From: Alkalihalobacillus sp. LMS39
GTDB taxonomy: Bacteria; Bacillota; Bacilli; Bacillales; Bacillaceae_F
Length of the DNA stretch: 64,000 bases
Assembly: GCF_022812285.1 (NCBI RefSeq)
Contig: NZ_CP093300.1
Location: 2,480,001-2,544,000, forward strand
Reading direction: 5' to 3'
Of the stretch, positions 1 through 64,000 are shown piece after piece. The notes below the pieces were generated by a model. That model was not told the origin of the DNA. It searched no databases and saw only the letters and a program-made list of their open reading frames with translations. The stretch's first letter is position 1, and each line of letters begins with the position of its first letter. A program made the translations under genes and the position numbers.

Positions 1-463
1 CCAATAAGTTTTCAACACGGTCAAACCCTTTTGGTCCCATTAAAATGACAATAACAGCAAGGACAGAATAGATACTTGCTAACACCCACAACGGAACATT
101 GGGAAACCAAAATTGAGTGAAAATAGAGAGGGCTGTCATTTGGCTTCCGATAATTAACATTTCAGACAGCCAATATACCCAACCACTACTAAAACCAGCC
201 CAACGACCGTACGCTTTTTTCGCATAAGAACGAAATGAGCCTTTTTGTGGATCAGCCACTGTTAATTTTGCGAGAGCTTCAAAAACAAAATAAGTTCCTA
301 AACCAGCGATGATAAATGCAAAAATAACAGATGGTCCAGCAATACTAATCGCGATACTTGACCCTAGAAAAAACCCTGTACCAATTGTACAGGCTACACC
401 AAGTAATGATAGTTGCCACCACTTTAGCGGCTTTTCTTTTTGTTCACCTGAATTGGTTTTCAT
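1..463 (-). CDS. Amino-acid permease (APC family), N-terminal part
   Basis: This gene runs off the left edge, so only about the first 154 residues are visible. It encodes an integral membrane amino-acid/polyamine transporter. The first membrane segment carries the glycine-rich APC signature (GVACTIGTGFFLG), followed by hydrophobic segments around residues 45-65, 90-110 and 125-145. The ATG at 463 is preceded by GGAGGG about 7 bases upstream. The family assignment is secure at this level, but the substrate cannot be told from the fragment. It is transcribed away from the thioesterase gene at 741, and the space between them holds an element A repeat. Confidence 0.85.
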   Translation of the reverse strand, partial: MKTNSGEQKEKPLKWWQLSLLGVACTIGTGFFLGSSIAISIAGPSVIFAFIIAGLGTYFVFEALAKLTVADPQKGSFRSYAKKAYGRWAGFSSGWVYWLSEMLIIGSQMTALSIFTQFWFPNVPLWVLASIYSVLAVIVILMGPKGFDRVENLL

Positions 464-525
464 AAGCACCCTCCTACGGTGGATATTGTTTGAATTTCAG
501 GAGCTGATTATGTATCACATTTTTT

Positions 526-634
526 AAAAGATAAGAAAGCATAAAAGTTTTGATCTAACAGTTAAGTTTTGAAAGCTTATTCTAGAAGTGCGAAGGGTCC
601 GCACTTCGCTTGAAACGAAGAGACACTCTCGCCT
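526..634 (+). repeat. Dispersed element A, copy 1 (forward)
   Basis: This is a roughly 110-bp intergenic repeat of a family with 11 whole or partial copies in the window. In forward orientation the order is: GATAAGAAAGCATAAAA, a TAGCAGTGAAGTTTTGAAAG segment, TCTAGAAG, the hairpin GCGAAG-(8 nt)-CTTCGC, then an A-rich stretch ending in a small GCGT/ACGC hairpin. This copy reads GTGCGAAGGGTCCGCACTTCGC at its centre and lies between two divergent genes. Confidence 0.8.
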
Positions 635-740
635 TAATCTTCACAAAAAAATGTTCGATTTCCTATCATGATATTTTATAAAAAGACGGTTTTTGCTTAT
701 AATGGTAGTATCAATATGAAGATAAGGGAGTACGAGATCT

Positions 741-1253
741 GTGAATGGAAAACGAACAAAACAATCACGAGTCGTAAAGACTCATTTAGTGTTACCAAAT
801 GACACAAACAATCATGCAAGTTTATTTGGTGGAATATTAATGCGAAATATGGATGAAGTGGCATCCATTTCGGCTAGACGACATTGTCGAACAGAAGTGG
901 TCACAGCCTCAACCGATTCGGTTGATTTCTTACATCCGATTTTGCAAACCGATTCTGTCTGCTTAGAAGCTTTTGTGTCATGGACTGGCAATACATCAAT
1001 GGAAGTGTTCGTGAAAGTGATAGCGGAAGATTTAAATACAGAAGAAAGAAAAATAGCAGCAACAGCGTTTTTAACTTTTGTTGCGATGGACAAGGACGGA
1101 AAACCAGTTCAAGTGCCGGGTATTATTCCTGAAACAGAAGAAGAGAAAAAATTATTTGAAACTGGAGCAGATAGAGCTACAGTAAGAAAAGACAGAAGAA
1201 AAAAAAGTCGGGAATTAGCGGAGTTTATGACGACAAAGAAGCCGTGGGAATAA
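741..1253 (+). CDS. Acyl-CoA thioesterase, hotdog fold (YkhA-like)
   Basis: Predicted cytoplasmic acyl-CoA thioester hydrolase of 170 residues, the usual length for the single-hotdog acyl-CoA thioesterase family. The family pattern is visible near the N terminus: NHASLFGG (about residues 28-35), then MDEVASISARRH, where the aspartate is the probable catalytic residue, and later VDFLHPI. The start is a GTG with AAGGGAG about 11 bases upstream; no ATG fits the domain boundary. It is a single-gene unit. A TATAAT box lies at 698-703. The acyl chain preference cannot be read from sequence. Confidence 0.88.
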   Translation: MNGKRTKQSRVVKTHLVLPNDTNNHASLFGGILMRNMDEVASISARRHCRTEVVTASTDSVDFLHPILQTDSVCLEAFVSWTGNTSMEVFVKVIAEDLNTEERKIAATAFLTFVAMDKDGKPVQVPGIIPETEEEKKLFETGADRATVRKDRRKKSRELAEFMTTKKPWE

Positions 1254-1285
1254 CCATTAGTTAAGGTGGAGCAAGCCCTTTTATG

Positions 1286-1366
1286 TAACGGAACATATGT
1301 CCGATAGGATTTGAAAAACTGTGTCTTTTTTACAAAATACCGGAAAATAAACGTCCGCTAAATCTT
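1286..1366. repeat. Dispersed element B, locus 1 (degenerate pair)
   Basis: Two units of the CGGAACA-N-TGTCCG inverted-repeat family lie here: ACGGAACATATGTCCG and, after a T-rich spacer, a decayed CCGGAAAATAAACGTCCG. The segment between them (GATAGGATTTGAAAAACTGTG) also recurs at 48.59 kb. It sits between the convergent thioesterase and narK genes. Confidence 0.65.
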
Positions 1367-1390
1367 CATGCAAACTATAATAGCCTAAAA

Positions 1391-1415
1391 ACGACCGGAT
1401 ATTGTATCCGGTCGT
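1391..1415 (-). terminator. Terminator of narK
   Basis: Perfect 11-bp inverted repeat ACGACCGGATA / TATCCGGTCGT with a 3-nt loop. On the minus strand it is followed by TTTTT, so it terminates narK transcription. Confidence 0.85.
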
Positions 1416-1426
1416 CGGTGTTTCTA

Positions 1427-2713
1427 TTAACATTTAACTTCAGCATTTTTTCGTTGATAATAATACCAGTTTAATACGATTGAAATAACATAAAATCCAA
1501 TAAAGTAGTAAAGGGCTGTAATTGGCGTTCCTGTTGTAGAAACAGACCAACCAAAAAGTTTTGGAATAAAGAATGAACCGTAAGCTGCAAAAGCTGCTGT
1601 AAACCCTAAAACAGGAGCGGCTTCTTTAACAGGGAATATAATTGGTATCATTTGGAATGTGGAACCAGAACCCATTCCTGCAGCAATAAATAAAATTAAA
1701 AATGAAATTAGGAAGCCTAAGAATGCTTGTTGTCCAATAAAGAAAATAACAGAGAAGGCGCCTAAGCCCATAACGATAAGAACAACGGTCGTTACTAAAG
1801 CTCCGCCAAATTTATCTGATAGCCAACCTCCAGCAGGGCGGAAAGCAGCAGCTAGAAAAGCTCCTAAAAATGCGAGAGAAACATACTCAGGAAACTGAGA
1901 TTTTAGTAATAGTGGAAATGCGGCTGCATACCCAATAAATGAACCGAAAGTTGCTACATATAAAATAGTCATAATCCATGTATGTTTTCTTTTCACAATA
2001 ACAAATTGATCTTTAACTGACTGTTTTGCTGTTGGTAAGTTATCCATGCCAAAATAAGCAACAATCGTCATAATGATAATTGGTACCACCCATACGAACG
2101 CAGCGTTTTGCAACCAAATTTGCGAACCGTCTGGTAATACTTGACCTTCGCCACCGATAAAAGCAAATGTTCCAATTGTAATCACTAATGGAGTAACAAA
2201 CTGAACAACTGATACCCCCATATTTCCTAAACCACCATTAATACCTAGGGCCGTTCCTTTTTCTTTTTTTGGATAAAAGAAGCTAATATTAGCTAAAGCT
2301 GATGAAAAGTTTCCGCCACCTAAACCACAAAGAGCGGCTAATAATAACATGATAGAGTATGGTGTATCTGGATTTTGAACCGCAAACCCAATCCCAATTG
2401 CCGGAATTGCAAGTACCCCTGTTGAAAACACGACCCAATTCCGACCTCCAAATTTCCCTACAGCAAATGTGTAAATAAAACGTAAGGATGCACCAACAAG
2501 ACCTGGCATCGCGGCTAATGTAAATAATTGTTCAGCGGTAAATTGGAAGCCAATATCGTTTAATCGTACGGCTACAACTGACCAAATTTGCCAAACGATG
2601 AATGCTAACATTAATGTAGGTACTGAGATCCATAAATTCCTTCTTGCATGACGTTTACCTTCTTTTTCCCAAAACACTTCATCTTCAGGATTCCATTCCT
2701 TTATTCGTGCCAT
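1427..2713 (-). CDS. narK: Nitrate/nitrite transporter, MFS NarK family
   Basis: A 428-residue major facilitator of the nitrate/nitrite porter type with 12 predicted membrane segments. It carries the glycine-rich NNP signature around residues 130-140 (LCGLGGGNFSSAL) and a second in the C-terminal half (AGMGSGSTFQMIP); the conserved arginine of segment 2 lies in GLVGASLRF. The ATG at 2713 has GGAGG 9 bases upstream. It is divergent from nasDE and shares an intergenic region with two Fnr palindromes. The context favours nitrite export or nitrate import during anaerobic growth. In Bacillus narK is a known Fnr target. No nitrate reductase genes are present in the window. Confidence 0.92.
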   Translation of the reverse strand: MARIKEWNPEDEVFWEKEGKRHARRNLWISVPTLMLAFIVWQIWSVVAVRLNDIGFQFTAEQLFTLAAMPGLVGASLRFIYTFAVGKFGGRNWVVFSTGVLAIPAIGIGFAVQNPDTPYSIMLLLAALCGLGGGNFSSALANISFFYPKKEKGTALGINGGLGNMGVSVVQFVTPLVITIGTFAFIGGEGQVLPDGSQIWLQNAAFVWVVPIIIMTIVAYFGMDNLPTAKQSVKDQFVIVKRKHTWIMTILYVATFGSFIGYAAAFPLLLKSQFPEYVSLAFLGAFLAAAFRPAGGWLSDKFGGALVTTVVLIVMGLGAFSVIFFIGQQAFLGFLISFLILFIAAGMGSGSTFQMIPIIFPVKEAAPVLGFTAAFAAYGSFFIPKLFGWSVSTTGTPITALYYFIGFYVISIVLNWYYYQRKNAEVKC

Positions 2714-2731
2714 TGTAATTCCTCCAGTGTT

Positions 2732-2748
2732 GTAGTTTTTAAGACTAC
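2732..2748. promoter_or_regulatory. GTAGT-N7-ACTAC inverted repeat in narK leader
   Basis: Inverted repeat GTAGT-(7 nt)-ACTAC lying about 12-28 bases downstream of the predicted narK transcription start. The same half-sites recur as a perfect palindrome at 3031-3044 on the nasD side. No known regulator is assigned. Confidence 0.4.
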
Positions 2749-2766
2749 TAAGTTGTTTACAACCTC

Positions 2767-2809
2767 ATCATACAATCATGAAAAAAAAATGAGTGTGACA
2801 ATGATCACA
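2767..2809 (-). promoter_or_regulatory. Fnr-dependent promoter of narK
   Basis: TGTGACAATGATCACA at 2794-2809 is a perfect match to the Bacillus Fnr site TGTGA-N6-TCACA. On the minus strand a TATGAT -10 box lies at 2772-2767, giving a start near 2760. The Fnr centre is then at -41.5, the standard position of a class II activated promoter, and there is no good -35 box. Confidence 0.88.
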
Positions 2810-3004
2810 ACGTAGAAAAAATCTATTTTCCAACTTCACAAAAAGGACACAAACCAGAAAAACCTTGAAATAACAGGACTTATATTTAAAAAGCTGATGT
2901 GTAAATAGAAGATTAATTCGACAGAAAAATGTAAAAGGCGCAAAACAAAGGTGAAATTACGGTTGTGTCAAAATTATGACTTTAGAACAAAAAGAAATGC
3001 GAAC

Positions 3005-3047
3005 TGTGACAAAAATCACAACGATAGTGTGTAGTCATGACTACAAT
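3005..3047 (+). promoter_or_regulatory. Fnr-dependent promoter of nasD
   Basis: TGTGACAAAAATCACA at 3005-3020 is a second perfect Fnr palindrome. A TACAAT -10 box at 3042-3047 gives a start near 3054 and again places the Fnr centre at -41.5. The nitrite reductase operon is therefore predicted to be switched on by oxygen limitation rather than by nitrogen demand alone. Confidence 0.88.
3031..3044. promoter_or_regulatory. Perfect 14-bp palindrome overlapping nasD -10 box
   Basis: GTAGTCATGACTAC is a perfect palindrome whose right end overlaps the nasD -10 element. That position suits a repressor that would block the Fnr-activated promoter. Its half-site GTAGT/ACTAC matches the looser repeat at 2732-2748. 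The binding protein is unknown. Confidence 0.5.
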
Positions 3048-3114
3048 AAATGTATAGAGACACAAATAAAGCAAAGCTCACATGTGAAATCATGAGCAAG
3101 TGGAGGGAACAACG

Positions 3115-5523
3115 ATGAAGAAAAAACTCGTCATGATCGGAAATGGAATGGCAGGAGTTCGAGTGGTAGAAGAAATTTTAAAAATCAATCCAAACCTATA
3201 TGAAATTGTTATTTTTGGGAAAGAACCACACCCTAACTATAATCGAATACAATTATCGAATGTATTGCAGGGAGAAACTGATTTTGAAGATACAATTATG
3301 AACCATTGGTTATGGTATGAGGAAAATAATATTCAATTATTTACAGGTGTCGAAGTGACCGGAATTGAACCGAATACGCAAACGATATCTACCTCTACTG
3401 GAGAAACGATTTGTTATGATGAGTTAATCATAGCTACAGGATCTGTTCCATTTATCTTACCGATTCCAGGAGCAGAAAAAAAAGGAGTCATTGGTTTCCG
3501 TGATATTGCTGATTGTGAGACGATGATGGAAACGGCCCAACAGTATAAAAGAGCAGTTGTTATTGGTGGTGGATTATTAGGTTTAGAAGCGGCAAAAGGT
3601 CTAGCTCATTTAGGAATGGACGTTCATGTTGTTCACCTAATGGAGCACTTGATGGAAAAACAATTAGATCCAGTCGCTAGTTCGATGTTAAAAGAAGAAC
3701 TTGAGGAGCAAGGACTGCAATTTCTGATGCAAAAACAAACAACAGAAATTACAGGTAATGACAGGGTGACAGGACTTACATTTAGTGATGGCACATCTCT
3801 ATCTACGGATTTAGTCGTTATGGCCGCTGGAATCGTACCAAATGTAAATGTGGCACTCGGTACACCTATAACTGTCAATCGCGGTATTGTTGTTAATGAT
3901 TTACTAGAAACGAATGTCCCACATATTTATGCGGTTGGTGAATGCTGCGAGCATCGTGAAATCGTATATGGACTTGTTGCTCCTTTATATGAGCAAGGTA
4001 AAGTATTAGCTCAACGTCTTTGTGAGATGGAAACGAATGGTTACGAGGGCTCGATATTAGGAACCCAATTAAAAGTGGCAGGTATTGACTTATTTTCAGC
4101 AGGTGAAATATACGAGGATGCCTCTACAAAAGCGATTAAAGTTCATAATGAGTGGGAAGGAATTTATAAAAAAGTACTCATCCGAGATCAACAAATTGTT
4201 GGCATTGTTTTATACGGAGATACGAAAGATAGTTCTAGATTATATCGAATGCTTCTTCAAAAAGAAGATATCTCTGATATAACATCGATTTCTTTTTTAC
4301 AAGCTCAAGGTGGCGATGAGCCTCAAGACATTGCTTCTATGCCAAATGATGAAATCGTGTGTGGCTGTAACGGTATTACAAAAGAAACAATTGTTGAAGC
4401 GATTCGTACAAAAGGAGTAACGACAGTAGCTGAAATTGGAGGTTGTACAAATGCCGGACGGTCTTGTGGACGTTGTAAACCGGTAATTGCAGATTTATTA
4501 GAATATACATTAGGTGATGAGTTTACCGGTGCAAACGAAAAAGAGACGATGTGTAGTTGTACAACATTAAGTCGTGAAGAACTTTTAGGTGAAATTAAGG
4601 AAAAAGGGTTAACGACTCTTAAAGAAGTGATGAATGTACTCGAATGGAAACATGAACAAGGATGTTCAAAATGTCGACCTGCTATTAATTATTATTTAGG
4701 AATGTTGTATCCAAATTATATTGATGATAGGAATTCACGTCTTGTGAATGAAAAAATGCACGCCAACATTCAAAAGGATGGAACGTATTCAGTTGTTCCA
4801 AGAATGTATGGTGGGGTAACAAGTGCAAAAGACTTACGTAAACTTGCTGACGTCGCCGAGAAATATGAAGTCCCTCTTGTAAAATTAACAGGTGGGCAGC
4901 GTATTGGTTTATTTGGTTTAACTAAAGATCAACTTCCTTCAGTATGGGAAGAGTTAAATATGCCTTCGGGTTACGCGTATGGCAAAACATTACGAACAGT
5001 AAAAACATGTGTTGGATCAACATTTTGCCGTTTTGGTACACAAGACTCAATGAGTTTAGGGATTGAGTTAGAAAAGAGGTTTGAACGGTTAGATACTCCA
5101 CATAAAGTTAAAATGGGCGTATCTGCTTGTCCGAGAAATTGTGCCGAGTCGGGAATAAAAGACGTTGGAGTTGTTGGAGTTGAAGGTGGTTGGGAACTTT
5201 ATATAGGTGGAAACGGTGGTACAGATTTACGTGCGGGAGACATGCTATGCAAGGTGCAGACTGAAACTGAGCTTATGTTTATTGTCAGTGCTTATCTTCA
5301 ATATTATCGTGAAACGGCACATTATTTAGAAAGAACATCCACTTGGATGGAGCGAGTAGGCTTAGACCATATTAAAGAAGTACTAAGCAATGAAGAAAAG
5401 TGCAAAGAATTAAACGAACGTTTAAATGAAACATTACAACGATATGAAGAACCTTGGGAAAAAGCAATTACACAACAAGATATTCGTGAACAATACTATA
5501 CAAAACGTGAATTTTCATATTAA
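3115..5523 (+). CDS. nasD: NADH-dependent nitrite reductase large subunit
   Basis: Cytoplasmic siroheme nitrite reductase (NasD/NirB), 802 residues, reducing nitrite to ammonium with NADH. Domains in order: FAD binding (GNGMAG near the start), NAD binding (GGGLLGLEA near 155), a first BFD-type [2Fe-2S] module with cysteines near 414-455, a second cysteine cluster near 479-520 (CSC and CSKC), the ferredoxin-like half-domain, then the siroheme/4Fe-4S motif C-X5-C (CVGSTFC, about 632) and C-X3-C (CPRNC, about 670). The ATG at 3115 is chosen over an upstream GTG because GGAGGG sits 7 bases before it. It is cotranscribed with nasE 14 bases downstream. The Fnr promoter suggests a respiratory or ammonifying role. 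Confidence 0.95.
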   Translation: MKKKLVMIGNGMAGVRVVEEILKINPNLYEIVIFGKEPHPNYNRIQLSNVLQGETDFEDTIMNHWLWYEENNIQLFTGVEVTGIEPNTQTISTSTGETICYDELIIATGSVPFILPIPGAEKKGVIGFRDIADCETMMETAQQYKRAVVIGGGLLGLEAAKGLAHLGMDVHVVHLMEHLMEKQLDPVASSMLKEELEEQGLQFLMQKQTTEITGNDRVTGLTFSDGTSLSTDLVVMAAGIVPNVNVALGTPITVNRGIVVNDLLETNVPHIYAVGECCEHREIVYGLVAPLYEQGKVLAQRLCEMETNGYEGSILGTQLKVAGIDLFSAGEIYEDASTKAIKVHNEWEGIYKKVLIRDQQIVGIVLYGDTKDSSRLYRMLLQKEDISDITSISFLQAQGGDEPQDIASMPNDEIVCGCNGITKETIVEAIRTKGVTTVAEIGGCTNAGRSCGRCKPVIADLLEYTLGDEFTGANEKETMCSCTTLSREELLGEIKEKGLTTLKEVMNVLEWKHEQGCSKCRPAINYYLGMLYPNYIDDRNSRLVNEKMHANIQKDGTYSVVPRMYGGVTSAKDLRKLADVAEKYEVPLVKLTGGQRIGLFGLTKDQLPSVWEELNMPSGYAYGKTLRTVKTCVGSTFCRFGTQDSMSLGIELEKRFERLDTPHKVKMGVSACPRNCAESGIKDVGVVGVEGGWELYIGGNGGTDLRAGDMLCKVQTETELMFIVSAYLQYYRETAHYLERTSTWMERVGLDHIKEVLSNEEKCKELNERLNETLQRYEEPWEKAITQQDIREQYYTKREFSY

Positions 5524-5537
5524 TAGGAGGGGCTTTC

Positions 5538-5855
5538 ATGATGACGAAAACGAAAATTAATATCGGGTCACTTCGTTCTTTTCCAGTCGAAATTGGTCAA
5601 TCAATAAAAATTGGTGATGAGGAGATTGCTATTTTTCGGCTAGATAATAATCGAGTATATGCTGTTGAAAACAGAAGTCCACATCCAAAAGGTGGTATCA
5701 TTTCTGAAGGTCTCGTAAGTGGAGAATTTGTATTTTGTCCGCTCTATGATTGGAAAATATCGTTAAAAACAGGTGAAGTGCAAACACCTGATGAAGGAGC
5801 AATTCGAACGTTTGAAGTCGAAATTTCAAACGAAAACGTTTATATTACTTTGTAA
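5538..5855 (+). CDS. nasE: Nitrite reductase small subunit, Rieske-like fold
   Basis: A 105-residue NasE/NirD protein, partner of NasD. It has the Rieske-like fold, but the cluster ligands are lost: the first motif reads SPH and the second CPLYDW instead of C-X-H and C-X2-H, as is normal for NirD. It therefore should not bind a [2Fe-2S] centre and probably has a structural role. AGGAGG lies 7 bases before the ATG. The gene is followed by a terminator hairpin, closing a two-gene operon. Confidence 0.92.
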   Translation: MMTKTKINIGSLRSFPVEIGQSIKIGDEEIAIFRLDNNRVYAVENRSPHPKGGIISEGLVSGEFVFCPLYDWKISLKTGEVQTPDEGAIRTFEVEISNENVYITL

Positions 5856-5865
5856 CATTCAATAA

Positions 5866-5905
5866 CAAACAGGATGTCCTTCTAAGCTAAGGACATCCAT
5901 TTGTT
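5866..5905 (+). terminator. Terminator of nasDE
   Basis: Stem GGATGTCCTT / AAGGACATCC (5872-5881 and 5889-5898) with a CTAAGCT loop, extended by ACAAA/TTTGT flanks. The T-tract is weak. Confidence 0.75.
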
Positions 5906-5940
5906 ATCACGTTTTTTCATTTTGAAGGGAGTCTTTTGTT

Positions 5941-7533
5941 ATGAGTGTTTTTTTAAGTGACCCTTTAATTCTCATTTTTATCATTTTATTTATTGGCTCC
6001 TTTATCGGACAGCTAAAGTTTAAAGGGTTAAACATTGGGGCTTCAGGTGTTTTACTTGTTGGGATGGTTTTTGGTCATTTAGGTTATCAAGTTCCTACCG
6101 TTGTTCAAAATTTAGGTTTAAGTCTTTTTATCGTTTCCGTTGGTTTACAAGCAGGTCCTAGATTTTTCCGAATGTTAAAAAGTAGTGGGCTTATCTTCGC
6201 TATCATTGGTCTTTTTATTGTGGGTGTTGCCTCTATCACAACGATAATTGTTGCTTATCTTTTTGATTTATCTGCACCATTAAGTATTGGCTTAATGACA
6301 GGAGCTTTAACGAGTACTCCTGGTTTAGCAGCGGCGATTGAAGCGACAAACGATCCGCTTGTTTCTGTCGGATATGGTATCGCGTATCCGTTTGGGGTGA
6401 TCGCGGTTGTTTTGTTTGTTCAACTTCTTCCAAGAATACTAAAAGTAGATGTAAAAGCAGATCTAAAGCGTTCAGAAATAATAATAAAACCAAAAGGTTC
6501 ACTTCAAACTATGCCTATTGAAATTGCAAATGAACTTGTCCATAAAAAAACGATTAAAGAATTGCAAACAGAAGTAAAAAGTCCAGTCGTTATTAGTCGG
6601 GTCATTCGTGGGAACCGAAATTTCTTAGGGAGAAATGATACCGTTCTTCTTAAAGGCGATCAATTAGTGGCAGTTGGTTATCCATCTGAGTTAATTCAAT
6701 TTAAAGATTATGTTGGATTTCTGGCCAAAGATGGTGTCAACATACGGGAAAATTTAAAATTGCATCGGATTGTTGTCGATTCACATGATTTAATCGGAAA
6801 AAGCCTTCGTGACATTCATTTAAGAGAAAATTATGATGTAACGGTTACACGTATGGAACGTGATGGATATGAATTTAGTCAAAGCCCAACATGGCGATTA
6901 GAACGAGGTGATGTTCTAACGATTGTCGGTAGTAAAGAAAGAATGGCAGAAGTCAGAAAACTATTTGGCGCCAAACAATTGTCAGAAACAAACGTTCATA
7001 TTTTTTCTTTAAGTTTGATTTTGTTAATTGGTATATTGATTGGAAAAATTCCGATTTATATTCCTGGTCTAGGAAGCATGACGCTTGGTGTCGCTGGAGG
7101 GCCATTGTTTATTGCGATAATTATTGGCCATTTTGGGAAAATCGGACCTATTAAAGCACGTTTTTTTCAACCTTCAAATCGGGTCATTCGTGATGTCGGA
7201 ATGGTTTTATTTTTAGCCGGTGCGGGTACAACTGCTGGCAGTGGGATAGTAGATGTCATTGCAAATCAAGGAATAGGCCTAATATTAGGAGGTGCAATCA
7301 TTACTATCGTTCCAATGTTGCTTGCATTTTTCCTTGCTCGGAAATTATTCCGTTTAAGTATCATCCATTCTTTAGGATCCATTTGTGGAGGGTTAACGAG
7401 CACTCCAGGGCTAGGAGCATGCAACCAACTTGTTGATACAGAAGATGCTGCCATTGCTTATGCTGCTGCCTATCCAATTGCGCTTATATTTGTGGCCGTT
7501 TCTTGTCAAATACTCGCATTAATTTTATCTTAA
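5941..7533 (+). CDS. AspT/YidE-type transporter with two RCK_C domains
   Basis: A 530-residue membrane protein with two hydrophobic halves (about residues 1-170 and 350-530) that each carry the AspT/YidE duplication motif (GALTSTPGLAAA near 123, GGLTSTPGLGAC near 485). Two TrkA-C/RCK_C-like modules (about 195-345) lie between them in the cytosol. This is the layout of the AspT/YidE/YbjL antiporter family. Some members exchange aspartate for alanine; most substrates are unknown. RCK_C modules often bind small ligands such as nucleotides, so gating by a ligand is plausible. It follows nasDE but sits behind that operon's terminator. Confidence 0.85.
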   Translation: MSVFLSDPLILIFIILFIGSFIGQLKFKGLNIGASGVLLVGMVFGHLGYQVPTVVQNLGLSLFIVSVGLQAGPRFFRMLKSSGLIFAIIGLFIVGVASITTIIVAYLFDLSAPLSIGLMTGALTSTPGLAAAIEATNDPLVSVGYGIAYPFGVIAVVLFVQLLPRILKVDVKADLKRSEIIIKPKGSLQTMPIEIANELVHKKTIKELQTEVKSPVVISRVIRGNRNFLGRNDTVLLKGDQLVAVGYPSELIQFKDYVGFLAKDGVNIRENLKLHRIVVDSHDLIGKSLRDIHLRENYDVTVTRMERDGYEFSQSPTWRLERGDVLTIVGSKERMAEVRKLFGAKQLSETNVHIFSLSLILLIGILIGKIPIYIPGLGSMTLGVAGGPLFIAIIIGHFGKIGPIKARFFQPSNRVIRDVGMVLFLAGAGTTAGSGIVDVIANQGIGLILGGAIITIVPMLLAFFLARKLFRLSIIHSLGSICGGLTSTPGLGACNQLVDTEDAAIAYAAAYPIALIFVAVSCQILALILS

Positions 7534-7694
7534 TAAGGTTATTGTTACATCTAATTGAAATAGAACACTCAAGTCTTGACCGTTAAACGTTATTTTCACA
7601 GGCCACCATCGTATTAAAAAATGTACATATTTTCCATCCTTACTCAATAAGATGAACTATGCATCATTTTTAATTGTAAGGATGGAGGTCAACG

Positions 7695-8369
7695 TTGAAA
7701 AAAGGAATCGTGATTTTTTTGTGTAGTGTAGCCATTATGACAGCGTGTAGTAAGCAAACGAATTCGCTAGAAGAGAAAAAAGAAGAGAAAGATCCAAGGC
7801 TTTCTTACTATACAGAGGAGCAAATCGAGTTAATTGAAGAGATTGAAGAGGCAGCATTAACAGGAGAAACAAAACTTCTCACAAAAGAAGAACGAGATTC
7901 TCTTGATAGGACAATTCTTCTTGGTGAAAGCGCAAGCTATTACAGTATTTTAGGTTATGTCGACATGACAATCCACTCTCTAGATGAAATTGATGTACCA
8001 ATAGAAAGCGAAGAAGAACAGATTTTTTTTCTATTAGACTTTGAATTAACATCTTACTTTATAAAGCAACATACATCTACATCGGACAAGTACTCGCTTG
8101 CAAATGTTTTTCACGTAGAGGTTGGCCATCACGGAGAAGAACTAAATTCTACTCTTATTGATGGCGGAAAATTAGAAGACATTCTAGGTGACCAAGAGGA
8201 GGACACGACTTTACAGTTGTTACATCTAACAGATGAAGTTGAGGTTGGGAAACCAATTACTGGCTCTTTACTTATCGCTACAGAGCATTCAGAAGAAATA
8301 AAATTTATAATTGGAAAGCAAGGTGGCTTAACAAGTAAAGTAACCATATCTCTAGAGCAAGAGTCCTAA
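7695..8369 (+). CDS. Lipoprotein of unknown function
   Basis: A 224-residue predicted lipoprotein: positively charged start, hydrophobic stretch, then a lipobox-like TAC at about residue 18. The mature part is strongly acidic and Glu-rich, with no recognised domain. The start is a TTG preceded by GGAGG at 7684-7688. The stop codon lies in the loop of its own terminator hairpin. It may be associated with the membrane permeases downstream at 8588, but the strong terminator between them argues for separate transcription. I do not recognise the family. Confidence 0.75.
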   Translation: MKKGIVIFLCSVAIMTACSKQTNSLEEKKEEKDPRLSYYTEEQIELIEEIEEAALTGETKLLTKEERDSLDRTILLGESASYYSILGYVDMTIHSLDEIDVPIESEEEQIFFLLDFELTSYFIKQHTSTSDKYSLANVFHVEVGHHGEELNSTLIDGGKLEDILGDQEEDTTLQLLHLTDEVEVGKPITGSLLIATEHSEEIKFIIGKQGGLTSKVTISLEQES

Positions 8370-8386
8370 TGATAGGACTCTTTTTT
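8360..8386 (+). terminator. Terminator of the lipoprotein gene
   Basis: AGAGTCC / GGACTCT stem with an 8-nt loop that contains the TAA stop codon, followed by six T. An element A copy begins directly at the T-tract. Confidence 0.9.
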
Positions 8387-8494
8387 GAAAGATAAGATAA
8401 AAATTTGGTATAGCAGTGAAGCTTTGAAAGCTATTTCAAGAAGAGCGAAGGCTCCGCACTTCGCTTGAAAGAAAAGACGCTACGCGTTTTTCTT
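8386..8494 (+). repeat. Dispersed element A, copy 2 (forward, full length)
   Basis: Full-length copy of the 110-bp repeat. It starts at the T-tract of the preceding terminator (GAAAGATAAGATAAAAA), contains GCGAAGGCTCCGCACTTCGC and ends with GACGCTACGCGTTTTTCTTA. Confidence 0.85.
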
Positions 8495-8587
8495 ATATTT
8501 CATATTCTCTCATAATTAAAGATCTATCTTCAAAAACTGTTAATCTATGGTAGAATAGACGAAAGAATTAGAAAAAGAGGGATAATT

Positions 8588-9550
8588 TTGGTCATTGCAA
8601 AAGAAGTATTAAAAACACTATTCGTTTGGTTCCTAGCGATGGTTGTCATCATTTTATTCGCATTACTACCAAGAACAATCGAAGTAGAGTTTAGCGAATA
8701 TGAGCTAATTACATCTTATTCTATTCCTTATGAATTCTATATAGAAAATATTAAGAATTATTTGAATATGGTGTTTTTTGAACATACGTTAGGAGAAACT
8801 AGATTTGGTACGTCTGTTTTTGAAGAAGTCATAATGTATGGTGGTCGGAGTTCGATTGTCATCGCTATTGCTTTTTTATTTGCCATTGTATTAGGGACAG
8901 CGAAAGGTTTTTTTGACTTTATCGTCAGGAAAAGTAAAGTGCGTCTGTTAGGGGGTCCGACAACATTTACTCTTCAGTCTTTTCCAGACTTTTTTGTAGT
9001 AATTGTTTTTCAGCTTATTATGTTTTGGTTGATTAGTTTAGGATTACCTAACATTAGTTTATTCGGAAATGAAAGTTGGCATCACTTCTTATTAGCTAGC
9101 TCTTTACTTTCTATATTTCCAATGATGTATATGGCGAGAATTGTTAGTTCATCTTTAATGTTAGAAGAGGGATTACCTTATCTTACAACGGCTAGAAGTA
9201 AAGGGTTGTCCAATTTCTTTGTCTTGTGGAAACATCAATTCACAAACGGGTTAATTCATGTCATACCACATATTCCTACGATATTTTTATATGTTATGTC
9301 AAACCTTGTTATCATTGAATATTTAATGTATTTTAGAGGCGGCGCCTATCGACTTTATCAAGCGTTAGGGTTTGCTGAGGCACAAATTACAGGTGGCCGA
9401 AATCGGACACCTTTTAATGAAATGATGTTTGAGCCTGAGCTTGTAATTGCATTGTTAGCCGTATTTATTAGTTTTGTTGCCGTCATTCATTTGCTCTGTA
9501 AGTTATTTATGCATTTTTCTCCTTTATTGAAAGGAGGACAACATGAATAA
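8588..9550 (+). CDS. ABC transporter permease, DppB/OppB-like
   Basis: A 320-residue inner-membrane permease with an N-terminal anchor, an extracytoplasmic stretch of about 75 residues and then five further segments. The ATPase-coupling loop resembles the EAA motif of oligopeptide permeases (TARSKGLS, about residue 200). The start is a TTG with AGAGGG 6 bases upstream. It overlaps the next permease by 8 bases, so the two surely form a heterodimer. No binding protein or ATPase gene accompanies them; they must borrow these from elsewhere or act in an unusual way. The substrate is unknown, peptides being the family norm. Confidence 0.85.
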   Translation: MVIAKEVLKTLFVWFLAMVVIILFALLPRTIEVEFSEYELITSYSIPYEFYIENIKNYLNMVFFEHTLGETRFGTSVFEEVIMYGGRSSIVIAIAFLFAIVLGTAKGFFDFIVRKSKVRLLGGPTTFTLQSFPDFFVVIVFQLIMFWLISLGLPNISLFGNESWHHFLLASSLLSIFPMMYMARIVSSSLMLEEGLPYLTTARSKGLSNFFVLWKHQFTNGLIHVIPHIPTIFLYVMSNLVIIEYLMYFRGGAYRLYQALGFAEAQITGGRNRTPFNEMMFEPELVIALLAVFISFVAVIHLLCKLFMHFSPLLKGGQHE

Positions 9551-10430
9551 TCAATTAAAAATTGCCATAGTTTTGCTAGGGTTACTCATTTGTTTTTGTT
9601 TATTAAGTTTTGTCGATCCGATCCTTCAACCAGAAGAGGAACGGTTAGAATACATATTAACAGATGACGGTCAAATCCTTATTCCACCATATCCTCCATC
9701 TGAACAATTTTGGCTTGGAACAGACCAGAATGGAAGAGACATTTTTACTTATCTAGTAAAAGGTGGGCTTAATACACTTGTTATCGTTTTTGTAATCTCT
9801 TTCATTCGTTTCGTTTTTGCTGTTCCTTTAGGAATACTTGCTTATAAACGAAAAGGGATAAGTCATTCCATTATCCATGGGTTTAATAGTTTTTTTTCAA
9901 TGGTACCGATTTTATTTATTGCCATTTTAGTGTTAAATTTACCGATGGTTTTAGTATCCGATCACAGACTTTTACTTTCAGTCGTCTTGATTGCTTTATT
10001 AGAATGTGGAGCCATTGCCGTGGCTGTACAAAATCACGTTCGTCAAATTTATCAATCTAGTTATATGGAAGGTGCCATTGTAAATGGGAGCTCTAAATTG
10101 ACAGTCGCAAAATATTATTATTGGCGGCATGTTAGGTCTCATGTTATTATTATGTTTTTCTTAGATGCTGCTAAAGTGATGTTATTATTAGGACAACTAG
10201 GATTTTTATCGATGTTTTTATCACAAGATTGGATATACGATGAATCGGTAGGAATCGTTGTTCGAAATACTCTTGAAATATGGCCGACAATGCTAGCTGA
10301 CACGCGTCAATATTTACGTTCGGATATTTGGATTCCATTATTTCCGGCCTTTATGATTGCCTACACAATATTTTCACTGCAGATGCTTGGAGAAGGTTTA
10401 CGTAAACATTTCGAACGAAAAAAGCAATAA
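9543..10430 (+). CDS. ABC transporter permease, DppC/OppC-like
   Basis: A 295-residue permease, the second half of the pair, overlapping the upstream gene by 8 bases with AAAGGAGG just before the ATG. It shows an N-terminal segment, a periplasm-facing part with the FWLGTDQNGRDIFTYL motif typical of OppC/DppC proteins, and further segments. The coupling loop (YMEGAIVNGSSKL) is degenerate but recognisable. A strong terminator closes the two-gene operon, which has no ATPase or solute-binding protein. Confidence 0.87.
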   Translation: MNNQLKIAIVLLGLLICFCLLSFVDPILQPEEERLEYILTDDGQILIPPYPPSEQFWLGTDQNGRDIFTYLVKGGLNTLVIVFVISFIRFVFAVPLGILAYKRKGISHSIIHGFNSFFSMVPILFIAILVLNLPMVLVSDHRLLLSVVLIALLECGAIAVAVQNHVRQIYQSSYMEGAIVNGSSKLTVAKYYYWRHVRSHVIIMFFLDAAKVMLLLGQLGFLSMFLSQDWIYDESVGIVVRNTLEIWPTMLADTRQYLRSDIWIPLFPAFMIAYTIFSLQMLGEGLRKHFERKKQ

Positions 10431-10445
10431 CAAAATTAAATAAAG

Positions 10446-10497
10446 AGGCTGAGACAAGGTGTTTTTAGAAAACTCCTATTGTCTCAGCCTTTTTTTA
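10446..10497 (+). terminator. Terminator of the permease pair
   Basis: 12-bp perfect stem AGGCTGAGACAA / TTGTCTCAGCCT followed by seven T. A truncated element A follows immediately. Confidence 0.92.
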
Positions 10498-10558
10498 AAG
10501 ATAAGAGTATTAAAATATTGGTGTAGCAGTGAAGTTTTGAAAGCTTATTCAAGAAAAT
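10497..10558 (+). repeat. Dispersed element A, copy 3 (forward, truncated)
   Basis: Left half only: AAAGATAAGAGTATTAAAATATTGG, then GTAGCAGTGAAGTTTTGAAAG and TTATTCAAGAAAA. The GCGAAG hairpin half is missing. Confidence 0.75.
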
Positions 10559-10681
10559 CTTTTGTTGAACTCTTTTTTAGAAAAGTTATTTCATAATCGG
10601 ATTATATATCTTTTTGGATAAGGGCAGAATACAAGAAGTATGTGTTTTCTACACTCTTTATCTCAATAAAAGGAGTTCAAT

Positions 10682-12142
10682 ATGAAGCTTTTCTCTTTGT
10701 TAGAACCTTTACATATCTTATATAAACCTGACGATCTTGAAGATATACCAATATCAAATATCCAGTTTCACTCCAAAAAAGTGACGAACCAATCTGTGTT
10801 TGTTGCAATTTCAGGTCATGAACATGATGGTCATGATTATATAAATGATGTAATAAAAGCAGGAGCGGTCGCCATTATCGGGGAAAAACCATTAAGGAAT
10901 CTCAACGTACCGTATATTCAAGTTCAAAACAGTCGTCTAGCATTAACACAATTGGCTAAACAATTATACAAAAATGAAAGAAACCCAGTTTTAATTGGGG
11001 TTACAGGAACAAATGGAAAAACAACAACGACATATATGTTACGCCATATACTTGAGGAAGCAGGGATACGCTGTTCTTTAATAGGTACTGTATCACACAT
11101 TATTAATGGCGTAAGTTTTGCTTCAGAGAATACAACTCCAGACACCTTAACGATACAAAGGTTAATTTCTGAAAGTCATGATGACGTCATCATTATTGAA
11201 GTGTCCTCTCATGGTCTAGAACAAGGCAGGGTAGAAGGCCTTGAATTTGATTATGCTTTATTTACAAACTTAAGTCATGATCACTTAAATTATCACGGTT
11301 CCATTTATCGTTATTTTGAAGCGAAATCTAAACTTTTTGATTTTCTAGCTCCAACTGGTGAAGCGATTATTAGTACATCAAGTGTATGGGGAACAAGATT
11401 AATTGATAAATTAATCAATAAAGAAAAGAATGTGTACTCTGTCGGTTATAATGAAATGGATAATATGAATGTTCTAAATGTTAATGTTGAATTTTCTACT
11501 GATTTTGAATTACACGATGGTGCTGACTCGTTTAAAGTTAATGTACCGTTAACAGGGGTTCATAATGCTTGGAATGCATCATTATCTTTTGTCACTGCGA
11601 AACGAATGGGGGTTAACAGTCAAAAGATTATTCAAAGTTTACGTTCGTTTCCAGGTGTTCCAGGTAGATTCGAAATGTACCCTCAGACTAATGGGGTTAC
11701 AATGGTTATTGATTATGCTCATACACCAGATGCACTAACGCACTGTTTTCAAACCCTTCATTCAGTAGGAGCAAAAAAAATTACCCATATCTTTGGATTT
11801 AGAGGAAATAGCGATCCGTCAAAGCGCGCTGAAATGCTTGAAATATCCTCCAAATGGAGTGGAGAGTATATTTTAACATTCGATGACTTAAATGGTGTGA
11901 AACAAAAAGAAATGATTTCTTTATTAGAAATGTACCAAAAACAATATGGAAATAGAAAAGGTCGTATTATTCCGGACCGAACGTTAGCGATCCAGTCCGC
12001 GTTAGAAAATGCAAAAGGCGACGACTATATTTTAATTACTGGAAAAGGTCCTGAAAATTACAAAGAGTCTTTTTGTTTACCAACAACATCAGATAAGGAA
12101 ACGATTTTATTTATAAATAAGCAACCTCGTTTGATACAATAA
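10682..12142 (+). CDS. MurE-like Mur ligase, divergent stand-alone paralogue
   Basis: A 486-residue ATP-dependent ligase of the Mur family, closest in layout to MurE. Visible are an N-terminal UDP-sugar-type domain, the ATP loop GTNGKTTT (about residue 110), EVSSHGL, the DHLNYHG segment and YFEAKSKLFDF with the lysine that is carbamylated in this family. The C-terminal domain departs from MurE: the amino-acid specificity motif DNPR is replaced by DDLN, and the GCGGDRD segment by GFRGNSD. It lies alone, not in a division/cell-wall cluster. It probably joins a different amino acid or a different acceptor than housekeeping MurE. GGAG lies 7 bases before the ATG. Confidence 0.8.
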   Translation: MKLFSLLEPLHILYKPDDLEDIPISNIQFHSKKVTNQSVFVAISGHEHDGHDYINDVIKAGAVAIIGEKPLRNLNVPYIQVQNSRLALTQLAKQLYKNERNPVLIGVTGTNGKTTTTYMLRHILEEAGIRCSLIGTVSHIINGVSFASENTTPDTLTIQRLISESHDDVIIIEVSSHGLEQGRVEGLEFDYALFTNLSHDHLNYHGSIYRYFEAKSKLFDFLAPTGEAIISTSSVWGTRLIDKLINKEKNVYSVGYNEMDNMNVLNVNVEFSTDFELHDGADSFKVNVPLTGVHNAWNASLSFVTAKRMGVNSQKIIQSLRSFPGVPGRFEMYPQTNGVTMVIDYAHTPDALTHCFQTLHSVGAKKITHIFGFRGNSDPSKRAEMLEISSKWSGEYILTFDDLNGVKQKEMISLLEMYQKQYGNRKGRIIPDRTLAIQSALENAKGDDYILITGKGPENYKESFCLPTTSDKETILFINKQPRLIQ

Positions 12143-12175
12143 AACCTTCCTCTTTTATACATATACGTAATAAAC

Positions 12176-12215
12176 AAAACCGAATTCAATTCATAACAAA
12201 TTGAACTCGGTTTTT
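12176..12215. terminator. Bidirectional terminator, MurE-like gene / nhaC-type gene
   Basis: 16-bp stem with one mismatch (AAAACCGAATTCAATT against AATTGAACTCGGTTTT), with T-tracts on both strands, placed between two convergent genes. Confidence 0.85.
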
Positions 12216-12251
12216 GGTTTTTCATATCGTTATATTATTAATATGGTTTTG

Positions 12252-13814
12252 TTATGATTGATTAGAATAACGAATGAGAAAGCCAATAATAAGGCCAAAG
12301 AGAAGGAGTGATATGATTAAACCAAACCATACAGAGCCTGTGACACCAAGAACAATATAACCGACAATTGATAATATAGCAGCAATCAACGCATATGGTA
12401 ATTGAGTGATAACATGGTCAATATGGTGACAACCAGCCCCAGTTGAAGATAATATCGTCGTATCTGAGATAGGAGAGCAATGATCTCCAAATACTGCACC
12501 AGCTAATACCGCTGCTAGTGAAGGAAGTAATAAGCTTGGTTCAACAATAACCATAATTTGTCCGGCGATCGGCAACATTAACCCGAATGTTCCCCAAGAA
12601 GTTCCGGTTGAAAAAGCCATTATTCCTGCTAGGATAAATAAAATAACAGGAAGCAAAGAAACAGAAAAGTTAGACTGCTCAATAATTGACGCTAAAAAAG
12701 TTCCCGTTTCAAGTTGGTCAATTAAGTCAACGATCATCCAAGCTAATATTAAAATGTATATTGCTGGTAACATCGATTGAATTCCTTGCCAAGAAGCTTT
12801 TGATGACACTTGAAAAGGAAGTGTTTTTTTTATAGAGGCTTCATACACAAAGAATAGAAACGTGATAACAACTGTGACAATTCCTCCGTATAAAAGTGCA
12901 GCAGCTGGATCCGTATTCGCAAACACATCAAGAATTGTAGCTCCACTGTCAGATTCTTGATAGCCTAAGTAAATCATTGAAGTTACCGTTGATACAATTA
13001 ACGTCATAATTGGTACGACTAGACCAAGTACAGAACCCGTTTGACTTACTGGCAAATCTTCCTTTAATTCCCCAGGAACCTTTCCACGTTCGGTGGAAAA
13101 CGTTTGTCCTGTTTGAATCGCTCGCAACTCATGTTTTTTCATTGGACCGATATTAATATTAAATATAGCTGTGACAAAAACAAGCAAAATCGAAAGAATA
13201 ACATAATAGTTCATTGGAATCATTTGAATAAAAGCGGTAAACGAACTAAACTCGCTGATGTGATGATACGTTAATATCGTACCAATAATTCCAATAATAT
13301 AAGCACCCCAGCTTGAAATTGGAGAAACAACACAAATAGGAGCTGATGTTGAATCGATAATGTATGCTAGTTTTGCCCGAGAAACATTGTGCCGATCCGT
13401 TAAAGGACGACTGACTTGACCTACTGCTAAAGCATTAAAATAATCATCAATAAAAATAATAACCCCTAATATTGCCGTAACAATCTGTGCCCCAACTCTT
13501 GTTTTCACACGACGTAGAGCCCATTCTCCAAAGGCGCGGCTTCCACCGATAACGGTAATAAAGGCCGTAATCATCCCTAATAGTAATAAAAACAAGAGAA
13601 TATACACGTTCCACGTATTGATTTCCCCGTCTGATACGAAAATACTATAAAAAGAAATAACGAGCGTTTGCAATGATTCGATTGGTGAGAACTTACCTAT
13701 TAATAAGGCTGCAGATATGATTCCGACCCCTAATGAAAGTAGGACCTTTCTTGTTAATAGCACCATAACGATGGCAACAATCGGGGGGATTAATGAATAA
13801 ATTGTACCTTCCAA
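12252..13814 (-). CDS. NhaC-family transporter, probable lysine transporter (LysW type)
   Basis: A 520-residue multi-pass membrane protein of the NhaC superfamily, with the typical FIDDYFNALAVG (about 110), STSAP and GDHCSPISDTTILSS (near 465) motifs. The start is taken as the TTG at 13814, because AAGGAGG ends 8 bases upstream; the longer reading frame has no ribosome binding site. The leader holds a lysine riboswitch with a terminator, so the probable substrate is lysine rather than sodium alone. NhaC-type genes behind lysine elements are known and have been called lysW. Family members exchange substrate for protons or sodium. Confidence 0.85.
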   Translation of the reverse strand: MEGTIYSLIPPIVAIVMVLLTRKVLLSLGVGIISAALLIGKFSPIESLQTLVISFYSIFVSDGEINTWNVYILLFLLLLGMITAFITVIGGSRAFGEWALRRVKTRVGAQIVTAILGVIIFIDDYFNALAVGQVSRPLTDRHNVSRAKLAYIIDSTSAPICVVSPISSWGAYIIGIIGTILTYHHISEFSSFTAFIQMIPMNYYVILSILLVFVTAIFNINIGPMKKHELRAIQTGQTFSTERGKVPGELKEDLPVSQTGSVLGLVVPIMTLIVSTVTSMIYLGYQESDSGATILDVFANTDPAAALLYGGIVTVVITFLFFVYEASIKKTLPFQVSSKASWQGIQSMLPAIYILILAWMIVDLIDQLETGTFLASIIEQSNFSVSLLPVILFILAGIMAFSTGTSWGTFGLMLPIAGQIMVIVEPSLLLPSLAAVLAGAVFGDHCSPISDTTILSSTGAGCHHIDHVITQLPYALIAAILSIVGYIVLGVTGSVWFGLIISLLLFGLIIGFLIRYSNQS

Positions 13815-13848
13815 AAGTATTTCCTCCTTAGTATCACAACAAAATGAC

Positions 13849-13890
13849 AAAAAAACAGAGCTAAGATAGGATGACTATCATAACTCTGTT
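13849..13890 (-). terminator. Riboswitch-controlled terminator upstream of the lysine transporter
   Basis: On the minus strand AACAGAG ... GATAG TCATC CTATC ... CTCTGTT is followed by seven T and then, 20 bases on, by the ribosome binding site. Its place between aptamer and gene makes it the expression platform. Confidence 0.85.
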
Positions 13891-13903
13891 TCATTTGTAG
13901 ACA

Positions 13904-14076
13904 CGATCAGTACGTTCTCCATTACTAATGTAATGACAGTGTTGGCCCTATTAAGGACAACCCCAATAAAAAAGGATGACGTCTTTTTTATTTCGGCAAA
14001 AAGCCCTTTCTAAAGTGGTCAAAGGTTGTCAGCCTCACACAATATACTTATGCTTTTCGCTCCTCAAACTAAATCG
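13904..14076 (-). ncRNA. Lysine riboswitch (L box)
   Basis: A 173-nt aptamer on the minus strand. It has the conserved blocks of the L box in order: GAGGAGCG, AAGTA, GAAAGGG, GCCGAAAT, ATTGGGG, CTGTCATTACAT and GGAGAACGTAC. The closing helix P1 forms between CGATTTAGT (14076-14068) and ACTGATCG (13911-13904) with one bulge. Lysine binding is expected to favour the terminator at 13849-13890 and so turn the transporter gene off. Confidence 0.88.
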
Positions 14077-14117
14077 AGTTGATAGTATTATTTTGTTGTG
14101 TATAAAATCCAACTTTA

Positions 14118-14147
14118 TTTATACCGTATTTTTTAGGAAGAGGTCAA
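14118..14147 (-). promoter_or_regulatory. Promoter of the lysine riboswitch transcript
   Basis: On the minus strand TTGACC (14147-14142) and TATAAA (14123-14118) are separated by 18 bases, giving a start near 14111, about 35 bases before the aptamer. Confidence 0.6.
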
Positions 14148-14442
14148 GTGTTATTGCTTTGTAATTTATAACATTTTGTTGGACATGATACCATTTGCCA
14201 TATTTATTGTTATATATTCAAGCTATATCATCATAAACTATTCAAATCGAAGGAAAGGTGTAGGGAATGGGCGTAATTTTTAAATATAATCATATTATCT
14301 TTACATATTAGACGGTTTCAGTTAAATATCATTGTTTTTACAAAGTTATTCATTAAAAAGTTGTAGAAATTTATTTCGAAAACCGATATATTATTACTAT
14401 TCCCTAAAAAAGGTGGGAACTATAAATTAAAGGGGGAGTTGG

Positions 14443-16197
14443 ATGAATACATTTAAAAGGCTTAAAGAGTTTTATTGGCCTTATAAAAAGTATTTTTTTG
14501 GATCCATTTTATTTTTGTTACTCGTAACGGCCATTACCGTTATCTATCCAATCATATTGCAAATTACTATTGATTATGCAGTCATTGACGGGCAACACCA
14601 CATCATTCCTTATATTGCTTTTGGTTTCATTGCATTAATGATAATAAAAGGGTTTGCTACATATTCGCATCAGTTTTTAGGAGATTTATTTGGCGTGCGC
14701 GCCGTCTACGAACTAAGGAATGCGTTATATAAAAAACTACAATACTTACCTTTTCGTTATTATGATAACGCAAAAACCGGGGACTTAATGTCTCGGTTAA
14801 CAGCTGATGTAGAAGGGTTCCGTTTCTTTTTATCATTCGGGTTTGCTCAACTTTTTAATTTAATTTTATTAGTTGGGTTTAGTTTTGGAATTATGATGTT
14901 TTACAGTGTCCCTTTAGCACTAGTTACATTAGCTTCTATGCCTTTTCTAATTATTACTGTTTATCGTTTTGACAAAAAAGTCCATCCTGCTTTTACCCAA
15001 ATTCGAAAATCATTTGGAAGATTAACAACGAAAGTGCAAGAAAACATAAGTGGTATGAATACAGTTAAATCGTTGTCACGAGAAGATTTTGAGATTGATA
15101 AGTTTGTTGATAAAAACAAAGATTATAAAGATCGTTTTATTCATACTTCAAATATATGGGCACGATATTTCCCAATTATGGAACTGATAGGGCAAATCTG
15201 TGTCGTCGTACTATTAGGGTATGGTGGTTGGTTAGTCATACAAGGTGCACTGCAACCTGGTCAACTCGTCGCCTTTTTCTCTTTAGTATGGTATATCATC
15301 GGACCATTAATGAATTTAGGCTTTATCATCAATACCTTTTCCCAGTCAAAAGCATCTGGAGAAAGATTGTTAGAATTACTAGATGAAAAAGAAGACATCA
15401 AAGATCGGAAGGATGCTCTTTCTATTCCTCGCATACAAGGTCATGTTACGTTTAAAAATGTAACACATCAATATGATGAAGAAGAGGAACTGGCACTAAA
15501 TAATATTTCGTTTGATGCGCCTCCAGGTAAGATTATTGGATTAATTGGGGCAACGGGTTCCGGGAAGACGAGTATAACCCAGCTTATTTCACGATTTTAT
15601 GAACCAAATGCTGGCCAAATATTAATAGATGGTCAAGATATAAAACAATACTCTTTGATATCACTGCGTCAAAATATCGGTGTTGTCCTTCAAGAATCAT
15701 TCTTATTCTCTTCTTCAATTCGTGATAATATCGCATACGGAAACCCAAATGCTTCTTTAGAAGACATTATCGAAGCCGCTAAGAGGGCACAAGCGCATGA
15801 ATTTATCATGGAACTAGATGAAGGCTATGATACGATTCTTGGAGAAAGAGGAATGGGGTTATCAGGTGGTCAAAAGCAACGAATTGCGATTGCACGTTCA
15901 ATTTTAATCAACCCTAGCATTCTTATTTTAGATGATGCAACAAGTGCTGTTGATATGAAAACAGAAGGAAAGATTCAAGCGGCATTTCGCGAAGTGATGA
16001 AAGGTCGTACAACGTTTATTATCGCTCATCGGATATCATCTTTAAAACACGCAGACGAAATTATAGTGTTAGATAAAGGTGAGATCACAGAACGAGGCAC
16101 ACATGAACAATTAATTAACAATGATAATGGCGCGTATCGTAGAATTTATGATATTCAATTTCAAGACCAATATGTTGTAGCGGGGGTGAGCCAATGA
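14443..16197 (+). CDS. Heterodimeric ABC exporter, degenerate-site subunit (YfiB/YheI-like)
   Basis: A 584-residue ABC half-exporter: six membrane segments (about residues 15-310) then an ATPase domain with Walker A GATGSGKT (about 368), signature LSGGQ (about 472) and Walker B ILILDD. The catalytic glutamate after Walker B is aspartate (DDATSAVD), which marks the subunit with the inactive catalytic site in asymmetric exporters. Its normal LSGGQ would complete the active site of the partner. It overlaps the next gene by 4 bases (ATGA). Substrates of this type include drugs and amphiphiles; none can be assigned here. Confidence 0.92.
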   Translation: MNTFKRLKEFYWPYKKYFFGSILFLLLVTAITVIYPIILQITIDYAVIDGQHHIIPYIAFGFIALMIIKGFATYSHQFLGDLFGVRAVYELRNALYKKLQYLPFRYYDNAKTGDLMSRLTADVEGFRFFLSFGFAQLFNLILLVGFSFGIMMFYSVPLALVTLASMPFLIITVYRFDKKVHPAFTQIRKSFGRLTTKVQENISGMNTVKSLSREDFEIDKFVDKNKDYKDRFIHTSNIWARYFPIMELIGQICVVVLLGYGGWLVIQGALQPGQLVAFFSLVWYIIGPLMNLGFIINTFSQSKASGERLLELLDEKEDIKDRKDALSIPRIQGHVTFKNVTHQYDEEEELALNNISFDAPPGKIIGLIGATGSGKTSITQLISRFYEPNAGQILIDGQDIKQYSLISLRQNIGVVLQESFLFSSSIRDNIAYGNPNASLEDIIEAAKRAQAHEFIMELDEGYDTILGERGMGLSGGQKQRIAIARSILINPSILILDDATSAVDMKTEGKIQAAFREVMKGRTTFIIAHRISSLKHADEIIVLDKGEITERGTHEQLINNDNGAYRRIYDIQFQDQYVVAGVSQ

Positions 16198-18005
16198 TAA
16201 AGAAGGAAAAGCCAAGACATCGGTTCCACTATTCCGTTGATTCAGCAATTGAAAAACCATTTAACTGGCTTCAAATGATGAGGTTGTTTAGTTATTTAAA
16301 ACCATATCGAACAAATTTATTACCACTGGCGATTTTTGCAATGGTCATTTCAACGGTCGTTCGCTTAATAACACCAATATTAATCGGGGTTTATGCATTA
16401 AATAATGTCATATATGAACGAAATCTAGATAGCTTGCGAAATGTTGTATTGCTTATTGCTGGATTGTATATTTTATCTTGGATTGCAAATACCTTTCGAA
16501 TTCGTTGGATGAATAAATTAGGTCAAAATGTCATATATGATTTACGGCAAAGTTTATTTAAACATATTCAACGGCTATCACACCGCTTTTTTGATCAAAG
16601 ATCAGCTGGTTCGATTTTAGTTCGAATAACAAATGATGTGAATTCACTGCAAGATTTGTTTACCAATGGAGTTATCAATTTATTAATGGATATTTTATTG
16701 CTCGTTGGTATTATTGTCATCTTGTTTTTCTATAGCCCAGAGCTAACATTAGCCATCATGGTCATTCTTCCGATTATGTTTTTTATCTCTACGAAACTAC
16801 GAAGAAAGATTCGACGCTCATGGCAAAATGTGAGGGTGATACAATCTCATATCAATTCACATTTAAATGAAAGTATCCAAGGGATCCGAGTTACTCAATC
16901 TTATACGCAAGAAAAAGAAAACATGAGTTTCTTTAATGATATGAATGAAAAAAACTTCCAAGCTTGGCGAAATGCGACCCAGCAAAATGCTTTGTTTCGA
17001 CCGTTTGTCGAGATGTCCAATGCATTTGGTACGGTTATATTAATTTGGTATGGCGTCCATTTAATTCAAACAGGTAATATTAATGTAGGAATCTTTGTTA
17101 CATTCGCATTTTATTTAGGAATGTTTTGGGAGCCGATTTCTCGATTAGGTCAAGTGTACAATCAACTTCTTGTTGGTATGGCATCTTCAGAAAGAATATT
17201 TGAATTTCTAGATGAAAAGCCTTCAGTTCCTGAAAAAAAGAATGCTGTAGATTTAAAGAAAATTACCGGTCATATTCAGTTTGAAAATGTTGAGTTTGCT
17301 TATGATGAAAATCGAAAAGCATTAAACAATATTAATCTAGAAATGAAAGCCGGAGAGACAGTTGCTTTAGTTGGACATACAGGCTCTGGAAAAACGACGA
17401 TCGTGAATTTAATTACTAGATTTTATGATCCGACTAGTGGGAAAGTAAAAATCGATGGCCAGGATTTAAAGGATATTACTCTAGATAGCATCCGGTCCCA
17501 AGTGAGCATCGTTCTTCAAGACACGTTTATTTTCTCAGGAACAATTATGGAAAATATTCGTTTTGGTCGTCCTGATGCGACCGATGAGGAAGTCATTCAT
17601 GCCGCAGAAATGGTTGGGGCTAGTCAATTTATTACCCGATTAAAAAATGGCTATCAAACTGAAGTAGAAGAGAGAGGGAATATTTTATCGGTCGGAGAAA
17701 GACAACTATTGTCGTTTGCTCGTGCGTTGTTGGCTGATCCGCAAATTTTAATATTAGACGAAGCTACAGCAAGCATCGATACTGAGACAGAGCAAATTAT
17801 TCAAAAAGCATTAAACACTTTATTAAAAGGTCGTACTGCTATTATGATCGCCCACCGTTTATCGACGATCCGTGAGGCTGATAATATTATTGTTTTAGAT
17901 CACGGAGAAATTATGGAGCAAGGAAACCATAACGAACTTATGAAACAAAAAGGACGTTACTATCATCTTGTTCAAGCACAATTTGACGCCCTTCATGTAG
18001 GATAA
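16194..18005 (+). CDS. Heterodimeric ABC exporter, catalytic subunit (YfiC-like)
   Basis: A 603-residue half-exporter, partner of the preceding gene. An N-terminal cytoplasmic extension of about 30 residues precedes six membrane segments, then an ATPase domain with Walker A GHTGSGKT (about 394) and an intact catalytic glutamate in ILILDEATAS. Its signature is changed from LSGGQ to LSVGE. Together with the aspartate in the partner, this gives one consensus and one degenerate nucleotide site, as in B. subtilis BmrCD and related pairs. The length fits YfiC better than the longer BmrD. The TAA stop abuts an element A copy. Confidence 0.92.
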   Translation: MIKKEKPRHRFHYSVDSAIEKPFNWLQMMRLFSYLKPYRTNLLPLAIFAMVISTVVRLITPILIGVYALNNVIYERNLDSLRNVVLLIAGLYILSWIANTFRIRWMNKLGQNVIYDLRQSLFKHIQRLSHRFFDQRSAGSILVRITNDVNSLQDLFTNGVINLLMDILLLVGIIVILFFYSPELTLAIMVILPIMFFISTKLRRKIRRSWQNVRVIQSHINSHLNESIQGIRVTQSYTQEKENMSFFNDMNEKNFQAWRNATQQNALFRPFVEMSNAFGTVILIWYGVHLIQTGNINVGIFVTFAFYLGMFWEPISRLGQVYNQLLVGMASSERIFEFLDEKPSVPEKKNAVDLKKITGHIQFENVEFAYDENRKALNNINLEMKAGETVALVGHTGSGKTTIVNLITRFYDPTSGKVKIDGQDLKDITLDSIRSQVSIVLQDTFIFSGTIMENIRFGRPDATDEEVIHAAEMVGASQFITRLKNGYQTEVEERGNILSVGERQLLSFARALLADPQILILDEATASIDTETEQIIQKALNTLLKGRTAIMIAHRLSTIREADNIIVLDHGEIMEQGNHNELMKQKGRYYHLVQAQFDALHVG

Positions 18006-18117
18006 AGAAAAACGCGAGAGCGTCTTTTCTTTCAAGCGAAGTGCGGAGCCTTCGATCTTTTAGAATAAGCTTTCAAAACTTCACTGCTAGACCAAAACTT
18101 TTTTACTTTATTATCTG
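18003..18117 (-). repeat. Dispersed element A, copy 4 (reverse, full length)
   Basis: Full copy in reverse orientation. It begins at the stop codon of the exporter gene (TAAAGAAAAACGCGAGAGCGTC) and continues through GCGAAGTGCGGAGCCTTCG and ACTTCACTGCTAGACC. The first hairpin, ACGC-GAGA-GCGT followed by CTTTTC, could act as a terminator. Confidence 0.85.
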
Positions 18118-18141
18118 TTAAAAATGACCATCGTTCAAAAG

Positions 18142-18177
18142 AAAAAAACGCCTATCAAATTTGATAGGCGTTTTTTT
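18142..18177. terminator. Bidirectional terminator
   Basis: Perfect 36-bp palindrome: seven A, CGCCTATCAAA, then its complement ending in seven T. Confidence 0.92.
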
Positions 18178-18225
18178 CAGAAAACATAGTACGATAGTTC
18201 AGGTGAAAAAGTATAGATTTATAAA

Positions 18226-18241
18226 TTGTAAGCGATTTCTA
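18226..18241 (+). promoter_or_regulatory. Candidate cre (CcpA) site before cstA
   Basis: TTGTAAGCGATTTCTA matches the cre consensus TGWAANCGNTNWCA at all but one position (CT instead of CA). It lies about 70 bases before the start of the carbon-starvation transporter, a fitting target for catabolite repression. Confidence 0.5.
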
Positions 18242-18311
18242 TAGTCGGACTATTCAGAATCATTTACAATAAAATAGGAGTTCCCTATCATTTGGAAGGA
18301 GTGAAAATAAC

Positions 18312-20054
18312 ATGAGTGGTATTTTACTTGCTGTCATTGGAATTGCCGTATTTACATTAGGATATCGGTATTATTCAAAATTTATCGCAGAAAAAATTTA
18401 CCGTCTTGATCCAGATTTTGTTACACCTGCCCATCAATATAAGGATGGGAAAGATTTTGTTCCAACGAATAAATTCGTCTTATGGGGTCACCACTTCACT
18501 TCTGTTGCTGGAGCTGCTCCTATCGTCGGTCCAGCCATTGCTGTCTATTGGGGCTGGTTACCTGCATTATTATGGGTTTTATTAGGGACTGTTTTTGCTG
18601 CTGGTGTTCATGACTTTGGAGCGCTTGTGTTATCTGTTCGAAACAAAGGGCAATCGGTCGGGACTTTGGCACATCGCCTCATTGGCCGAAATGCTAAGCT
18701 TTTATTTTTATTCATCATTTTAATTTTAGTACTTATGGTTAACGCTGTATTTGCTTGGGTTATTTCTAATTTATTCATTTTATTCCCGTCTGCTGTATTA
18801 GCTGTATTTATACAAATTCCACTCGCTATATGGATTGGTTATCATGTATATAAAAAACAAGGGAATATGTTGTTACCATCAGTTATTGCGTTGGCTGTCA
18901 TGTATGCGACAGCGATTATCGCTAGCCGCGTTCCTGCACTACAAATTGACCTTGTCAGTTATTTTGGCGGGGAAGGGAATGTTGTTGCTTTTGGATTAGA
19001 CGGAGTTGCCATGGCATTTTTCGTTTGGATTATGATTTTAATGGTTTATGTGTATATCGCCTCAACCTTACCTGTGTGGAAGTTATTACAACCACGTGAC
19101 TATATTAACTCTCATCAATTAGTTGTTGGGCTACTCATTTTATACTTAGGATTATTTTTATCCAATCCACAGGTGACAGCACCAATGACAAATGGAACAA
19201 CAGATACATCCTGGTTTCCGTTATTGTTTATAACGATTGCATGTGGAGCCATCTCTGGATTCCATGGGCTTGTTTCCTCAGGAACGACGTCAAAACAATT
19301 GAATAAAGAAACAGATGCTCGTTTCGTCGGATATTTAGGGGCTGTTGGAGAAGGGGCTCTTGCATTAATTGTGATTATTGCTGTTTCCACGTTTTTTGCT
19401 ACTTCGGGTGATTTTTTAGCAACTTATAATAGCTTCGGAGCAGCAAGCTCAGGCGGTCTCGGAAATTTCATTGCCGCTGCGGGGCAACTTGCAACTGGAT
19501 TAGCTATTCCAGCTGATATTGCTTCTACAATTGTTGCTGTGATCGTCGTAAGTTTTGCCGCTACGACTTTAGATACTTCTGTTCGCCTAATGCGATATAT
19601 TATTGCCGAACTTGGAACGGAATATAAAATACCGGCGATTTCTAAAACACATGTCGCAACATCCATTGCTGTTGTTTCCAGTGCTGCTCTTGTACTTTTG
19701 CCAGAAGGTCCAAATGGCTTTGGTTCAGGTGGATATTTGTTATGGCCACTATTTGGAACAGCAAATCAACTATTAGCTGGTATAACGCTTCTCCTTATTA
19801 CGATTTGGTTGAAATTACAAAAACGGAACTTCTTGCCAACACTGTTACCTATGCTATTTATATTAGCAATGACCCTTTGGGCGATGGGGAAACAAGTTAT
19901 CTTTGATTGGTCAGGATTGTCTGGAGGGGAAGCTAATATTTTACTTTTTGTATTTGGATCAATAATTTTAGTGTTTGCCCTTTGGATTCTTCTCGTTTCG
20001 TTTTCTACATTGGCGAAAAACCGGGACTATGACGATATCGATAAAAGTGCATAA
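18312..20054 (+). CDS. cstA: Carbon starvation protein CstA family transporter
   Basis: A 580-residue multi-pass membrane protein of the CstA family, which takes up peptides or pyruvate under carbon limitation. Family sequence is visible early (GYRYYSKFIAEKIY, then KFVLWGHHFTSVAGAAPIVGP near 55) and in the FHGLVSSGTTSKQL segment near 317. It is shorter than E. coli CstA (about 700 residues), lacking most of the C-terminal extension. AAGGAG lies 9 bases before the ATG. A cre-like site upstream suggests glucose repression. The two genes that follow, a Cys-Cys-ending small protein and an ArsA-type ATPase, are spaced like an operon. Confidence 0.92.
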   Translation: MSGILLAVIGIAVFTLGYRYYSKFIAEKIYRLDPDFVTPAHQYKDGKDFVPTNKFVLWGHHFTSVAGAAPIVGPAIAVYWGWLPALLWVLLGTVFAAGVHDFGALVLSVRNKGQSVGTLAHRLIGRNAKLLFLFIILILVLMVNAVFAWVISNLFILFPSAVLAVFIQIPLAIWIGYHVYKKQGNMLLPSVIALAVMYATAIIASRVPALQIDLVSYFGGEGNVVAFGLDGVAMAFFVWIMILMVYVYIASTLPVWKLLQPRDYINSHQLVVGLLILYLGLFLSNPQVTAPMTNGTTDTSWFPLLFITIACGAISGFHGLVSSGTTSKQLNKETDARFVGYLGAVGEGALALIVIIAVSTFFATSGDFLATYNSFGAASSGGLGNFIAAAGQLATGLAIPADIASTIVAVIVVSFAATTLDTSVRLMRYIIAELGTEYKIPAISKTHVATSIAVVSSAALVLLPEGPNGFGSGGYLLWPLFGTANQLLAGITLLLITIWLKLQKRNFLPTLLPMLFILAMTLWAMGKQVIFDWSGLSGGEANILLFVFGSIILVFALWILLVSFSTLAKNRDYDDIDKSA

Positions 20055-20098
20055 TTGATTGTAAAGTTTGAAAAGCCATTAAAGAGAAGAGGACTATA

Positions 20099-20359
20099 AT
20101 GACGAAATTCACACTCAAACGATTATTTGAACTTTATGATGAAATGATTAAAGTACCACATAAAGCCGAGATTTATCGGGAGTTACAAGATGAAGATGAT
20201 TTGTTTCTTTTGTTAGTTTATTCAGATATGCTCGGAATTCCTAATCCTGCATTTTATTATACATTAGAGTTATATCCTTATATTATTGAACACTTTCACG
20301 AATGGCATTTACGCATGGGAATGGAAAAGTCTCCATTAGCGGGTGTTAGGTGTTGCTAA
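20099..20359 (+). CDS. Small protein ending in Cys-Cys (cory-CC-star-like)
   Basis: An 86-residue soluble protein whose last two residues are Cys-Cys; these are its only cysteines. The body is rich in Glu, Tyr and Leu, with a helical look (RLFELYDEMIKVPHKAEIY). From memory this fits the small family that NCBI calls cory-CC-star protein; its function is unknown. It sits 44 bases after cstA and 23 bases before the ArsA-type ATPase. AGAGGA precedes the ATG. A terminal vicinal thiol pair could bind a metal, form a disulfide or be modified; this is inference. Confidence 0.75.
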   Translation: MTKFTLKRLFELYDEMIKVPHKAEIYRELQDEDDLFLLLVYSDMLGIPNPAFYYTLELYPYIIEHFHEWHLRMGMEKSPLAGVRCC

Positions 20360-20382
20360 CAAAACAAGAAGGGTGAATGTAT

Positions 20383-21345
20383 ATGACTTTCGACAAAGAA
20401 AGGAAAATCTATTTTATTGGAGGCAAAGGAGGCGTAGGGAAATCTTCAACAGCCGCTGCGTTTGCGTTATTGTGTGCTGAAAAACAATGTAAAACCTTAT
20501 TAATCTCTACAGATCCTGCTCATAATATCGGTGATTTATTTCATATTTCACTAGGGAAAGAAAAAAAGAAAATAAAGGAAAATTTATATGTTTTTGAAAT
20601 CAACCCAGAGTATGAAACAAAAAAATATATAAATTCAGTCAAAGAAAACCTCAGAGGTTTAGTTAAGTCAACGTTACTAGAAGAAGTGTATCGCCAAATT
20701 GACACTGCCGCTTCGACACCTGGCGCAGATGAAGCAGCATTATTTGATGCGATGACAGAAATCATTTTGGAGGAACAGCAACATTTTGATAAAATCATTT
20801 TTGATACCGCTCCAACCGGACATACGATTCGTTTATTATCTTTACCAGAGCTTATGAGTGTTTGGATCGATGGCATGATAAAAAAGAGAAGAAAAATTAA
20901 TGAAAACTACACCCATTTATTAAACGACGGTGAACCGATTGAAGACCCTATCTATGATGTATTACAAAAGCGAAAAGAAAAATTTTCAAACGTAAGAACG
21001 GTTTTGTTAGATCCAAATAAAACAAGGTATGTTTTTATTTTACTCCCTGAAAGACTTCCAATTGTAGAAACAGAAAAAGCAGTTACTCTTTTAGCAAAGC
21101 ATAATATTCATATTGATACGATCATTGTAAATAAAGTATTACCAACCAATGCTGATGGTGATTTCTTAAGAAAACGCCAGAAAATTGAAAAAGAATATAT
21201 AAAGGAAATTGAAAACAAATTTTCTAACCAAAGGATAATAAAAATACCTTTGTTTGAAGAGGATATTTATACTGTAGAAGCATTACAAGCCTTTTCACAC
21301 CATTTAGAAACATTAGAATCTATACAATTGAAGCAGCCATTATGA
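20383..21345 (+). CDS. ArsA/GET3-family ATPase
   Basis: A 320-residue single-domain ATPase of the ArsA/Get3 branch of SIMIBI proteins. It shows the deviant Walker A GGKGGVGKSSTA near the start, switch I STDPAHNIGDLF and switch II DTAPTGHTIRLL. Of two nearby ATGs the one at 20383 has better spacing from AAGAAGGG (9 bases) than 20377 (3 bases). Only two cysteines are visible (CAEKQC near 30), so the three metalloid-binding cysteines of ArsA are not recognisable, and no ArsB or ArsR gene is near. Its partner may be the Cys-Cys protein just upstream. Chaperone-like delivery of a membrane protein is an alternative role. Confidence 0.88.
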   Translation: MTFDKERKIYFIGGKGGVGKSSTAAAFALLCAEKQCKTLLISTDPAHNIGDLFHISLGKEKKKIKENLYVFEINPEYETKKYINSVKENLRGLVKSTLLEEVYRQIDTAASTPGADEAALFDAMTEIILEEQQHFDKIIFDTAPTGHTIRLLSLPELMSVWIDGMIKKRRKINENYTHLLNDGEPIEDPIYDVLQKRKEKFSNVRTVLLDPNKTRYVFILLPERLPIVETEKAVTLLAKHNIHIDTIIVNKVLPTNADGDFLRKRQKIEKEYIKEIENKFSNQRIIKIPLFEEDIYTVEALQAFSHHLETLESIQLKQPL

Positions 21346-21358
21346 GCTGCTTTTTTTT
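21332..21358 (+). terminator. Terminator of the cstA cluster
   Basis: AGCAGC / GCTGCT stem followed by eight T; the ATPase stop codon is in the loop. Confidence 0.85.
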
Positions 21359-21433
21359 CGTTACGTTTGATTCTAGCAGGGACAAACGGTTTCGTGTAGA
21401 ATTATAACATTGAATAAAGAAAGGGGATTAAAT

Positions 21434-22069
21434 ATGAAAGGGAACGTAATATTTGCATCCTTACTTGTACTGTTTATTTTTGGACTTTCAGGTTGTGGTA
21501 CAGGTGGAGAAATAGCAGAAGAAAATCAAGGAGCTTTCGAGTTTGAAGGAGAAAATCCAATCGTGACGATAACGATGGAAAATGATGAAGTCATAACGAT
21601 TGAATTGTACCCTGAAATCGCACCAAATACAGTAAAGAATTTTATTTCATTAATTGAAGAGAACTTTTACGATGGGCTTATTTTTCACCGTGTCATTCCT
21701 GGATTTATGATACAAGGTGGAGACCCAATTGGAAACGGTACAGGTGGACCAGGATACGGCATTAAAGGTGAATTTTCTTCTAACGGTTTTGAAAATCCAC
21801 TTGTCCATGAACGAGGAGTCATCTCGATGGCACGCTCGCGGGCAAACGACTCTGCGGGCTCGCAGTTTTTTATTATGGTAGAACATTCGCCTCACTTAGA
21901 TGGAGATTATGCTGGGTTTGGACAAGTTATTGATGGTATGGAAACCGTGGACAACATTGTTTCTGTTGAACGTTCACCACAAGATAAACCACTAAAAGAC
22001 CAACGAATGAAAACGGTAACTGTAGAAACGTTTGGGTTCGATTTCGGCCCACCGGAAAAGGCTAATTAA
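21434..22069 (+). CDS. Extracytoplasmic cyclophilin-type prolyl isomerase, lipoprotein
   Basis: A 211-residue peptidyl-prolyl cis-trans isomerase. A signal peptide with lipobox LSGC (cysteine near residue 21) anchors it on the outer face of the membrane. The cyclophilin core carries FHRVIPGFMIQGGDP and the active-site segment SAGSQFFI. It probably helps fold exported proteins. The ATG at 21434 follows AAAGGGG; the longer TTG-initiated frame would spoil the signal peptide. It is transcribed alone. Confidence 0.93.
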   Translation: MKGNVIFASLLVLFIFGLSGCGTGGEIAEENQGAFEFEGENPIVTITMENDEVITIELYPEIAPNTVKNFISLIEENFYDGLIFHRVIPGFMIQGGDPIGNGTGGPGYGIKGEFSSNGFENPLVHERGVISMARSRANDSAGSQFFIMVEHSPHLDGDYAGFGQVIDGMETVDNIVSVERSPQDKPLKDQRMKTVTVETFGFDFGPPEKAN

Positions 22070-22118
22070 TCATTTGTATAATGTATAAGATTTAAATTAC
22101 TAGAGGGAGATGTTTTTT

Positions 22119-23099
22119 ATGATTAAATGGGGCGTATTAGGAAATGCAGGGATTGCGAAAAAAGAAATCTTGCCTGCGATATTAAGAGCAGAAAATGCCG
22201 AAATCACAGCGATTGCGAGTCGAGGAGACCAAGTAAAAGAAACCGCTGAAAAATTTTCAATCCCAAAAGTATACCGAACATATGATGATTTATTACAAGA
22301 TGAAGAAATCCAAGTTGTGTATATTCCACTGCCAAATGCATTACATAAAGAATGGGTTATTAAAGCAGCGGAGCATAAAAAGCATGTTTTATGTGAAAAA
22401 CCAGCCGCGATTACAGTTGAAGATGTAGAAGCGATGATTCAAGCTTGTAATGATAACGGTGTTTTATTTATGGAAGCGTTTATGTATCAGTTTCATCCAC
22501 AACATGAAAGAGTAAAGGAAATTATCGCTTCAGGTGAAATTGGCACGGTACAACGTTTAACATCGACATTTAGTTTTACAATGGATCTATCCCAAGACAA
22601 TATTCGGTTAAATCCAGAACTAGGAGGAGGAAGCTTATTTGATGTTGGATGTTATTGCATTCATACATTCAGAAACCTATTAGATGAGGAACCAATTGAT
22701 GTGTATTGTGATGGCGTTTTTTCTGAACAAAAAGTCGATTTAAGTGCTCACGGTATCATCCGTTTTCCAAACAATGTCATGGCGACTTTCGATAGTAGTT
22801 TTCAACAATATCCGATAAATGACTATGCTGTCGTTGGTTCAAATGGAACAATTCACGTTACTGATGCATTTCGACCAGATAAAAACGACCATATCGGAAA
22901 AATTATTGTATCTACGAATGATACTAGTCGTACAGAAGAAGTTGCAGGAGACCAATATAAGTTACAAATCGAACATTTTTCTCAAAGTGTCATCAACAAT
23001 GAACAGCCCGTTTATTCTTCTGAGAAAATAGTAAAAAATATGATTGCCTTAACAAAATGCCAGCAATCGTTAATGGAGCGAACAATCGTAACATTTTGA
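22119..23099 (+). CDS. Gfo/Idh/MocA-family NAD(P)-dependent oxidoreductase
   Basis: A 326-residue oxidoreductase with an N-terminal Rossmann fold (GVLGNAGIAKK) and the EKP motif (CEKPAAIT, about 94), followed by the C-terminal sheet domain. Members act on sugars, inositols or trans-dihydrodiols, and the substrate here is not apparent. The ATG at 22119 lies 9 bases after GAGGGAG and is preferred to the one at 22110, which overlaps the ribosome binding site. A terminator follows. Confidence 0.88.
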   Translation: MIKWGVLGNAGIAKKEILPAILRAENAEITAIASRGDQVKETAEKFSIPKVYRTYDDLLQDEEIQVVYIPLPNALHKEWVIKAAEHKKHVLCEKPAAITVEDVEAMIQACNDNGVLFMEAFMYQFHPQHERVKEIIASGEIGTVQRLTSTFSFTMDLSQDNIRLNPELGGGSLFDVGCYCIHTFRNLLDEEPIDVYCDGVFSEQKVDLSAHGIIRFPNNVMATFDSSFQQYPINDYAVVGSNGTIHVTDAFRPDKNDHIGKIIVSTNDTSRTEEVAGDQYKLQIEHFSQSVINNEQPVYSSEKIVKNMIALTKCQQSLMERTIVTF

Positions 23100-23104
23100 T
23101 AAAT

Positions 23105-23131
23105 AAAAGCAACGTTTCAGACGTTGCTTTT
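23105..23131 (+). terminator. Terminator of the Gfo/Idh gene
   Basis: AAAAGCAACGT / ACGTTGCTTTT stem with a 5-nt loop. Confidence 0.85.
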
Positions 23132-23159
23132 CCTATATTTTCTAACGGAAGGTGAGAAA

Positions 23160-24041
23160 ATGAAAGTCTTTCATGTAGATGCATTTACAGACGAAAAGTT
23201 CAGTGGAAATCCAGCTGGTGTAGTACCTGAGGCGTTAACATTAACAAAAGCTCAAATGCAACAAATTGCACGTGAACTCAACTTATCAGAAACCGCCTTT
23301 TTAATACCTACAACAAATGGAAACGCTGATTTTCGCATTTTATATTTTACTCCGCAAACCGAAGTAGATTTTTGTGGACATGCAACATTAGCCGCAGCTT
23401 GGATTATCGCAACAGAAACAGAGTGGAAAAAGGAATCTGTTCATTTCGAAACAAACATAGGAATTGTTCCTGTAGAATTCAAATATGAAGACCAAAACCT
23501 ACTACGAGCTTATATGACGCAAGCTAAACCGAAAACAAAAGAAATTAATATTGACATCGATGAATTAGCATCGATTCTTGGTCTGCAAAAAACAGACTTT
23601 GACCAAACACTACCGATAAAATTAGCTAGCACTGGGAACTGGCATTTGCTTGTACCTGTAAAAACGAGAAAAGGGATTGATAATGCGGTTCCAAATTTTT
23701 CGTTACTTAAGAAGCATAATGAAAACCAGAACATTATTACCACGCATTTATTTACGTTTGATTGTGATATTGAAGGATGTTTGTTGTATACTCGAGACTT
23801 TGCTCCTGCTGTCGGAGTCGATGAAGATCCATTTACTGGTTCCGCTAATGGCGCATTAGCTGGATATTTGGCACTAGAACAGTTAGGACAAGTAAACACA
23901 ACTTCGTACAGCATTGCTCAAGGACATATAGTCGGAAGACCTGGATACTGTCATGTTAGAATCGAACACATCGGAAATCAACCAACGGTGAAAATAGGTG
24001 GCGTGGCAGTTAAAACGATTTCAGGTTTTGTTCATCTATAG
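23160..24041 (+). CDS. PhzF-family isomerase/epimerase-like protein
   Basis: A 293-residue protein of the PhzF family with the diaminopimelate-epimerase-like double fold. The N-terminal signature (VDAFTDEKFSGNPAGVV), the catalytic glutamate segment LSETAFL and FCGHATLAAAW are present, as is DPFTGSANGA in the second half. Family members isomerise small acids; the reaction is unknown outside phenazine producers, and no phenazine genes are nearby. The ATG at 23160 follows GGAAGGTGAG. Confidence 0.9.
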   Translation: MKVFHVDAFTDEKFSGNPAGVVPEALTLTKAQMQQIARELNLSETAFLIPTTNGNADFRILYFTPQTEVDFCGHATLAAAWIIATETEWKKESVHFETNIGIVPVEFKYEDQNLLRAYMTQAKPKTKEINIDIDELASILGLQKTDFDQTLPIKLASTGNWHLLVPVKTRKGIDNAVPNFSLLKKHNENQNIITTHLFTFDCDIEGCLLYTRDFAPAVGVDEDPFTGSANGALAGYLALEQLGQVNTTSYSIAQGHIVGRPGYCHVRIEHIGNQPTVKIGGVAVKTISGFVHL

Positions 24042-24080
24042 AGTTTAACTACAGTAATAATTTGTCTAAAAAACAAAGAC

Positions 24081-24117
24081 AGAGGCGGAAACCTTACAAA
24101 TAAGGTTTTCCGCCTCT
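24081..24117. terminator. Convergent terminator hairpin
   Basis: 16-bp stem AGAGGCGGAAACCTTA / TAAGGTTTTCCGCCTCT with a 4-nt loop. The T-tract is on the minus strand, so it mainly serves the gene at 24133. Confidence 0.8.
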
Positions 24118-24132
24118 ATGTTTATCAATCAA

Positions 24133-24504
24133 TTAATGTTGTAAACGTCTGACATCAATACGAATGGTATCCCATGTCGCTTCAGGTAAACTAATCGAGT
24201 CTTGAAGAGGAGATTCATCATATAAACGATAAGAATAAAGTTGTTCCTCTATACTGTAAACATCAATTTCTGTTATTTCTTCATCGTTTGGTCCTTTTGT
24301 TTCCATTTCAATGGTGACATCATCGATCGTTAATTTGTACTGATTAAACGTCAACCCTAATAATGTATGTTGTCGATGTTCACCCATTACATGCATAAGC
24401 CAAATCATTTCTCGAACATCTATCTTTTTATCGTGGCGATGTGCAAGAAAATGTTGGATTTCTTCTCCAATATGTTTTGTAAGACTTTTTACTTGTTCGA
24501 GCAT
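24133..24504 (-). CDS. Hypothetical protein, 123 residues
   Basis: A soluble protein of unknown function. The first 40 residues look helical and rich in His and Lys (HRHDKKIDVREMIWLMHVM); the remainder is acidic with alternating hydrophobic residues, suggesting beta strands. There are no cysteines, signal peptide or membrane segment. AAAAGGAGG lies 11 bases before the ATG. It stands alone between convergent and divergent neighbours and ends at a good terminator, so it is probably a real gene. Confidence 0.7.
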   Translation of the reverse strand: MLEQVKSLTKHIGEEIQHFLAHRHDKKIDVREMIWLMHVMGEHRQHTLLGLTFNQYKLTIDDVTIEMETKGPNDEEITEIDVYSIEEQLYSYRLYDESPLQDSISLPEATWDTIRIDVRRLQH

Positions 24505-24712
24505 AGCTATACATTCCTCCTTTTGTTCGTAGCTTCCCCAACTGTAAAAAAATAATGAAACGAGGCCATAAAATATTTCCTAAACTTTTAAATTGTATGT
24601 ATTTTCAAAATATGGTACACGGGAAGCAATTTTTGTAGTATATTAGTATTAGTTTTTTAAAAAATGAATACGTTTATACACTTTACTGATTTAATGTAAG
24701 GGAGGGGAGGGA

Positions 24713-25963
24713 ATTGTTATTTTACAAACATCACAAAAAATATTCGTTGTTGTCGTTTTACTACTAGCTAGTGCAATTGGATTTGCCAACATTCATTTAT
24801 TCCCTTTTAACTCCTCAAATCTATTCTTACTATGTTTATTTAGTTTTTTTATCTTTTTGTTTTCAAGACTGCAAAATATAATCGTAAAGAAAAACAACAC
24901 GTCCGTTGTATCATCAGCAAACTATAGTTTTGCCTATGGTGTTTTTGCAGGACCATTAGGTTTATTACTGTTAGAACTTATCACAAAATTATCCATGACG
25001 GGCTATAAAAAAATAAAAAAAGAAGAAGACACAAATATTTGGTGGACTGCATTTTACAATATAGGCACAAGTGTTCTTTATAACTCTTTCGCATTGTTTT
25101 TATACTATTTATTAGTGCCTACTGTGATTAGCCCCCATTCATGGGTATATTTCATTTTAATCTTTCTTTTAATCTATATCGCAGGTATACTTTCGATGTG
25201 TTTTGCTGCTTTTTACTTATTTATAGGAAAAGATATTCAAACATTGCAAGAAGCATTTCAGTTAATCAAAATGGGGAAAATCACTTCAAGAATGATGACA
25301 TCCATATCCATTATTTTTATTATGCATTTTATTTCACTTGAATATTGGTATATGGTCATATCGATTTTTATTTTAAATTTTTTAATTACATCTTCTTATA
25401 ATACGAATGTTGAGAATGTCAAAAATAAAGTTGAACGCGATATGTTTGAGAAAATGGCGTATACAGATCAATTGACGGGTTCGTTTAATCGTAACTATTT
25501 AGAAAAAGAAATAACGAAACAACATCAGGATAAAGAAAATATTGGCATTGTTGTTACAGACATAGACCGCTTTAAACGTATTAATGATAGTTTTAACCAT
25601 AGTGTTGGTGACCAAGTCATAAAACATTATGTTCATTTTCTTAATAAATTCATCCAAAAAGATGACGTATTAATTCGTACAGGTGGAGAAGAATTCACTT
25701 TATTTTTAAAAAATCGAACCCCTGAACAATGTGAGGAATTAGTAGAGAGAATTCGTTCTCAACTTGAAAAAACGTCAATTGATGTAGAGTATGAGGAAAA
25801 GAATGTCCGTCTAACGTACACTGCTTCATTCGGGTTATTTTATTACCGGAAAGCTGATAAAATCTCGATTGAAAAAGCTTGTGTACAAGCCGATAATCTC
25901 CTATTTCAATCGAAGGAAGAAGGAAGAAATAGAGTATCGGTTCGTCAATTTGAAGAAGATTAG
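24713..25963 (+). CDS. Membrane diguanylate cyclase 1 of 3 (start codon unusual)
   Basis: Membrane-bound GGDEF protein making cyclic di-GMP, about 416 residues if it starts at 24713. There are five or six membrane segments (to about residue 200), a short linker (NVKNKVERD) and a GGDEF domain with an intact GGEEF active site; the inhibitory RXXD is QKDD. Homology to the two downstream paralogues begins right after the strong GGAGGGGAGG, but the in-frame codon there is ATT, not ATG, GTG or TTG. The first standard in-frame start, TTG 24857, would delete the first two membrane segments. Either ATT is used or one T is missing from a T-run near 24720. Confidence 0.82.
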   Translation: MVILQTSQKIFVVVVLLLASAIGFANIHLFPFNSSNLFLLCLFSFFIFLFSRLQNIIVKKNNTSVVSSANYSFAYGVFAGPLGLLLLELITKLSMTGYKKIKKEEDTNIWWTAFYNIGTSVLYNSFALFLYYLLVPTVISPHSWVYFILIFLLIYIAGILSMCFAAFYLFIGKDIQTLQEAFQLIKMGKITSRMMTSISIIFIMHFISLEYWYMVISIFILNFLITSSYNTNVENVKNKVERDMFEKMAYTDQLTGSFNRNYLEKEITKQHQDKENIGIVVTDIDRFKRINDSFNHSVGDQVIKHYVHFLNKFIQKDDVLIRTGGEEFTLFLKNRTPEQCEELVERIRSQLEKTSIDVEYEEKNVRLTYTASFGLFYYRKADKISIEKACVQADNLLFQSKEEGRNRVSVRQFEED

Positions 25964-25973
25964 GGAGAGTACG

Positions 25974-27215
25974 ATGACACTAAACTCATTACAAAAACTT
26001 TATACGCTCTCTCTATTAGCTATATCTATTATCATTTCCTTCTATACCATTCCGTTGTTTCCATTTTCGAAAACAATCTGGATTTTACTATTTCTTTATG
26101 TGTTTTTTATGTTTTTGTATACAAACTTACATATTATCTTTCAACAAGGGAATATTTCCGTTGTCACTGTCGCAAACTATAGTTTTTCGTTCGGTGTATT
26201 TGCTGGGCCTATTGGCTTATTGTTGTTAGAATCATTAAAGGAAATATCCCAAACGATTTATAAACAAAAAAAGAAAATATATGAACCAAATCCATGGTGG
26301 GATACGTTTTATAATGTTGGGTCAAGTGTCTTATTTAACTCAATTGCTCTTTATTTTTACTTTTTGCTCGTTCCGACTGTGCTTTCGCCGCATTCTATTT
26401 TTTATTTTTTGTTTATGGGTGTCTTATTATATGTAACAGGGGTAATGGCAATGGGATTTATTTCCGTTTACTTACTTTTCGGAAATGAATTCACAACTTT
26501 TAAAGAAGCAATTCATTTTACATTAATGGGGAAATGGCTTCCTCGGCTAATGACCGCCATATCTAATGTTTTGTTCATTCATTTTATTATGTATGAACAG
26601 TGGTTAATGCTTCTTTGTTTATTTGTATTTAATTTTTTAATAAACTCTTCTTTTAATACGAGTGTTCAAACGATTAAAAATAAAGTCGAACGAGATTTAT
26701 TTGAAGAAATGGCCTACACAGACAAGTTAACTGGAGTGTTCAACCGCAATTACTTCCAGTCTAACCTCGCGTTGTGGCAACAATCAATGGACGATACCGG
26801 AATCGTTGTAACTGATATTGATGATTTTAAAAAAGTGAACGATTCGTTCAATCATAGTGTCGGTGATCAAGTTATTCAGCATTATGTTATGTTTCTTTCT
26901 TCGTTTCTTGATGATGATGATATATTAATTCGAACTGGGGGAGAGGAGTTTACCATTTTATTAAAGAAAAAATCTCGTAATGACTGTATAGACATAGTAA
27001 ATGAGATTCAAAAATCATTAGAAAATACATTTGTGCCTGTTCATTTTGAAGAACAGATTGTAGATATATCGTATTCGGCTTCATTTGGTTTGTATTTCTA
27101 TACGGTTAGTCGGTCCATTCGTTTTGAAAAAGCTTGTGTTCAAGCAGATAATTTATTGTACTTAGCTAAAAAAGAAGGCAAAAACCGTATCGTCAGTGAT
27201 TTATCGGTTTCATAA
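25974..27215 (+). CDS. Membrane diguanylate cyclase 2 of 3
   Basis: A 413-residue paralogue of its neighbours: an N-terminal multi-pass membrane module with the shared ANYSFSFGVFAGPIGLLLLE segment, a conserved NXVQTIKNKVERD linker and a GGDEF domain with RTGGEEF. The I-site position reads DDDD, so feedback inhibition by product is unlikely. The ATG at 25974 follows GGGAGAG and lies 10 bases after the first gene's stop, so they are cotranscribed. The membrane module is not one of the common named sensor domains I can recognise. Confidence 0.92.
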   Translation: MTLNSLQKLYTLSLLAISIIISFYTIPLFPFSKTIWILLFLYVFFMFLYTNLHIIFQQGNISVVTVANYSFSFGVFAGPIGLLLLESLKEISQTIYKQKKKIYEPNPWWDTFYNVGSSVLFNSIALYFYFLLVPTVLSPHSIFYFLFMGVLLYVTGVMAMGFISVYLLFGNEFTTFKEAIHFTLMGKWLPRLMTAISNVLFIHFIMYEQWLMLLCLFVFNFLINSSFNTSVQTIKNKVERDLFEEMAYTDKLTGVFNRNYFQSNLALWQQSMDDTGIVVTDIDDFKKVNDSFNHSVGDQVIQHYVMFLSSFLDDDDILIRTGGEEFTILLKKKSRNDCIDIVNEIQKSLENTFVPVHFEEQIVDISYSASFGLYFYTVSRSIRFEKACVQADNLLYLAKKEGKNRIVSDLSVS

Positions 27216-27248
27216 TAAAAAATATTCATGAAAAAGGGGATGATAATA

Positions 27249-28472
27249 ATGAAAACGGTACAGAAAGTCTACATCCTTAGCTTATTTGTCATTGGGATTG
27301 TTATCGCTATTTCCACGTTTCGCATCTTTCCGTTTGAATTACATATCATTTTACTCCTTTTTTTATATGCCATGTTTATGTTTTTATATAACCGTTTAAC
27401 GATTATTATTCGAATGCATGACCAAACATCAATGATCAGTACGGCGAACTATGGGTTTTCATTTTCTGTTTTTGCTGGTCCTTTTGGTTTATTTCTACTA
27501 GAAACGTTAAATGAGCTTGGTACTGTCTTATACCGAAAGTATAAAAAAATGAGTGAACCACATACGTGGTGGGCCTTTCTGTATAATATATCTACTTCTG
27601 TTATTTATAACTCAGGAGCGCTTTTCGTTTTTTTAACATTTGTTCCAGACTCTTTGGATCCCTTATCCATTTGGTATTTTTTATTTATGTTTTGTTTAAT
27701 GTATGTATCAGGTTTGGTGTCGACTTCATTTATTGTTATCTTATTTGTCTTGGGGGGACAAATAAGAACAAGAGATGAGCTCATTGGAGTAATAAAAGCA
27801 GGGAATTGGTCATCGCGATTAATGGCAGCCATTTCAAATATTCTTTTTATCCACTTTATTTTTGTTCAAGATTGGATTATGGTTATTTTTATATTCTTGT
27901 TAAACTTCCTCATTAACAACTCCTATAACATGAATATACAAAACATTAAAAACAAAGTGGAACGAGATATTTTTGAACAAAAAGCATATCATGACCAATT
28001 AACGTTGGCATATAATCGCAATTTTTTAGAAAAGGAAATTCAACATTTAAATGAAAACCGTCAGAACATTGGTGTTGTAATTACTGATATTGACCATTTT
28101 AAAAAGATAAATGATTCATATAACCATAGTGTGGGAGATCAAGTTATTAAACACTATGTCGAATTTTTATCATCGTATTTAACAGAAGCTGATGTGCTAT
28201 GCCGGACGGGTGGGGAAGAATTTACGATATTCTTAAAACACCGTTCTGATATGACTTGCTTGGAGTTATTAGAAACCATTCGGGAAGATTTAAATATGAC
28301 AAGGGCGGTTGTGGAATATGAAGAGCAAACGGTAGAAATTGAATATAGTGCATCGTTTGGAATGTATTATTTATCGTATAAAGATGAAACTCCAGTTGAA
28401 AAAGCTTGTGTACTTGCTGACAATTTATTAATCCACTCCAAACAACAAGGAAGAAATCGTGTTTCTGTTTAA
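27249..28472 (+). CDS. Membrane diguanylate cyclase 3 of 3
   Basis: A 407-residue third paralogue with the same architecture: membrane module (ANYGFSFSVFAGPFGLFLLE), linker NIKNKVERD, GGDEF domain with RTGGEEF. The I-site position reads TEAD, again without the arginine. The ATG at 27249 lies 9 bases after AAAAGGGG and is preferred to the upstream ATGs that overlap it. All three proteins share the GVVITDID and NDSYNHSVGDQVIKHY-type segments that bind Mg-GTP. Its stop codon is followed at once by an element A copy. Confidence 0.92.
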   Translation: MKTVQKVYILSLFVIGIVIAISTFRIFPFELHIILLLFLYAMFMFLYNRLTIIIRMHDQTSMISTANYGFSFSVFAGPFGLFLLETLNELGTVLYRKYKKMSEPHTWWAFLYNISTSVIYNSGALFVFLTFVPDSLDPLSIWYFLFMFCLMYVSGLVSTSFIVILFVLGGQIRTRDELIGVIKAGNWSSRLMAAISNILFIHFIFVQDWIMVIFIFLLNFLINNSYNMNIQNIKNKVERDIFEQKAYHDQLTLAYNRNFLEKEIQHLNENRQNIGVVITDIDHFKKINDSYNHSVGDQVIKHYVEFLSSYLTEADVLCRTGGEEFTIFLKHRSDMTCLELLETIREDLNMTRAVVEYEEQTVEIEYSASFGMYYLSYKDETPVEKACVLADNLLIHSKQQGRNRVSV

Positions 28473-28634
28473 AATAAGAAAAACACGTAGCGTCTTTTCG
28501 TGTCAAGCGAAGTGCGTAGCCCTGCCAGCTTTTGAACGCGCAGGTGCAGAGCCTTCGCTCTTCTAGAATAAACTATCAAAGCCTCACTGATATACTTCTT
28601 TCTTATCTTTTTAAGAAAAACGCGTAGCGTCTAT
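28473..28634 (-). repeat. Dispersed element A, copy 5 (reverse, with insertion)
   Basis: Reverse copy starting directly at the stop codon (AATAAGAAAAACACGTAGCGTC). A roughly 35-nt insertion (CCCTGCCAGCTTTTGAACGC) occurs inside the GCGAAG hairpin, a variant shared with copy 7. A second partial terminus, AAGAAAAACGCGTAGCGTC, lies at 28613-28632, suggesting nesting or duplication. Confidence 0.8.
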
Positions 28635-28640
28635 ATGTTA

Positions 28641-28670
28641 AAAACCTCTCATTAGTAGAGAGGTTTTTTA
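28641..28670 (+). terminator. Terminator of the diguanylate cyclase operon
   Basis: ACCTCTC / GAGAGGT stem flanked by A and T runs. Confidence 0.85.
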
Positions 28671-28692
28671 TATGTAGCCCCACTTTGCCGCT

Positions 28693-28834
28693 ATTCAAGA
28701 TGTCTTAAAACCTACTCTCGTAGGTGGGTGTCCTTTCTTAGCCTTTCAACGTCCTTCTCTTATACAAAGGCGTGTTGTTGTGCATAGACGAGAAACTCCC
28801 TATTCATTCGTATCGGTTTAAGACATAGAGAACA
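28693..28834. other. Structured intergenic segment, possible small RNA
   Basis: ATGTCTTAAAACC (28700-28712) pairs with GGTTTAAGACAT (28815-28826) to close a segment of about 127 nt. Inside are CCTAC-TCTC-GTAGG (a GAGA tetraloop if read on the minus strand) and a bulged hairpin AACACGCCTT ... AAGGACGTT (minus strand). There is no open reading frame. I cannot match it to a known RNA or transposon end. The rest of the space to 28972 shows nothing further that I recognise. Confidence 0.45.
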
Positions 28835-28972
28835 TCGTACATCGCAGGAAAAGTTTTTGTAAGAAGATTGTCCCTATGGCAAGAAACAATAGTAAGTAAA
28901 TCTTTATAACTCATATATTATCATGTTCGTTTAGACGTACGCAATGGAAACTGAAGGTACGAAAACCAAATG

Positions 28973-29275
28973 CTACTTTTTGTTTCTTTTTTCAATCTCT
29001 TCACTAACAACAAACGCCAAGTCTTCGTTTCCAAAAAGACTTAACACATTTAATAATGTATCATCATGAATAGGGCCAGCTTCTTCCTTGGATACAGTGA
29101 GTTCCAACACTTGGGTTAAAACTTCATTTTTTCCTTGTGTAGGATATGCTCTTTCATATACGTTCACAGGGTCGAGATTATTGTTGATACACCATTGCGA
29201 AAAGATGAGGACCATCATTTGTTCATCTTGTTGATACGAATCAATAACTTGTTGTTCAATCTTTTTTTCATCCAT
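28973..29275 (-). CDS. Hypothetical protein, 100 residues
   Basis: A small acidic cytoplasmic protein (MDEKKIEQQVIDSYQQDEQM at the start, a conserved-looking NNNLDPVNVYERAYP segment, a Glu/Lys-rich end). The ATG at 29275 is chosen because GAGGAG lies 7 bases upstream; an earlier ATG has no ribosome binding site. There is no membrane segment or known domain. It is divergent from the helicase gene. Confidence 0.7.
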   Translation of the reverse strand: MDEKKIEQQVIDSYQQDEQMMVLIFSQWCINNNLDPVNVYERAYPTQGKNEVLTQVLELTVSKEEAGPIHDDTLLNVLSLFGNEDLAFVVSEEIEKRNKK

Positions 29276-29411
29276 AATAACTCTCCTCAAGAAGGTAATG
29301 AATTAATTATAGCGAATGTGTAGAGGAAGGTACAATGAAATCAACACCATACACATCATAAAAAAATACAGAACAGGAAAAACTAATTGATATTAGGGAA
29401 AGGGGGGCATC

Positions 29412-32000
29412 ATGGACAAAATTACTGCTCTTTATCCTCAAGTTGTAGAACAAACGAAGAAGAAAATCCATGAAGACCTCGATTCATACTTTGAAACAAA
29501 AGCGGAAATGCCATCTTTTGAACAATATATAACCGATAGAAAAATGTATTTGGAACAAATATGGGTGAATGTTTGGCTAAACAAAGCGACAAACAGTATA
29601 CCTAAATTAATAAAAAAAGACTTCTTAAAAAAGAAGGGTTATGTTGTTGAAGGTGTCGATAAAAAACTAATCAACCGCCTTTTTCGAAATGAAATTCGAG
29701 ACTATTGTCCGTTTGATGTTTTTTCATGGGTCAATCAACGATTCTCACAAAACGGAGAAGAATGGAAAGAACGTTATGAAAAAGTTCGTTTAAAATATTT
29801 AAGTAAACAAGAAGAAGAGCGAGAACGGCAAAGAAAATGGGAAATCCAGTTTGAAATTGAAAAACATGGCGAACTTATTATTCAAGATAATATAGAATTG
29901 TTTTATTTGCAGCTGAGATATAAAGTTGCTTGTATACTTGCCACTGATTTAACACAAAACACGAAATATAAATTAATTGATGCTTTTCTAATTGAAGAAA
30001 AATTAACGCCGGAAGGAAATTTTAATCCGAGTAACTACACAACACTATCTACTTTTTTTTATGAACTAACTGGTGTTGTTCATAAATTATTCGATTGGGA
30101 ATATGAAACCTATTACTATAAATATGAACGAATTATCTATGAACTTACAGCGGAAATTGTCATTCATAAAATCAAAGAGGACTTACCTGAATTTCTTTTT
30201 CATCAATATGAGAATGTATATGGTAAACAATTAATCAATTCGAAAATCACATCCTTCCTCTCCGATAGGATAAATGACCTTTGTGCTCATTTCTTTACAG
30301 AAATTGAAGATGAATATATCTCTGATTTATTATTCATTTCAGCAGTTCCATTTGAAGTCACCGTACATAAATCAATGTACGAAGAACAGTTAGAAACAAG
30401 AGAGCAAAGAAAAGTACAAGAAAAAGCGGAAATTGAGAAGACAAAAATCGAAGAAGAAAGAATGATTGAAGATATCTTTGGTCGAGAATACCGTCCAAAT
30501 GTAGGGAGGAAAATCCAATATATTTTGCATATTGGTGAAACAAATACAGGGAAAACACATCATGCACTGGAGAAAATGAAGGCCGCTGAGACAGGAATAT
30601 ATTTAGCTCCTTTACGATTATTAGCGTTAGAGGTCTACGATAAATTAAAACAAGAAGGCGTTTCTTGTGGATTAAAAACAGGGGAAGAAGAAAAGGAAGT
30701 TGAAACAGCCTCCCATTTATCGTGTACGGTGGAAATGTTTTATGAAAAAGACTATTACGAAATAGTTGTTATTGATGAAGCACAAATGATTGCAGATAAG
30801 GACCGTGGGTTTTCATGGTATAAAGCCATTACAAAAGCAAATGCAAAGGAAGTACACATCATCGGGAGTCGAAGTTCAGAATCGATGATTTTACAGCTGT
30901 TAGGGGATTCTGACATTACGATCCACCATTATTATCGAGACATCCCTTTACAAGTAGAAGGCAAAGAATTTAGTATGAAACATACGAGTAAAGGAGATGC
31001 CCTTGTTTGTTTTTCGAGAAGAAAAGTGTTAGAAACGGCCTCAAAGCTCCAACAAAGCGGTTATTCTGTCAGTATGATTTATGGAAGTATGCCTCCTGAA
31101 ACACGAAAAAAACAAATGCACCGTTTTATATCAGGGGAAACGAATGTTATTGTCGCGACAGATGCCATAGGAATGGGGTTAAATTTACCGATTCACCGTA
31201 TCGTTTTTTTAGAAAATGAAAAATTTGATGGTGTACGAAAACGCCGTTTAACATCACAAGAAATCAAACAAATTGCAGGTCGAGCAGGAAGAAAAGGGAT
31301 ATATAATGTGGGGAAAGTCGCTTTCACAAAAGAAATTAAATTAATGAAACGATTGCTTGAAAAAGAGGATACATTAATCTCCACATTTGCGATCGCACCA
31401 ACAACGGCGGTATTTGAACGATTTCAAAAGTATTCACGAAATTTAGGTGTATTCTTTGACTTATGGCAGAAATTTGAAAGCCCGTACGGAACAAAAAAAG
31501 CCAGTTTAGCGGAAGAACGGGAACTCTATGCGACAATAAAAGATACCGAAATCGAAGCTCGTCTTTCCATGCTTGACTTGTATGGGTTTTTGCATCTGCC
31601 ATTTTCAACAAAGGAACCAAAATTAATGAAACAATGGCGTGAAACGATGATGGCTATTATTAAAGGAAAAGAATTACCAGAACCGATAATAAAGAGGAGC
31701 AATTTAGAAGAAGCTGAACTCGCCTATAAAGCAGTCGGTCTTCATTTATTGTTTTTATATCGCTTAAATCGAGGGACAGAAGCATTGTATTGGGAAAGAG
31801 TCAGAACTGAAATAAGTGATGAAGTACATGAGCGATTAAAAAATGATATTTCTACATTAAAAAAAGAATGTAGGCAGTGTGGCAAAAAATTAAGCTTAGA
31901 TTTTGAATATGCAATTTGCGACCATTGCCACGGAAAGAAATACCGCCGAAAGTACTACGATTACGACGATGACTATGATTTTTATCCACAATACAAATAA
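29412..32000 (+). CDS. Suv3-like SF2 RNA helicase with C-terminal zinc ribbon
   Basis: An 862-residue protein. Residues 1 to about 350 form an unrecognised, helix-rich and highly charged region. Then comes an SF2 helicase core: motif I GETNTGKT (about 375), APLRLLALE (Ia), DEAQM (II, about 455), GSRSSE, and QIAGRAGRKG (VI, about 620). This pattern (GXTNXGKT, DEXQM) is that of Suv3, the mitochondrial RNA degradosome helicase, rather than of DEAD-box or Ski2 proteins. The C terminus holds a zinc ribbon (CRQCGKK ... CDHCHGKK) and a Tyr/Asp-rich tail. A role in RNA decay or processing is inferred. ATG with GGGGGG close upstream; single-gene unit. Confidence 0.85.
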   Translation: MDKITALYPQVVEQTKKKIHEDLDSYFETKAEMPSFEQYITDRKMYLEQIWVNVWLNKATNSIPKLIKKDFLKKKGYVVEGVDKKLINRLFRNEIRDYCPFDVFSWVNQRFSQNGEEWKERYEKVRLKYLSKQEEERERQRKWEIQFEIEKHGELIIQDNIELFYLQLRYKVACILATDLTQNTKYKLIDAFLIEEKLTPEGNFNPSNYTTLSTFFYELTGVVHKLFDWEYETYYYKYERIIYELTAEIVIHKIKEDLPEFLFHQYENVYGKQLINSKITSFLSDRINDLCAHFFTEIEDEYISDLLFISAVPFEVTVHKSMYEEQLETREQRKVQEKAEIEKTKIEEERMIEDIFGREYRPNVGRKIQYILHIGETNTGKTHHALEKMKAAETGIYLAPLRLLALEVYDKLKQEGVSCGLKTGEEEKEVETASHLSCTVEMFYEKDYYEIVVIDEAQMIADKDRGFSWYKAITKANAKEVHIIGSRSSESMILQLLGDSDITIHHYYRDIPLQVEGKEFSMKHTSKGDALVCFSRRKVLETASKLQQSGYSVSMIYGSMPPETRKKQMHRFISGETNVIVATDAIGMGLNLPIHRIVFLENEKFDGVRKRRLTSQEIKQIAGRAGRKGIYNVGKVAFTKEIKLMKRLLEKEDTLISTFAIAPTTAVFERFQKYSRNLGVFFDLWQKFESPYGTKKASLAEERELYATIKDTEIEARLSMLDLYGFLHLPFSTKEPKLMKQWRETMMAIIKGKELPEPIIKRSNLEEAELAYKAVGLHLLFLYRLNRGTEALYWERVRTEISDEVHERLKNDISTLKKECRQCGKKLSLDFEYAICDHCHGKKYRRKYYDYDDDYDFYPQYK

Positions 32001-32030
32001 AAGGACATCGGTTTCAATTCCGATGTCCTT
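32001..32030. terminator. Hairpin after the helicase gene
   Basis: Perfect AAGGACATCGG / CCGATGTCCTT stem just past the stop codon. The following tract is A-rich (CTAAAAAAAA), so efficiency as a terminator is uncertain. Confidence 0.6.
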
Positions 32031-32180
32031 CTAAAAAAAAGCAATTTTTAAAAATGTCAATGAAAAAATTGTTGAATCTTGTCTTGATCATTTTCAAAGA
32101 TTCAGATAATATAAGAGGTAATCTAATCAATATATGGAAACTATTTAAACAACGATCAACTGTATATAGTATTTTAGCTT

Positions 32181-32355
32181 AAATAAGATGCCATAGTGCT
32201 TAATAGGGAATCTGGTGTAAATCCAGAACTGCCCCCGCAACTGTAAATGCAGACGAAATAAGAAATCCACTGTAAAAAGGACATATTCATATAGGTCCTT
32301 ATACGGGAAGGTCTTAAAGTAGAATGAAGCATAAGTCAGGAGACCTATCTTATTT
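32181..32355 (+). ncRNA. Cobalamin (B12) riboswitch
   Basis: Classic cobalamin aptamer. P1 forms between AAATAAGAT (32181-32189) and ATCTTATTT (32347-32355). The conserved core includes GCCATAGTGC, AATAGGGAATCTGGTG, CCAGAACTGCCCCCGCAACT and the B12 box AAGTCAGGAGACC. It lies upstream of a B12-independent ribonucleotide reductase operon, so cobalamin is expected to shut that operon off. Confidence 0.95.
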
Positions 32356-32389
32356 AAAAATGTTTCACCTTTCTCGGGGATTGGGAAGA

Positions 32390-32478
32390 TGAAACGGTGG
32401 CTACTTGAAGAATTGAATTTTTAAAATTCACTTTTAGGTGTTATCGTTTCATCCGCTCAAATCATGAGCGGATTTTTT
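32390..32478 (+). terminator. B12 riboswitch expression platform
   Basis: The terminator is ATCCGCTC (32451-32458) / GAGCGGAT (32466-32473) plus a T-tract. TGAAAC at 32390-32395 can pair either with GTTTCA just 3' of the aptamer (32362-32367) or with GTTTCA at 32446-32451, whose 3' neighbours belong to the terminator stem. This gives a plausible antiterminator/anti-antiterminator switch. Confidence 0.7.
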
Positions 32479-32496
32479 ATTTTAAGGGGGATTCAC

Positions 32497-34785
32497 ATGA
32501 GTACACAAGTTCAATCTGAACTTCAATTTGTCGTTAACGCAATCGAAGAAGCAGCAGAGATTTACAAGCTTGATGCAACAAAAATGATTGAAAAGGTAAA
32601 AGAAATAAATGGTTCAGACAAAGACAAAAATCAACAAGCTTTGTTTTACGCTTTAAATAAAATTGCAATGGATGAACCAAATTGGACGTTTATGGCTGCA
32701 CGATTATATTTACAAGATTTATATAAAAAAGCTGCAGAAAATAGACAGTATGAATGGACAAAGAAGTATGGCGATTTCTATCCATTGCTTCAACATTTAA
32801 CCAAAGCCGGGATTTACTCTCCTGAACTAATGGATGCATATTCTAAAGAAGAAATTGTAGAATTAGGATTAGAAATTTGCCCAGAGAGAGATGAGTTATT
32901 TAATTACATAGGATTATTTTTGTTAGCAGACCGTTATTTAGCCACCGATCATGATCGTAATGTGTTTGAGTTACCTCAAGAACGCTTTATGATTATAGCG
33001 ATGACTTTAATGAAACAAGAAGAAAAAACGAAACGATTAGAACTTGTAAAAGAAGCATATTGGGCCTTAAGTCATTTATATATGACTGTCGCTACACCAA
33101 CGCTCTCAAATGCAGGAAAATCCTTTGGGCAACTATCATCATGTTTCATTGATACAGTTGATGATTCGCTTGATGGCATTTATTTAAACAATTGGGATAT
33201 TGCTAGATTAAGTAAAGATGGTGGCGGAATTGGTATTTACTATGGAAAGGTCCGCGCGTTAGGATCAGATATTAAAAAGTTTAAAGGAAACTCATCTGGT
33301 GTTGTGCCGTGGATTCGCTTAATTAATGATACTGCTGTAAGTGTCGACCAGCTTGGACAACGTCAAGGTGCAATCGCAATTTATCTTGATTTATTCCATA
33401 AAGATATTATGAACGGGTTTCTTGACTTAAAAACGAATAATGGGGATGAACGAAGAAAAGCCCATGATATTTTTACTGGGGTTTCTATACCTGACTTGTT
33501 CATGCAGAAATTAGAAGAAGTAGATGAGCAAGGGCGAAGTGTCGGCCAATGGCACACATTCTGTCCACATCAAGTGAAGCAAACGATGGGTTGGAAAGAT
33601 GAAAATGGACAACTATTAGGACTTGAAGATTTTTATGATGAAGAAGATCGTAAATATTTTACAGAAAAATACGAGGAAGCGGTCAATCATCCGCTATTGC
33701 CACGTAAAACATATCGAGCTATGGATATTATGGCCCGAATTATGGTTGCTCAACTTGAAACAGGTACACCATATATGTTCTATCGAGATGAAGTAAACCG
33801 ACAAAATCCTAATAAACATCTTCGCGGTGTTGGGAGAACATCGATTTATTGTAGTAATCTTTGTACAGAAATTGCGCAAAACATGTCTTCAACGATGATT
33901 ACGAAAGAATATGAGGATGAGGATGGAAACTTAGTTATCGTTCGAAAACCAGGCGATTTTGTTGTTTGTAATTTATCTTCTATCAATTTACCAAAAGCCG
34001 TTCGTTCTCATGTACTAGAAAGAGTAATCAAAATTCAAGTTCGTATGTTGGATAATGTCATTGACTTAAATACAATTCCAGTAGGACAAGCACAAGTCAC
34101 AAACCAAAAATATCGTGCTGTCGGATTGGGAACATTTGGATGGCATCATCTTTTAGCACTCGAAAACATTCATTGGGAATCTGATGAAGCTGTTCAATAT
34201 GCAGATGAACTTTATGAAAACATTGCATATTATACCATTCAAGCATCTATGACAATAGCAAAAGAAAAAGGGGCTTATCGCGCTTTTGAAGGATCAGAAT
34301 GGCAAACCGGTGACTACTTTAAAAGAAAAAATTATACATCAGACCGATGGCAACAGCTACAACGGGAAATCCAAACATATGGCATTCGTAACGGCTGGTT
34401 AATGGCGGTAGCACCAAATTCATCGACTGCGAAAATCGGGGGCTCAACAGATGGAATTGACCCGTTATACGCGGTTGAATATGCGGAAGAAAAGAAAAAC
34501 TTTAAGTTTAAAGTAACAGCTCCTGACTTAAACCATATTACGTATAATTATTATCGCAGAGCAAGACATGAACTTGACCAAGTGTGGAGTATTAAGCAAA
34601 ACGCAGCAAGACAACGTCATATCGACCAAGCGATTAGTTTTAACTTATATGTTCGCCATGATATAAAAGCAAAAGACTTGTTACAGCTTCATTTAGAGTC
34701 TTGGAAACATAAACTCAAAACAACATATTACGTCAGAAGCACTTCTCAAACCGAGATTGAAGAGTGTGAAGCATGCCATAGTTAA
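32497..34785 (+). CDS. Class I ribonucleotide reductase, alpha subunit
   Basis: A 762-residue catalytic subunit reducing ribonucleoside diphosphates (NrdA/NrdE type). Visible are LSSCFIDTV with the first active-site cysteine (about 216), the active loop NLCTEI with the thiyl cysteine, PNSSTAKI and the C-terminal redox pair CEACHS. The ATG at 32497 follows AAGGGGG; the longer frame begins inside the riboswitch terminator and is not used. It is the first gene of a three-gene operon with the beta subunit and a flavodoxin. The B12 riboswitch implies that a B12-dependent class II enzyme exists elsewhere in the genome and takes over when cobalamin is available. Confidence 0.93.
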   Translation: MSTQVQSELQFVVNAIEEAAEIYKLDATKMIEKVKEINGSDKDKNQQALFYALNKIAMDEPNWTFMAARLYLQDLYKKAAENRQYEWTKKYGDFYPLLQHLTKAGIYSPELMDAYSKEEIVELGLEICPERDELFNYIGLFLLADRYLATDHDRNVFELPQERFMIIAMTLMKQEEKTKRLELVKEAYWALSHLYMTVATPTLSNAGKSFGQLSSCFIDTVDDSLDGIYLNNWDIARLSKDGGGIGIYYGKVRALGSDIKKFKGNSSGVVPWIRLINDTAVSVDQLGQRQGAIAIYLDLFHKDIMNGFLDLKTNNGDERRKAHDIFTGVSIPDLFMQKLEEVDEQGRSVGQWHTFCPHQVKQTMGWKDENGQLLGLEDFYDEEDRKYFTEKYEEAVNHPLLPRKTYRAMDIMARIMVAQLETGTPYMFYRDEVNRQNPNKHLRGVGRTSIYCSNLCTEIAQNMSSTMITKEYEDEDGNLVIVRKPGDFVVCNLSSINLPKAVRSHVLERVIKIQVRMLDNVIDLNTIPVGQAQVTNQKYRAVGLGTFGWHHLLALENIHWESDEAVQYADELYENIAYYTIQASMTIAKEKGAYRAFEGSEWQTGDYFKRKNYTSDRWQQLQREIQTYGIRNGWLMAVAPNSSTAKIGGSTDGIDPLYAVEYAEEKKNFKFKVTAPDLNHITYNYYRRARHELDQVWSIKQNAARQRHIDQAISFNLYVRHDIKAKDLLQLHLESWKHKLKTTYYVRSTSQTEIEECEACHS

Positions 34786-34801
34786 TATAGGGAGGTACTC
34801 C

Positions 34802-35848
34802 ATGAATATTCAAGCACCATTATCTAAAATTAAATTACTCAACCCAGAGTTTCCAAATAAATCAACAGGTATCATTAACGGACAATCATCAGGATTGTTA
34901 AATTGGAATGATATTGCTTATCCGCAAATGTATGATTTATATCAAACATTACTATCAAATTTTTGGAAAGCCCAGGAGATTAATATGCAAGATGATATTA
35001 AGCAATGGGACCATTTATCAGCAAAAGAACAAGATGTATTTTTGCGGATTAATACTCAGCTCGCTTCTTTAGATAGCTTGCAAACACCTACTATGACGCA
35101 AGCAATGGATTATGTTACTGATTCTAGTTTTAAAGCCATTTTTGCAGTTATCGCTCAACAAGAAGCAGTGCATAATGAGTCATATTCTTATATTTTAAGT
35201 TCTCTTGTTCCATTGCGAGAGCAAAACGACCGCTTTAATCAAGCGAAAGAAGATCCGATTGTTCAAAAAAGAAATCAATTAATTTTAGATGCGTATGAAC
35301 AATTCAGACAACACCCAACACCACAACATTTGTTTCAACTAGCGATTAACTCGATTAATTTAGAAGGTATTTATTTTTATGCTGGTTTTGCGTTTTTCTA
35401 TAACTTAGCCCGCCAACAAAAAATGTTAAAAACAAGTACAATGATTAGTTATATTCAACGTGACGAGATGCAGCATGCTTATTTTGTTTGTCAATTTGTT
35501 CGTATTCTATTAAGTGAGAACCCTGAGTTAAACAATGAGGACAATATTCAATATGTATATGACTGCATTCATGAAGCGGTTCAATTAGAAAAAGAATGGG
35601 CTCACTATATTCTTGCGGATATTGATGGCATTGATTTAGAAGAGTTTGAGCAATATGTAGAATATTTAGCGAACAAACGTTTACGGCAACTAGGTTTAAG
35701 TAATTTATTTGAAGAAAAAGACAACCCAATGCCATGGATCCACGTTTTTAGTGATGAAATGATTAATGAAACAAAATCCGATTTCTTTGAACAAAAGTCA
35801 AGAACCTATACAAAAGTAACCCAATCAAATGGCTTTGATGAGTTATAG
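34802..35848 (+). CDS. Class I ribonucleotide reductase, beta subunit
   Basis: A 348-residue radical-generating subunit of the R2 family. Metal ligands are visible in order: SLDSLQT (Asp), EAVHNESY (Glu, His, and four residues on the radical Tyr), NLEGIYFY (Glu) and RDEMQHAYF (Glu, His). Presence of the tyrosine argues for a Tyr-cofactor enzyme. GGGAGG lies 6 bases before the ATG at 34802, 16 bases after the alpha stop. The flavodoxin that follows suggests an NrdI-like partner, hence a possible dimanganese (class Ib) cofactor. Confidence 0.93.
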   Translation: MNIQAPLSKIKLLNPEFPNKSTGIINGQSSGLLNWNDIAYPQMYDLYQTLLSNFWKAQEINMQDDIKQWDHLSAKEQDVFLRINTQLASLDSLQTPTMTQAMDYVTDSSFKAIFAVIAQQEAVHNESYSYILSSLVPLREQNDRFNQAKEDPIVQKRNQLILDAYEQFRQHPTPQHLFQLAINSINLEGIYFYAGFAFFYNLARQQKMLKTSTMISYIQRDEMQHAYFVCQFVRILLSENPELNNEDNIQYVYDCIHEAVQLEKEWAHYILADIDGIDLEEFEQYVEYLANKRLRQLGLSNLFEEKDNPMPWIHVFSDEMINETKSDFFEQKSRTYTKVTQSNGFDEL

Positions 35849-35857
35849 GAGTTTATA

Positions 35858-36313
35858 ATGAAGATTGCCATCGTCTATAGTTCCGTGACAGGGAATACGA
35901 AAGAATTGGTCGAAGAGATATCCAAAGAATGCCACAAGAAATTTCAGCATGTTGATATGTTTCCAATTCATCAATTTACTTTTTCTTTCCTTGATTTTTA
36001 TGATGTTATTGTCATTGGAACATATACATGGGGAAACGGTGACATTCCGAAAGAAATGGTGCCATTATATGAGGCGTTAAACAAAAAGGAAAGAAGAAGG
36101 CTAGTGACTGGAGTAGTAGGGACGGGTGACCGCTTTTATCCTCATTTTTGTGGAGCTGTTGATCATTTCAAGGATATGTTACATGCGAAAACAAATTTAG
36201 CCGTCACACTAAAAGTAGAATTGTTGCCACAAGAAATTGACAAAGAGAAGTGTAAACAGTTTGTTGAGTTAGTGTGGAAACGTTTGGAAGAACAAGTATT
36301 ACTAAAAAAATAG
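35858..36313 (+). CDS. Flavodoxin of the ribonucleotide reductase operon
   Basis: A 151-residue FMN-binding flavodoxin: phosphate loop SSVTGNTKE at the N terminus, then TYTWGNGDIP around the flavin and GTGDRFYPHFCGAVDHF. It is a true flavodoxin by length rather than a classic NrdI (about 120-130 residues), yet it is the third gene of the operon, with its AGGAG overlapping the beta stop codon. It probably supplies electrons or oxidant to activate the beta subunit, or reduces the alpha subunit. The TAG stop is followed directly by an element A fragment. Confidence 0.9.
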   Translation: MKIAIVYSSVTGNTKELVEEISKECHKKFQHVDMFPIHQFTFSFLDFYDVIVIGTYTWGNGDIPKEMVPLYEALNKKERRRLVTGVVGTGDRFYPHFCGAVDHFKDMLHAKTNLAVTLKVELLPQEIDKEKCKQFVELVWKRLEEQVLLKK

Positions 36314-36354
36314 GAAAAACGCAGAGCGTCTTTTCGTTTTAAGCGAAGTGTGTG
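36312..36354 (-). repeat. Dispersed element A, copy 6 (reverse, truncated)
   Basis: Only the GAAAAACGC ... GCGTCTTTTCG terminus and the start of GCGAAGTG remain. It begins at the flavodoxin stop codon and is cut off by the element C region. Confidence 0.75.
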
Positions 36355-36389
36355 ATGAAACAACAAACACATCCCATGTCCCACTTTTG

Positions 36390-36570
36390 CGGTCAGAGCA
36401 GCCGTTATTTGTGAACATCATACGGGTTTCCGTTTTTTAGCGGCCACAGGAGCGCTTATTCACGCAAAAGCCACTCTATTCCTAGCGATATATTATGATT
36501 AACGGCTCCTGTGTCCTCCAACGTTCCAAAACGCTAGCCATGTTCACAGATAACGGTTTTCATGGCCGCT
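36390..36570. repeat. Element C, copy 1: 181-bp nested inverted-repeat element
   Basis: CCGTTATTTGTGAACAT near the left end pairs with ATGTTCACAGATAACGG near the right end (17 bp with one T-G wobble). Inside, CACAGGAGC pairs with GCTCCTGTG, and small hairpins ACGG-GTTT-CCGT and CGTT-CCAA-AACG fill the arms. GCGG/CCGC closes the outside. A copy of exactly the same length, 6 differences away, lies at 61113-61293. Weaker similarity continues on both sides (about 36374-36720). No credible reading frame. Confidence 0.85.
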
Positions 36571-36720
36571 TACTTACCATAATCAACAAAATTGCTAACG
36601 CGATAAATCCGACCCAAGTGTTGAATGATTCACTTGGGTCTTTTCTTGCTGTCTCATATTACTCATTTATTAGAGCATTGTTATACACAAGTCGACTATC
36701 TTATAGTTTTCTACACAATT

Positions 36721-36833
36721 AAGAAAAACGCGGAGCCCTGCCCGCTTTTGACAGTGAACCACAAGTGTTCTTCTTGAATAAGCTTTCAAAGCTTCGCTGC
36801 TATACCAAAAATTTATACTTATTTATCTTTTAA
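36721..36833 (-). repeat. Dispersed element A, copy 7 (reverse, variant centre)
   Basis: Starts AAGAAAAACGCGGAGC, has the CCCTGCCCGCTTTTGAC variant centre seen in copy 5, then TTGAATAAGCTTTCAAAGC and GCTGCTATACC. It follows element C immediately. Confidence 0.8.
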
Positions 36834-36863
36834 AAAAAGTTTGGGCTTTTGAAAATCTCAAAC
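36832..36863 (-). terminator. Terminator of the 36884 gene
   Basis: On the minus strand AGTTTG ... CAAACT is followed by seven T, 20 bases past the stop codon. Confidence 0.8.
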
Positions 36864-36883
36864 TACTTTTTACTAATAAAAGG

Positions 36884-37615
36884 TTAATCCCAAAAATTAA
36901 ATAAAAACTCTCCATTTGTTTTCGGTAAAAAATGAGAAACATAATACTCCACATCAAATTCCTCAACCCCTGTAACAACATCCTCTATGTTCAAAGGTTG
37001 ATTTAAAAATTGGACAGATAATACTTCATATGGCAGACCGAAACATTCAGCAAGTTCACTATCGTCAAAGAATACAAACGGATAATTACCAAGGTCCTTT
37101 ACGAAAGCAACACGATAATGGTTACATAAAAGATAAAGTGGACCTTTGCTAAAGTGAAGTTTGACTGTATTAAAACTTGTATAACCTAATTGTTCAAACG
37201 TGAGCACAGTATAGGGTAGTTTATAAGATTGCGCAATGTGCTTGCATTTGTTTTGGAAATCGACAAAGTCATATGGAGAATAATTCTGTGGCTCGTATAT
37301 TTTTGTAAGCGGCAGTGTTCGATTATACAACCTCATTTCAATTTCTTCCTTCATTCGTTTTATATTTGGTTCATAAAGAAGTAAATCTTCAATTTCAGAA
37401 AACGATAGGATTCCAGGCCTCGCTTGATTGTCACGATCAATTGCATCTGTAAACCCCCAGGATTTATCTTCTTTTATCAAGCTATAAGTAATTGTTAGTT
37501 TTTCGCCATTTACATAAAGATGCACCTTTAATTCATGGATCAATACGAATTCATCATCTTTTCGTATAGAATAATTTTCATATGAACAATGAATAACCGA
37601 ATAATGACTAGCCAT
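36884..37615 (-). CDS. Hypothetical protein, 243 residues
   Basis: A soluble protein without a recognised domain. The N-terminal 60 residues suggest beta strands (VLIHELKVHLYVNGEKLTIT); the rest is mixed and rich in Tyr and Phe. There is no signal peptide or membrane segment. The start is set at 37615 because GGAAGTG lies 5 bases upstream; an ATG at 37645 has no ribosome binding site. It is bounded by its own terminator and divergent from the riboswitch-controlled FAD gene. Function unknown. Confidence 0.65.
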   Translation of the reverse strand: MASHYSVIHCSYENYSIRKDDEFVLIHELKVHLYVNGEKLTITYSLIKEDKSWGFTDAIDRDNQARPGILSFSEIEDLLLYEPNIKRMKEEIEMRLYNRTLPLTKIYEPQNYSPYDFVDFQNKCKHIAQSYKLPYTVLTFEQLGYTSFNTVKLHFSKGPLYLLCNHYRVAFVKDLGNYPFVFFDDSELAECFGLPYEVLSVQFLNQPLNIEDVVTGVEEFDVEYYVSHFLPKTNGEFLFNFWD

Positions 37616-37770
37616 GTTTTCACTTCCACATTTTTCTTTCATCATACCATATAGGAGTGAGGATTAATTCGTATTACATCAATGTTCGGATTTTAATGTT
37701 CTTACAGTGGAATTCTTTACTATTTTACAAAATATCAATGAAAAACACGAATAAATACGATGGAATGATA

Positions 37771-37798
37771 TTGACACTTATAAAATTTCGTTTATAAT
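37771..37798 (+). promoter_or_regulatory. Sigma-A promoter of the purine-riboswitch transcript
   Basis: TTGACA and TATAAT, both perfect, separated by 16 bases; start predicted near 37805, just before the aptamer. Confidence 0.85.
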
Positions 37799-37812
37799 AA
37801 ACAATTGTGATA

Positions 37813-37879
37813 GTTCGTATATCCTCAATAATAAGGTTTGAGGGTCTCTAGAAGGAACCGATAATTCCTAACTACGAAC
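37813..37879 (+). ncRNA. Purine-riboswitch-family aptamer with altered junctions
   Basis: A 67-nt three-way junction: P1 GTTCGTA / TACGAAC, P2 CCTCAA / TTGAGG with loop TAATAAGGT, P3 AGGAA / TTCCT with loop CCGATAA. The specificity base in J3/1 is C (AACTAC), as in guanine-type RNAs. Several usually fixed positions differ: J1/2 lacks one A, J2/3 reads GTCTCTAGA where GTGTCTACC or similar is normal, the P3 base pair next to the junction is an A-A mismatch, and both loops carry changes. The ligand is therefore open. Confidence 0.8.
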
Positions 37880-37915
37880 GGGACAGGAATGGCTCCGTTT
37901 ACGTTAGGTTTTTTT
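37867..37915 (+). terminator. Terminator overlapping the purine aptamer (ON-switch layout)
   Basis: CCTAAC-T-ACGAACGG, which includes the 3' strands of P3 and P1, pairs with CCGTTTACGTTAGG (37895-37908), followed by seven T. Folding of the aptamer prevents this hairpin, so ligand binding should permit read-through into the FAD gene. Confidence 0.8.
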
Positions 37916-37954
37916 GCTGTCCAAAAGTAGATCAACATTCATGGGGGAATTAGA

Positions 37955-39385
37955 ATGAACAAATATGATGCTATTATTGTTGGAGCTGGTCCAGCGGGGA
38001 TTTTCGCTAGTTATGAACTATTAGAAAAAAAACCAAATGCAAAAGTGTTACTTATAGATAAAGGACACGATATTTACCGAAGAAATTGTCCGATTTTAGA
38101 AGAGAAAATTCAATTTTGTCCACCTGCAGCAGGTAAAAAAGACTTTGCTGGCTGTTTGCCTGCCTGTTCGATTACCAATGGTTTTGGTGGGGCTGGGGCA
38201 TATAGTGATGGGAAATTTAATATCACTACAGAATTCGGTGGTTGGATGACCGATTATTTACAACCGTCCAAAGTCGTTGAATTAATCCGTTATGTCGATG
38301 AGATTAATTTAAAACATGGCGCAACAAACACCATTACAGACCCTACAACAGAAAAAGTAAGAGAAATTGAACAAAAGGGCTATGGAGCGGGGTTAAAATT
38401 ATTGCGAGCAGAAGTTCGTCACTTAGGAACAGAACAAAACTTAGAAATTTTAAAATCGATTTATGAATATTTAAAAGATAAAATCGACATGATGTACAAA
38501 ACAGAAGTAAAAGATATCTTAACGGAAAAAATCGACGGAAAGCATAAAATATATGGCATCGCCTTAAAAAATGGCACGGAGTTTACTAGTGATTTTGTCA
38601 TGATTGCCCCGGGAAGAGATGGGTCGGCATGGCTAACAGATATTCTTAAAAAAAGAAAATTAAAAATGTATAATAACCAAGTGGATGTTGGTGTACGTGT
38701 AGAAACATCAGATGTAGTCATGAGAGAAATTAATGAACATTTATATGAAGGAAAATTCATTTTTAACACATCTGTCGGGACTCAAGTCAGAACATTTTGT
38801 AGCAATCCGTCTGGCCATGTTGTAGTAGAAAACCATAGTGGCATTATGGCAGCGAATGGACACTCTTATAAAGACCCTGCGTTAGGATCAAAAAATACAA
38901 ATTTCGCCTTACTTGTTTCTCATAAATTTACAGAACCATTTGATAAACCAAATGAATATGCAAGAGAAATTTGTAAACGTGCCAATGATTTATCAAACGG
39001 CGGCGTTATCGTTCAAAAATTTGGTGATATTATGAAAGGAAGACGTTCAACGGAGAAGCGAATTCAAGAGGGTTTCCTAGAGCCGACATTAAAAGAAGCG
39101 GTTCCAGGTGATTTAGGCCTTGTGCTTCCTTACAATACGATGAAAAGCCTTGTTGAAATGGTCGAAGCGTTAGATAAAGTGACACCTGGACTAGCTTCAG
39201 AACACACTTTATTTTATGGTGTTGAAGCAAAATTTTACTCAGCCAGACCGAAGCTTACAGAGGAATTTGAAACTGAAATTCAAGGATTATATTGTGGTGG
39301 TGATGGAGCAGGAATTACAAGAGGTCTTGCTCAAGCAGGAGCGGCCGGAGTTTGGATCGCTCGCAATATGGCCAAAAGACTGTAA
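37955..39385 (+). CDS. FAD-dependent dehydrogenase-like protein (COG2509 type)
   Basis: A 476-residue flavoprotein with an N-terminal dinucleotide-binding fold (VGAGPAGIFASYELL, about 9-23) and a C-terminal flavin-binding stretch (GLYCGGDGAGITRGLAQAGAAG near 448). A Cys-containing segment (FCPPAAGKKDFAGCLPAC near 53) lies after the first domain and could hold redox cysteines. Proteins of this family are widespread in Firmicutes and poorly characterised. The purine-family riboswitch with ON layout suggests a role in handling a purine or related compound; this is inference. GGGGG lies 7 bases before the ATG; single-gene unit. Confidence 0.85.
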   Translation: MNKYDAIIVGAGPAGIFASYELLEKKPNAKVLLIDKGHDIYRRNCPILEEKIQFCPPAAGKKDFAGCLPACSITNGFGGAGAYSDGKFNITTEFGGWMTDYLQPSKVVELIRYVDEINLKHGATNTITDPTTEKVREIEQKGYGAGLKLLRAEVRHLGTEQNLEILKSIYEYLKDKIDMMYKTEVKDILTEKIDGKHKIYGIALKNGTEFTSDFVMIAPGRDGSAWLTDILKKRKLKMYNNQVDVGVRVETSDVVMREINEHLYEGKFIFNTSVGTQVRTFCSNPSGHVVVENHSGIMAANGHSYKDPALGSKNTNFALLVSHKFTEPFDKPNEYAREICKRANDLSNGGVIVQKFGDIMKGRRSTEKRIQEGFLEPTLKEAVPGDLGLVLPYNTMKSLVEMVEALDKVTPGLASEHTLFYGVEAKFYSARPKLTEEFETEIQGLYCGGDGAGITRGLAQAGAAGVWIARNMAKRL

Positions 39386-39400
39386 TAATAAAAAGTGCAC

Positions 39401-39434
39401 AAACACCTATCGTTTTTCATTTGATAGGTGTTTT
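39401..39434 (+). terminator. Terminator of the FAD gene
   Basis: AACACCTATC / GATAGGTGTT stem followed by a T-tract. From here to 39718 I see only a 12-bp palindrome, TTCGTATACGAA (39608-39619), and a small ACTCT/AGAGT hairpin; no gene. Confidence 0.85.
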
Positions 39435-39718
39435 TATTATAGATTTACCCCAAAAAAATGTAGGGCACCATGTTAATTTTAGAAATTTTGTGGTATTTTA
39501 AGGGGATCACTAATTTTTATGACAATATAAGAGAAAAATCAAATTGAAGAAATTGAGAGAAATTGTTTTGAAAAAAGTTAAGACTACATATTATCATCTT
39601 GGCATCGTTCGTATACGAAACAACAACTCTTTCTTTAGAGTAACTGCTGGCACAAAAACTGTTATTTAGGTATACTTTAGGTACTAAAAATATAAGGATA
39701 GCAGGGAGGAAGAGTGAA

Positions 39719-39934
39719 TTGGCATTTACAATTGCAATTCTGATTGCTTCACTAATCCCGGCAGTCTGTGTTTACTTTGCACTCGGTCATGTCATGAGGC
39801 CAGATTACAGGTTATTCGGTGGTCCAAAAGAGCTTGCGACACCAAAACCAAACGCATGTACACATTGTGGGGTCATTGTTGCTCGTGACCCGGATAAATG
39901 CTTATGCCCGCATTGCAAGAAAATGATTCATTAA
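39719..39934 (+). CDS. Small membrane-anchored zinc-ribbon protein
   Basis: A 71-residue protein: one N-terminal membrane segment (about residues 3-24) and a cytoplasmic zinc ribbon with two CXXC knuckles (CTHC near 47, CPHC near 63) plus a neighbouring Cys. The start is a TTG, 9 bases after GGGAGG. The function is unknown. Small membrane zinc ribbons often act as partners or regulators of larger membrane proteins. It is convergent with the glycosyltransferase gene through a shared terminator. Confidence 0.78.
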   Translation: MAFTIAILIASLIPAVCVYFALGHVMRPDYRLFGGPKELATPKPNACTHCGVIVARDPDKCLCPHCKKMIH

Positions 39935-39944
39935 GTTTCAAGTT

Positions 39945-39986
39945 AAAAAAAGGAGTCCTGACTTTGTATCGTCGGACTCCTTTTTT
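39945..39986. terminator. Bidirectional terminator
   Basis: AAAAAAAGGAGTCC / GGACTCCTTTTTT stem-loop between convergent genes. Confidence 0.9.
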
Positions 39987-39987
39987 C

Positions 39988-41340
39988 TTATTTCCATATT
40001 CGTTTTAGTTTAAATACTTCCTGACAATAGCCCCAAACTGATATGGGACTCATTAATATTTGATAAAACAACACAAACGCTATAAAGCCTAATATATTTT
40101 TTCTAATATTCAGGTTTAGCTCTTCAAACACATTTTTTTGATAGCGGTACAAAATATAATTAACAAGCATGGCTAAAGGCAAAACGAGAAGGGTATAAGC
40201 TCCAACAATCCAATAATAACCAAACATCGCTAATACTAATCCTGGTATCCAAATTAATGTGTACACGATATCTAAGTATGGCATAACTAAATTTGCACCA
40301 GTTAAATACTTTGTATAAGGAGAAGATTGCTGCCACGGTTTCACAACTTTTAGTGCTTCAACCATCCCTCTTGCCCAACGACTACGTTGTCTGAAAAAGT
40401 GAAGGAATGATTCAGGTACTTCTGTAAAAGCAACGGCCATTGGTTCAAAATATACTTTTCGATTATTTGAGAGCAGGCGCCAAGTTAACACGATATCTTC
40501 GCCGATAGCATCTGGCCAGCCGTTCACTAACCGTACGGCATTCGTTTCATAAATCGAGAATGCGCCTTGCGCAACTAGTGTTCCTTGAAATAAACCCTGA
40601 AGGCGTTTAATACTGGCAATCCCTAAGAAATAATCCCATTCTTGCATTTTAGCTAAAAATTTCCCTCGACTATTACGGACTAAAACTGTCCCTGCAACAG
40701 CACAAACATCTGTAGGGGAGCTAATCATTCTACCTACAATTTTACGTACAGCTGATTTTTGAAGTAGTGTATCAGCATCTAATGTAATAACTAAATCTGT
40801 GTCGACATAGTTTAGTGCTGTGTTTAATGCATGATGCTTTCCTGGGTTAGGTTCTTGGATAACTTTTACATTCATTTCAAGTTCAACACCGGCTGCCATT
40901 GCAATTTCTGCTGTCTTATCTGAGGAATTATTATCAATGACAATGACTCGAACATCACCAGTGTAATCTTGTTTTTTTATATATTCTAACGTCATTTCAA
41001 TTCCTTTTTCTTCATTATAACAAGCTATTAAAATCGTTATTGGTTCGGTTGGAAATGATTCTTTAATTACAGGCTGTCTATCAAACAACAAACTTGAAAC
41101 CATAAACGCATTAAAATATCCGGGGATATAGGCAATTCCTGCGATTATTAATAGGGCAACAGGAACTGTAATATAAGCCCCTAATTGATAAACCCATGGC
41201 AATGAAATAACGATGGAAGTAATCATCCAAAGCATCGCAAAAATATGACTATACGTAAATTTTTGACTGACGGGAATATAGCGCTTTGGTCTTGGGGGTT
41301 TTTCAACAGGTTTAAATATTGTTGGCATTTTCATACTCAT
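39988..41340 (-). CDS. Processive family 2 glycosyltransferase (PgaC/IcaA-like)
   Basis: A 450-residue membrane glycosyltransferase. Two N-terminal membrane segments are followed by a GT2 catalytic domain with IACYNEEKGIE, DADT (the DXD motif, about 192), GED and the processivity motif QRSRW, and then by C-terminal membrane segments. The layout matches synthases of poly-N-acetylglucosamine, hyaluronan or related beta-linked polymers. No partner such as a deacetylase or IcaD-like protein is adjacent, so the polymer is not determined. AAGGAG lies 10 bases before the ATG. Cyclic di-GMP from the cyclases at 25-28 kb could influence such an enzyme, but no PilZ domain is seen. Confidence 0.85.
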   Translation of the reverse strand: MSMKMPTIFKPVEKPPRPKRYIPVSQKFTYSHIFAMLWMITSIVISLPWVYQLGAYITVPVALLIIAGIAYIPGYFNAFMVSSLLFDRQPVIKESFPTEPITILIACYNEEKGIEMTLEYIKKQDYTGDVRVIVIDNNSSDKTAEIAMAAGVELEMNVKVIQEPNPGKHHALNTALNYVDTDLVITLDADTLLQKSAVRKIVGRMISSPTDVCAVAGTVLVRNSRGKFLAKMQEWDYFLGIASIKRLQGLFQGTLVAQGAFSIYETNAVRLVNGWPDAIGEDIVLTWRLLSNNRKVYFEPMAVAFTEVPESFLHFFRQRSRWARGMVEALKVVKPWQQSSPYTKYLTGANLVMPYLDIVYTLIWIPGLVLAMFGYYWIVGAYTLLVLPLAMLVNYILYRYQKNVFEELNLNIRKNILGFIAFVLFYQILMSPISVWGYCQEVFKLKRIWK

Positions 41341-41541
41341 CGGTGTCTTTCTCCTTTTTCAATCAACATTAAGCGACATTTTTTGATAAATAATACTATC
41401 ATTCTACCATGCGTTAGATATATTGGTTAGTCATTTTTTAAATTCATGACTAGATATGACCAAAATAATGACCAATGACCCGTTATGATATGACTAGCAT
41501 CGATTACATTCCCTTTAAAACATTTTTTGAATTTTTTATTG

Positions 41542-41569
41542 TTGAATAATTATATAAATCAAGTATAAT
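41542..41569 (+). promoter_or_regulatory. Promoter of glpD
   Basis: TTGAAT and TATAAT separated by 16 bases, about 35 bases before the leader terminator. Confidence 0.7.
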
Positions 41570-41604
41570 AAGAAGTAGGTTAATAATAAGGTCCGGAGCA
41601 AATG

Positions 41605-41658
41605 AGAGACCACAACACTCAAATTGATATTCATTTTGAGATGTTGTGGTCTCTTTTT
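41605..41658 (+). terminator. GlpP-type leader terminator before glpD
   Basis: Long hairpin AGAGACCACAACA(CT)CAAA / TTTGAG(A)TGTTGTGGTCTCT with a T-tract, lying between promoter and glpD. In B. subtilis the RNA-binding protein GlpP with glycerol 3-phosphate lets polymerase pass an equivalent terminator; the same control is inferred here. Confidence 0.85.
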
Positions 41659-41697
41659 GTATCCACATGCGACTTTTAATGAGAGAGGATGTTCAAC

Positions 41698-43365
41698 ATG
41701 AACCAACGATTTTCAAGCAAACGACGTTCAACATATTTGGAAGACATGAAATCAAATGAACTTGACCTATTAGTAATAGGTGGCGGTATTACTGGAGCAG
41801 GCATAGCCCTCGATGCACAAGTACGTGGTTTAAAAACAGGAGTCATTGACATGCAAGACTTTGCAGCAGGGACGTCAAGTCGGTCGACAAAATTAGTCCA
41901 TGGTGGACTTCGATATTTAAAGCAATTTGAAATTAAATTAGTATCAGAAGTCGGAAAAGAACGAGCGATTGTGTATCGAAATGCTCCACATGTTACAACA
42001 CCAGAGTGGATGTTACTTCCAATGATTAAAGGTGGAACATTTGGAAAGACCGCGACATCGATTGGGTTAAAAGTATATGATGCACTTGCGGGTGTTCATA
42101 AACATGAACGAAGAAAGATGCTGTCAAGAGAAGAAACATTACAGAAGGAACCATTAATTCGCGAAGATAAATTAAAGGGTGGCGGTATTTACGTTGAGTA
42201 TCGGACCGATGATGCGCGGTTAACCTTAGAAGTTATAAAAGAGGCCGTTGCAAGAGGCACATTAGCAGTCAATTATGTAAAAGCCCTTGATTTTATTTAC
42301 CGAGATAACGAGGTAGTTGGTGTTAAAGTTTTGGATATTTTAACGAATACTGAACACGATATATATGCTAAAAAAATAGTGAATGCGGCAGGACCATGGG
42401 TTGATACGTTACGTGAAAAAGATAAGTCAAAGAAACAAAAATACCTCCATTTAACTAAAGGTATACACCTTGTTATCGATGGTAAACGATTCCCATTAAA
42501 ACAAGCTGTATATTTTGATACTGAACATGACGGTCGTATGGTATTTGCTATTCCAAGACAAGGTAAAACTTATGTAGGAACAACAGATACCTTTTATGAA
42601 GGTGACATTGCCCACCCTCGAGTGACAACAGAGGACCGTGATTATATTATTGATGCTGTGAATTATATGTTTCCATCAGTTAACCTCACTAAAACCGATA
42701 TTGAATCAAGTTGGGTAGGTTTACGTCCGCTTATTCATGAAGAAGGAAAAAGTGCATCAGAGATTTCGAGAAAAGATGAAATCTTCTATTCAAATTCCGG
42801 TTTAATTTCGATCGCAGGCGGTAAATTAACAGGCTATAGAAAAATGGCTGAACGGATTGTTGATTATGTAGCGAAAGAATTAGGAAATGAACAACGTTGT
42901 ACGACAGACCAAATCATTCTTTCTGGTGGAAATGTTGGACCTTCATTTGAGGAATTTACAAATGAGAAGATAAAAGAAGGACTTTCACTTGGATTAACGG
43001 AAAACGAAGCAAAGCAATTAGTAACGTTATATGGCTCAAATGTCGATTCGATATTTGAACGAATTCAAAAAGAAAATGAAACAAAACATTCATTAACTCC
43101 ACAGGTATTTGCTCAATTAACATACGCAATCGAAGAAGAAATGGCATCAAGTCCTATCGATTTCTTCAATCGGCGTACGGCAGCTTTATTCTTTAACATT
43201 GATTGGGTACTACAGTGGAAAGATGCTGTAATTGCCTATATGAAAAAAGAGTTTCAATGGGATGATGAACAAACGAAAAAGCACACGGAATATTTGCAAT
43301 CCGAAATTTATTACGCACAAAATGCCGTTGACGAGTGGGTTGAGAAGGAAAAAAACATTATATAA
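41698..43365 (+). CDS. glpD: Aerobic glycerol-3-phosphate dehydrogenase
   Basis: A 555-residue FAD enzyme, the same length as B. subtilis GlpD, oxidising glycerol 3-phosphate to dihydroxyacetone phosphate and passing electrons to menaquinone. The dinucleotide fold reads VIGGGITGAGIALDA (about 28-42), followed by AAGTSSRSTKLVHGGLRYL, the family signature. The ATG at 41698 is preferred; the one at 41689 overlaps the ribosome binding site (AGAGG). Expression is gated by the leader terminator. No glpF or glpK is adjacent. Confidence 0.96.
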   Translation: MNQRFSSKRRSTYLEDMKSNELDLLVIGGGITGAGIALDAQVRGLKTGVIDMQDFAAGTSSRSTKLVHGGLRYLKQFEIKLVSEVGKERAIVYRNAPHVTTPEWMLLPMIKGGTFGKTATSIGLKVYDALAGVHKHERRKMLSREETLQKEPLIREDKLKGGGIYVEYRTDDARLTLEVIKEAVARGTLAVNYVKALDFIYRDNEVVGVKVLDILTNTEHDIYAKKIVNAAGPWVDTLREKDKSKKQKYLHLTKGIHLVIDGKRFPLKQAVYFDTEHDGRMVFAIPRQGKTYVGTTDTFYEGDIAHPRVTTEDRDYIIDAVNYMFPSVNLTKTDIESSWVGLRPLIHEEGKSASEISRKDEIFYSNSGLISIAGGKLTGYRKMAERIVDYVAKELGNEQRCTTDQIILSGGNVGPSFEEFTNEKIKEGLSLGLTENEAKQLVTLYGSNVDSIFERIQKENETKHSLTPQVFAQLTYAIEEEMASSPIDFFNRRTAALFFNIDWVLQWKDAVIAYMKKEFQWDDEQTKKHTEYLQSEIYYAQNAVDEWVEKEKNII

Positions 43366-43370
43366 AGTAC

Positions 43371-43397
43371 AAAAAAGAGGGGCGAATGCCCCTCTTT
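43371..43397 (+). terminator. Terminator of glpD
   Basis: AGAGGGGC-GAAT-GCCCCTCT flanked by A and T runs. Confidence 0.92.
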
Positions 43398-43430
43398 CAC
43401 TTGTGACTAAAGAATTGTATTCTACGGACA

Positions 43431-43611
43431 TCTGTTCCGCTATATTAATGATAATTGATGTTATTTTCGTGCTATCGGACATTAGTTCCGTTAAAGTTAA
43501 AACAATGGTCTGTTCTTCCATAAGAACTAATGAAATAGCGGAACAAATGTCCAATAGATTTAGGAAAAGTACGTTTTTCAATGAAATAACGGACTCAATG
43601 TCCGTAACTTT
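43431..43611. repeat. Dispersed element B, locus 2 (four units)
   Basis: Four related palindromic units: CGGACATCTGTTCCGCTA, CGGACATTAGTTCCGTTA, TAGCGGAACAAATGTCC and AACGGACTCAATGTCCG. The outer pairs face each other, so the whole 180-bp block is itself an inverted repeat. It lies between glpD and a small convergent gene. Confidence 0.8.
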
Positions 43612-43615
43612 GTAA

Positions 43616-43636
43616 AGAGTGGCAATAAGCCACTCT
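43616..43636. terminator. Convergent terminator hairpin
   Basis: AGAGTGGC-AATAA-GCCACTCT perfect stem; it overlaps the stop codon of the 38-residue gene on the minus strand. Confidence 0.75.
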
Positions 43637-43751
43637 ATTTTGTTTTATAAATGTCAACCAACGCATTTGTAAATTCAATTGCTTGAAATAAAAAAATACT
43701 AATTGCACTTGTTGATAATAAGCCAATCATAATAATCCGAAGCCACATCAT
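43635..43751 (-). CDS. 38-residue single-pass membrane peptide
   Basis: Small open reading frame starting MMWLRIIMIGLLSTSAISIF and ending in a lysine-containing hydrophilic tail. Residues 3-23 form one membrane segment with the C terminus probably inside. An unusually good ribosome binding site (AAAGGAGG) lies 8 bases before the ATG, and a terminator hairpin overlaps the stop, which together argue for a real gene. Function unknown; it may be the second gene of a unit with the membrane protein at 43775. Confidence 0.65.
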   Translation of the reverse strand: MMWLRIIMIGLLSTSAISIFLFQAIEFTNALVDIYKTK

Positions 43752-43774
43752 CTTTATTTTCCTCCTTTACCATT

Positions 43775-44113
43775 TCATGTGTTATATGAGGAAAAGCGCA
43801 ATGACAACATGTTATTAGATTGGTAAAAGATTGAGAGTAAAAAAGCTTTAAAGAATAAAATGCTAGTTTGAGCTTTTATATATCGATTCCACTTTTCAAC
43901 AATAAGCAAAGCAAAAAATGAATAGACCACCCAAAAACTAACTATATGTTTTGAACTATATAACTGGTTCCCATCCTCCAGCTCTGGAGATGGAAGAAGC
44001 CAATGTTCTTGCATATAGGTTTGGTGGTGTAATCGTTCAAAGCTATGAAAATTGGAAAAGTGAATGAATAATAAAAGCAATAAAAAGCTTAAAATAAGCC
44101 GATTTCTTCTCAC
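43775..44113 (-). CDS. Hypothetical membrane protein, about 112 residues
   Basis: Two hydrophobic segments (about residues 4-20 and 58-78, then a third weak one) flank a short outside loop with LLPSPELEDGNQLYSSKHIV. The reading frame extends to an ATG at 44128, but the GTG at 44113 has a ribosome binding site (GAGGGTGAG) and is preferred. No family recognised. The 38-residue gene lies 23 bases downstream on the same strand. Confidence 0.6.
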   Translation of the reverse strand: MRRNRLILSFLLLLLFIHFSNFHSFERLHHQTYMQEHWLLPSPELEDGNQLYSSKHIVSFWVVYSFFALLIVEKWNRYIKAQTSILFFKAFLLSIFYQSNNMLSLRFSSYNT

Positions 44114-44294
44114 TTTTCTCACCCTCATTTCAAAGATTACGATAAATATATCACCATATTGTTCTAGAATGAAGTGTAAAACGATGTAAAAAATATTGAA
44201 ACCATCACTATAGGAAAAACTGAAATAATTCTCACGATGAGGTCATTATGTTAAAATATATAAAGTGTTTTTAAGAAAAAGAGGGAGTTTATTT

Positions 44295-44945
44295 ATGCCA
44301 AATCAAACTATCTTACTTGTAACATCTGTTGAAGCTGAAAAGCAAGCGATCCTAAATGGCTTAGGTCATACGAATCAAATTTCCGTTGAAATCGTTGGTG
44401 TTGGGCCAATGCAAGCTGCAGTACATACAGCACGATTATTAATGAACAAAAATTATGATTTAGTTATAAATGTAGGAATAGCTGGTGGCTTTGTTAACGA
44501 AGTCGAAATAGGGGATATCGTGGTTGGCACATCGACCGTGGCTGCAGAATTAGGCTCAGAAACAAAAGATGGGTTTTTAACATTAGAAGAGCTTGGTTTC
44601 GGAGAAAGTATGTTTTCTTCTAATCCTCATCATCGATCCATCATTAAAAATGCACTAGATGATAAGCAATATGCAACTCGTTTAGGTCCGATTTTAACGG
44701 TTTCTACAACGACAGGGACGAAAGAAACAAGTGAAAAACTAAAAAGAAGATTTCCCTCTGCGATTGCAGAAGCAATGGAAGGCTTTGGAGTAGCAACGGC
44801 AGCAAATGTATTTAATGTGCCCATGCTAGAAATTCGCTCCATTTCAAATCGAGTCGGTCCACGCAATAAAGAGGAATGGAAAATAAAAGAAGCATTACAT
44901 CAACTGACGACCGTCAGTTCAGTAATAAAGGAGTTGTACACATGA
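44295..44945 (+). CDS. mqnB: Futalosine hydrolase
   Basis: A 216-residue nucleoside hydrolase of the MTA/SAH nucleosidase fold that removes adenine or hypoxanthine from (amino)futalosine-type intermediates in the alternative menaquinone pathway. The glycine-rich VGVGPMQAA, the NVGIAGGF segment and the catalytic-region EAMEGFG are visible. The overlap (ATGA) with mqnD separates it from the methionine-salvage nucleosidase. The ATG at 44295 follows GAGGGAG. Confidence 0.9.
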   Translation: MPNQTILLVTSVEAEKQAILNGLGHTNQISVEIVGVGPMQAAVHTARLLMNKNYDLVINVGIAGGFVNEVEIGDIVVGTSTVAAELGSETKDGFLTLEELGFGESMFSSNPHHRSIIKNALDDKQYATRLGPILTVSTTTGTKETSEKLKRRFPSAIAEAMEGFGVATAANVFNVPMLEIRSISNRVGPRNKEEWKIKEALHQLTTVSSVIKELYT

Positions 44946-45781
44946 CATTAAATATCGCGTTTTCCCCTTGTCCAAACGATACATTTGTTTTTCATGCTTG
45001 GGTACACGGATTACTTCCTCAAACGCCTAAAGTGAATGTGACCTATGCAGATATAGACATAACAAATCATTTGGCGACTAAACCAAATGAGTTAGATGTG
45101 TTAAAAATATCCTATGCTGCACTACCATGGGTTTTAAAAGAGTATGCTCTTCTTCCTTGTGGGGGAGCATTAGGGAGAGGATGTGGCCCGCTTGTCTTAA
45201 CAAGAAATGATATGTCATCTTTCGGTGCCAGTGCTCTTACAAAAAAAAGGGTGGCTGTTCCTAGTGAACGTTCAACCGCCTACTTATTGTTTCGGTTATG
45301 GGCAGAAGAAAATGTTCCTGGCGGCGTCGGAGAAATTGTGGTTATGCCGTTTCACGAAATTATGCCTGCGGTACGAGACGGATTCATTGACGCTGGTTTA
45401 GTCATTCATGAAGCACGATTTACATACGGTCAATATGAGTTAGATATGATATGTGACCTCGGAAAATGGTGGGAGGCAGACACAGGATTACCGATTCCAT
45501 TAGGGGCCATCATTGCTCGGCGAACACTTGATTTACCAGCATTAACAAATACAATACAGCAATCTGTCGAATATGCTTGGGCCAATCCTGACGTGTCGAA
45601 GTCCTATATATTAGAACATGCTCAAGAAATGTCAGAAGATGTAGCAAATAACCACATCCAACTTTACGTAAATTCGTTCACTGCCAGTTTAGGAAAAGAG
45701 GGGTATGAAGCGATTTATTCTTTATTAGGACGGGCTGCTGAAAAAGGACTTGTTCCTTCATTTGACATGAACTTATTATAA
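44942..45781 (+). CDS. mqnD: 1,4-dihydroxy-6-naphthoate synthase
   Basis: A 279-residue enzyme of the futalosine menaquinone pathway that converts cyclic dehypoxanthine futalosine to 1,4-dihydroxy-6-naphthoate. It has the periplasmic-binding-protein-like fold and the family N terminus (AFSPCPNDTFVFHAW); VPSERSTAYLLFRLW and the catalytic-region HEARFTY are also visible. AAAGGAG lies 8 bases before the ATG, which overlaps the mqnB stop. Other Mqn genes (A, C, E) are not in the window. The TAA stop touches an element A fragment. Confidence 0.92.
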   Translation: MTLNIAFSPCPNDTFVFHAWVHGLLPQTPKVNVTYADIDITNHLATKPNELDVLKISYAALPWVLKEYALLPCGGALGRGCGPLVLTRNDMSSFGASALTKKRVAVPSERSTAYLLFRLWAEENVPGGVGEIVVMPFHEIMPAVRDGFIDAGLVIHEARFTYGQYELDMICDLGKWWEADTGLPIPLGAIIARRTLDLPALTNTIQQSVEYAWANPDVSKSYILEHAQEMSEDVANNHIQLYVNSFTASLGKEGYEAIYSLLGRAAEKGLVPSFDMNLL

Positions 45782-45806
45782 GAAAAACGCTGGAGCGTCT
45801 TTTCTT
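45781..45806 (-). repeat. Dispersed element A, copy 8 (reverse, terminus only)
   Basis: GAAAAACGC-TGGA-GCGTCTTTTC directly after the mqnD stop codon; the rest of the element is absent. Confidence 0.65.
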
Positions 45807-45816
45807 CCCTTTAAAT

Positions 45817-45857
45817 AAAAACGTTGGGTCAAAGATACACTTTGACCCAACGTTTTT
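45817..45857. terminator. Bidirectional terminator, mqnD / CBS-ACT gene
   Basis: 18-bp perfect stem AAAAACGTTGGGTCAAAG / CTTTGACCCAACGTTTTT. Confidence 0.92.
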
Positions 45858-46501
45858 TACATGTCGAGTTCAGACACGTCTTCAATATCAAACACACGAA
45901 ATCCATTTTTATTTAGATTTTCAATAATTTTTTTGCAAAGGGCTTCATCTACATCTTTAGGTAAAGTAACGACAATTCGACGGGACACTGTTTTTTGATT
46001 GTCTAACGTAAGCAAACTTTTAATGTCCGTATATTTATTAATAATTCCTGTCACTTTATTTAAAGCCCCTTTATATTCCATACAAATAATAGATAATGTA
46101 TAACTTCCTTGTCCAACACCCCAGCTATCCTCTAAAATTTCCATAATCCTACTATGTGTAAAAATGCCAACAAAATGTTCTTTTTCATCTAAAATCGTTA
46201 AGTAGGGAAGCCGTTTAACCGTTAAAAAGGCTTCATAAAAAGAGGAATTTTTATGAATAATCGCATCTTGGTCTTTTCCTAATGTAGTAACAGGTAAAGA
46301 TAAATCTCCGTTTTCCTTAACAATATACTCATATATCTTTGATTTATAAATGTTTCCTAAAAAGCATTCTTTCTTCTGATCTAGAATGGGAATACAGCGG
46401 TATCCAGACTGTTCAAGTGTTGTTAGTGCCTCTTGCAATGAATGGTTCTCATTAACGTAGACGATGTTAGAAATATCTTGATATAAATTACTAATTCTCA
46501 T
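45857..46501 (-). CDS. CBS-pair plus ACT domain protein (CbpA/AcuB-like)
   Basis: A 214-residue cytoplasmic protein with two CBS motifs (about residues 1-60 and 75-130) and a C-terminal ACT-like domain (about 140-210). This is the layout of Listeria CbpA, a cyclic di-AMP binding protein, and of AcuB-annotated proteins. A nucleotide sensor role is likely; whether it binds c-di-AMP, AMP or something else cannot be seen. AAGGAGG lies 8 bases before the ATG at 46501. Single gene. Confidence 0.8.
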   Translation of the reverse strand: MRISNLYQDISNIVYVNENHSLQEALTTLEQSGYRCIPILDQKKECFLGNIYKSKIYEYIVKENGDLSLPVTTLGKDQDAIIHKNSSFYEAFLTVKRLPYLTILDEKEHFVGIFTHSRIMEILEDSWGVGQGSYTLSIICMEYKGALNKVTGIINKYTDIKSLLTLDNQKTVSRRIVVTLPKDVDEALCKKIIENLNKNGFRVFDIEDVSELDM

Positions 46502-46673
46502 TAATAAACCTCCTTCGAAAGTATCTCCTCTCATTATACTTCATCCCACAACGTAGAGATAGAAAATAATAAAAACTCTGAAAATTTGCGAAAATCGTAA
46601 AATGAAAGTTGTATAGTACTTTACCCAAAAATGGGAAACAGTAAAAATTCATAGTACGGAAAGGGAGGATAAC

Positions 46674-48134
46674 ATGAAAAAAATTCTCATTTCGCTTGTT
46701 TTTAGTTTACTACTATTATTTGGACCATCTTTACTAACTGCTTCTGCTATTGAAAACAACTGGGTGCTTGAAACGAAAATAAGCGAAATAATTGAAAAAG
46801 AAATTATTTCTAACGGTGCTATTGCTAGTATAAGCGTTCGGGATAGCGAAAATGGAAAGCTATTATTTGACTATAACGGGGACACAAGAATGAGACCCGC
46901 TTCCAATATGAAATTATTAACTGTCGCTAGTGGTCTTCATCATCTTGGCAAAGACTATACATTTCAAACATTGGTTCAAACAGATGGCAAAATGAAAAAG
47001 CATACACTCGATGGTCATATATATGTTAAAGGGAATGGTGACCCAACACTTACAGTTGAAGTGGTAGAAGATATGGCTCGAAAAGTAAAAATGGCAGGGA
47101 TCGAAAAGGTAAAAGGCGACCTTATTGTCGACGATTCGTCCTATGATTCAATTCGGTATCCCGTAGACCTACCTTGGTCTGATGAAGAAATGAAATACGC
47201 ACCAAATATATCAGCGTTAACATTCACTCCAAATAGCGAGTTAGATATTGGTACCATTTTTATTGACATATGCCCCAACAAAAAGGTCGGAAAAAAAGCA
47301 ATCGTGACAAGTCAGCCGAAAGCCTCATATCCTCCGATATTAAACAAAACAAAGACAGTACATTCCGACAAAAATAAAGGGATAACGGTAACAAGGAAAC
47401 ATGGCTCAGATACAATCATAGTTGAGGGAGAAATTGATTTAACGAGTGAAAAGTCACAAACACAAATCGCCATTTGGGACCCAACGTATATGACGGGTTT
47501 ATTATTTAAAGAACAATTAGAAGAACAAGGTATTACAGTAAAGGGAGAGGTTACAAAAGGAGAAGCCCCCGCTCATTCACTTGTTATTGTGCGTCATTCT
47601 TCTCCCCCTTTAACACACATTGTTACTTCTTTAATGAAACATAGTAATAATGGTATTTCTGAAATGCTTATAAAGGAATTAGGGAAGAGCCAAAAAGGGA
47701 CAGGAAGTTGGGAAAGTGGATTAGATGTTGTTACTGACACAATCAAATCTTTTGGTATCGACCCAAACACGATGATTATACGTGATGGTTCAGGACTTTC
47801 TCATGTAAATGGAATTCCCGCAAATGAATTAACCAATTTTCTTTATGTTATTCAAAAAGAGGGATGGTTTGATGATTTTTTTCATACGTTACCTGTAGCA
47901 GGAATCGAAGACGAAACGATAGGTGGAACCCTTTCTGACCGAATGAATCACGGGCAAACAAAAGGGAATGTATTTGCAAAAACAGGCACATTATCAACAG
48001 TAAGTTCGCTTTCTGGTTATGTAACGACACGGAATGAAAACACGCTTATTTTCTCAATTTTACTTAACCAGCTAAAAGAAACGGATGGAAAAGAAATAGA
48101 GGACCACATTGTCTCCATATTAGCAGATTTGTAA
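46674..48134 (+). CDS. dacC: D-alanyl-D-alanine carboxypeptidase/endopeptidase (PBP4a)
   Basis: A 486-residue exported penicillin-binding protein of peptidase family S13. A signal peptide (to about ASA, residue 25) is followed by the active-site SXXK (SNMK, about 77), the SXN (SNN in MKHSNNGISEML) and KTG (KTGTLS) motifs. It trims or cleaves cross-links in peptidoglycan outside the membrane. The length matches B. subtilis DacC (491). GGGAGG lies 7 bases before the ATG. Confidence 0.93.
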   Translation: MKKILISLVFSLLLLFGPSLLTASAIENNWVLETKISEIIEKEIISNGAIASISVRDSENGKLLFDYNGDTRMRPASNMKLLTVASGLHHLGKDYTFQTLVQTDGKMKKHTLDGHIYVKGNGDPTLTVEVVEDMARKVKMAGIEKVKGDLIVDDSSYDSIRYPVDLPWSDEEMKYAPNISALTFTPNSELDIGTIFIDICPNKKVGKKAIVTSQPKASYPPILNKTKTVHSDKNKGITVTRKHGSDTIIVEGEIDLTSEKSQTQIAIWDPTYMTGLLFKEQLEEQGITVKGEVTKGEAPAHSLVIVRHSSPPLTHIVTSLMKHSNNGISEMLIKELGKSQKGTGSWESGLDVVTDTIKSFGIDPNTMIIRDGSGLSHVNGIPANELTNFLYVIQKEGWFDDFFHTLPVAGIEDETIGGTLSDRMNHGQTKGNVFAKTGTLSTVSSLSGYVTTRNENTLIFSILLNQLKETDGKEIEDHIVSILADL

Positions 48135-48149
48135 TTCTCAGATGTCTGA

Positions 48150-48421
48150 CTTGAGTATCATAACAAAATATTGTCTTTTCCTCTCGTTGGTTCATTAGCT
48201 GGTGCATTAAGTGATTCGGTTGGAATGAGCCCAATCACATTAACAGCCATTGGACAAATGGGAACCATTTGGGTTGGTGGAGGGACATTAATTGCTTGGT
48301 CTTCTCTTGTAGCAGTCGCAGGTTTTGCCAAAATGCCCGTTATGGATTTAGTGAGGAAGAGTTTTTAACCGTCCTCATCGGCCTTATTATATCGACATTG
48401 TTTGCCTTATTATTCCTTTAA
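48150..48421 (+). pseudogene. C-terminal remnant of a membrane transporter
   Basis: Remains of a transporter: PLVGSLAGALSDSVGMSPIT, then TAIGQMGTIWVGGGTL and a MPVMDLVRKSF segment, after which a frameshift near 48365 moves the continuation (VLIGLIISTLFALLFL, stop at 48419) to another frame. There is no start codon with a ribosome binding site, an in-frame stop precedes it, and the whole N-terminal part is missing. The exact family is not clear; ion or carboxylate transporters have similar ends. Confidence 0.7.
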
Positions 48422-48424
48422 AAG

Positions 48425-48453
48425 AAAGGTGACCATTCATGGTCGCCTTTTTT
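48425..48453 (+). terminator. Terminator after the transporter remnant
   Basis: AAAGGTGACC / GGTCGCCTTT stem with six T, presumably left from the decayed transporter gene. Confidence 0.8.
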
Positions 48454-48462
48454 AACGTGCTT

Positions 48463-48645
48463 ATGGACACACGTTCCGCTATATTTATTAAAAGTAACAT
48501 GTTTTAAAAGGCTATCGGACTTTTGTTCCGTTAAATTATAAAAATAGAATGATTTTATTGATGTTTTGCTGAAATAGGGCAATAGATGTCCGTAAGATTT
48601 GAAAAAACCGTGTTTTTTTAGAAATAGCGGAACAAATGTCCGAGC
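48463..48645. repeat. Dispersed element B, locus 3
   Basis: Units GGACACACGTTCCGCTATA, CGGACTTTTGTTCCGTTA, a decayed GGGCAATAGATGTCCG and AGCGGAACAAATGTCCG, with spacing like that at 43.4 kb. The TAAGATTTGAAAAAACCGTG linker is shared with locus 1. From here to 48907 there is only the leader of the next gene. Confidence 0.8.
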
Positions 48646-48845
48646 GATTGAGTACTGACAAACTAGTAATGTTCAAACACTTGATGTACAAATCATTAAT
48701 CATCCATTTGTCCATTTTGTGAAAGACATACGATTTTTTAGTAAAGAGGAGTCATTTTAAGAAAAGATACGATGATATACGCTTACATTCAAATTTTCAT
48801 ATGTGTGAATTCATGCTACAATGCAACATAGTGAAAAACGGTCCC

Positions 48846-48868
48846 GACTTTCGTGAGAGTCGAAAGTC
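48846..48868 (+). promoter_or_regulatory. Leader hairpin of the SulP gene
   Basis: GACTTTCG-TGAGAGT-CGAAAGTC, a perfect 8-bp stem about 40 bases before the start codon. No T-run follows, so it is not a terminator; it may stabilise or regulate the message. Confidence 0.4.
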
Positions 48869-48907
48869 AAAAACAAAACAGAAAAATTCAAAGGAAGAGG
48901 TGCAACA

Positions 48908-50365
48908 TTGAACGTTCAAAAAATTAAACAAGAGTGGTTCAGCAATGTAAGAGGAGATGTACTTGCTGGAATTGTAGTCGCATTAGCGTTAATCCCTGAA
49001 GCGATTGCTTTCTCAATTATTGCTGGAGTAGATCCTATGGTAGGATTGTACGCCTCATTTTGTATTGCCGTAGTGATTGCTTTTGTCGGTGGAAGACCAG
49101 GGATGATTTCTGCTGCAACAGGAGCGATGGCGTTACTTATGATAACGTTAGTTGCTGATCATGGATTACAATATTTATTGGCGGCTACTGTATTATGTGG
49201 AATCTTACAAATTTTATTTGGGGTGTTAAAACTCGCACGATACATGAAATTTATTCCACGGTCTGTTATGGTTGGCTTTGTTAATGCTTTAGCAATTTTA
49301 ATCTTCACATCACAATTGCAACATTTTGTTGACGAGACTTGGATTATGTACGCTTTAGTTGTGTTAACACTAGCAATCATTTATATTTTACCGCGATTTA
49401 CAAAAGTCGTACCGTCTACTTTAGTTGCGATTATCGTTGTCACAGCCATTGTGATTTTTGGGAATATTGGCATCCGTACAGTAGGAGATATGGGAACCTT
49501 AACTCAAACATTACCTATTTTTATGATTCCTTCTATTCCACTAACTTTTGAAACACTTATGATTATTTTCCCTTATTCATTGGCTCTTGCCATTGTTGGT
49601 TTATTAGAATCATTGTTAACAGCAACAATCGTTGATGATATGACAGATACAGAAAGTGACAAAAATAAAGAAAGTCGTGGTCAAGGGATTGCGAACGTTG
49701 TAACAGGTTTTTTCGGTGGTATGGCAGGCTGTGCGATGATTGGTCAATCCGTTATAAACGTTAAGTCTGGTGGTCGTGGTCGTTTATCTGCATTAGTGGC
49801 AGGCACATTTTTAATGTTTTTAATATTAGTACTTGGAAACATTGTTGTTCAAATTCCAATGGCTGCCTTAGCCGGTGTGATGATTATGGTTTCAATCGGG
49901 ACATTTGATTGGAATTCACTAAAAAATATTCATAGAATACCAAGAACCGATGCTACTGTTATGGTAGTCACTGTAGGGACGGTTGTTATTACCCATGACT
50001 TAGCAAAAGGTGTACTTGCCGGTGTCGTCCTAAGTGCGATTTTCTTTGCTTCAAAAATTTCAAAGGTAAAAGTCGTTAAAACGGTAACTGACCATACACA
50101 TGTTTATCGAGTAGAAGGACAATTGTTCTTTGCATCCGTTACAGATTTCTTGGAAAAAATTGATTTCAAAGACCCATCTGTTAAGCATGTAAAAATTGAT
50201 TTAACATTAGCCCATTTATGGGATGACTCTGCAGTCGGTGCAATAAATAAAATTGAGTATAAGTTTGAACGAAACAAAGTAAAAGTTGAATTTATAGGAT
50301 TAAATAAAGAGAGTTCTCAATTAATGGATAAAATCGGTGGCCTCTCAAAAGCATCGGGCCATTAA
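48908..50365 (+). CDS. SulP-family anion transporter with STAS domain
   Basis: A 485-residue transporter: about 11-12 membrane segments, with the SulP sequence [19 protein letters not shown] at residues 24-42 and [20 protein letters not shown] near 280, then a C-terminal STAS domain (about 395-485). Substrates in this family include sulfate, bicarbonate and dicarboxylates; none can be assigned. The start is a TTG with GGAAGAGG upstream. Single gene. Confidence 0.92.
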
Positions 50366-50372
50366 AAGCGAA

Positions 50373-50400
50373 AACGTCACATTGCGTGGCGTTTTTTTTT
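50373..50400 (+). terminator. Terminator of the SulP gene
   Basis: AACG(T)CAC / GTG(G)CGTT stem and nine T; element A copy 9 starts in the T-tract. Confidence 0.8.
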
Positions 50401-50490
50401 GAAAGATAAGAAAGCATAAAAATTTTGGTATAGCAGCAAAGGCTCCGCACTTCACTTGAAGCGAAAAGACGCTCCCGCGTTTTTCTTATA
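50395..50490 (+). repeat. Dispersed element A, copy 9 (forward, internal deletion)
   Basis: GAAAGATAAGAAAGCATAAA, TTTTGGTATAGCAG, then directly GGCTCCGCACTTCACTTGAA and GACGCTCCCGCGTTTTTCTTA. The middle segment of about 30 bp is deleted. Confidence 0.85.
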
Positions 50491-50560
50491 AAAAACAGGA
50501 ACTTTTTTATTGAAACTGGAATATAGTAACATAATAGGATAATCTGATTGGGGGATTATT

Positions 50561-50956
50561 ATGTTCAAACATGTTGTCTTAGCAGCTGACGGATCAATTC
50601 ACGCTTTTCGGGCGGCTGAAAAAACTGTTGGGTTATTACAACGGTATGAAAATCCAATCGTTGACATTGTTTATGTGATTGATGGATCCACATCAAAAAC
50701 AGATGTTTTGCATCATAACAATCAACATGATATTGAAACGATAATCCAACTTTTTAAAAAGTCAAATATAGATTATAAAGTGACTATTTTGTATGGTGAT
50801 CCGTGCCAAAAAATTATCAATCATGTGAATGAAAGCGCTTACGACTGTGTTGTTGTTGGGAGCCGTGGATTAAATCGATTGCAAAGCATCGTATTAGGAA
50901 GTGTGAGTCATAAAGTGGCAAAACATGTTCAATGTCCTGTACTAATTGTAAAGTAA
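50561..50956 (+). CDS. Universal stress protein, UspA family
   Basis: A 131-residue single-domain UspA protein with the N-terminal strand HVVLAADGS and the nucleotide-binding signature GSRGLNRLQSIVLGSVS near the C terminus, then CPVLIVK. The G-X2-G-X9-G(S/T) pattern suggests it binds ATP. GGGGG precedes the ATG. Stress role by family; neighbours give no specific partner. Confidence 0.92.
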   Translation: MFKHVVLAADGSIHAFRAAEKTVGLLQRYENPIVDIVYVIDGSTSKTDVLHHNNQHDIETIIQLFKKSNIDYKVTILYGDPCQKIINHVNESAYDCVVVGSRGLNRLQSIVLGSVSHKVAKHVQCPVLIVK

Positions 50957-51049
50957 TACAACCTGCATTGAAATTTTACTCATCTGCCCTCACAATTTTA
51001 CGCATCGGAGAATAGGATATTACGAAATTATATACCAGGAGGAGAAAAA

Positions 51050-51196
51050 ATGACTGATAAACAGGAACAAGAAGTTCAAAAAGAAGAAAAAGTCGTTATG
51101 GACCCTTGGGATGCTATAATGTTCGGAAGACCGATGAAGCCAAAATCCGAACCAGTAGCTGAACAACAAGACGCAAAGGACGAAGATAAAAAATAG
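51050..51196 (+). CDS. 48-residue acidic small protein
   Basis: Short open reading frame with an excellent ribosome binding site (AGGAGG, 4-5 bases before the AAAAAATG). The ends are highly charged (Glu, Lys, Gln, Asp) and surround a hydrophobic core, MDPWDAIMFGRPMKP (about residues 17-31), which looks like a conserved binding motif. A terminator follows 16 bases later. It is probably a real gene of unknown function. Confidence 0.7.
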   Translation: MTDKQEQEVQKEEKVVMDPWDAIMFGRPMKPKSEPVAEQQDAKDEDKK

Positions 51197-51211
51197 GGGA
51201 AAGTGTAATAA

Positions 51212-51256
51212 AGAGATGTTCTAAAAGGGTCAAACTTCCTTTTGAACATCTCTTTT
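51212..51256. terminator. Terminator between small gene and ktr gene
   Basis: AGAGATGTTC ... AAAAGG / CCTTTT ... GAACATCTCT followed by T; convergent genes. Confidence 0.85.
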
Positions 51257-51263
51257 ATGAGGG

Positions 51264-51920
51264 TTATAGTCCGTCTTCTTCAAATCGTTTTAAATCATTT
51301 TTATGCCCAATTACTATTAATATATCATTTAACTCAATAATTTCATTTGGGCTTGGTGTAATGTTAATATCTTCTTTTCGTTTAATCGCTAAAATTGTAC
51401 AGCCGTAGATGGCACGAATATTTAAATCAATAATAGAACGGTTAGCTACTTTTGCCGAGGCGATAAGCTCAACAATGCTATACTCATCGGAAAGTTCAAT
51501 GTAATCAATAATTTTTTCAGAAACAAGATGTTGAGCAATACGAATACCCATGTCTTTTTCAGGATGAACAATTCGGTCCGCTCCAATTTTTTCAAGGACG
51601 CGGTGATGATAATGATTTTGGGCTTTCACCCATACTTGAGAGACTCCCATTTCTTTTAAAAGCAATGTACATAAAATACTAGATTGGATATTATCACCGA
51701 TCGCTACAACAACATTATCGAAATTCCGGATGCCAAGGGAATTTAAAGCATTTTCATCTGTAGCATTTGCAATAACGGCATGTGTTGCATGTTTCGTTAT
51801 TGCGTTCACTCTATCATCATTCATATCAATTGCTAAAACTTCATGACCTAACTTATATAGCTCTTTACAAACACTACTTCCAAATCTACCTAAACCAATA
51901 ACTGCAAATTGTTTTTTCAT
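51264..51920 (-). CDS. Potassium transporter gating subunit, KtrA/KtrC type
   Basis: A 218-residue RCK protein: nucleotide-binding Rossmann domain (GLGRFGSSV at 9-17, with the acidic AIDMNDD after strand 2) and a C-terminal TrkA_C domain (about 140-215). It forms the cytoplasmic ring that gates a KtrB/D-type potassium channel; the membrane partner is not in the window, as is usual for KtrC. In B. subtilis KtrC and some KtrA-type proteins bind c-di-AMP. No c-di-AMP riboswitch is visible in its leader. GGAG lies 8 bases before the ATG. Confidence 0.9.
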   Translation of the reverse strand: MKKQFAVIGLGRFGSSVCKELYKLGHEVLAIDMNDDRVNAITKHATHAVIANATDENALNSLGIRNFDNVVVAIGDNIQSSILCTLLLKEMGVSQVWVKAQNHYHHRVLEKIGADRIVHPEKDMGIRIAQHLVSEKIIDYIELSDEYSIVELIASAKVANRSIIDLNIRAIYGCTILAIKRKEDINITPSPNEIIELNDILIVIGHKNDLKRFEEDGL

Positions 51921-52111
51921 TGAATGAATTCTCCTTACACCGCTTCTTTTTTCAATCTTGGAAGCTAGCTTAATCTCTTCTCATCTATGATTTTATCATA
52001 TTCGATTTTAATTCCATGTTCAAATGATATTTCTGATCTTCAATGACTAAAAATCAAGTTAATGTTGTTCGTAACTCCAAGCTATGGTATTCTTTACTAA
52101 ATTAGAAAAGT

Positions 52112-52198
52112 CATGGGGAGCTATGAGGTTTGCTGAGAGGATATCCTGTTGAAGATATCGACCCAATAACCTGATCTGGATAATGCCAGCGGAGGGAG
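52112..52198 (+). ncRNA. TPP riboswitch (thi box)
   Basis: Conserved blocks GGGGAGCTATGAGG, TGCTGAGAGGAT, then CGACCC, ACCTGATCTGGATAATGCCA and GCGGAGGGA. It precedes the thiamine-precursor transport operon and should turn it off when thiamine pyrophosphate is plentiful. Confidence 0.96.
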
Positions 52199-52224
52199 GA
52201 TATACAAATCTATTAAAATGTATG

Positions 52225-52255
52225 TCTACATGCCGTTGTCATGTAGTCTTTTTTT
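52225..52255 (+). terminator. TPP riboswitch terminator
   Basis: CTACATG / CATGTAG stem followed by TCTTTTTTT, between aptamer and the first gene. Confidence 0.85.
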
Positions 52256-52277
52256 ATGTGCTGAAAGGATGTCAAAG

Positions 52278-53069
52278 ATGAACATGTTAAAAAAAGGGGG
52301 GACCGTTGTTTTACCTTCCATTGTTGCCATCTTGCTAAGTCTCATCATTTGGGAACTAGCTGTTAAAATATGGGGAATTGAGATGTGGATTCTTCCTGCC
52401 CCAAGCAGCATTATTCAAACGTTTATTCAATCGATGCACACTTATCCTGAACATATATGGATGACAACAATAGAAGCGGTTTTAGGTTTTTTATTAGGCA
52501 TCACTGTTGCACTCATCTTGGCATTTTTCCTAGATTGGTCTCCACTTTTACGAAAAAGCATTTATCCGATTTTGTTATTTTCCCAAACCATTCCAATCAT
52601 AGCGATAGCTCCTTTGCTTATTATTTGGTTTGGATATGGCTTATTACCAAAAGTTTTAGTTGTAGCACTCGTAACATTTTTCCCTGTCGTCGTCAACGTC
52701 ATTGAGGGATTACAGTCTAGTGACAAAGATATGATTCGACTCGTTCGCTCTATGGGCGGGACACAGTGGCAAATTTTTACAAATGTCCGATTTCCATCCG
52801 CTTTACCATATTTATTTACTGGATTGCGAATTGGTGTGACATATAGTGTGTTAGCCGCTGTTATATCAGAATGGGTAGGAGCGAGTAAAGGATTAGGAAT
52901 TTATTTAGTGAAAGCACAAAGCGCATTTGCCACTGACAAAGTGTTCGTCATTATCGCATTAATTTCGTTACTGAGTTGCTTGCTCTTTTTAGTTGTCCTC
53001 TTAATCAGTCGACTTGCAATGCCTTGGAAATACAAACAATATAAGAAACGGAGTAGTAGAGATGAATAA
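52278..53069 (+). CDS. thiX: Thiamine-precursor ABC transporter permease
   Basis: A 263-residue permease of the NitT/TauT type with about six membrane segments and the coupling loop DMIRLVRSMGGTQWQIF (about 155-170). It belongs to the ThiXYZ system, which imports formylaminopyrimidine, a thiamine breakdown product. The ATG at 52278 lies 9 bases after AAAGG; longer frames start inside the riboswitch terminator. It overlaps thiY by 8 bases. Confidence 0.92.
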   Translation: MNMLKKGGTVVLPSIVAILLSLIIWELAVKIWGIEMWILPAPSSIIQTFIQSMHTYPEHIWMTTIEAVLGFLLGITVALILAFFLDWSPLLRKSIYPILLFSQTIPIIAIAPLLIIWFGYGLLPKVLVVALVTFFPVVVNVIEGLQSSDKDMIRLVRSMGGTQWQIFTNVRFPSALPYLFTGLRIGVTYSVLAAVISEWVGASKGLGIYLVKAQSAFATDKVFVIIALISLLSCLLFLVVLLISRLAMPWKYKQYKKRSSRDE

Positions 53070-54045
53070 AAAGTGGATTGTAGTGATGATGTTAGTCTTT
53101 GTTTTAGCCATTAGTACAGCTTGTAATGATGGAGTAAAGGAAGCAGAAGAACTAGTCGATGTTACCTTTATATTAGATTGGGTACCAAACACAAATCATA
53201 CCGGACTTTATGTTGCACAAGAAAAAGGTTTTTTTGAAGAAGAAGGTTTAAATGTAACAATTATTGAACCTGCGATGGAAAGCGCTTCACAAGTAGTCGC
53301 ATCCGGAAAAGCAGAGTTTGGGATCAGCTCACAAGATGAGTTGACGGTAGCTCGTTCAACAGGAATTCCTATTGTATCGGTTGCTGCAGTTATTCAAGAT
53401 CACACTTCTGGGTTTGCTTCCCCAGTAGAAAAAGGGATTATGTCACCGGCTGATTTCGAAGGGAAAACATATGGCGGTTGGGGGTCTCCTTTAGAAGAAG
53501 CGATGATTGCAACATTAATGGAAGCAGAAGGCGCCGATCCTTCTACTGTAAATAATATAACGGTAGGAACAGACGATTTTTTTGTTAATACAAAAAGAGA
53601 GATTGATTTCCAATGGATTTATTATGGATGGACAGGTGTAGAAGCTGAAATTCGAAACGAAGACATTCATATGATTTATTTAACAGACATTGAACCTGTT
53701 TTTAATTATTATGCTCCTGTTATTATGTCTAGTGAAGCTGTAATTGAAAACAAACCAGAGTTAGTTGAGAAGTTTTTACGAGCAGTTAGTCGAGGATATG
53801 ACTTTGCTATTGCAGAACCAGAAGAAGCGGCATCCATACTAATAGAAGCTACTCCAGATGCTAATGAAGAGCTTATTATTGCATCCCAAAAATGGTTAAG
53901 TCCAATGTACAAAGGGGATGCAGAAAAATGGGGGATTCAATCGGAAACAATTTGGAATAATTTCTCTGAGTGGATGTTAGAACATGGTGTAATTGAAGAA
54001 CAAGTCGATACAAAAGATGCAATGACAACACAATTTCTTCCATAA
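53062..54045 (+). CDS. thiY: Thiamine-precursor ABC transporter binding protein
   Basis: A 327-residue lipoprotein of the NMT1/THI5-like family. A signal peptide with lipobox STAC (Cys near 18) precedes the mature binding protein with LDWVPNTNHTGLYVAQEKGF (about 35-54), the typical start of ThiY. It captures the pyrimidine precursor outside the cell. The ATG at 53062 overlaps the permease gene. Confidence 0.92.
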   Translation: MNKKWIVVMMLVFVLAISTACNDGVKEAEELVDVTFILDWVPNTNHTGLYVAQEKGFFEEEGLNVTIIEPAMESASQVVASGKAEFGISSQDELTVARSTGIPIVSVAAVIQDHTSGFASPVEKGIMSPADFEGKTYGGWGSPLEEAMIATLMEAEGADPSTVNNITVGTDDFFVNTKREIDFQWIYYGWTGVEAEIRNEDIHMIYLTDIEPVFNYYAPVIMSSEAVIENKPELVEKFLRAVSRGYDFAIAEPEEAASILIEATPDANEELIIASQKWLSPMYKGDAEKWGIQSETIWNNFSEWMLEHGVIEEQVDTKDAMTTQFLP

Positions 54046-54060
54046 ACGAGGGTGAGACTT

Positions 54061-54828
54061 ATGTATGTATCAATCAATCATCTTCATTATTCGTTTCAAA
54101 ATGGACCTTATTTTTCTAAAATTATTCATGATTTGTCGTTTGACATTCAAAAAGGAGAATTTGTTAGTTTAATTGGTCCGAGCGGTTGTGGAAAAAGTAC
54201 GTTATTTAATATTATTGCTGGACTAGAAGCACCTGATAGCGGTGAGGTCTTACTTGATAATAAAAATATTAATGGGGAAAGAAATCATTGTAGCTATATG
54301 ATGCAAAAAGATTTGTTGTTTCCGTGGAAAACTGTACTTGAAAATGTGTTACTCGGCTCAACTTTAGCAAATGAAAATCGAAAAGAAGCTGAAAAAGAAG
54401 CATTGTCGTTATTTTCATTGTTTGGTCTACAAGGGTATGAGCATCATTATCCAGAAGTATTATCTGGGGGAATGAAACAGCGAGCCGCGTTATTGCGAAC
54501 ATTTTTTCATAAAAAAGATTTATTATTACTTGATGAACCCTTTGGAGCACTCGATGCTTTAACAAGAGAAAAAATGCAAGAATGGCTCCTGAATATTTGG
54601 ATGACTATGAAACGGACAATTTTATTTATAACACATAGTATCGATGAAGCCATTTATTTGTCCGATCGCATCTATGTATTATCCCCTAAACCAACAAATA
54701 TTTTAGCAGAATTTAAAGTAGATTTGCCACGACCACGAGAGAAGAAGTTATTATTGTCTTCTAACTATTTACGATTAAAAGAACAATTAATGGAGTCTCT
54801 TTATCAAGATTACGGAAAGGATGGTTAG
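54061..54828 (+). CDS. thiZ: Thiamine-precursor ABC transporter ATPase
   Basis: A 255-residue ATPase with Walker A GPSGCGKS (about 40), Q-loop MQKDLLFPW, signature LSGGMKQRA and Walker B LLLLDEPFGALD. It powers ThiX. The ATG at 54061 lies 6 bases after GAGGGTG. It ends 2 bases before tenA. Confidence 0.94.
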   Translation: MYVSINHLHYSFQNGPYFSKIIHDLSFDIQKGEFVSLIGPSGCGKSTLFNIIAGLEAPDSGEVLLDNKNINGERNHCSYMMQKDLLFPWKTVLENVLLGSTLANENRKEAEKEALSLFSLFGLQGYEHHYPEVLSGGMKQRAALLRTFFHKKDLLLLDEPFGALDALTREKMQEWLLNIWMTMKRTILFITHSIDEAIYLSDRIYVLSPKPTNILAEFKVDLPRPREKKLLLSSNYLRLKEQLMESLYQDYGKDG

Positions 54829-54830
54829 CT

Positions 54831-55496
54831 ATGAAATTTTCTGAGCATTTACGAAAAAAAGTCGATTCAATATGGGAGGGTAGTTTTTCCCATCCATTTG
54901 TTACGGGTGTAGCCGATGGCACGTTACCAATTGAAAGTTTCCGCTACTATGTGCAACAAGACTCTTATTACCTCTCGAAATTTGCACAAGTCCAATCGAT
55001 TGGTGCTGCGAAAGCAAACGACTTTTATACTACAAGCAGAATGGCCTATCATGCTACTACCTCATATGAAGCAGAACATATGCTTCATGAAGGGTTTGCA
55101 AAAGAATTAGGCATTTCAAAAGATGGTGTCATTGTAGTTGACAACCCTGCACCTACCGCACTCGCTTATACAAATCATCTGTTTTCAGCAGCATACAAAG
55201 GTTCGCTAGGAGATGTACTTGCAGCTATCTTGCCATGTTATTGGTTATACTGGGAAATCGGTGAAAAGTTTAAAGGTTCCACTCCAGGCATTCCAATTTA
55301 TCAAAAATGGATCGATACATACGGAAATGAATGGTTTGGAGCACTTGTGAAAGAGCAAATCGACCGAATTGATGCGTATGCTGAACATGCATCAGAAGCA
55401 GAAAAACGCCAAATGGAATCGATTTTTATAACGAGCAGTAAATACGAATATATGTTTTGGGAGATGGCTTATACATTAGAAGAGTGGCCAATATAG
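54831..55496 (+). CDS. tenA: Aminopyrimidine aminohydrolase (thiaminase II)
   Basis: A 221-residue TenA enzyme. It hydrolyses 4-amino-5-aminomethyl-2-methylpyrimidine to the hydroxymethyl form used for thiamine synthesis, completing the salvage pathway fed by ThiXYZ. The active-site cysteine lies in ILPCYWLYWEIG (about residue 135), and YVQQDSYYL near 42 and YEYMFWEMAY near the end are family motifs. The deformylase/amidohydrolase YlmB is not in the window. Confidence 0.95.
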   Translation: MKFSEHLRKKVDSIWEGSFSHPFVTGVADGTLPIESFRYYVQQDSYYLSKFAQVQSIGAAKANDFYTTSRMAYHATTSYEAEHMLHEGFAKELGISKDGVIVVDNPAPTALAYTNHLFSAAYKGSLGDVLAAILPCYWLYWEIGEKFKGSTPGIPIYQKWIDTYGNEWFGALVKEQIDRIDAYAEHASEAEKRQMESIFITSSKYEYMFWEMAYTLEEWPI

Positions 55497-55507
55497 TCCC
55501 GTTAACT

Positions 55508-55539
55508 CACTTCACAACCTTGTGAAGTGGTTTTTTTTT
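55508..55539 (+). terminator. Terminator of thiXYZ-tenA
   Basis: CACTTCAC / GTGAAGTG stem followed by nine T. Confidence 0.93.
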
Positions 55540-55650
55540 GTGTTTTGTAAAATATGTTGCTATTAATTCTCTTGTTGCAAGGAACTCAATGTCTCGAGTC
55601 GATAAAAGATCCTTTTCAAAAAAGTTTCATAACTAGTGCAATTGTCCAAT

Positions 55651-55677
55651 CACCGTGTAGATGAAATACATAGGGTA
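55651..55677 (+). promoter_or_regulatory. Candidate sigma-K promoter of the coat gene
   Basis: CATAGGGTA at 55669-55677 fits the sigma-K -10 consensus CATANNNTA exactly. CACC at 55651-55654 is a possible -35 (consensus AC core) with a spacing of about 14-15 bases. Confidence 0.55.
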
Positions 55678-55706
55678 AAGTATCACGGCTAAAGGAGGAA
55701 TATTAA

Positions 55707-56084
55707 ATGAATAACCAAGTTGAGCAAGATGCCCTTCAAGCAAATAAAGAAATTCAATTATCAGAAGAGTTGATTCATATTATGAACTCTTCTGACGTTA
55801 CTGTTAGCACAACAGATACGAAAGCTGCTATTTCACTCCAAGCTTCACTCCAAGCTGCGATTGCTGTTGTTATTAGTATTTCTGTAGCAGACAGTTCAAA
55901 GGCAGAATCTATCATTCAAGAATTAATGCAATATACAAAAACACGCCAAGAAACTTCACAAAAAATTGTAATCGATAATTCCCAAGGTGTTGAAGTGACA
56001 ACTACTGATACACAAGTAGCGCTAAACCTTCAACTCCTACTTCAAGTATTACTCGCATTATTAGTAGAATTAGACATTCTATAA
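55707..56084 (+). CDS. Spore coat protein of the CotX/CotV family
   Basis: A 125-residue protein with two copies of the Coat_X repeat: VTVSTTDTKAAISLQASLQA (about 31-50) and VEVTTTDTQVALNLQLLLQV (about 94-113), each followed by a hydrophobic stretch. It belongs to the insoluble coat/crust fraction in B. subtilis relatives and is close to CotV (128 residues) in length. A sigma-K-like promoter and AAAGGAGG support late mother-cell expression. No other coat genes adjoin it. Confidence 0.88.
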   Translation: MNNQVEQDALQANKEIQLSEELIHIMNSSDVTVSTTDTKAAISLQASLQAAIAVVISISVADSSKAESIIQELMQYTKTRQETSQKIVIDNSQGVEVTTTDTQVALNLQLLLQVLLALLVELDIL

Positions 56085-56094
56085 AAATAATGCA

Positions 56095-56130
56095 AAACGG
56101 ACTAGGTCATATCCTAGTTCGTTTTTTTTT
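56095..56130 (+). terminator. Terminator of the coat gene
   Basis: AACGGACTAGG / CCTAGTTCGTT stem followed by nine or more T. Confidence 0.88.
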
Positions 56131-56137
56131 ACATACA

Positions 56138-56246
56138 TGAAAGTATAAAAATATAGTAGCACTGAAGTTTTGAAAGTTTAATCTAGAAGAACAAAGGCTG
56201 CGCACTTACGCGTAACGAAAAGACACTCCCTCGTTTTCCTATTTTT
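56138..56246 (+). repeat. Dispersed element A, copy 10 (forward, diverged)
   Basis: CATGAAAGTATAAAAATAT, GTAGCACTGAAGTTTTGAAAG, TCTAGAAGAACAAAGGCTGC, then GACACTCCCTCGTTTTCCTA. Most hairpin positions have drifted, suggesting an older copy. Confidence 0.75.
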
Positions 56247-56317
56247 TATTAACCATATTCATTTACTCTTTTTAAAAATCATGTAATAGTAATATTGTAA
56301 AAGACAGAAGGGATGAC

Positions 56318-57028
56318 ATGTTTACAATGGATAAAGAACGGATTTTAATTGTAGAAGATGAGGTTAATATTGCTCGGGTTGTTAAACTAGAGCTTGAATA
56401 TGAAGGCTATGAAACTGACATTGCAGAAAATGGGCTAGAAGCGTGGCAAAAGCTTCAAAAAGAAACTTGGGACTTAGTATTACTAGACGTAATGTTACCG
56501 CAATTAAGTGGTATGGAGGTTTTGCGAAGGTTAAGAGGTGCTGGTGATCTTACCCCTGTTATTATGCTAACGGCAAGAAATACAGTTGTTGATAAAGTTA
56601 CAGGGCTTGATCAAGGGGCAAATGATTATGTTACAAAGCCATTTGAAATTGAAGAATTACTAGCAAGAATTCGTACAAGTATACGGTTTTCTGTTCGAAA
56701 AGAACAAGAGAGTAACGAAACTCAACTCCTATCATTTCAAGACTTACAAGTGAATATCGGGTCAAGAGATATTCAACGTAATGGAGTGAACATTGAATTA
56801 ACACCAAGGGAATTTGACCTTCTGATTTATTTGCTTCAACACCCAAATCAGGTGCTAACGCGAGAACAAATTGTTGATAAAGTATGGGGATTTGACTATG
56901 TTGGTGACACAAATGTCGTTGATGTATATATTCGGTATTTACGACAAAAGATCGACAAACCGTTTACATCACCATACATTCAAACGGTGCGAGGGGTAGG
57001 ATATGTACTAAAGGAGCTTGAATCATGA
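56318..57028 (+). CDS. OmpR-family response regulator (YkoG-like)
   Basis: A 236-residue regulator: receiver domain with the phospho-acceptor Asp in LLLDVMLP (about 57) and the conserved Lys in YVTKPFE, followed by a winged-helix DNA-binding domain ending in YIQTVRGVGYVL. It overlaps the histidine kinase gene by 4 bases (ATGA). With the kinase and PepSY proteins downstream this resembles the B. subtilis ykoGHI locus. A likely target is the 11-bp-spaced repeat at 59131. Confidence 0.93.
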   Translation: MFTMDKERILIVEDEVNIARVVKLELEYEGYETDIAENGLEAWQKLQKETWDLVLLDVMLPQLSGMEVLRRLRGAGDLTPVIMLTARNTVVDKVTGLDQGANDYVTKPFEIEELLARIRTSIRFSVRKEQESNETQLLSFQDLQVNIGSRDIQRNGVNIELTPREFDLLIYLLQHPNQVLTREQIVDKVWGFDYVGDTNVVDVYIRYLRQKIDKPFTSPYIQTVRGVGYVLKELES

Positions 57029-58383
57029 AGCTTTCGCATCGAATTTCTTTTGTTTCAACCTTTTTCTTACTTTTATTATTAATTATCGTCAACACAAGTA
57101 TTTATTATATTTTTGAAAGTTATACAACAAAAGCAGAATTGGATCGTACAGTAGCAAGCACACATGCCATTGTCGAATCGATTCAACTTGAGGATGTCGA
57201 AAATACAAATCCGAATGAATTTCTACGTGCTTTTGTGCCAAATGATGGGATGCTTCGAATTATTAATGAACAAGACCAAACGGTTGTTTCGTTAACGAAA
57301 CAAATCCCTTTAAATAATATAGCAACGCAGTATGCCATCAAAGATGAAATAAAAAAAATTGAATTTCAAGGAAATCATTATGCAGTGGCTCGTACTCCCA
57401 TGATTTGGGTGGACGGTTCAATTGTGACATTAGAAATAAATGAGCCGATGGTTATTTATGAAGAAACAGTTAGTCGATTACAATATATTCTTGTTATTGC
57501 TTCATTGTTTATTATCGTTCCTTCGTTTTTCGCTGGGCAAGCGTTAAGTCGATTTATACTACTTCCTATTAAAGCGTTAGTTCAAACGATGAATGACATA
57601 CAACAGAGTGGTGAATTCAAAAAAATCGAAGTAAATAAAACATCAAAAGATGAGCTAGACGAAATGGGGATTTCATTTAATCATATGATGGATTTATTAA
57701 AAGAAAATTTTGAAAAACAACAGCAATTTGTATCGGATGCTTCACATGAGTTGAAAACACCATTAACCGTCATTGAAAGCTATGCCAAGTTATTAAAAAG
57801 ATGGGGGATGAAAAAAACTGATGTGTTAGAAGAAGCAGTACATGCGATCCATTCTGAAGCACAGCGAATGAAAGATATGACAAATCAAATGCTGGCACTT
57901 GCAACAGGCGAAAATGAAACTAATATAAATCTAAAACAGATTAATTTAAATATACTAGCAGAAGAAACTGCCAATCGATTAGCCACTGCATATCAGCGTA
58001 ACATTTTCGTGTATAAGGAAAAAAATGTACCATCCTTTATAGGAGATGAAGGAAAAATTAAACAACTGCTTTTTATCCTCTTAGAAAATAGTTTAAAGTA
58101 TAGTGACAAAGAAGTTGAAGTGTATATTAGCGCAATTAAAGATAAAGTAGAACTATCTGTGAGTGATTTCGGTGTTGGAATACCCAAATCAGATGTCCCT
58201 CATATTTTTGAACGATTTTTCCGAGTAGATAAAGCGAGGAGTCGGAAAACAGGTGGATCTGGTCTGGGCTTATCCATTGCAAAATCGATTGTTGATGCTC
58301 ATAAAGGAACGATAACGGTAGAAAGTGAAGAAGGAAAAGGCACTACGTTTATTGTTGTATTCCCCCGAGGAGAAGGTGAGTAG
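57025..58383 (+). CDS. Sensor histidine kinase (YkoH-like)
   Basis: A 452-residue kinase with two membrane segments (about 10-30 and 155-178) around an extracytoplasmic sensor of about 125 residues. HAMP, the phospho-acceptor His in SHELKTPL (about 241) and an ATPase domain with N box LENSLKYS, DFGVGIP and GGSGLGLSIAKS follow. It is the partner of the preceding regulator. The signal is unknown; linked PepSY proteins suggest an envelope cue. Confidence 0.94.
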   Translation: MKLSHRISFVSTFFLLLLLIIVNTSIYYIFESYTTKAELDRTVASTHAIVESIQLEDVENTNPNEFLRAFVPNDGMLRIINEQDQTVVSLTKQIPLNNIATQYAIKDEIKKIEFQGNHYAVARTPMIWVDGSIVTLEINEPMVIYEETVSRLQYILVIASLFIIVPSFFAGQALSRFILLPIKALVQTMNDIQQSGEFKKIEVNKTSKDELDEMGISFNHMMDLLKENFEKQQQFVSDASHELKTPLTVIESYAKLLKRWGMKKTDVLEEAVHAIHSEAQRMKDMTNQMLALATGENETNINLKQINLNILAEETANRLATAYQRNIFVYKEKNVPSFIGDEGKIKQLLFILLENSLKYSDKEVEVYISAIKDKVELSVSDFGVGIPKSDVPHIFERFFRVDKARSRKTGGSGLGLSIAKSIVDAHKGTITVESEEGKGTTFIVVFPRGEGE

Positions 58384-58385
58384 AG

Positions 58386-59114
58386 ATGAAAAAAATGTAT
58401 GTTATTGCCTTTATCGTAAGTATAAGTGTCCTACTTATATTACTTTTTTCTTTTTTTTCTCGTTCAGAAGACACCGTATTAGCAGAAGAAGAAGTAAAAA
58501 TAATACTGGAAGACCGCTTTTCTGGACATGTGTCTACGATACATCCTGGTCATGATGAAGAATCCCCTACTTATGAAGTTGAATTACAATCCGCATTTGG
58601 TACATATTCAATTGTGTTAGATGCTGTCACTGGTTTTATTCAATCGATGACACAAATATCAGCAATTGACGAAAGAATAGAGCAACCCAGTACCGAGCTT
58701 TCTCCGCTAAATGTTGAAGAAGCTAAAGAGATTGTAAGAGAGCTAATCGGGCCAAATTCTGAAATTATTAACCTGATAACAAAGGAAGAAAGCGGACAAC
58801 AAATATATGTTGTTAAAGTCAATCAACCTGATGGAATAGGTCAATATGAAATTGACGCGATTACAGGGGATGTATTACTTTATTCTGTCAGTACAAAAGA
58901 AGACACAATCAAAAATACCGAACCCATTGGACGAGAACAAGCGATTGACATTGCGTTACACCACGTGCAAGGAGAAGTTGATGATGTTGAACTAGAAGAA
59001 AAAGAGGGACGACTCGTATATGAAGTTGAAATTGAAAATGATGAGTCAGATATAGAAGCCAATATTTATATTGACGCATTGACAGGGGAAGTTATTGGAA
59101 TTGACTGGGATTAA
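58386..59114 (+). CDS. Membrane-anchored PepSY-domain protein
   Basis: A 242-residue exported or membrane-anchored protein: an N-terminal membrane segment, then a degenerate and two clear PepSY-like modules. Each clear module ends in the pattern YEIDAITGDVL (about 155) or YIDALTGEVIGIDWD (C terminus), preceded by a VELEEKEGRLVYEVEIE-type strand. PepSY modules outside the cell are thought to inhibit proteases or sense envelope state. It starts 2 bases after the kinase and is cotranscribed with it. Confidence 0.87.
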   Translation: MKKMYVIAFIVSISVLLILLFSFFSRSEDTVLAEEEVKIILEDRFSGHVSTIHPGHDEESPTYEVELQSAFGTYSIVLDAVTGFIQSMTQISAIDERIEQPSTELSPLNVEEAKEIVRELIGPNSEIINLITKEESGQQIYVVKVNQPDGIGQYEIDAITGDVLLYSVSTKEDTIKNTEPIGREQAIDIALHHVQGEVDDVELEEKEGRLVYEVEIENDESDIEANIYIDALTGEVIGIDWD

Positions 59115-59130
59115 GAAATATTTCTTTGTT

Positions 59131-59170
59131 TTCTCATCAAATTCTCATTTTCCTTTAATGGGGTTTTCAT
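59131..59170 (+). promoter_or_regulatory. 11-bp-phased direct repeats, probable response regulator site
   Basis: TTCTCAT at 59131 and 59142, a degenerate CTTTAAT at 59153 and TTTTCAT at 59164 lie exactly 11 bases apart, the spacing bound by OmpR/PhoB-family dimers. TATAAG at 59179-59184 is a possible -10. The repeats lie directly upstream of the second PepSY gene. Confidence 0.6.
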
Positions 59171-59219
59171 CTTTCTTGTATAAGATATAACTGTAATCAA
59201 AAACAAGGAGGAGACAAAA

Positions 59220-60068
59220 ATGAAAAAATCCATTATTGTCATGACAGGACTATTTGTACTAGGCGGGGCAGCTGTCACATTGGCATCTGGGAATCCCATT
59301 CAAATTCGTGAACAAATGGTCACAGCTTCAAATGCAAGCGTACCAGAAATGCAAGCACAGATAGAAAATAAAAATGATTCTGAGAGCATTTTGTCAAAGG
59401 ATGAAGCGATTCAAATTGCATTAGGTGTATTAAATGGAAAAGTAGAAGAAGTAGAATTGGAGAAAGATGATGGACGTCTATATTATGAGATCGAAGTAAA
59501 TTATCATGATGACGACTTTGATTTTGAAATTGATGCGTACACTGGCGAAATTATAGCCATTGACGATAATCTAATGAAAACACCCGTTCTTAGTAATATG
59601 AAAATCTCTCCAGAGAAAGCCATATCATTAGCAAAAGAATTTGTTAGCGGAGGAGAGGTGGATGACATTGAATTAGAGATTAAGCATGGCCGCTATGTGT
59701 ATGAAATTGAGCTTGAGTTTAAAGACGATGATATTGACGTTCATATTGATGCGATGACAGGTGAAGTGGTTTATACCGATGATGATTTTACTAGTAATAA
59801 TGAAAAAAACACCTTGAAAATTAATGAACAATCCGGTGAAAATAATAAATCTGTGTCAAATGGATCTCCTCATTCTGAAAAGATCACGGCCAAAAAAGCA
59901 GGGGAGCTTGCGTTACAACATATAGGACATGGATATATTGATGATATTGAACTAGAAACGAAACATGGCAAACTCGTATATGAGGTAGAAATTGAGAACA
60001 GTAATGATGATGTTGAAATCTATGTGGATGCCAATACAGGAGAAATTATTTATGTTGATTACGATTAA
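59220..60068 (+). CDS. Secreted PepSY-domain protein with three repeats
   Basis: A 282-residue protein with a signal peptide (to about residue 20) and three PepSY modules (about 60-115, 130-185, 220-282). Each contains an EVDDIELE-like segment, a YEVEIE-like strand and an IDAxTGEI(V/I) end. The modules closely resemble those of the protein at 58386. AAGGAGG lies 7 bases before the ATG. It has its own promoter region with phased repeats and its own terminator, so it is probably the main output of the adjacent two-component system. Confidence 0.88.
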   Translation: MKKSIIVMTGLFVLGGAAVTLASGNPIQIREQMVTASNASVPEMQAQIENKNDSESILSKDEAIQIALGVLNGKVEEVELEKDDGRLYYEIEVNYHDDDFDFEIDAYTGEIIAIDDNLMKTPVLSNMKISPEKAISLAKEFVSGGEVDDIELEIKHGRYVYEIELEFKDDDIDVHIDAMTGEVVYTDDDFTSNNEKNTLKINEQSGENNKSVSNGSPHSEKITAKKAGELALQHIGHGYIDDIELETKHGKLVYEVEIENSNDDVEIYVDANTGEIIYVDYD

Positions 60069-60075
60069 TGATAAC

Positions 60076-60107
60076 AAGAGCATGACCTTTTCGGTCAGCT
60101 CTTTTTT
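60076..60107 (+). terminator. Terminator of the second PepSY gene
   Basis: AAGAGC(AT)GACC / GGTC(A)GCTCTT stem followed by T. Confidence 0.88.
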
Positions 60108-60227
60108 GAATTTCAACAAAATCCTTTCGTTATTACTAATATATCACTGTTTATATTGACCGTTCCTGTTTTTTCAAACTACACTAAAAACATAAAACCA
60201 AGTCATTGATAAAGGTCAGGTGAGCAA

Positions 60228-61060
60228 ATGAATATAGGGATTCGAGCACATGATATTGATAGTCAAAATGTAGAGGAATTAGCTAAAATAATCGAAAAAA
60301 AGGGTTTTCAAGTATTCAGCTAGCGTTAGCAAAATCCTTTCCGTCTATCAACACAAACGTTGGAAGTTTAAGCCCAGGTTTAGCTCATTATATCAGCCAA
60401 ACTTTTTTACAGCATCATATACAAATTGCCGTATTAGGGTGCTATATTAATATAATCCATCCAGATGAAAAGGAACGAAAGGATAGTTTGTTACGGTTTA
60501 AAGAGCATCTTAGATTCGCAAGAGACTTTGGTTGTAGTATTGTTGGAACAGAGACAGGTAATGTGTATGCTGACATTCAATACACAGAAAAAAATTTTAC
60601 GGTTGAGGTGTTCCAAAAGGTTGTGGCAAGTGTTCAAGAACTAGTGATAGAAGCTGAAAATTTTGGAGTTATTGTTGGAATTGAAGGGGGAGTTTATCAC
60701 CCTATTCATTCACCTCGTGCGATGCGACGGTTATTAGATGCCATTCCTTCTCAAAACCTTCAAGTCATTTACGATCCCGTTAATTACTTAACAGTTTCTA
60801 ACTATAAAAACCAGGAAGAAGTTATTGATGAAGCGTTTGATTTATTTGGCGATCGGATGGTTATCTTACACGCGAAAGATTTTGTTATTGAAAACGATTC
60901 AATCAAAGGTGTTCCCGTCGGTAAAGGATTGTTAAATTACGAATATATATTCTCCCGGTTAAACGAAAAAAAGCCATATATCAATATTCTACTTGAAGAG
61001 ACGAAAGACCCTTTTATTGAAGACGCAAAAAAGCATCTCCAACAGTTTAGGAAAATGTAA
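60228..61060 (+). pseudogene. Sugar-phosphate isomerase/epimerase-like TIM barrel, frameshifted
   Basis: The gene starts normally (ATG 60228) and reads NIGIRAHDIDSQNVEELAKI before hitting TAG at 60321. The rest of the protein (IQLALAKSFPSINTNVGSLS onward, to stop 61058-61060) is in another frame. One missing base near 60309-60314 explains this; adding one T would restore a full protein of about 278 residues. The second part has the metal-site segments typical of the xylose-isomerase-like TIM barrel family (VGIEGG, VIYDPVNYL, ILHAKDF, ILLEET). It is either a recent pseudogene or a sequencing error. Confidence 0.8.
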
Positions 61061-61112
61061 CAATAAAAAGAACAAATTCAAGGTTGGGACACGCGAACAT
61101 TTCTCATTTTTA

Positions 61113-61293
61113 CGGTCAGAGCAGCCGTTATTTGTGAACTTTATACGGGTTTCCGTTTTTTAGCGGCCACAGGAGCGCTTATTCACGCAAAAGCCACTCT
61201 ATTCCTAGTGATATATTATGATTAACTGCTCCTGTGTCCTCCAACGTTCCAAAACGCTAGCCATATTCACAAATAACGGTTTTCATGGCCGCT
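61113..61293. repeat. Element C, copy 2: 181-bp nested inverted-repeat element
   Basis: Same length as copy 1 with 6 substitutions. CCGTTATTTGTGAA pairs perfectly with TTCACAAATAACGG here: the T-G wobble of copy 1 is a T-A pair in this copy, which keeps the stem. CACAGGAGC / GCTCCTGTG is unchanged. Looser similarity to copy 1 extends to about 61422, where element A copy 11 begins. Confidence 0.85.
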
Positions 61294-61427
61294 TATTTAC
61301 ATACACAACAAAAAAACGCTTGTCTCATAGCATAGTACCCCCAAACCCCTAATTCCATTCTAAGAAAATAGTAGAGCAATGTTATCCGCAGCTCGACTAT
61401 TTTATAGTTTCCTAAAAAATAAAAAAA

Positions 61428-61533
61428 TGGGGGAGCTTCTTTTCGTTTCAAGCGACGTGCGGATCCTTCGCTCTTCTAGAATAAGCTTTGAAAGCTGCAT
61501 TGCTATATCAAAATTTTTATGCTTTCTTATACA
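61428..61533 (-). repeat. Dispersed element A, copy 11 (reverse, full length)
   Basis: GGGGGAGCTTCTTTTCGTTTC, GCGACGTGCGGATCCTTCGC, TCTAGAATAAGC and TTGCTATATCAAAATTTTTA are all present. It follows element C copy 2 just as copy 7 follows element C copy 1. Confidence 0.85.
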
Positions 61534-61539
61534 ATTAAC

Positions 61540-61576
61540 ACACCGCCTTTGAAGAAATGACTTTAAAGGCGGTTTT
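61540..61576. terminator. Terminator-like hairpin
   Basis: ACCGCCTTTGAAG / CTTTAAAGGCGGT stem (one bulge) followed by TTTTGTG on the plus strand; it lies 20 bases past the 3' end of the 56-residue gene. Confidence 0.6.
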
Positions 61577-61595
61577 GTGTTTCAAATCAATAGAG

Positions 61596-61766
61596 TTATA
61601 ATTTCGGCTTTTTAATTTCATTGACAGTTTGATTTGCTGTTGTTTGTTTAAATTTTTGCTGTAATGTATGAATTGTTTCTTTTTCTTGTTTTGATAAAAA
61701 TAATTTCTTTTTTTGTTTTGATAATAAATGAGCTAAATATTGTTTTTCTTTTACGGTTAACCACAT
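61596..61766 (-). CDS. 56-residue basic small protein
   Basis: Short reading frame beginning MWLTVKEKQYLAHLLSKQKK. It is very rich in Lys, Gln and Leu, predicted to be one long amphipathic helix, with a net charge of about +9. AGGTGA lies 7 bases before the ATG. There is no known domain. The adjacent regions are repeat and spacer, which suits a small independent gene, but composition alone cannot exclude a spurious frame. Confidence 0.5.
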   Translation of the reverse strand: MWLTVKEKQYLAHLLSKQKKKLFLSKQEKETIHTLQQKFKQTTANQTVNEIKKPKL

Positions 61767-61970
61767 TTAAATCACCTAATTTCATTTAATATGGGACGGT
61801 GAAAACATGAGATGACGTAAACCCGATATTATACTATTATGTTGATGTAGTATTGTTTGTTCACTCTTTAGTTTACATGATATTTTTTTCGTATGTCTAG
61901 AAAAACAGTATACAACCATTTTTTATAAGCATTTGTTATAATCAAGGGAGCTGTAACTGGAGGGAAACAA

Positions 61971-62468
61971 ATGATAAGAAAAGCGAATACAGACGATTTG
62001 GTTCATATTTTACAAATAGTAAATGATACGATTATTGTCATGAAAGAAGAAGGGAATGACCAGTGGAATGAACAATACCCAACTTCTCATATATTTCAAC
62101 ATGACCTTGAACAAGGGTCCTTATATGTAAAAGAAGAAGACGGGCAAATTGTTGGTTCGATTACAATTGACCAACATGAAGCCGAAGAATACAATGCGAT
62201 CTCATGGACATACCCGAACCGAGGTGCCGTTGTTTTTCATCGTTTATGTGTGAACCCTACTTATCGTAAAGGCGGTCTAGCGACTAAGCTTATCCAGTTT
62301 GCTGAAAACTACGCGAGGTCAATAGGGGTTCAATATATGAAAATAGATACGTATTCACTAAACAAAAAAGCGCAACAACTTTTTCTTAAAAATGGCTACA
62401 CTAAAGTAGGAGAGATGTATTATCAAGGGAAAGAAAATCGTTTCTACTGTTATGAAAAATCATTATGA
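61971..62468 (+). CDS. GNAT-family N-acetyltransferase
   Basis: A 165-residue acetyltransferase with the acetyl-CoA binding motif V(N)PTYRKGGLATKLI (about 101-115) and a C-terminal LFLKNGYTKVGE segment. Substrate unknown. GGAGGG lies 7 bases before the ATG. It ends 38 bases before the next gene, so the two may be cotranscribed. Confidence 0.92.
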   Translation: MIRKANTDDLVHILQIVNDTIIVMKEEGNDQWNEQYPTSHIFQHDLEQGSLYVKEEDGQIVGSITIDQHEAEEYNAISWTYPNRGAVVFHRLCVNPTYRKGGLATKLIQFAENYARSIGVQYMKIDTYSLNKKAQQLFLKNGYTKVGEMYYQGKENRFYCYEKSL

Positions 62469-62506
62469 TGAAAAGAAAACAACAGGAAAAAGGGGGTTTC
62501 ATACAT

Positions 62507-63097
62507 ATGAAAAGAATATTGCCGCCAGGGCAATTTGAAACAGAGAGCTGGCCAGTCCTTCATCAAGGAGATGTTTATAAATTTAATGAAGAAACTTGGG
62601 ATTTCAAGTTGTTTGGTGAGGTGGAAGAAGAAAAAACATTATCCTATAGCGAAATAATGACATTACCAAAAACAACATCGACTATTGATATGCATTGTGT
62701 AACAACCTGGTCGAAGTTCGGCACAACATTTGAAGGAATTGCTTTAAAAGAGTTGTTCAATCTTGTGAAAATAAAAGATGACGTAAAGTTCATTCAAATA
62801 TTTGGGTATTACAATGGCGATCGTTTTGGTTATTCAGCAAATTTACCAATCGCTCCACTTTTAGGTGATGATGCACTATTTGTTTATCGGTGGAAAGATG
62901 ATAACCATCCGTGGCAAGATATTAGTCCAAAACATGGTTACCCACTTCGTTTTATACCACCAGCCTCTTTTTATTTATGGAAAGGAACGAAATGGGTATC
63001 CGGTATTCAGTTTATGAAAGAAGATGAAGCCGGCTTTTGGGAAGAGTTAGGGTATTCAATGACGGCAAATCCATTTAAAGAAGAACGGTATCGCTAA
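62507..63097 (+). CDS. Molybdopterin-dependent oxidoreductase, sulfite oxidase fold (YuiH-like)
   Basis: A 196-residue protein of the sulfite oxidase-type molybdopterin-binding family. The molybdenum-ligating cysteine lies in MHCVTTWSKFG (about 63), and PKHGYPLRFIPP and LWKGTKWVSGIQFM are cofactor-binding segments. There is no signal peptide, so it is cytoplasmic, and no second (dimerisation) domain. It resembles B. subtilis YuiH (198 residues); substrate unknown. The ATG at 62507 follows AGGGGG. Confidence 0.9.
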   Translation: MKRILPPGQFETESWPVLHQGDVYKFNEETWDFKLFGEVEEEKTLSYSEIMTLPKTTSTIDMHCVTTWSKFGTTFEGIALKELFNLVKIKDDVKFIQIFGYYNGDRFGYSANLPIAPLLGDDALFVYRWKDDNHPWQDISPKHGYPLRFIPPASFYLWKGTKWVSGIQFMKEDEAGFWEELGYSMTANPFKEERYR

Positions 63098-63104
63098 GGG
63101 ATTT

Positions 63105-63147
63105 CGAGAAGTTCAAAAGAGACATCTCATTTGAACTTCTCGTTTTA
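63105..63147. terminator. Bidirectional terminator before spoIIP
   Basis: CGAGAAGTTCAAA / TTTGAACTTCTCG stem followed by TTTT; convergent genes. Confidence 0.85.
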
Positions 63148-63151
63148 AATT

Positions 63152-64000
63152 TTAGTCTTGTTGTTGCTCCCAATACACCTCACTAAACACTTCCGCAAAA
63201 GCTGCTGTCGCACGATAATTTTCCTCTAAAGAATTATCAACACCACCAAATTCAATTAAAATCGATGAATCGGCCAAGTCTTGATTGTATACACCATTAC
63301 CTGTCGTTTTATCTTTTCCGAACACGCCTCGACTTAGACCAGGATATTTTTTTTCTAGTTTGCTATGGAGTTCTTTCGCAAACTTTTCATTTAACTCATA
63401 GTTCTCATGGCTTTGTCCTATGACAAATAATATTCTTGCATATTTCTCTCCATTTATTGTGACCGTTGTTTTATCTTTTCTTAAAGAATCTCGATGTAAG
63501 TCAAATATAAACATAATATCATCATTTTCTGTAATGGCTTCTTCTACAATTTCTCGGGATAAACGGTACGATTGAACAGATTTCATGTTTCGACTATGGA
63601 GTTTTGACGTCATATCTGTTTTATCTACAATGGTAGGAATTCCACTAGCTTCAAGCTCTTCTCCAAGACGTTCCCCCACTAACGTAATATTCATTTCATT
63701 ATGTGTTGCACGATCTGGGTTTTTCACCCCTGGAAGATGGGGAAGGAAGGATTCCCAACTATGTGTATGATGAATAAATACTTGTTGATTTCCTTTTTCT
63801 TGTACTGTTTCTTTCGGTTTTAATTTCTCTAATTCCTCTAAATCTATCATTGATGCTTCTCGCTCTTCCATTAAAACTTCTAACGCTGGTGGTGATTCTA
63901 TCGGCATATTCGTAATATCTGTTCCTTCTCCGGCAACAATGATTCGTGTATTAAATGTTGAAAGACCAGGAATTTCATTTCCAATTAATGTTCTTATATC
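63152..64000 (-). CDS. spoIIP: Stage II sporulation protein P, C-terminal part
   Basis: The frame is open to the right edge, so about 282 C-terminal residues are visible and the N-terminal membrane segment is outside the window. SpoIIP is the amidase/endopeptidase of the DMP complex that degrades septal peptidoglycan to drive forespore engulfment. The catalytic features are present: HHTHSWESFLP (first His/zinc region), DLHRDS and the glutamate in LIEFGGVDN. The segment IPGLSTFNTRIIVAGEGT upstream of the catalytic domain also fits SpoIIP. This is good evidence for a spore former. Confidence 0.94.
   Translation of the reverse strand, partial: DIRTLIGNEIPGLSTFNTRIIVAGEGTDITNMPIESPPALEVLMEEREASMIDLEELEKLKPKETVQEKGNQQVFIHHTHSWESFLPHLPGVKNPDRATHNEMNITLVGERLGEELEASGIPTIVDKTDMTSKLHSRNMKSVQSYRLSREIVEEAITENDDIMFIFDLHRDSLRKDKTTVTINGEKYARILFVIGQSHENYELNEKFAKELHSKLEKKYPGLSRGVFGKDKTTGNGVYNQDLADSSILIEFGGVDNSLEENYRATAAFAEVFSEVYWEQQQD

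Follow-up and report, generated by a model that had tools for sequence, protein, structure and literature searches.

A guanine-type riboswitch in ON layout precedes a conserved flavoprotein gene in Alkalihalobacillus and other Bacilli

Results

Organization of the locus

The window analysed in this study is a stretch of 64,000 nucleotides (positions 2480001-2544000) from the one-contig genome of Alkalihalobacillus sp. LMS39, which has a size of 4.85 Mb. On its forward strand a sigma-A promoter (TTGACA-16-TATAAT, 37771..37798), which agrees with the consensus in 12 of 12 letters, is followed by a purine aptamer (37813..37879), an intrinsic terminator recognized by folding (37867..37915), a likely ribosome-binding site (GGGGG, 37943..37947, by sequence inspection) and a gene for a FAD-binding oxidoreductase-like protein of 476 amino acids (37955..39385), which resembles VP0956/3NLC; a FAD protein at this place had been predicted. 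A divergent ORF of 253 amino acids (36884-37645, start at 37645, reverse strand), for which no Pfam or NCBIfam match was obtained, has the intergenic region in common with the FAD gene. This region includes a candidate PurR-box-like site, AAATCCGAACATT (37681..37693, reverse strand), which matches the consensus AWWWCCGAACWWT with 0 mismatches.

Several other structured RNAs in the window score above the Rfam cut-off, namely a lysine riboswitch (13904-14075, reverse strand), a 6S RNA (28673-28853, reverse strand) and a TPP riboswitch (52104-52214, forward strand). A 6S RNA is also called near the FAD gene at the same-genus locus L087 (3809-3965). A cobalamin riboswitch (32169-32366, forward strand, 103.4 bits) is located directly 5' of an ORF resembling the large subunit of ribonucleotide reductase (32464-34785), which is followed by the small subunit and a flavodoxin. 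The RF00167 search revealed four purine riboswitches in the whole genome. Judged from the starts of the encoded proteins, the other three presumably precede purE, an NCS2 permease gene and guaA.

Family membership and junction letters of the aptamer

The RNA matches the Purine family RF00167 (37795-37894, forward strand) with 66.9 bits and an E-value of 1.5e-9, the cut-off being 37. The isolated aptamer (37809-37880) folds into P1, P2 and P3 with -18.3 kcal/mol (z -2.07; 7 of 200 shuffles are equally stable), and among 43 distinct relatives both sides are changed in 12 of the 21 pairs, a number that is reached by none of 500 shuffles. Family score, fold and covariation together confirm the purine-family aptamer with a three-way junction that the original prediction had proposed.

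P1 is formed by 37813-37819 and 37873-37879, P2 by 37823-37829 and 37837-37843 with U.U as its last pair, and P3 by 37853-37857 and 37865-37869, all on the forward strand. J1/2 (37820-37822) was thought to be one base short. The Rfam alignment rules out such a deletion and gives a full-length UAU, in which A24 is replaced by U; according to the same alignment the first P2 pair is C-G and not U-A. The letters of J2/3 had to be amended to GUCUCUAG (37844-37851), followed by an unpaired A54 (37852). The A-A at the P3 position adjoining the junction was seen correctly and is an A54.A72 mismatch, and the guanine-type C in J3/1 (A72 A73 C74, 37870-37872) is present as C74. As to the claim that both loops are changed, L2 (AAUAAGG, 37830-37836) and L3 (CCGAUAA, 37858-37864) are indeed off consensus, yet they keep the GG and CC letters that make the loop-loop contact.

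The positions U22, U47, U51 and C74 contact the ligand. Their equivalents are invariant in the window and in all 112 aptamers found at FAD genes, a set in which near-duplicates are counted. J1/2 reads UAU in 106 and UAA in 6 of these aptamers, and J2/3 is GUUUCUAC in 50, GUCUCUAC in 49, GUCUCUAG in 12 and GUUUCUAG in one. At 54.72 we found A.G (76), A.A (21), U.G (6), C-G (6), U-A (2) and G.A (1); nucleotide 73 is G in 74, A in 32 and U in 6 aptamers, while nucleotide 74 is always C. A G53 occurs in 13 of the 112 aptamers, always together with A72, and was seen in the genus of the window and some Paenibacillus.

The best 30 RF00167 loci of the order, a consensus-biased sample, carry C54-G72 and A73 in 30 of 30 cases and UAA in 28. 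Because of this bias the complete set of 99 purine riboswitches from 23 related genomes was examined as well. Within the genome of the window the guaA leader also shows U24, A54.G72 and G73, with its terminator separate from the aptamer, so that such deviations alone are no marker of a new ligand.

Terminator and ON layout

The terminator segment (37860-37915) folds with -14.8 kcal/mol (z -2.33; 5 of 200 shuffles are equally stable), although a simple terminator scan made no call at 37867-37915. The stem (37867-37908) has an outer part (37867-37872/37903-37908) and an inner part (37876-37882/37894-37900) and is followed by a run of seven U (37909-37915), all on the forward strand. As predicted it draws on the 3' strands of both P3 and P1, and it also takes in the intervening J3/1. 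Since nucleotides 37867-37879 are common to both structures, aptamer and terminator are mutually exclusive, and the ON layout that had been proposed is supported by the same overlap in the relatives: folding from the 3' strand of P3 to the U-run places the 5' arm of the terminator within the aptamer in the window and in 108 of 111 FAD leaders. The minimum of the whole 112-nt leader is the terminator form (-26.3 kcal/mol), an energy that is ordinary in comparison to shuffles (z -0.56).

In the absence of ligand the nascent RNA would run into the terminator, whose 5' arm takes up the 3' strands of P3 and of P1 as well as nucleotides 72-74, among them C74, which pairs with the ligand. Binding of guanine would lock these three elements in the aptamer, no terminator would form and the FAD gene would be read. 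Both guanine as the ligand and the switching in cells are what we infer here.

Double use of nucleotides 72 and 73

In the 108 overlapping terminators nucleotide 72 forms G-C (76), A-U (20) or G-U (4) pairs and is unpaired in 8. Nucleotide 73 pairs as G-C (45), G-U (17), A-U (23), U-A (3) or U-G (3) and is unpaired in 17, and C74 pairs with G in the terminators of 97 FAD leaders. When nucleotides 72-73 were swapped between differing leaders (2160 cases), the fold became weaker in 1714 and stronger in 248 cases, with a mean change of +3.9 kcal/mol. Replacing G72 by A weakened the fold in 66 of 71 distinct leaders. The reverse change of A72 to G (n=15) hardly altered the terminator (5 weaker, 2 stronger, mean +0.15 kcal/mol), which counts against a purely terminator-driven A72.

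Among the 99 riboswitches of the 23 related genomes, loss of C54-G72 accompanies an overlapping terminator (16/32 versus 5/56, p 4e-5, kinship uncorrected), where 9 riboswitches lacking a called terminator and 2 with U74 stand outside the comparison. For arms reaching nucleotide 72 only, the link to the loss of C54-G72 is not significant in this set (6/16 versus 18/81, p 0.21), and neither U24 (p 0.06) nor nucleotide 73 is significantly linked to an overlapping terminator. The automated layout calls are rough; the riboswitch L002 of the window's own genome was called separate in one analysis and overlapping in another. Because of these weak links and rough calls the claim of double use is based mainly on the FAD leaders. 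Re-use of nucleotides 72-73 in the terminator, and not a new ligand pocket, is the best explanation for their deviations and for the loss of the 54-72 pair that comes with them. The terminator does not account for G53 and U24.

Conservation of the aptamer and the flavoprotein gene

The flavoprotein is 99% identical to proteins of Alkalihalobacillus bogoriensis (L045) and of a further genome of the same genus (G002). A protein scan of named genomes gave 395 relatives, and the analysis went on with the best 80 (82-99% identity). The same pair of aptamer and gene, for which a search in relatives had been suggested, proved to be widely conserved: at these best 80 of 395 homologue loci the aptamer is present in 80 of 80, on the same strand and 30-354 nt 5' of the matched start. 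The search model was built from part of these 80 loci; RF00167 itself was run on 12 of them and matched in 12. In the set of 299 Bacilli genomes the flavoprotein (E below 1e-130) is found in 104, and all 26 loci with 83-87% identity carry the aptamer. The aptamer could also have degenerated or fallen out of use, with the terminator alone setting basal expression, but this is highly improbable. The RF00167 score of the aptamer is the lowest of the four in its own genome and the full leader favours the terminator form, but the isolated aptamer folds, and aptamer and overlap have been kept in Paenibacillus, Brevibacillus and relatives, with covariation.

Among homologues with at most 80% identity the aptamer was found in only 2 of the 40 upstream regions examined (of 77 genomes). 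These two, L265 (1199-1267, forward strand) and L277 (135-203, reverse strand), come from another family and carry a guanine-type aptamer (51.3 bits) that ends 27 nt upstream of the ATG. Aptamer and FAD gene seem to have come together independently here, and as the gap of 27 nt is too short for the terminator layout, control is possibly translational.

Clustering of 526 ORFs from the 80 loci revealed no conserved neighbourhood of the FAD gene; the largest group of neighbours comprises 23 loci and, judged by eye, is not purine-gene-like. The FAD gene gave no PADLOC match that would indicate an anti-phage role, and a search of IMG/VR for viral copies with one exact IUPAC pattern gave 0 matches. 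In the open-access literature we found no paper linking a purine or guanine riboswitch to a FAD-dependent oxidoreductase, COG2509, a Paenibacillus oxidoreductase or GMP reductase.

Related leaders and the PurR-box-like site

Model matches above about 70 bits were also obtained 5' of other genes in the relatives. They precede the GMP reductase gene guaC (13 leaders), genes for NCS2 permeases of more than one kind (26 in the sample) and genes for an amidohydrolase of the 5'-deoxyadenosine deaminase family (14). Ten matches with U74 are located 5' of genes for adenosine deaminase, adenine deaminase and presumed pbuE-like exporters, as would be expected of adenine switches; the exporters and the NCS2 permeases are named from the protein starts. 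Guanine is the natural signal for guaC, and the aptamers before guaC and the NCS2 permease genes are of the same ON kind as the one in the window.

PurR-box-like sites were searched with the consensus AWWWCCGAACWWT, requiring the CGAA core and allowing up to 2 mismatches, and expectations were taken from mononucleotide shuffles. Such a site is present in 74 of the 80 aptamer-bearing FAD leaders (3.7 expected) and in 29 of the 40 upstream regions of the homologues with at most 80% identity (2.8 expected). It was also found in 13 of 13 guaC leaders and 12 of 13 NCS2 leaders, compared to 1 of 11 amidohydrolase leaders and 0 of 6 adenosine-deaminase leaders (about 5% expected in each case). In the window the site at 37681..37693 is the sole perfect consensus match within 64 kb. 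Taken alone it carries no significance, as 0.40 matches with at most 1 mismatch are expected and 30 of 100 shuffles have one, and it is located between two divergent genes; its weight comes from the enrichment in the relatives. In Bacillus subtilis guaC is assigned to the PurR regulon by the title of Saxild 2001, as given in the reference list of PMC9430930. PurR would bind to these sites, and the FAD gene would belong to the purine regulon, where a PurR-box-like site and a guanine ON switch are combined as they are at guaC and the NCS2 genes of the relatives. A guanine-class riboswitch with a transcriptional ON layout on a PurR-linked gene for the re-use of guanine is the likely reading of this leader, with guanine as the presumed ligand.

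An ON-type aptamer with C74 precedes the amidohydrolase gene at L140, L144, L145, L151-L157, L171, L174, L178 and L180. The protein is annotated as 5'-deoxyadenosine deaminase (NF005557, 718 bits for L140), and it may act on a guanine compound. At L136 an ON-type aptamer (1501-1571, forward strand) is followed by a long terminator-like stem, and no ORF of 90 amino acids starts within the next 900 nt searched.

Comparison with known purine riboswitches

The window RNA has the three-way junction, U22, U47, U51, C74, the GG and CC loop letters and a score over the cut-off in common with the guanine-I class (RF00167). It differs by the 54.72 mismatch and the change of A24 to U, both of which were also seen in some ordinary members, by an ON platform that re-uses J3/1, and by its gene, which encodes a FAD protein and not one of the usual functions in purine biosynthesis or uptake. 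The ON riboswitches for adenine (add, pbuE, ade in Bacilli) use the same scaffold, and in 7 of 10 U74 leaders the terminator arm lies inside the aptamer; they have U74 where the window has C74, and no PurR-box-like site is found in the 6 adenosine-deaminase leaders. The 8-oxoguanine riboswitch has its own consensus and is linked to 8-oxoguanine deaminase, whereas the window gene encodes a FAD protein. The guaC gene (TIGR01306) of the relatives has the same kind of ON aptamer, a PurR-box-like site and a phyletic pattern complementary to that of the FAD gene; its protein family is unrelated to the flavoprotein.

The original prediction regarded the altered pocket as a sign of another ligand. An aptamer of changed specificity, for example for 8-oxoguanine, xanthine, hypoxanthine or a guanine nucleoside, with an induced redox enzyme acting on that compound, would fit the conserved departures at 24, 54, 72 and 73, and at 53 in 13 of 112 aptamers. 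Relatives with other ligands do exist: PMC9295807 describes xanthine-II, guanine-II and 2'-dG-III as same-scaffold variants in Firmicutes that are predicted ON switches, and it also names an 8-oxoguanine class. According to this paper, xanthine-II and guanine-II carry inserted letters in J2-3/J3-1, with U51G in xanthine-II, and 2'-dG-III, which is tied to a nucleoside hydrolase, deviates in all three joining regions. Compared with that description, the Rfam alignment of the window RNA shows no insertion in J2-3 or J3-1 and a kept U51, so neither the altered contact letter nor the insertion of these variants is found here. The contact letters are invariant in 112 of 112 aptamers, related deviations occur before guaA and guaC, and nucleotides 72-73 co-vary with the terminator arm. 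The altered pocket was for these reasons set aside as the main explanation, and a new ligand class is unlikely. As to an ordinary guanine riboswitch with consensus junctions in relatives, the outcome set against the altered pocket, the family match is ordinary but close relatives share the deviations. A guanine-type ON riboswitch of the known family with an unusual, conserved platform is well supported, guanine again being the presumed ligand.

The flavoprotein and its avoidance of guaC

The Pfam and NCBIfam matches of the flavoprotein are FAD and nucleotide-binding families, with no GMP reductase family among them, and we take COG2509 to be its label. A first AlphaFold model from 21 sequences (pLDDT 55.6) was set aside in favour of one from 32 sequences (pLDDT 84.9), in which residues 46-48 and 50-73, located between conserved cysteines, are below 50. 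In the fold search 3NLC stood out clearly as the best match, ahead of general FAD oxidoreductases. Among the best 50 matches of either list none is named as a nucleotide reductase, an outcome that excludes nothing.

The genome of the window has no match to TIGR01306 (guaC) at E 1e-100. With guaC called by TIGR01306 over the cut-off and the FAD protein by E below 1e-130, the two hardly occur together. In the 299 Bacilli genomes there are 104 with the FAD protein, 113 with guaC and 1 with both (39.3 expected, p 6e-27, kinship ignored), and in 199 genomes of the same order the numbers are 65, 102 and 7 (33.3 expected, p 1.6e-16, kinship ignored). When the order set was shuffled within families, 16.9 genomes with both were expected versus the 7 seen, and 0 of 20000 shuffles gave a number as low. 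Thirteen families contain FAD-only and guaC-only genomes alike. In the family of the window, the three genomes of the same genus have the FAD gene, and three of four genomes of a sister genus have guaC. For guaC and adenine deaminase no avoidance was seen in the same-order set; an adenosine deaminase control was dropped, as the gene is present in only 13 of 199 genomes.

As the flavoprotein occurs mostly where GMP reductase is absent, it may serve a comparable purpose. One proposal, drawn from regulation and phyletic pattern and given a little less than an even chance, is that it stands in for GMP reductase without being an orthologue, either by converting GMP to IMP or by an equivalent guanine-to-IMP route, and that it is expressed under an AND gate. 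The gate would open when PurR is off, at high PRPP and purine need, and guanine is present at the ON riboswitch. The flavoprotein would then have replaced guaC, or vice versa, many times across Bacilli with the regulatory logic unchanged.

Whether the flavoprotein instead carries out another step, for example guanine oxidation, purine-linked redox or cofactor repair, with the avoidance of guaC reflecting lifestyle or shared history, is an even call. By fold and sequence the protein groups with uncharacterised flavoproteins. Neither gene is present in 39 of the 199 order genomes and 83 of the 299 Bacilli genomes, both are present in eight genomes of the two sets (7 and 1), and the 14 genomes with only a homologue of about 30% identity, which was not counted as the FAD protein, all have guaC. 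The FAD gene also weakly avoids adenine deaminase in the unstratified comparison (32 with both versus 41.5 expected, p 0.0025). This effect falls short when shuffled within families (32 versus 34.7, P 0.08), while the avoidance of guaC survives the same treatment, and the ON aptamer type and the PurR-box-like site are common to the FAD gene and guaC, both points speaking against this alternative.

Discussion

The leader described here indicates that the junction letters of a riboswitch can drift through their re-use in a terminator, so that a deviation beside the pocket does not in itself point to a new ligand. Together with the conserved leader, the avoidance of guaC gives a testable role to a highly conserved, uncharacterised flavoprotein. 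If the replacement of GMP reductase is true, this protein may account for the GMP-to-IMP step that is missing in many Bacilli.
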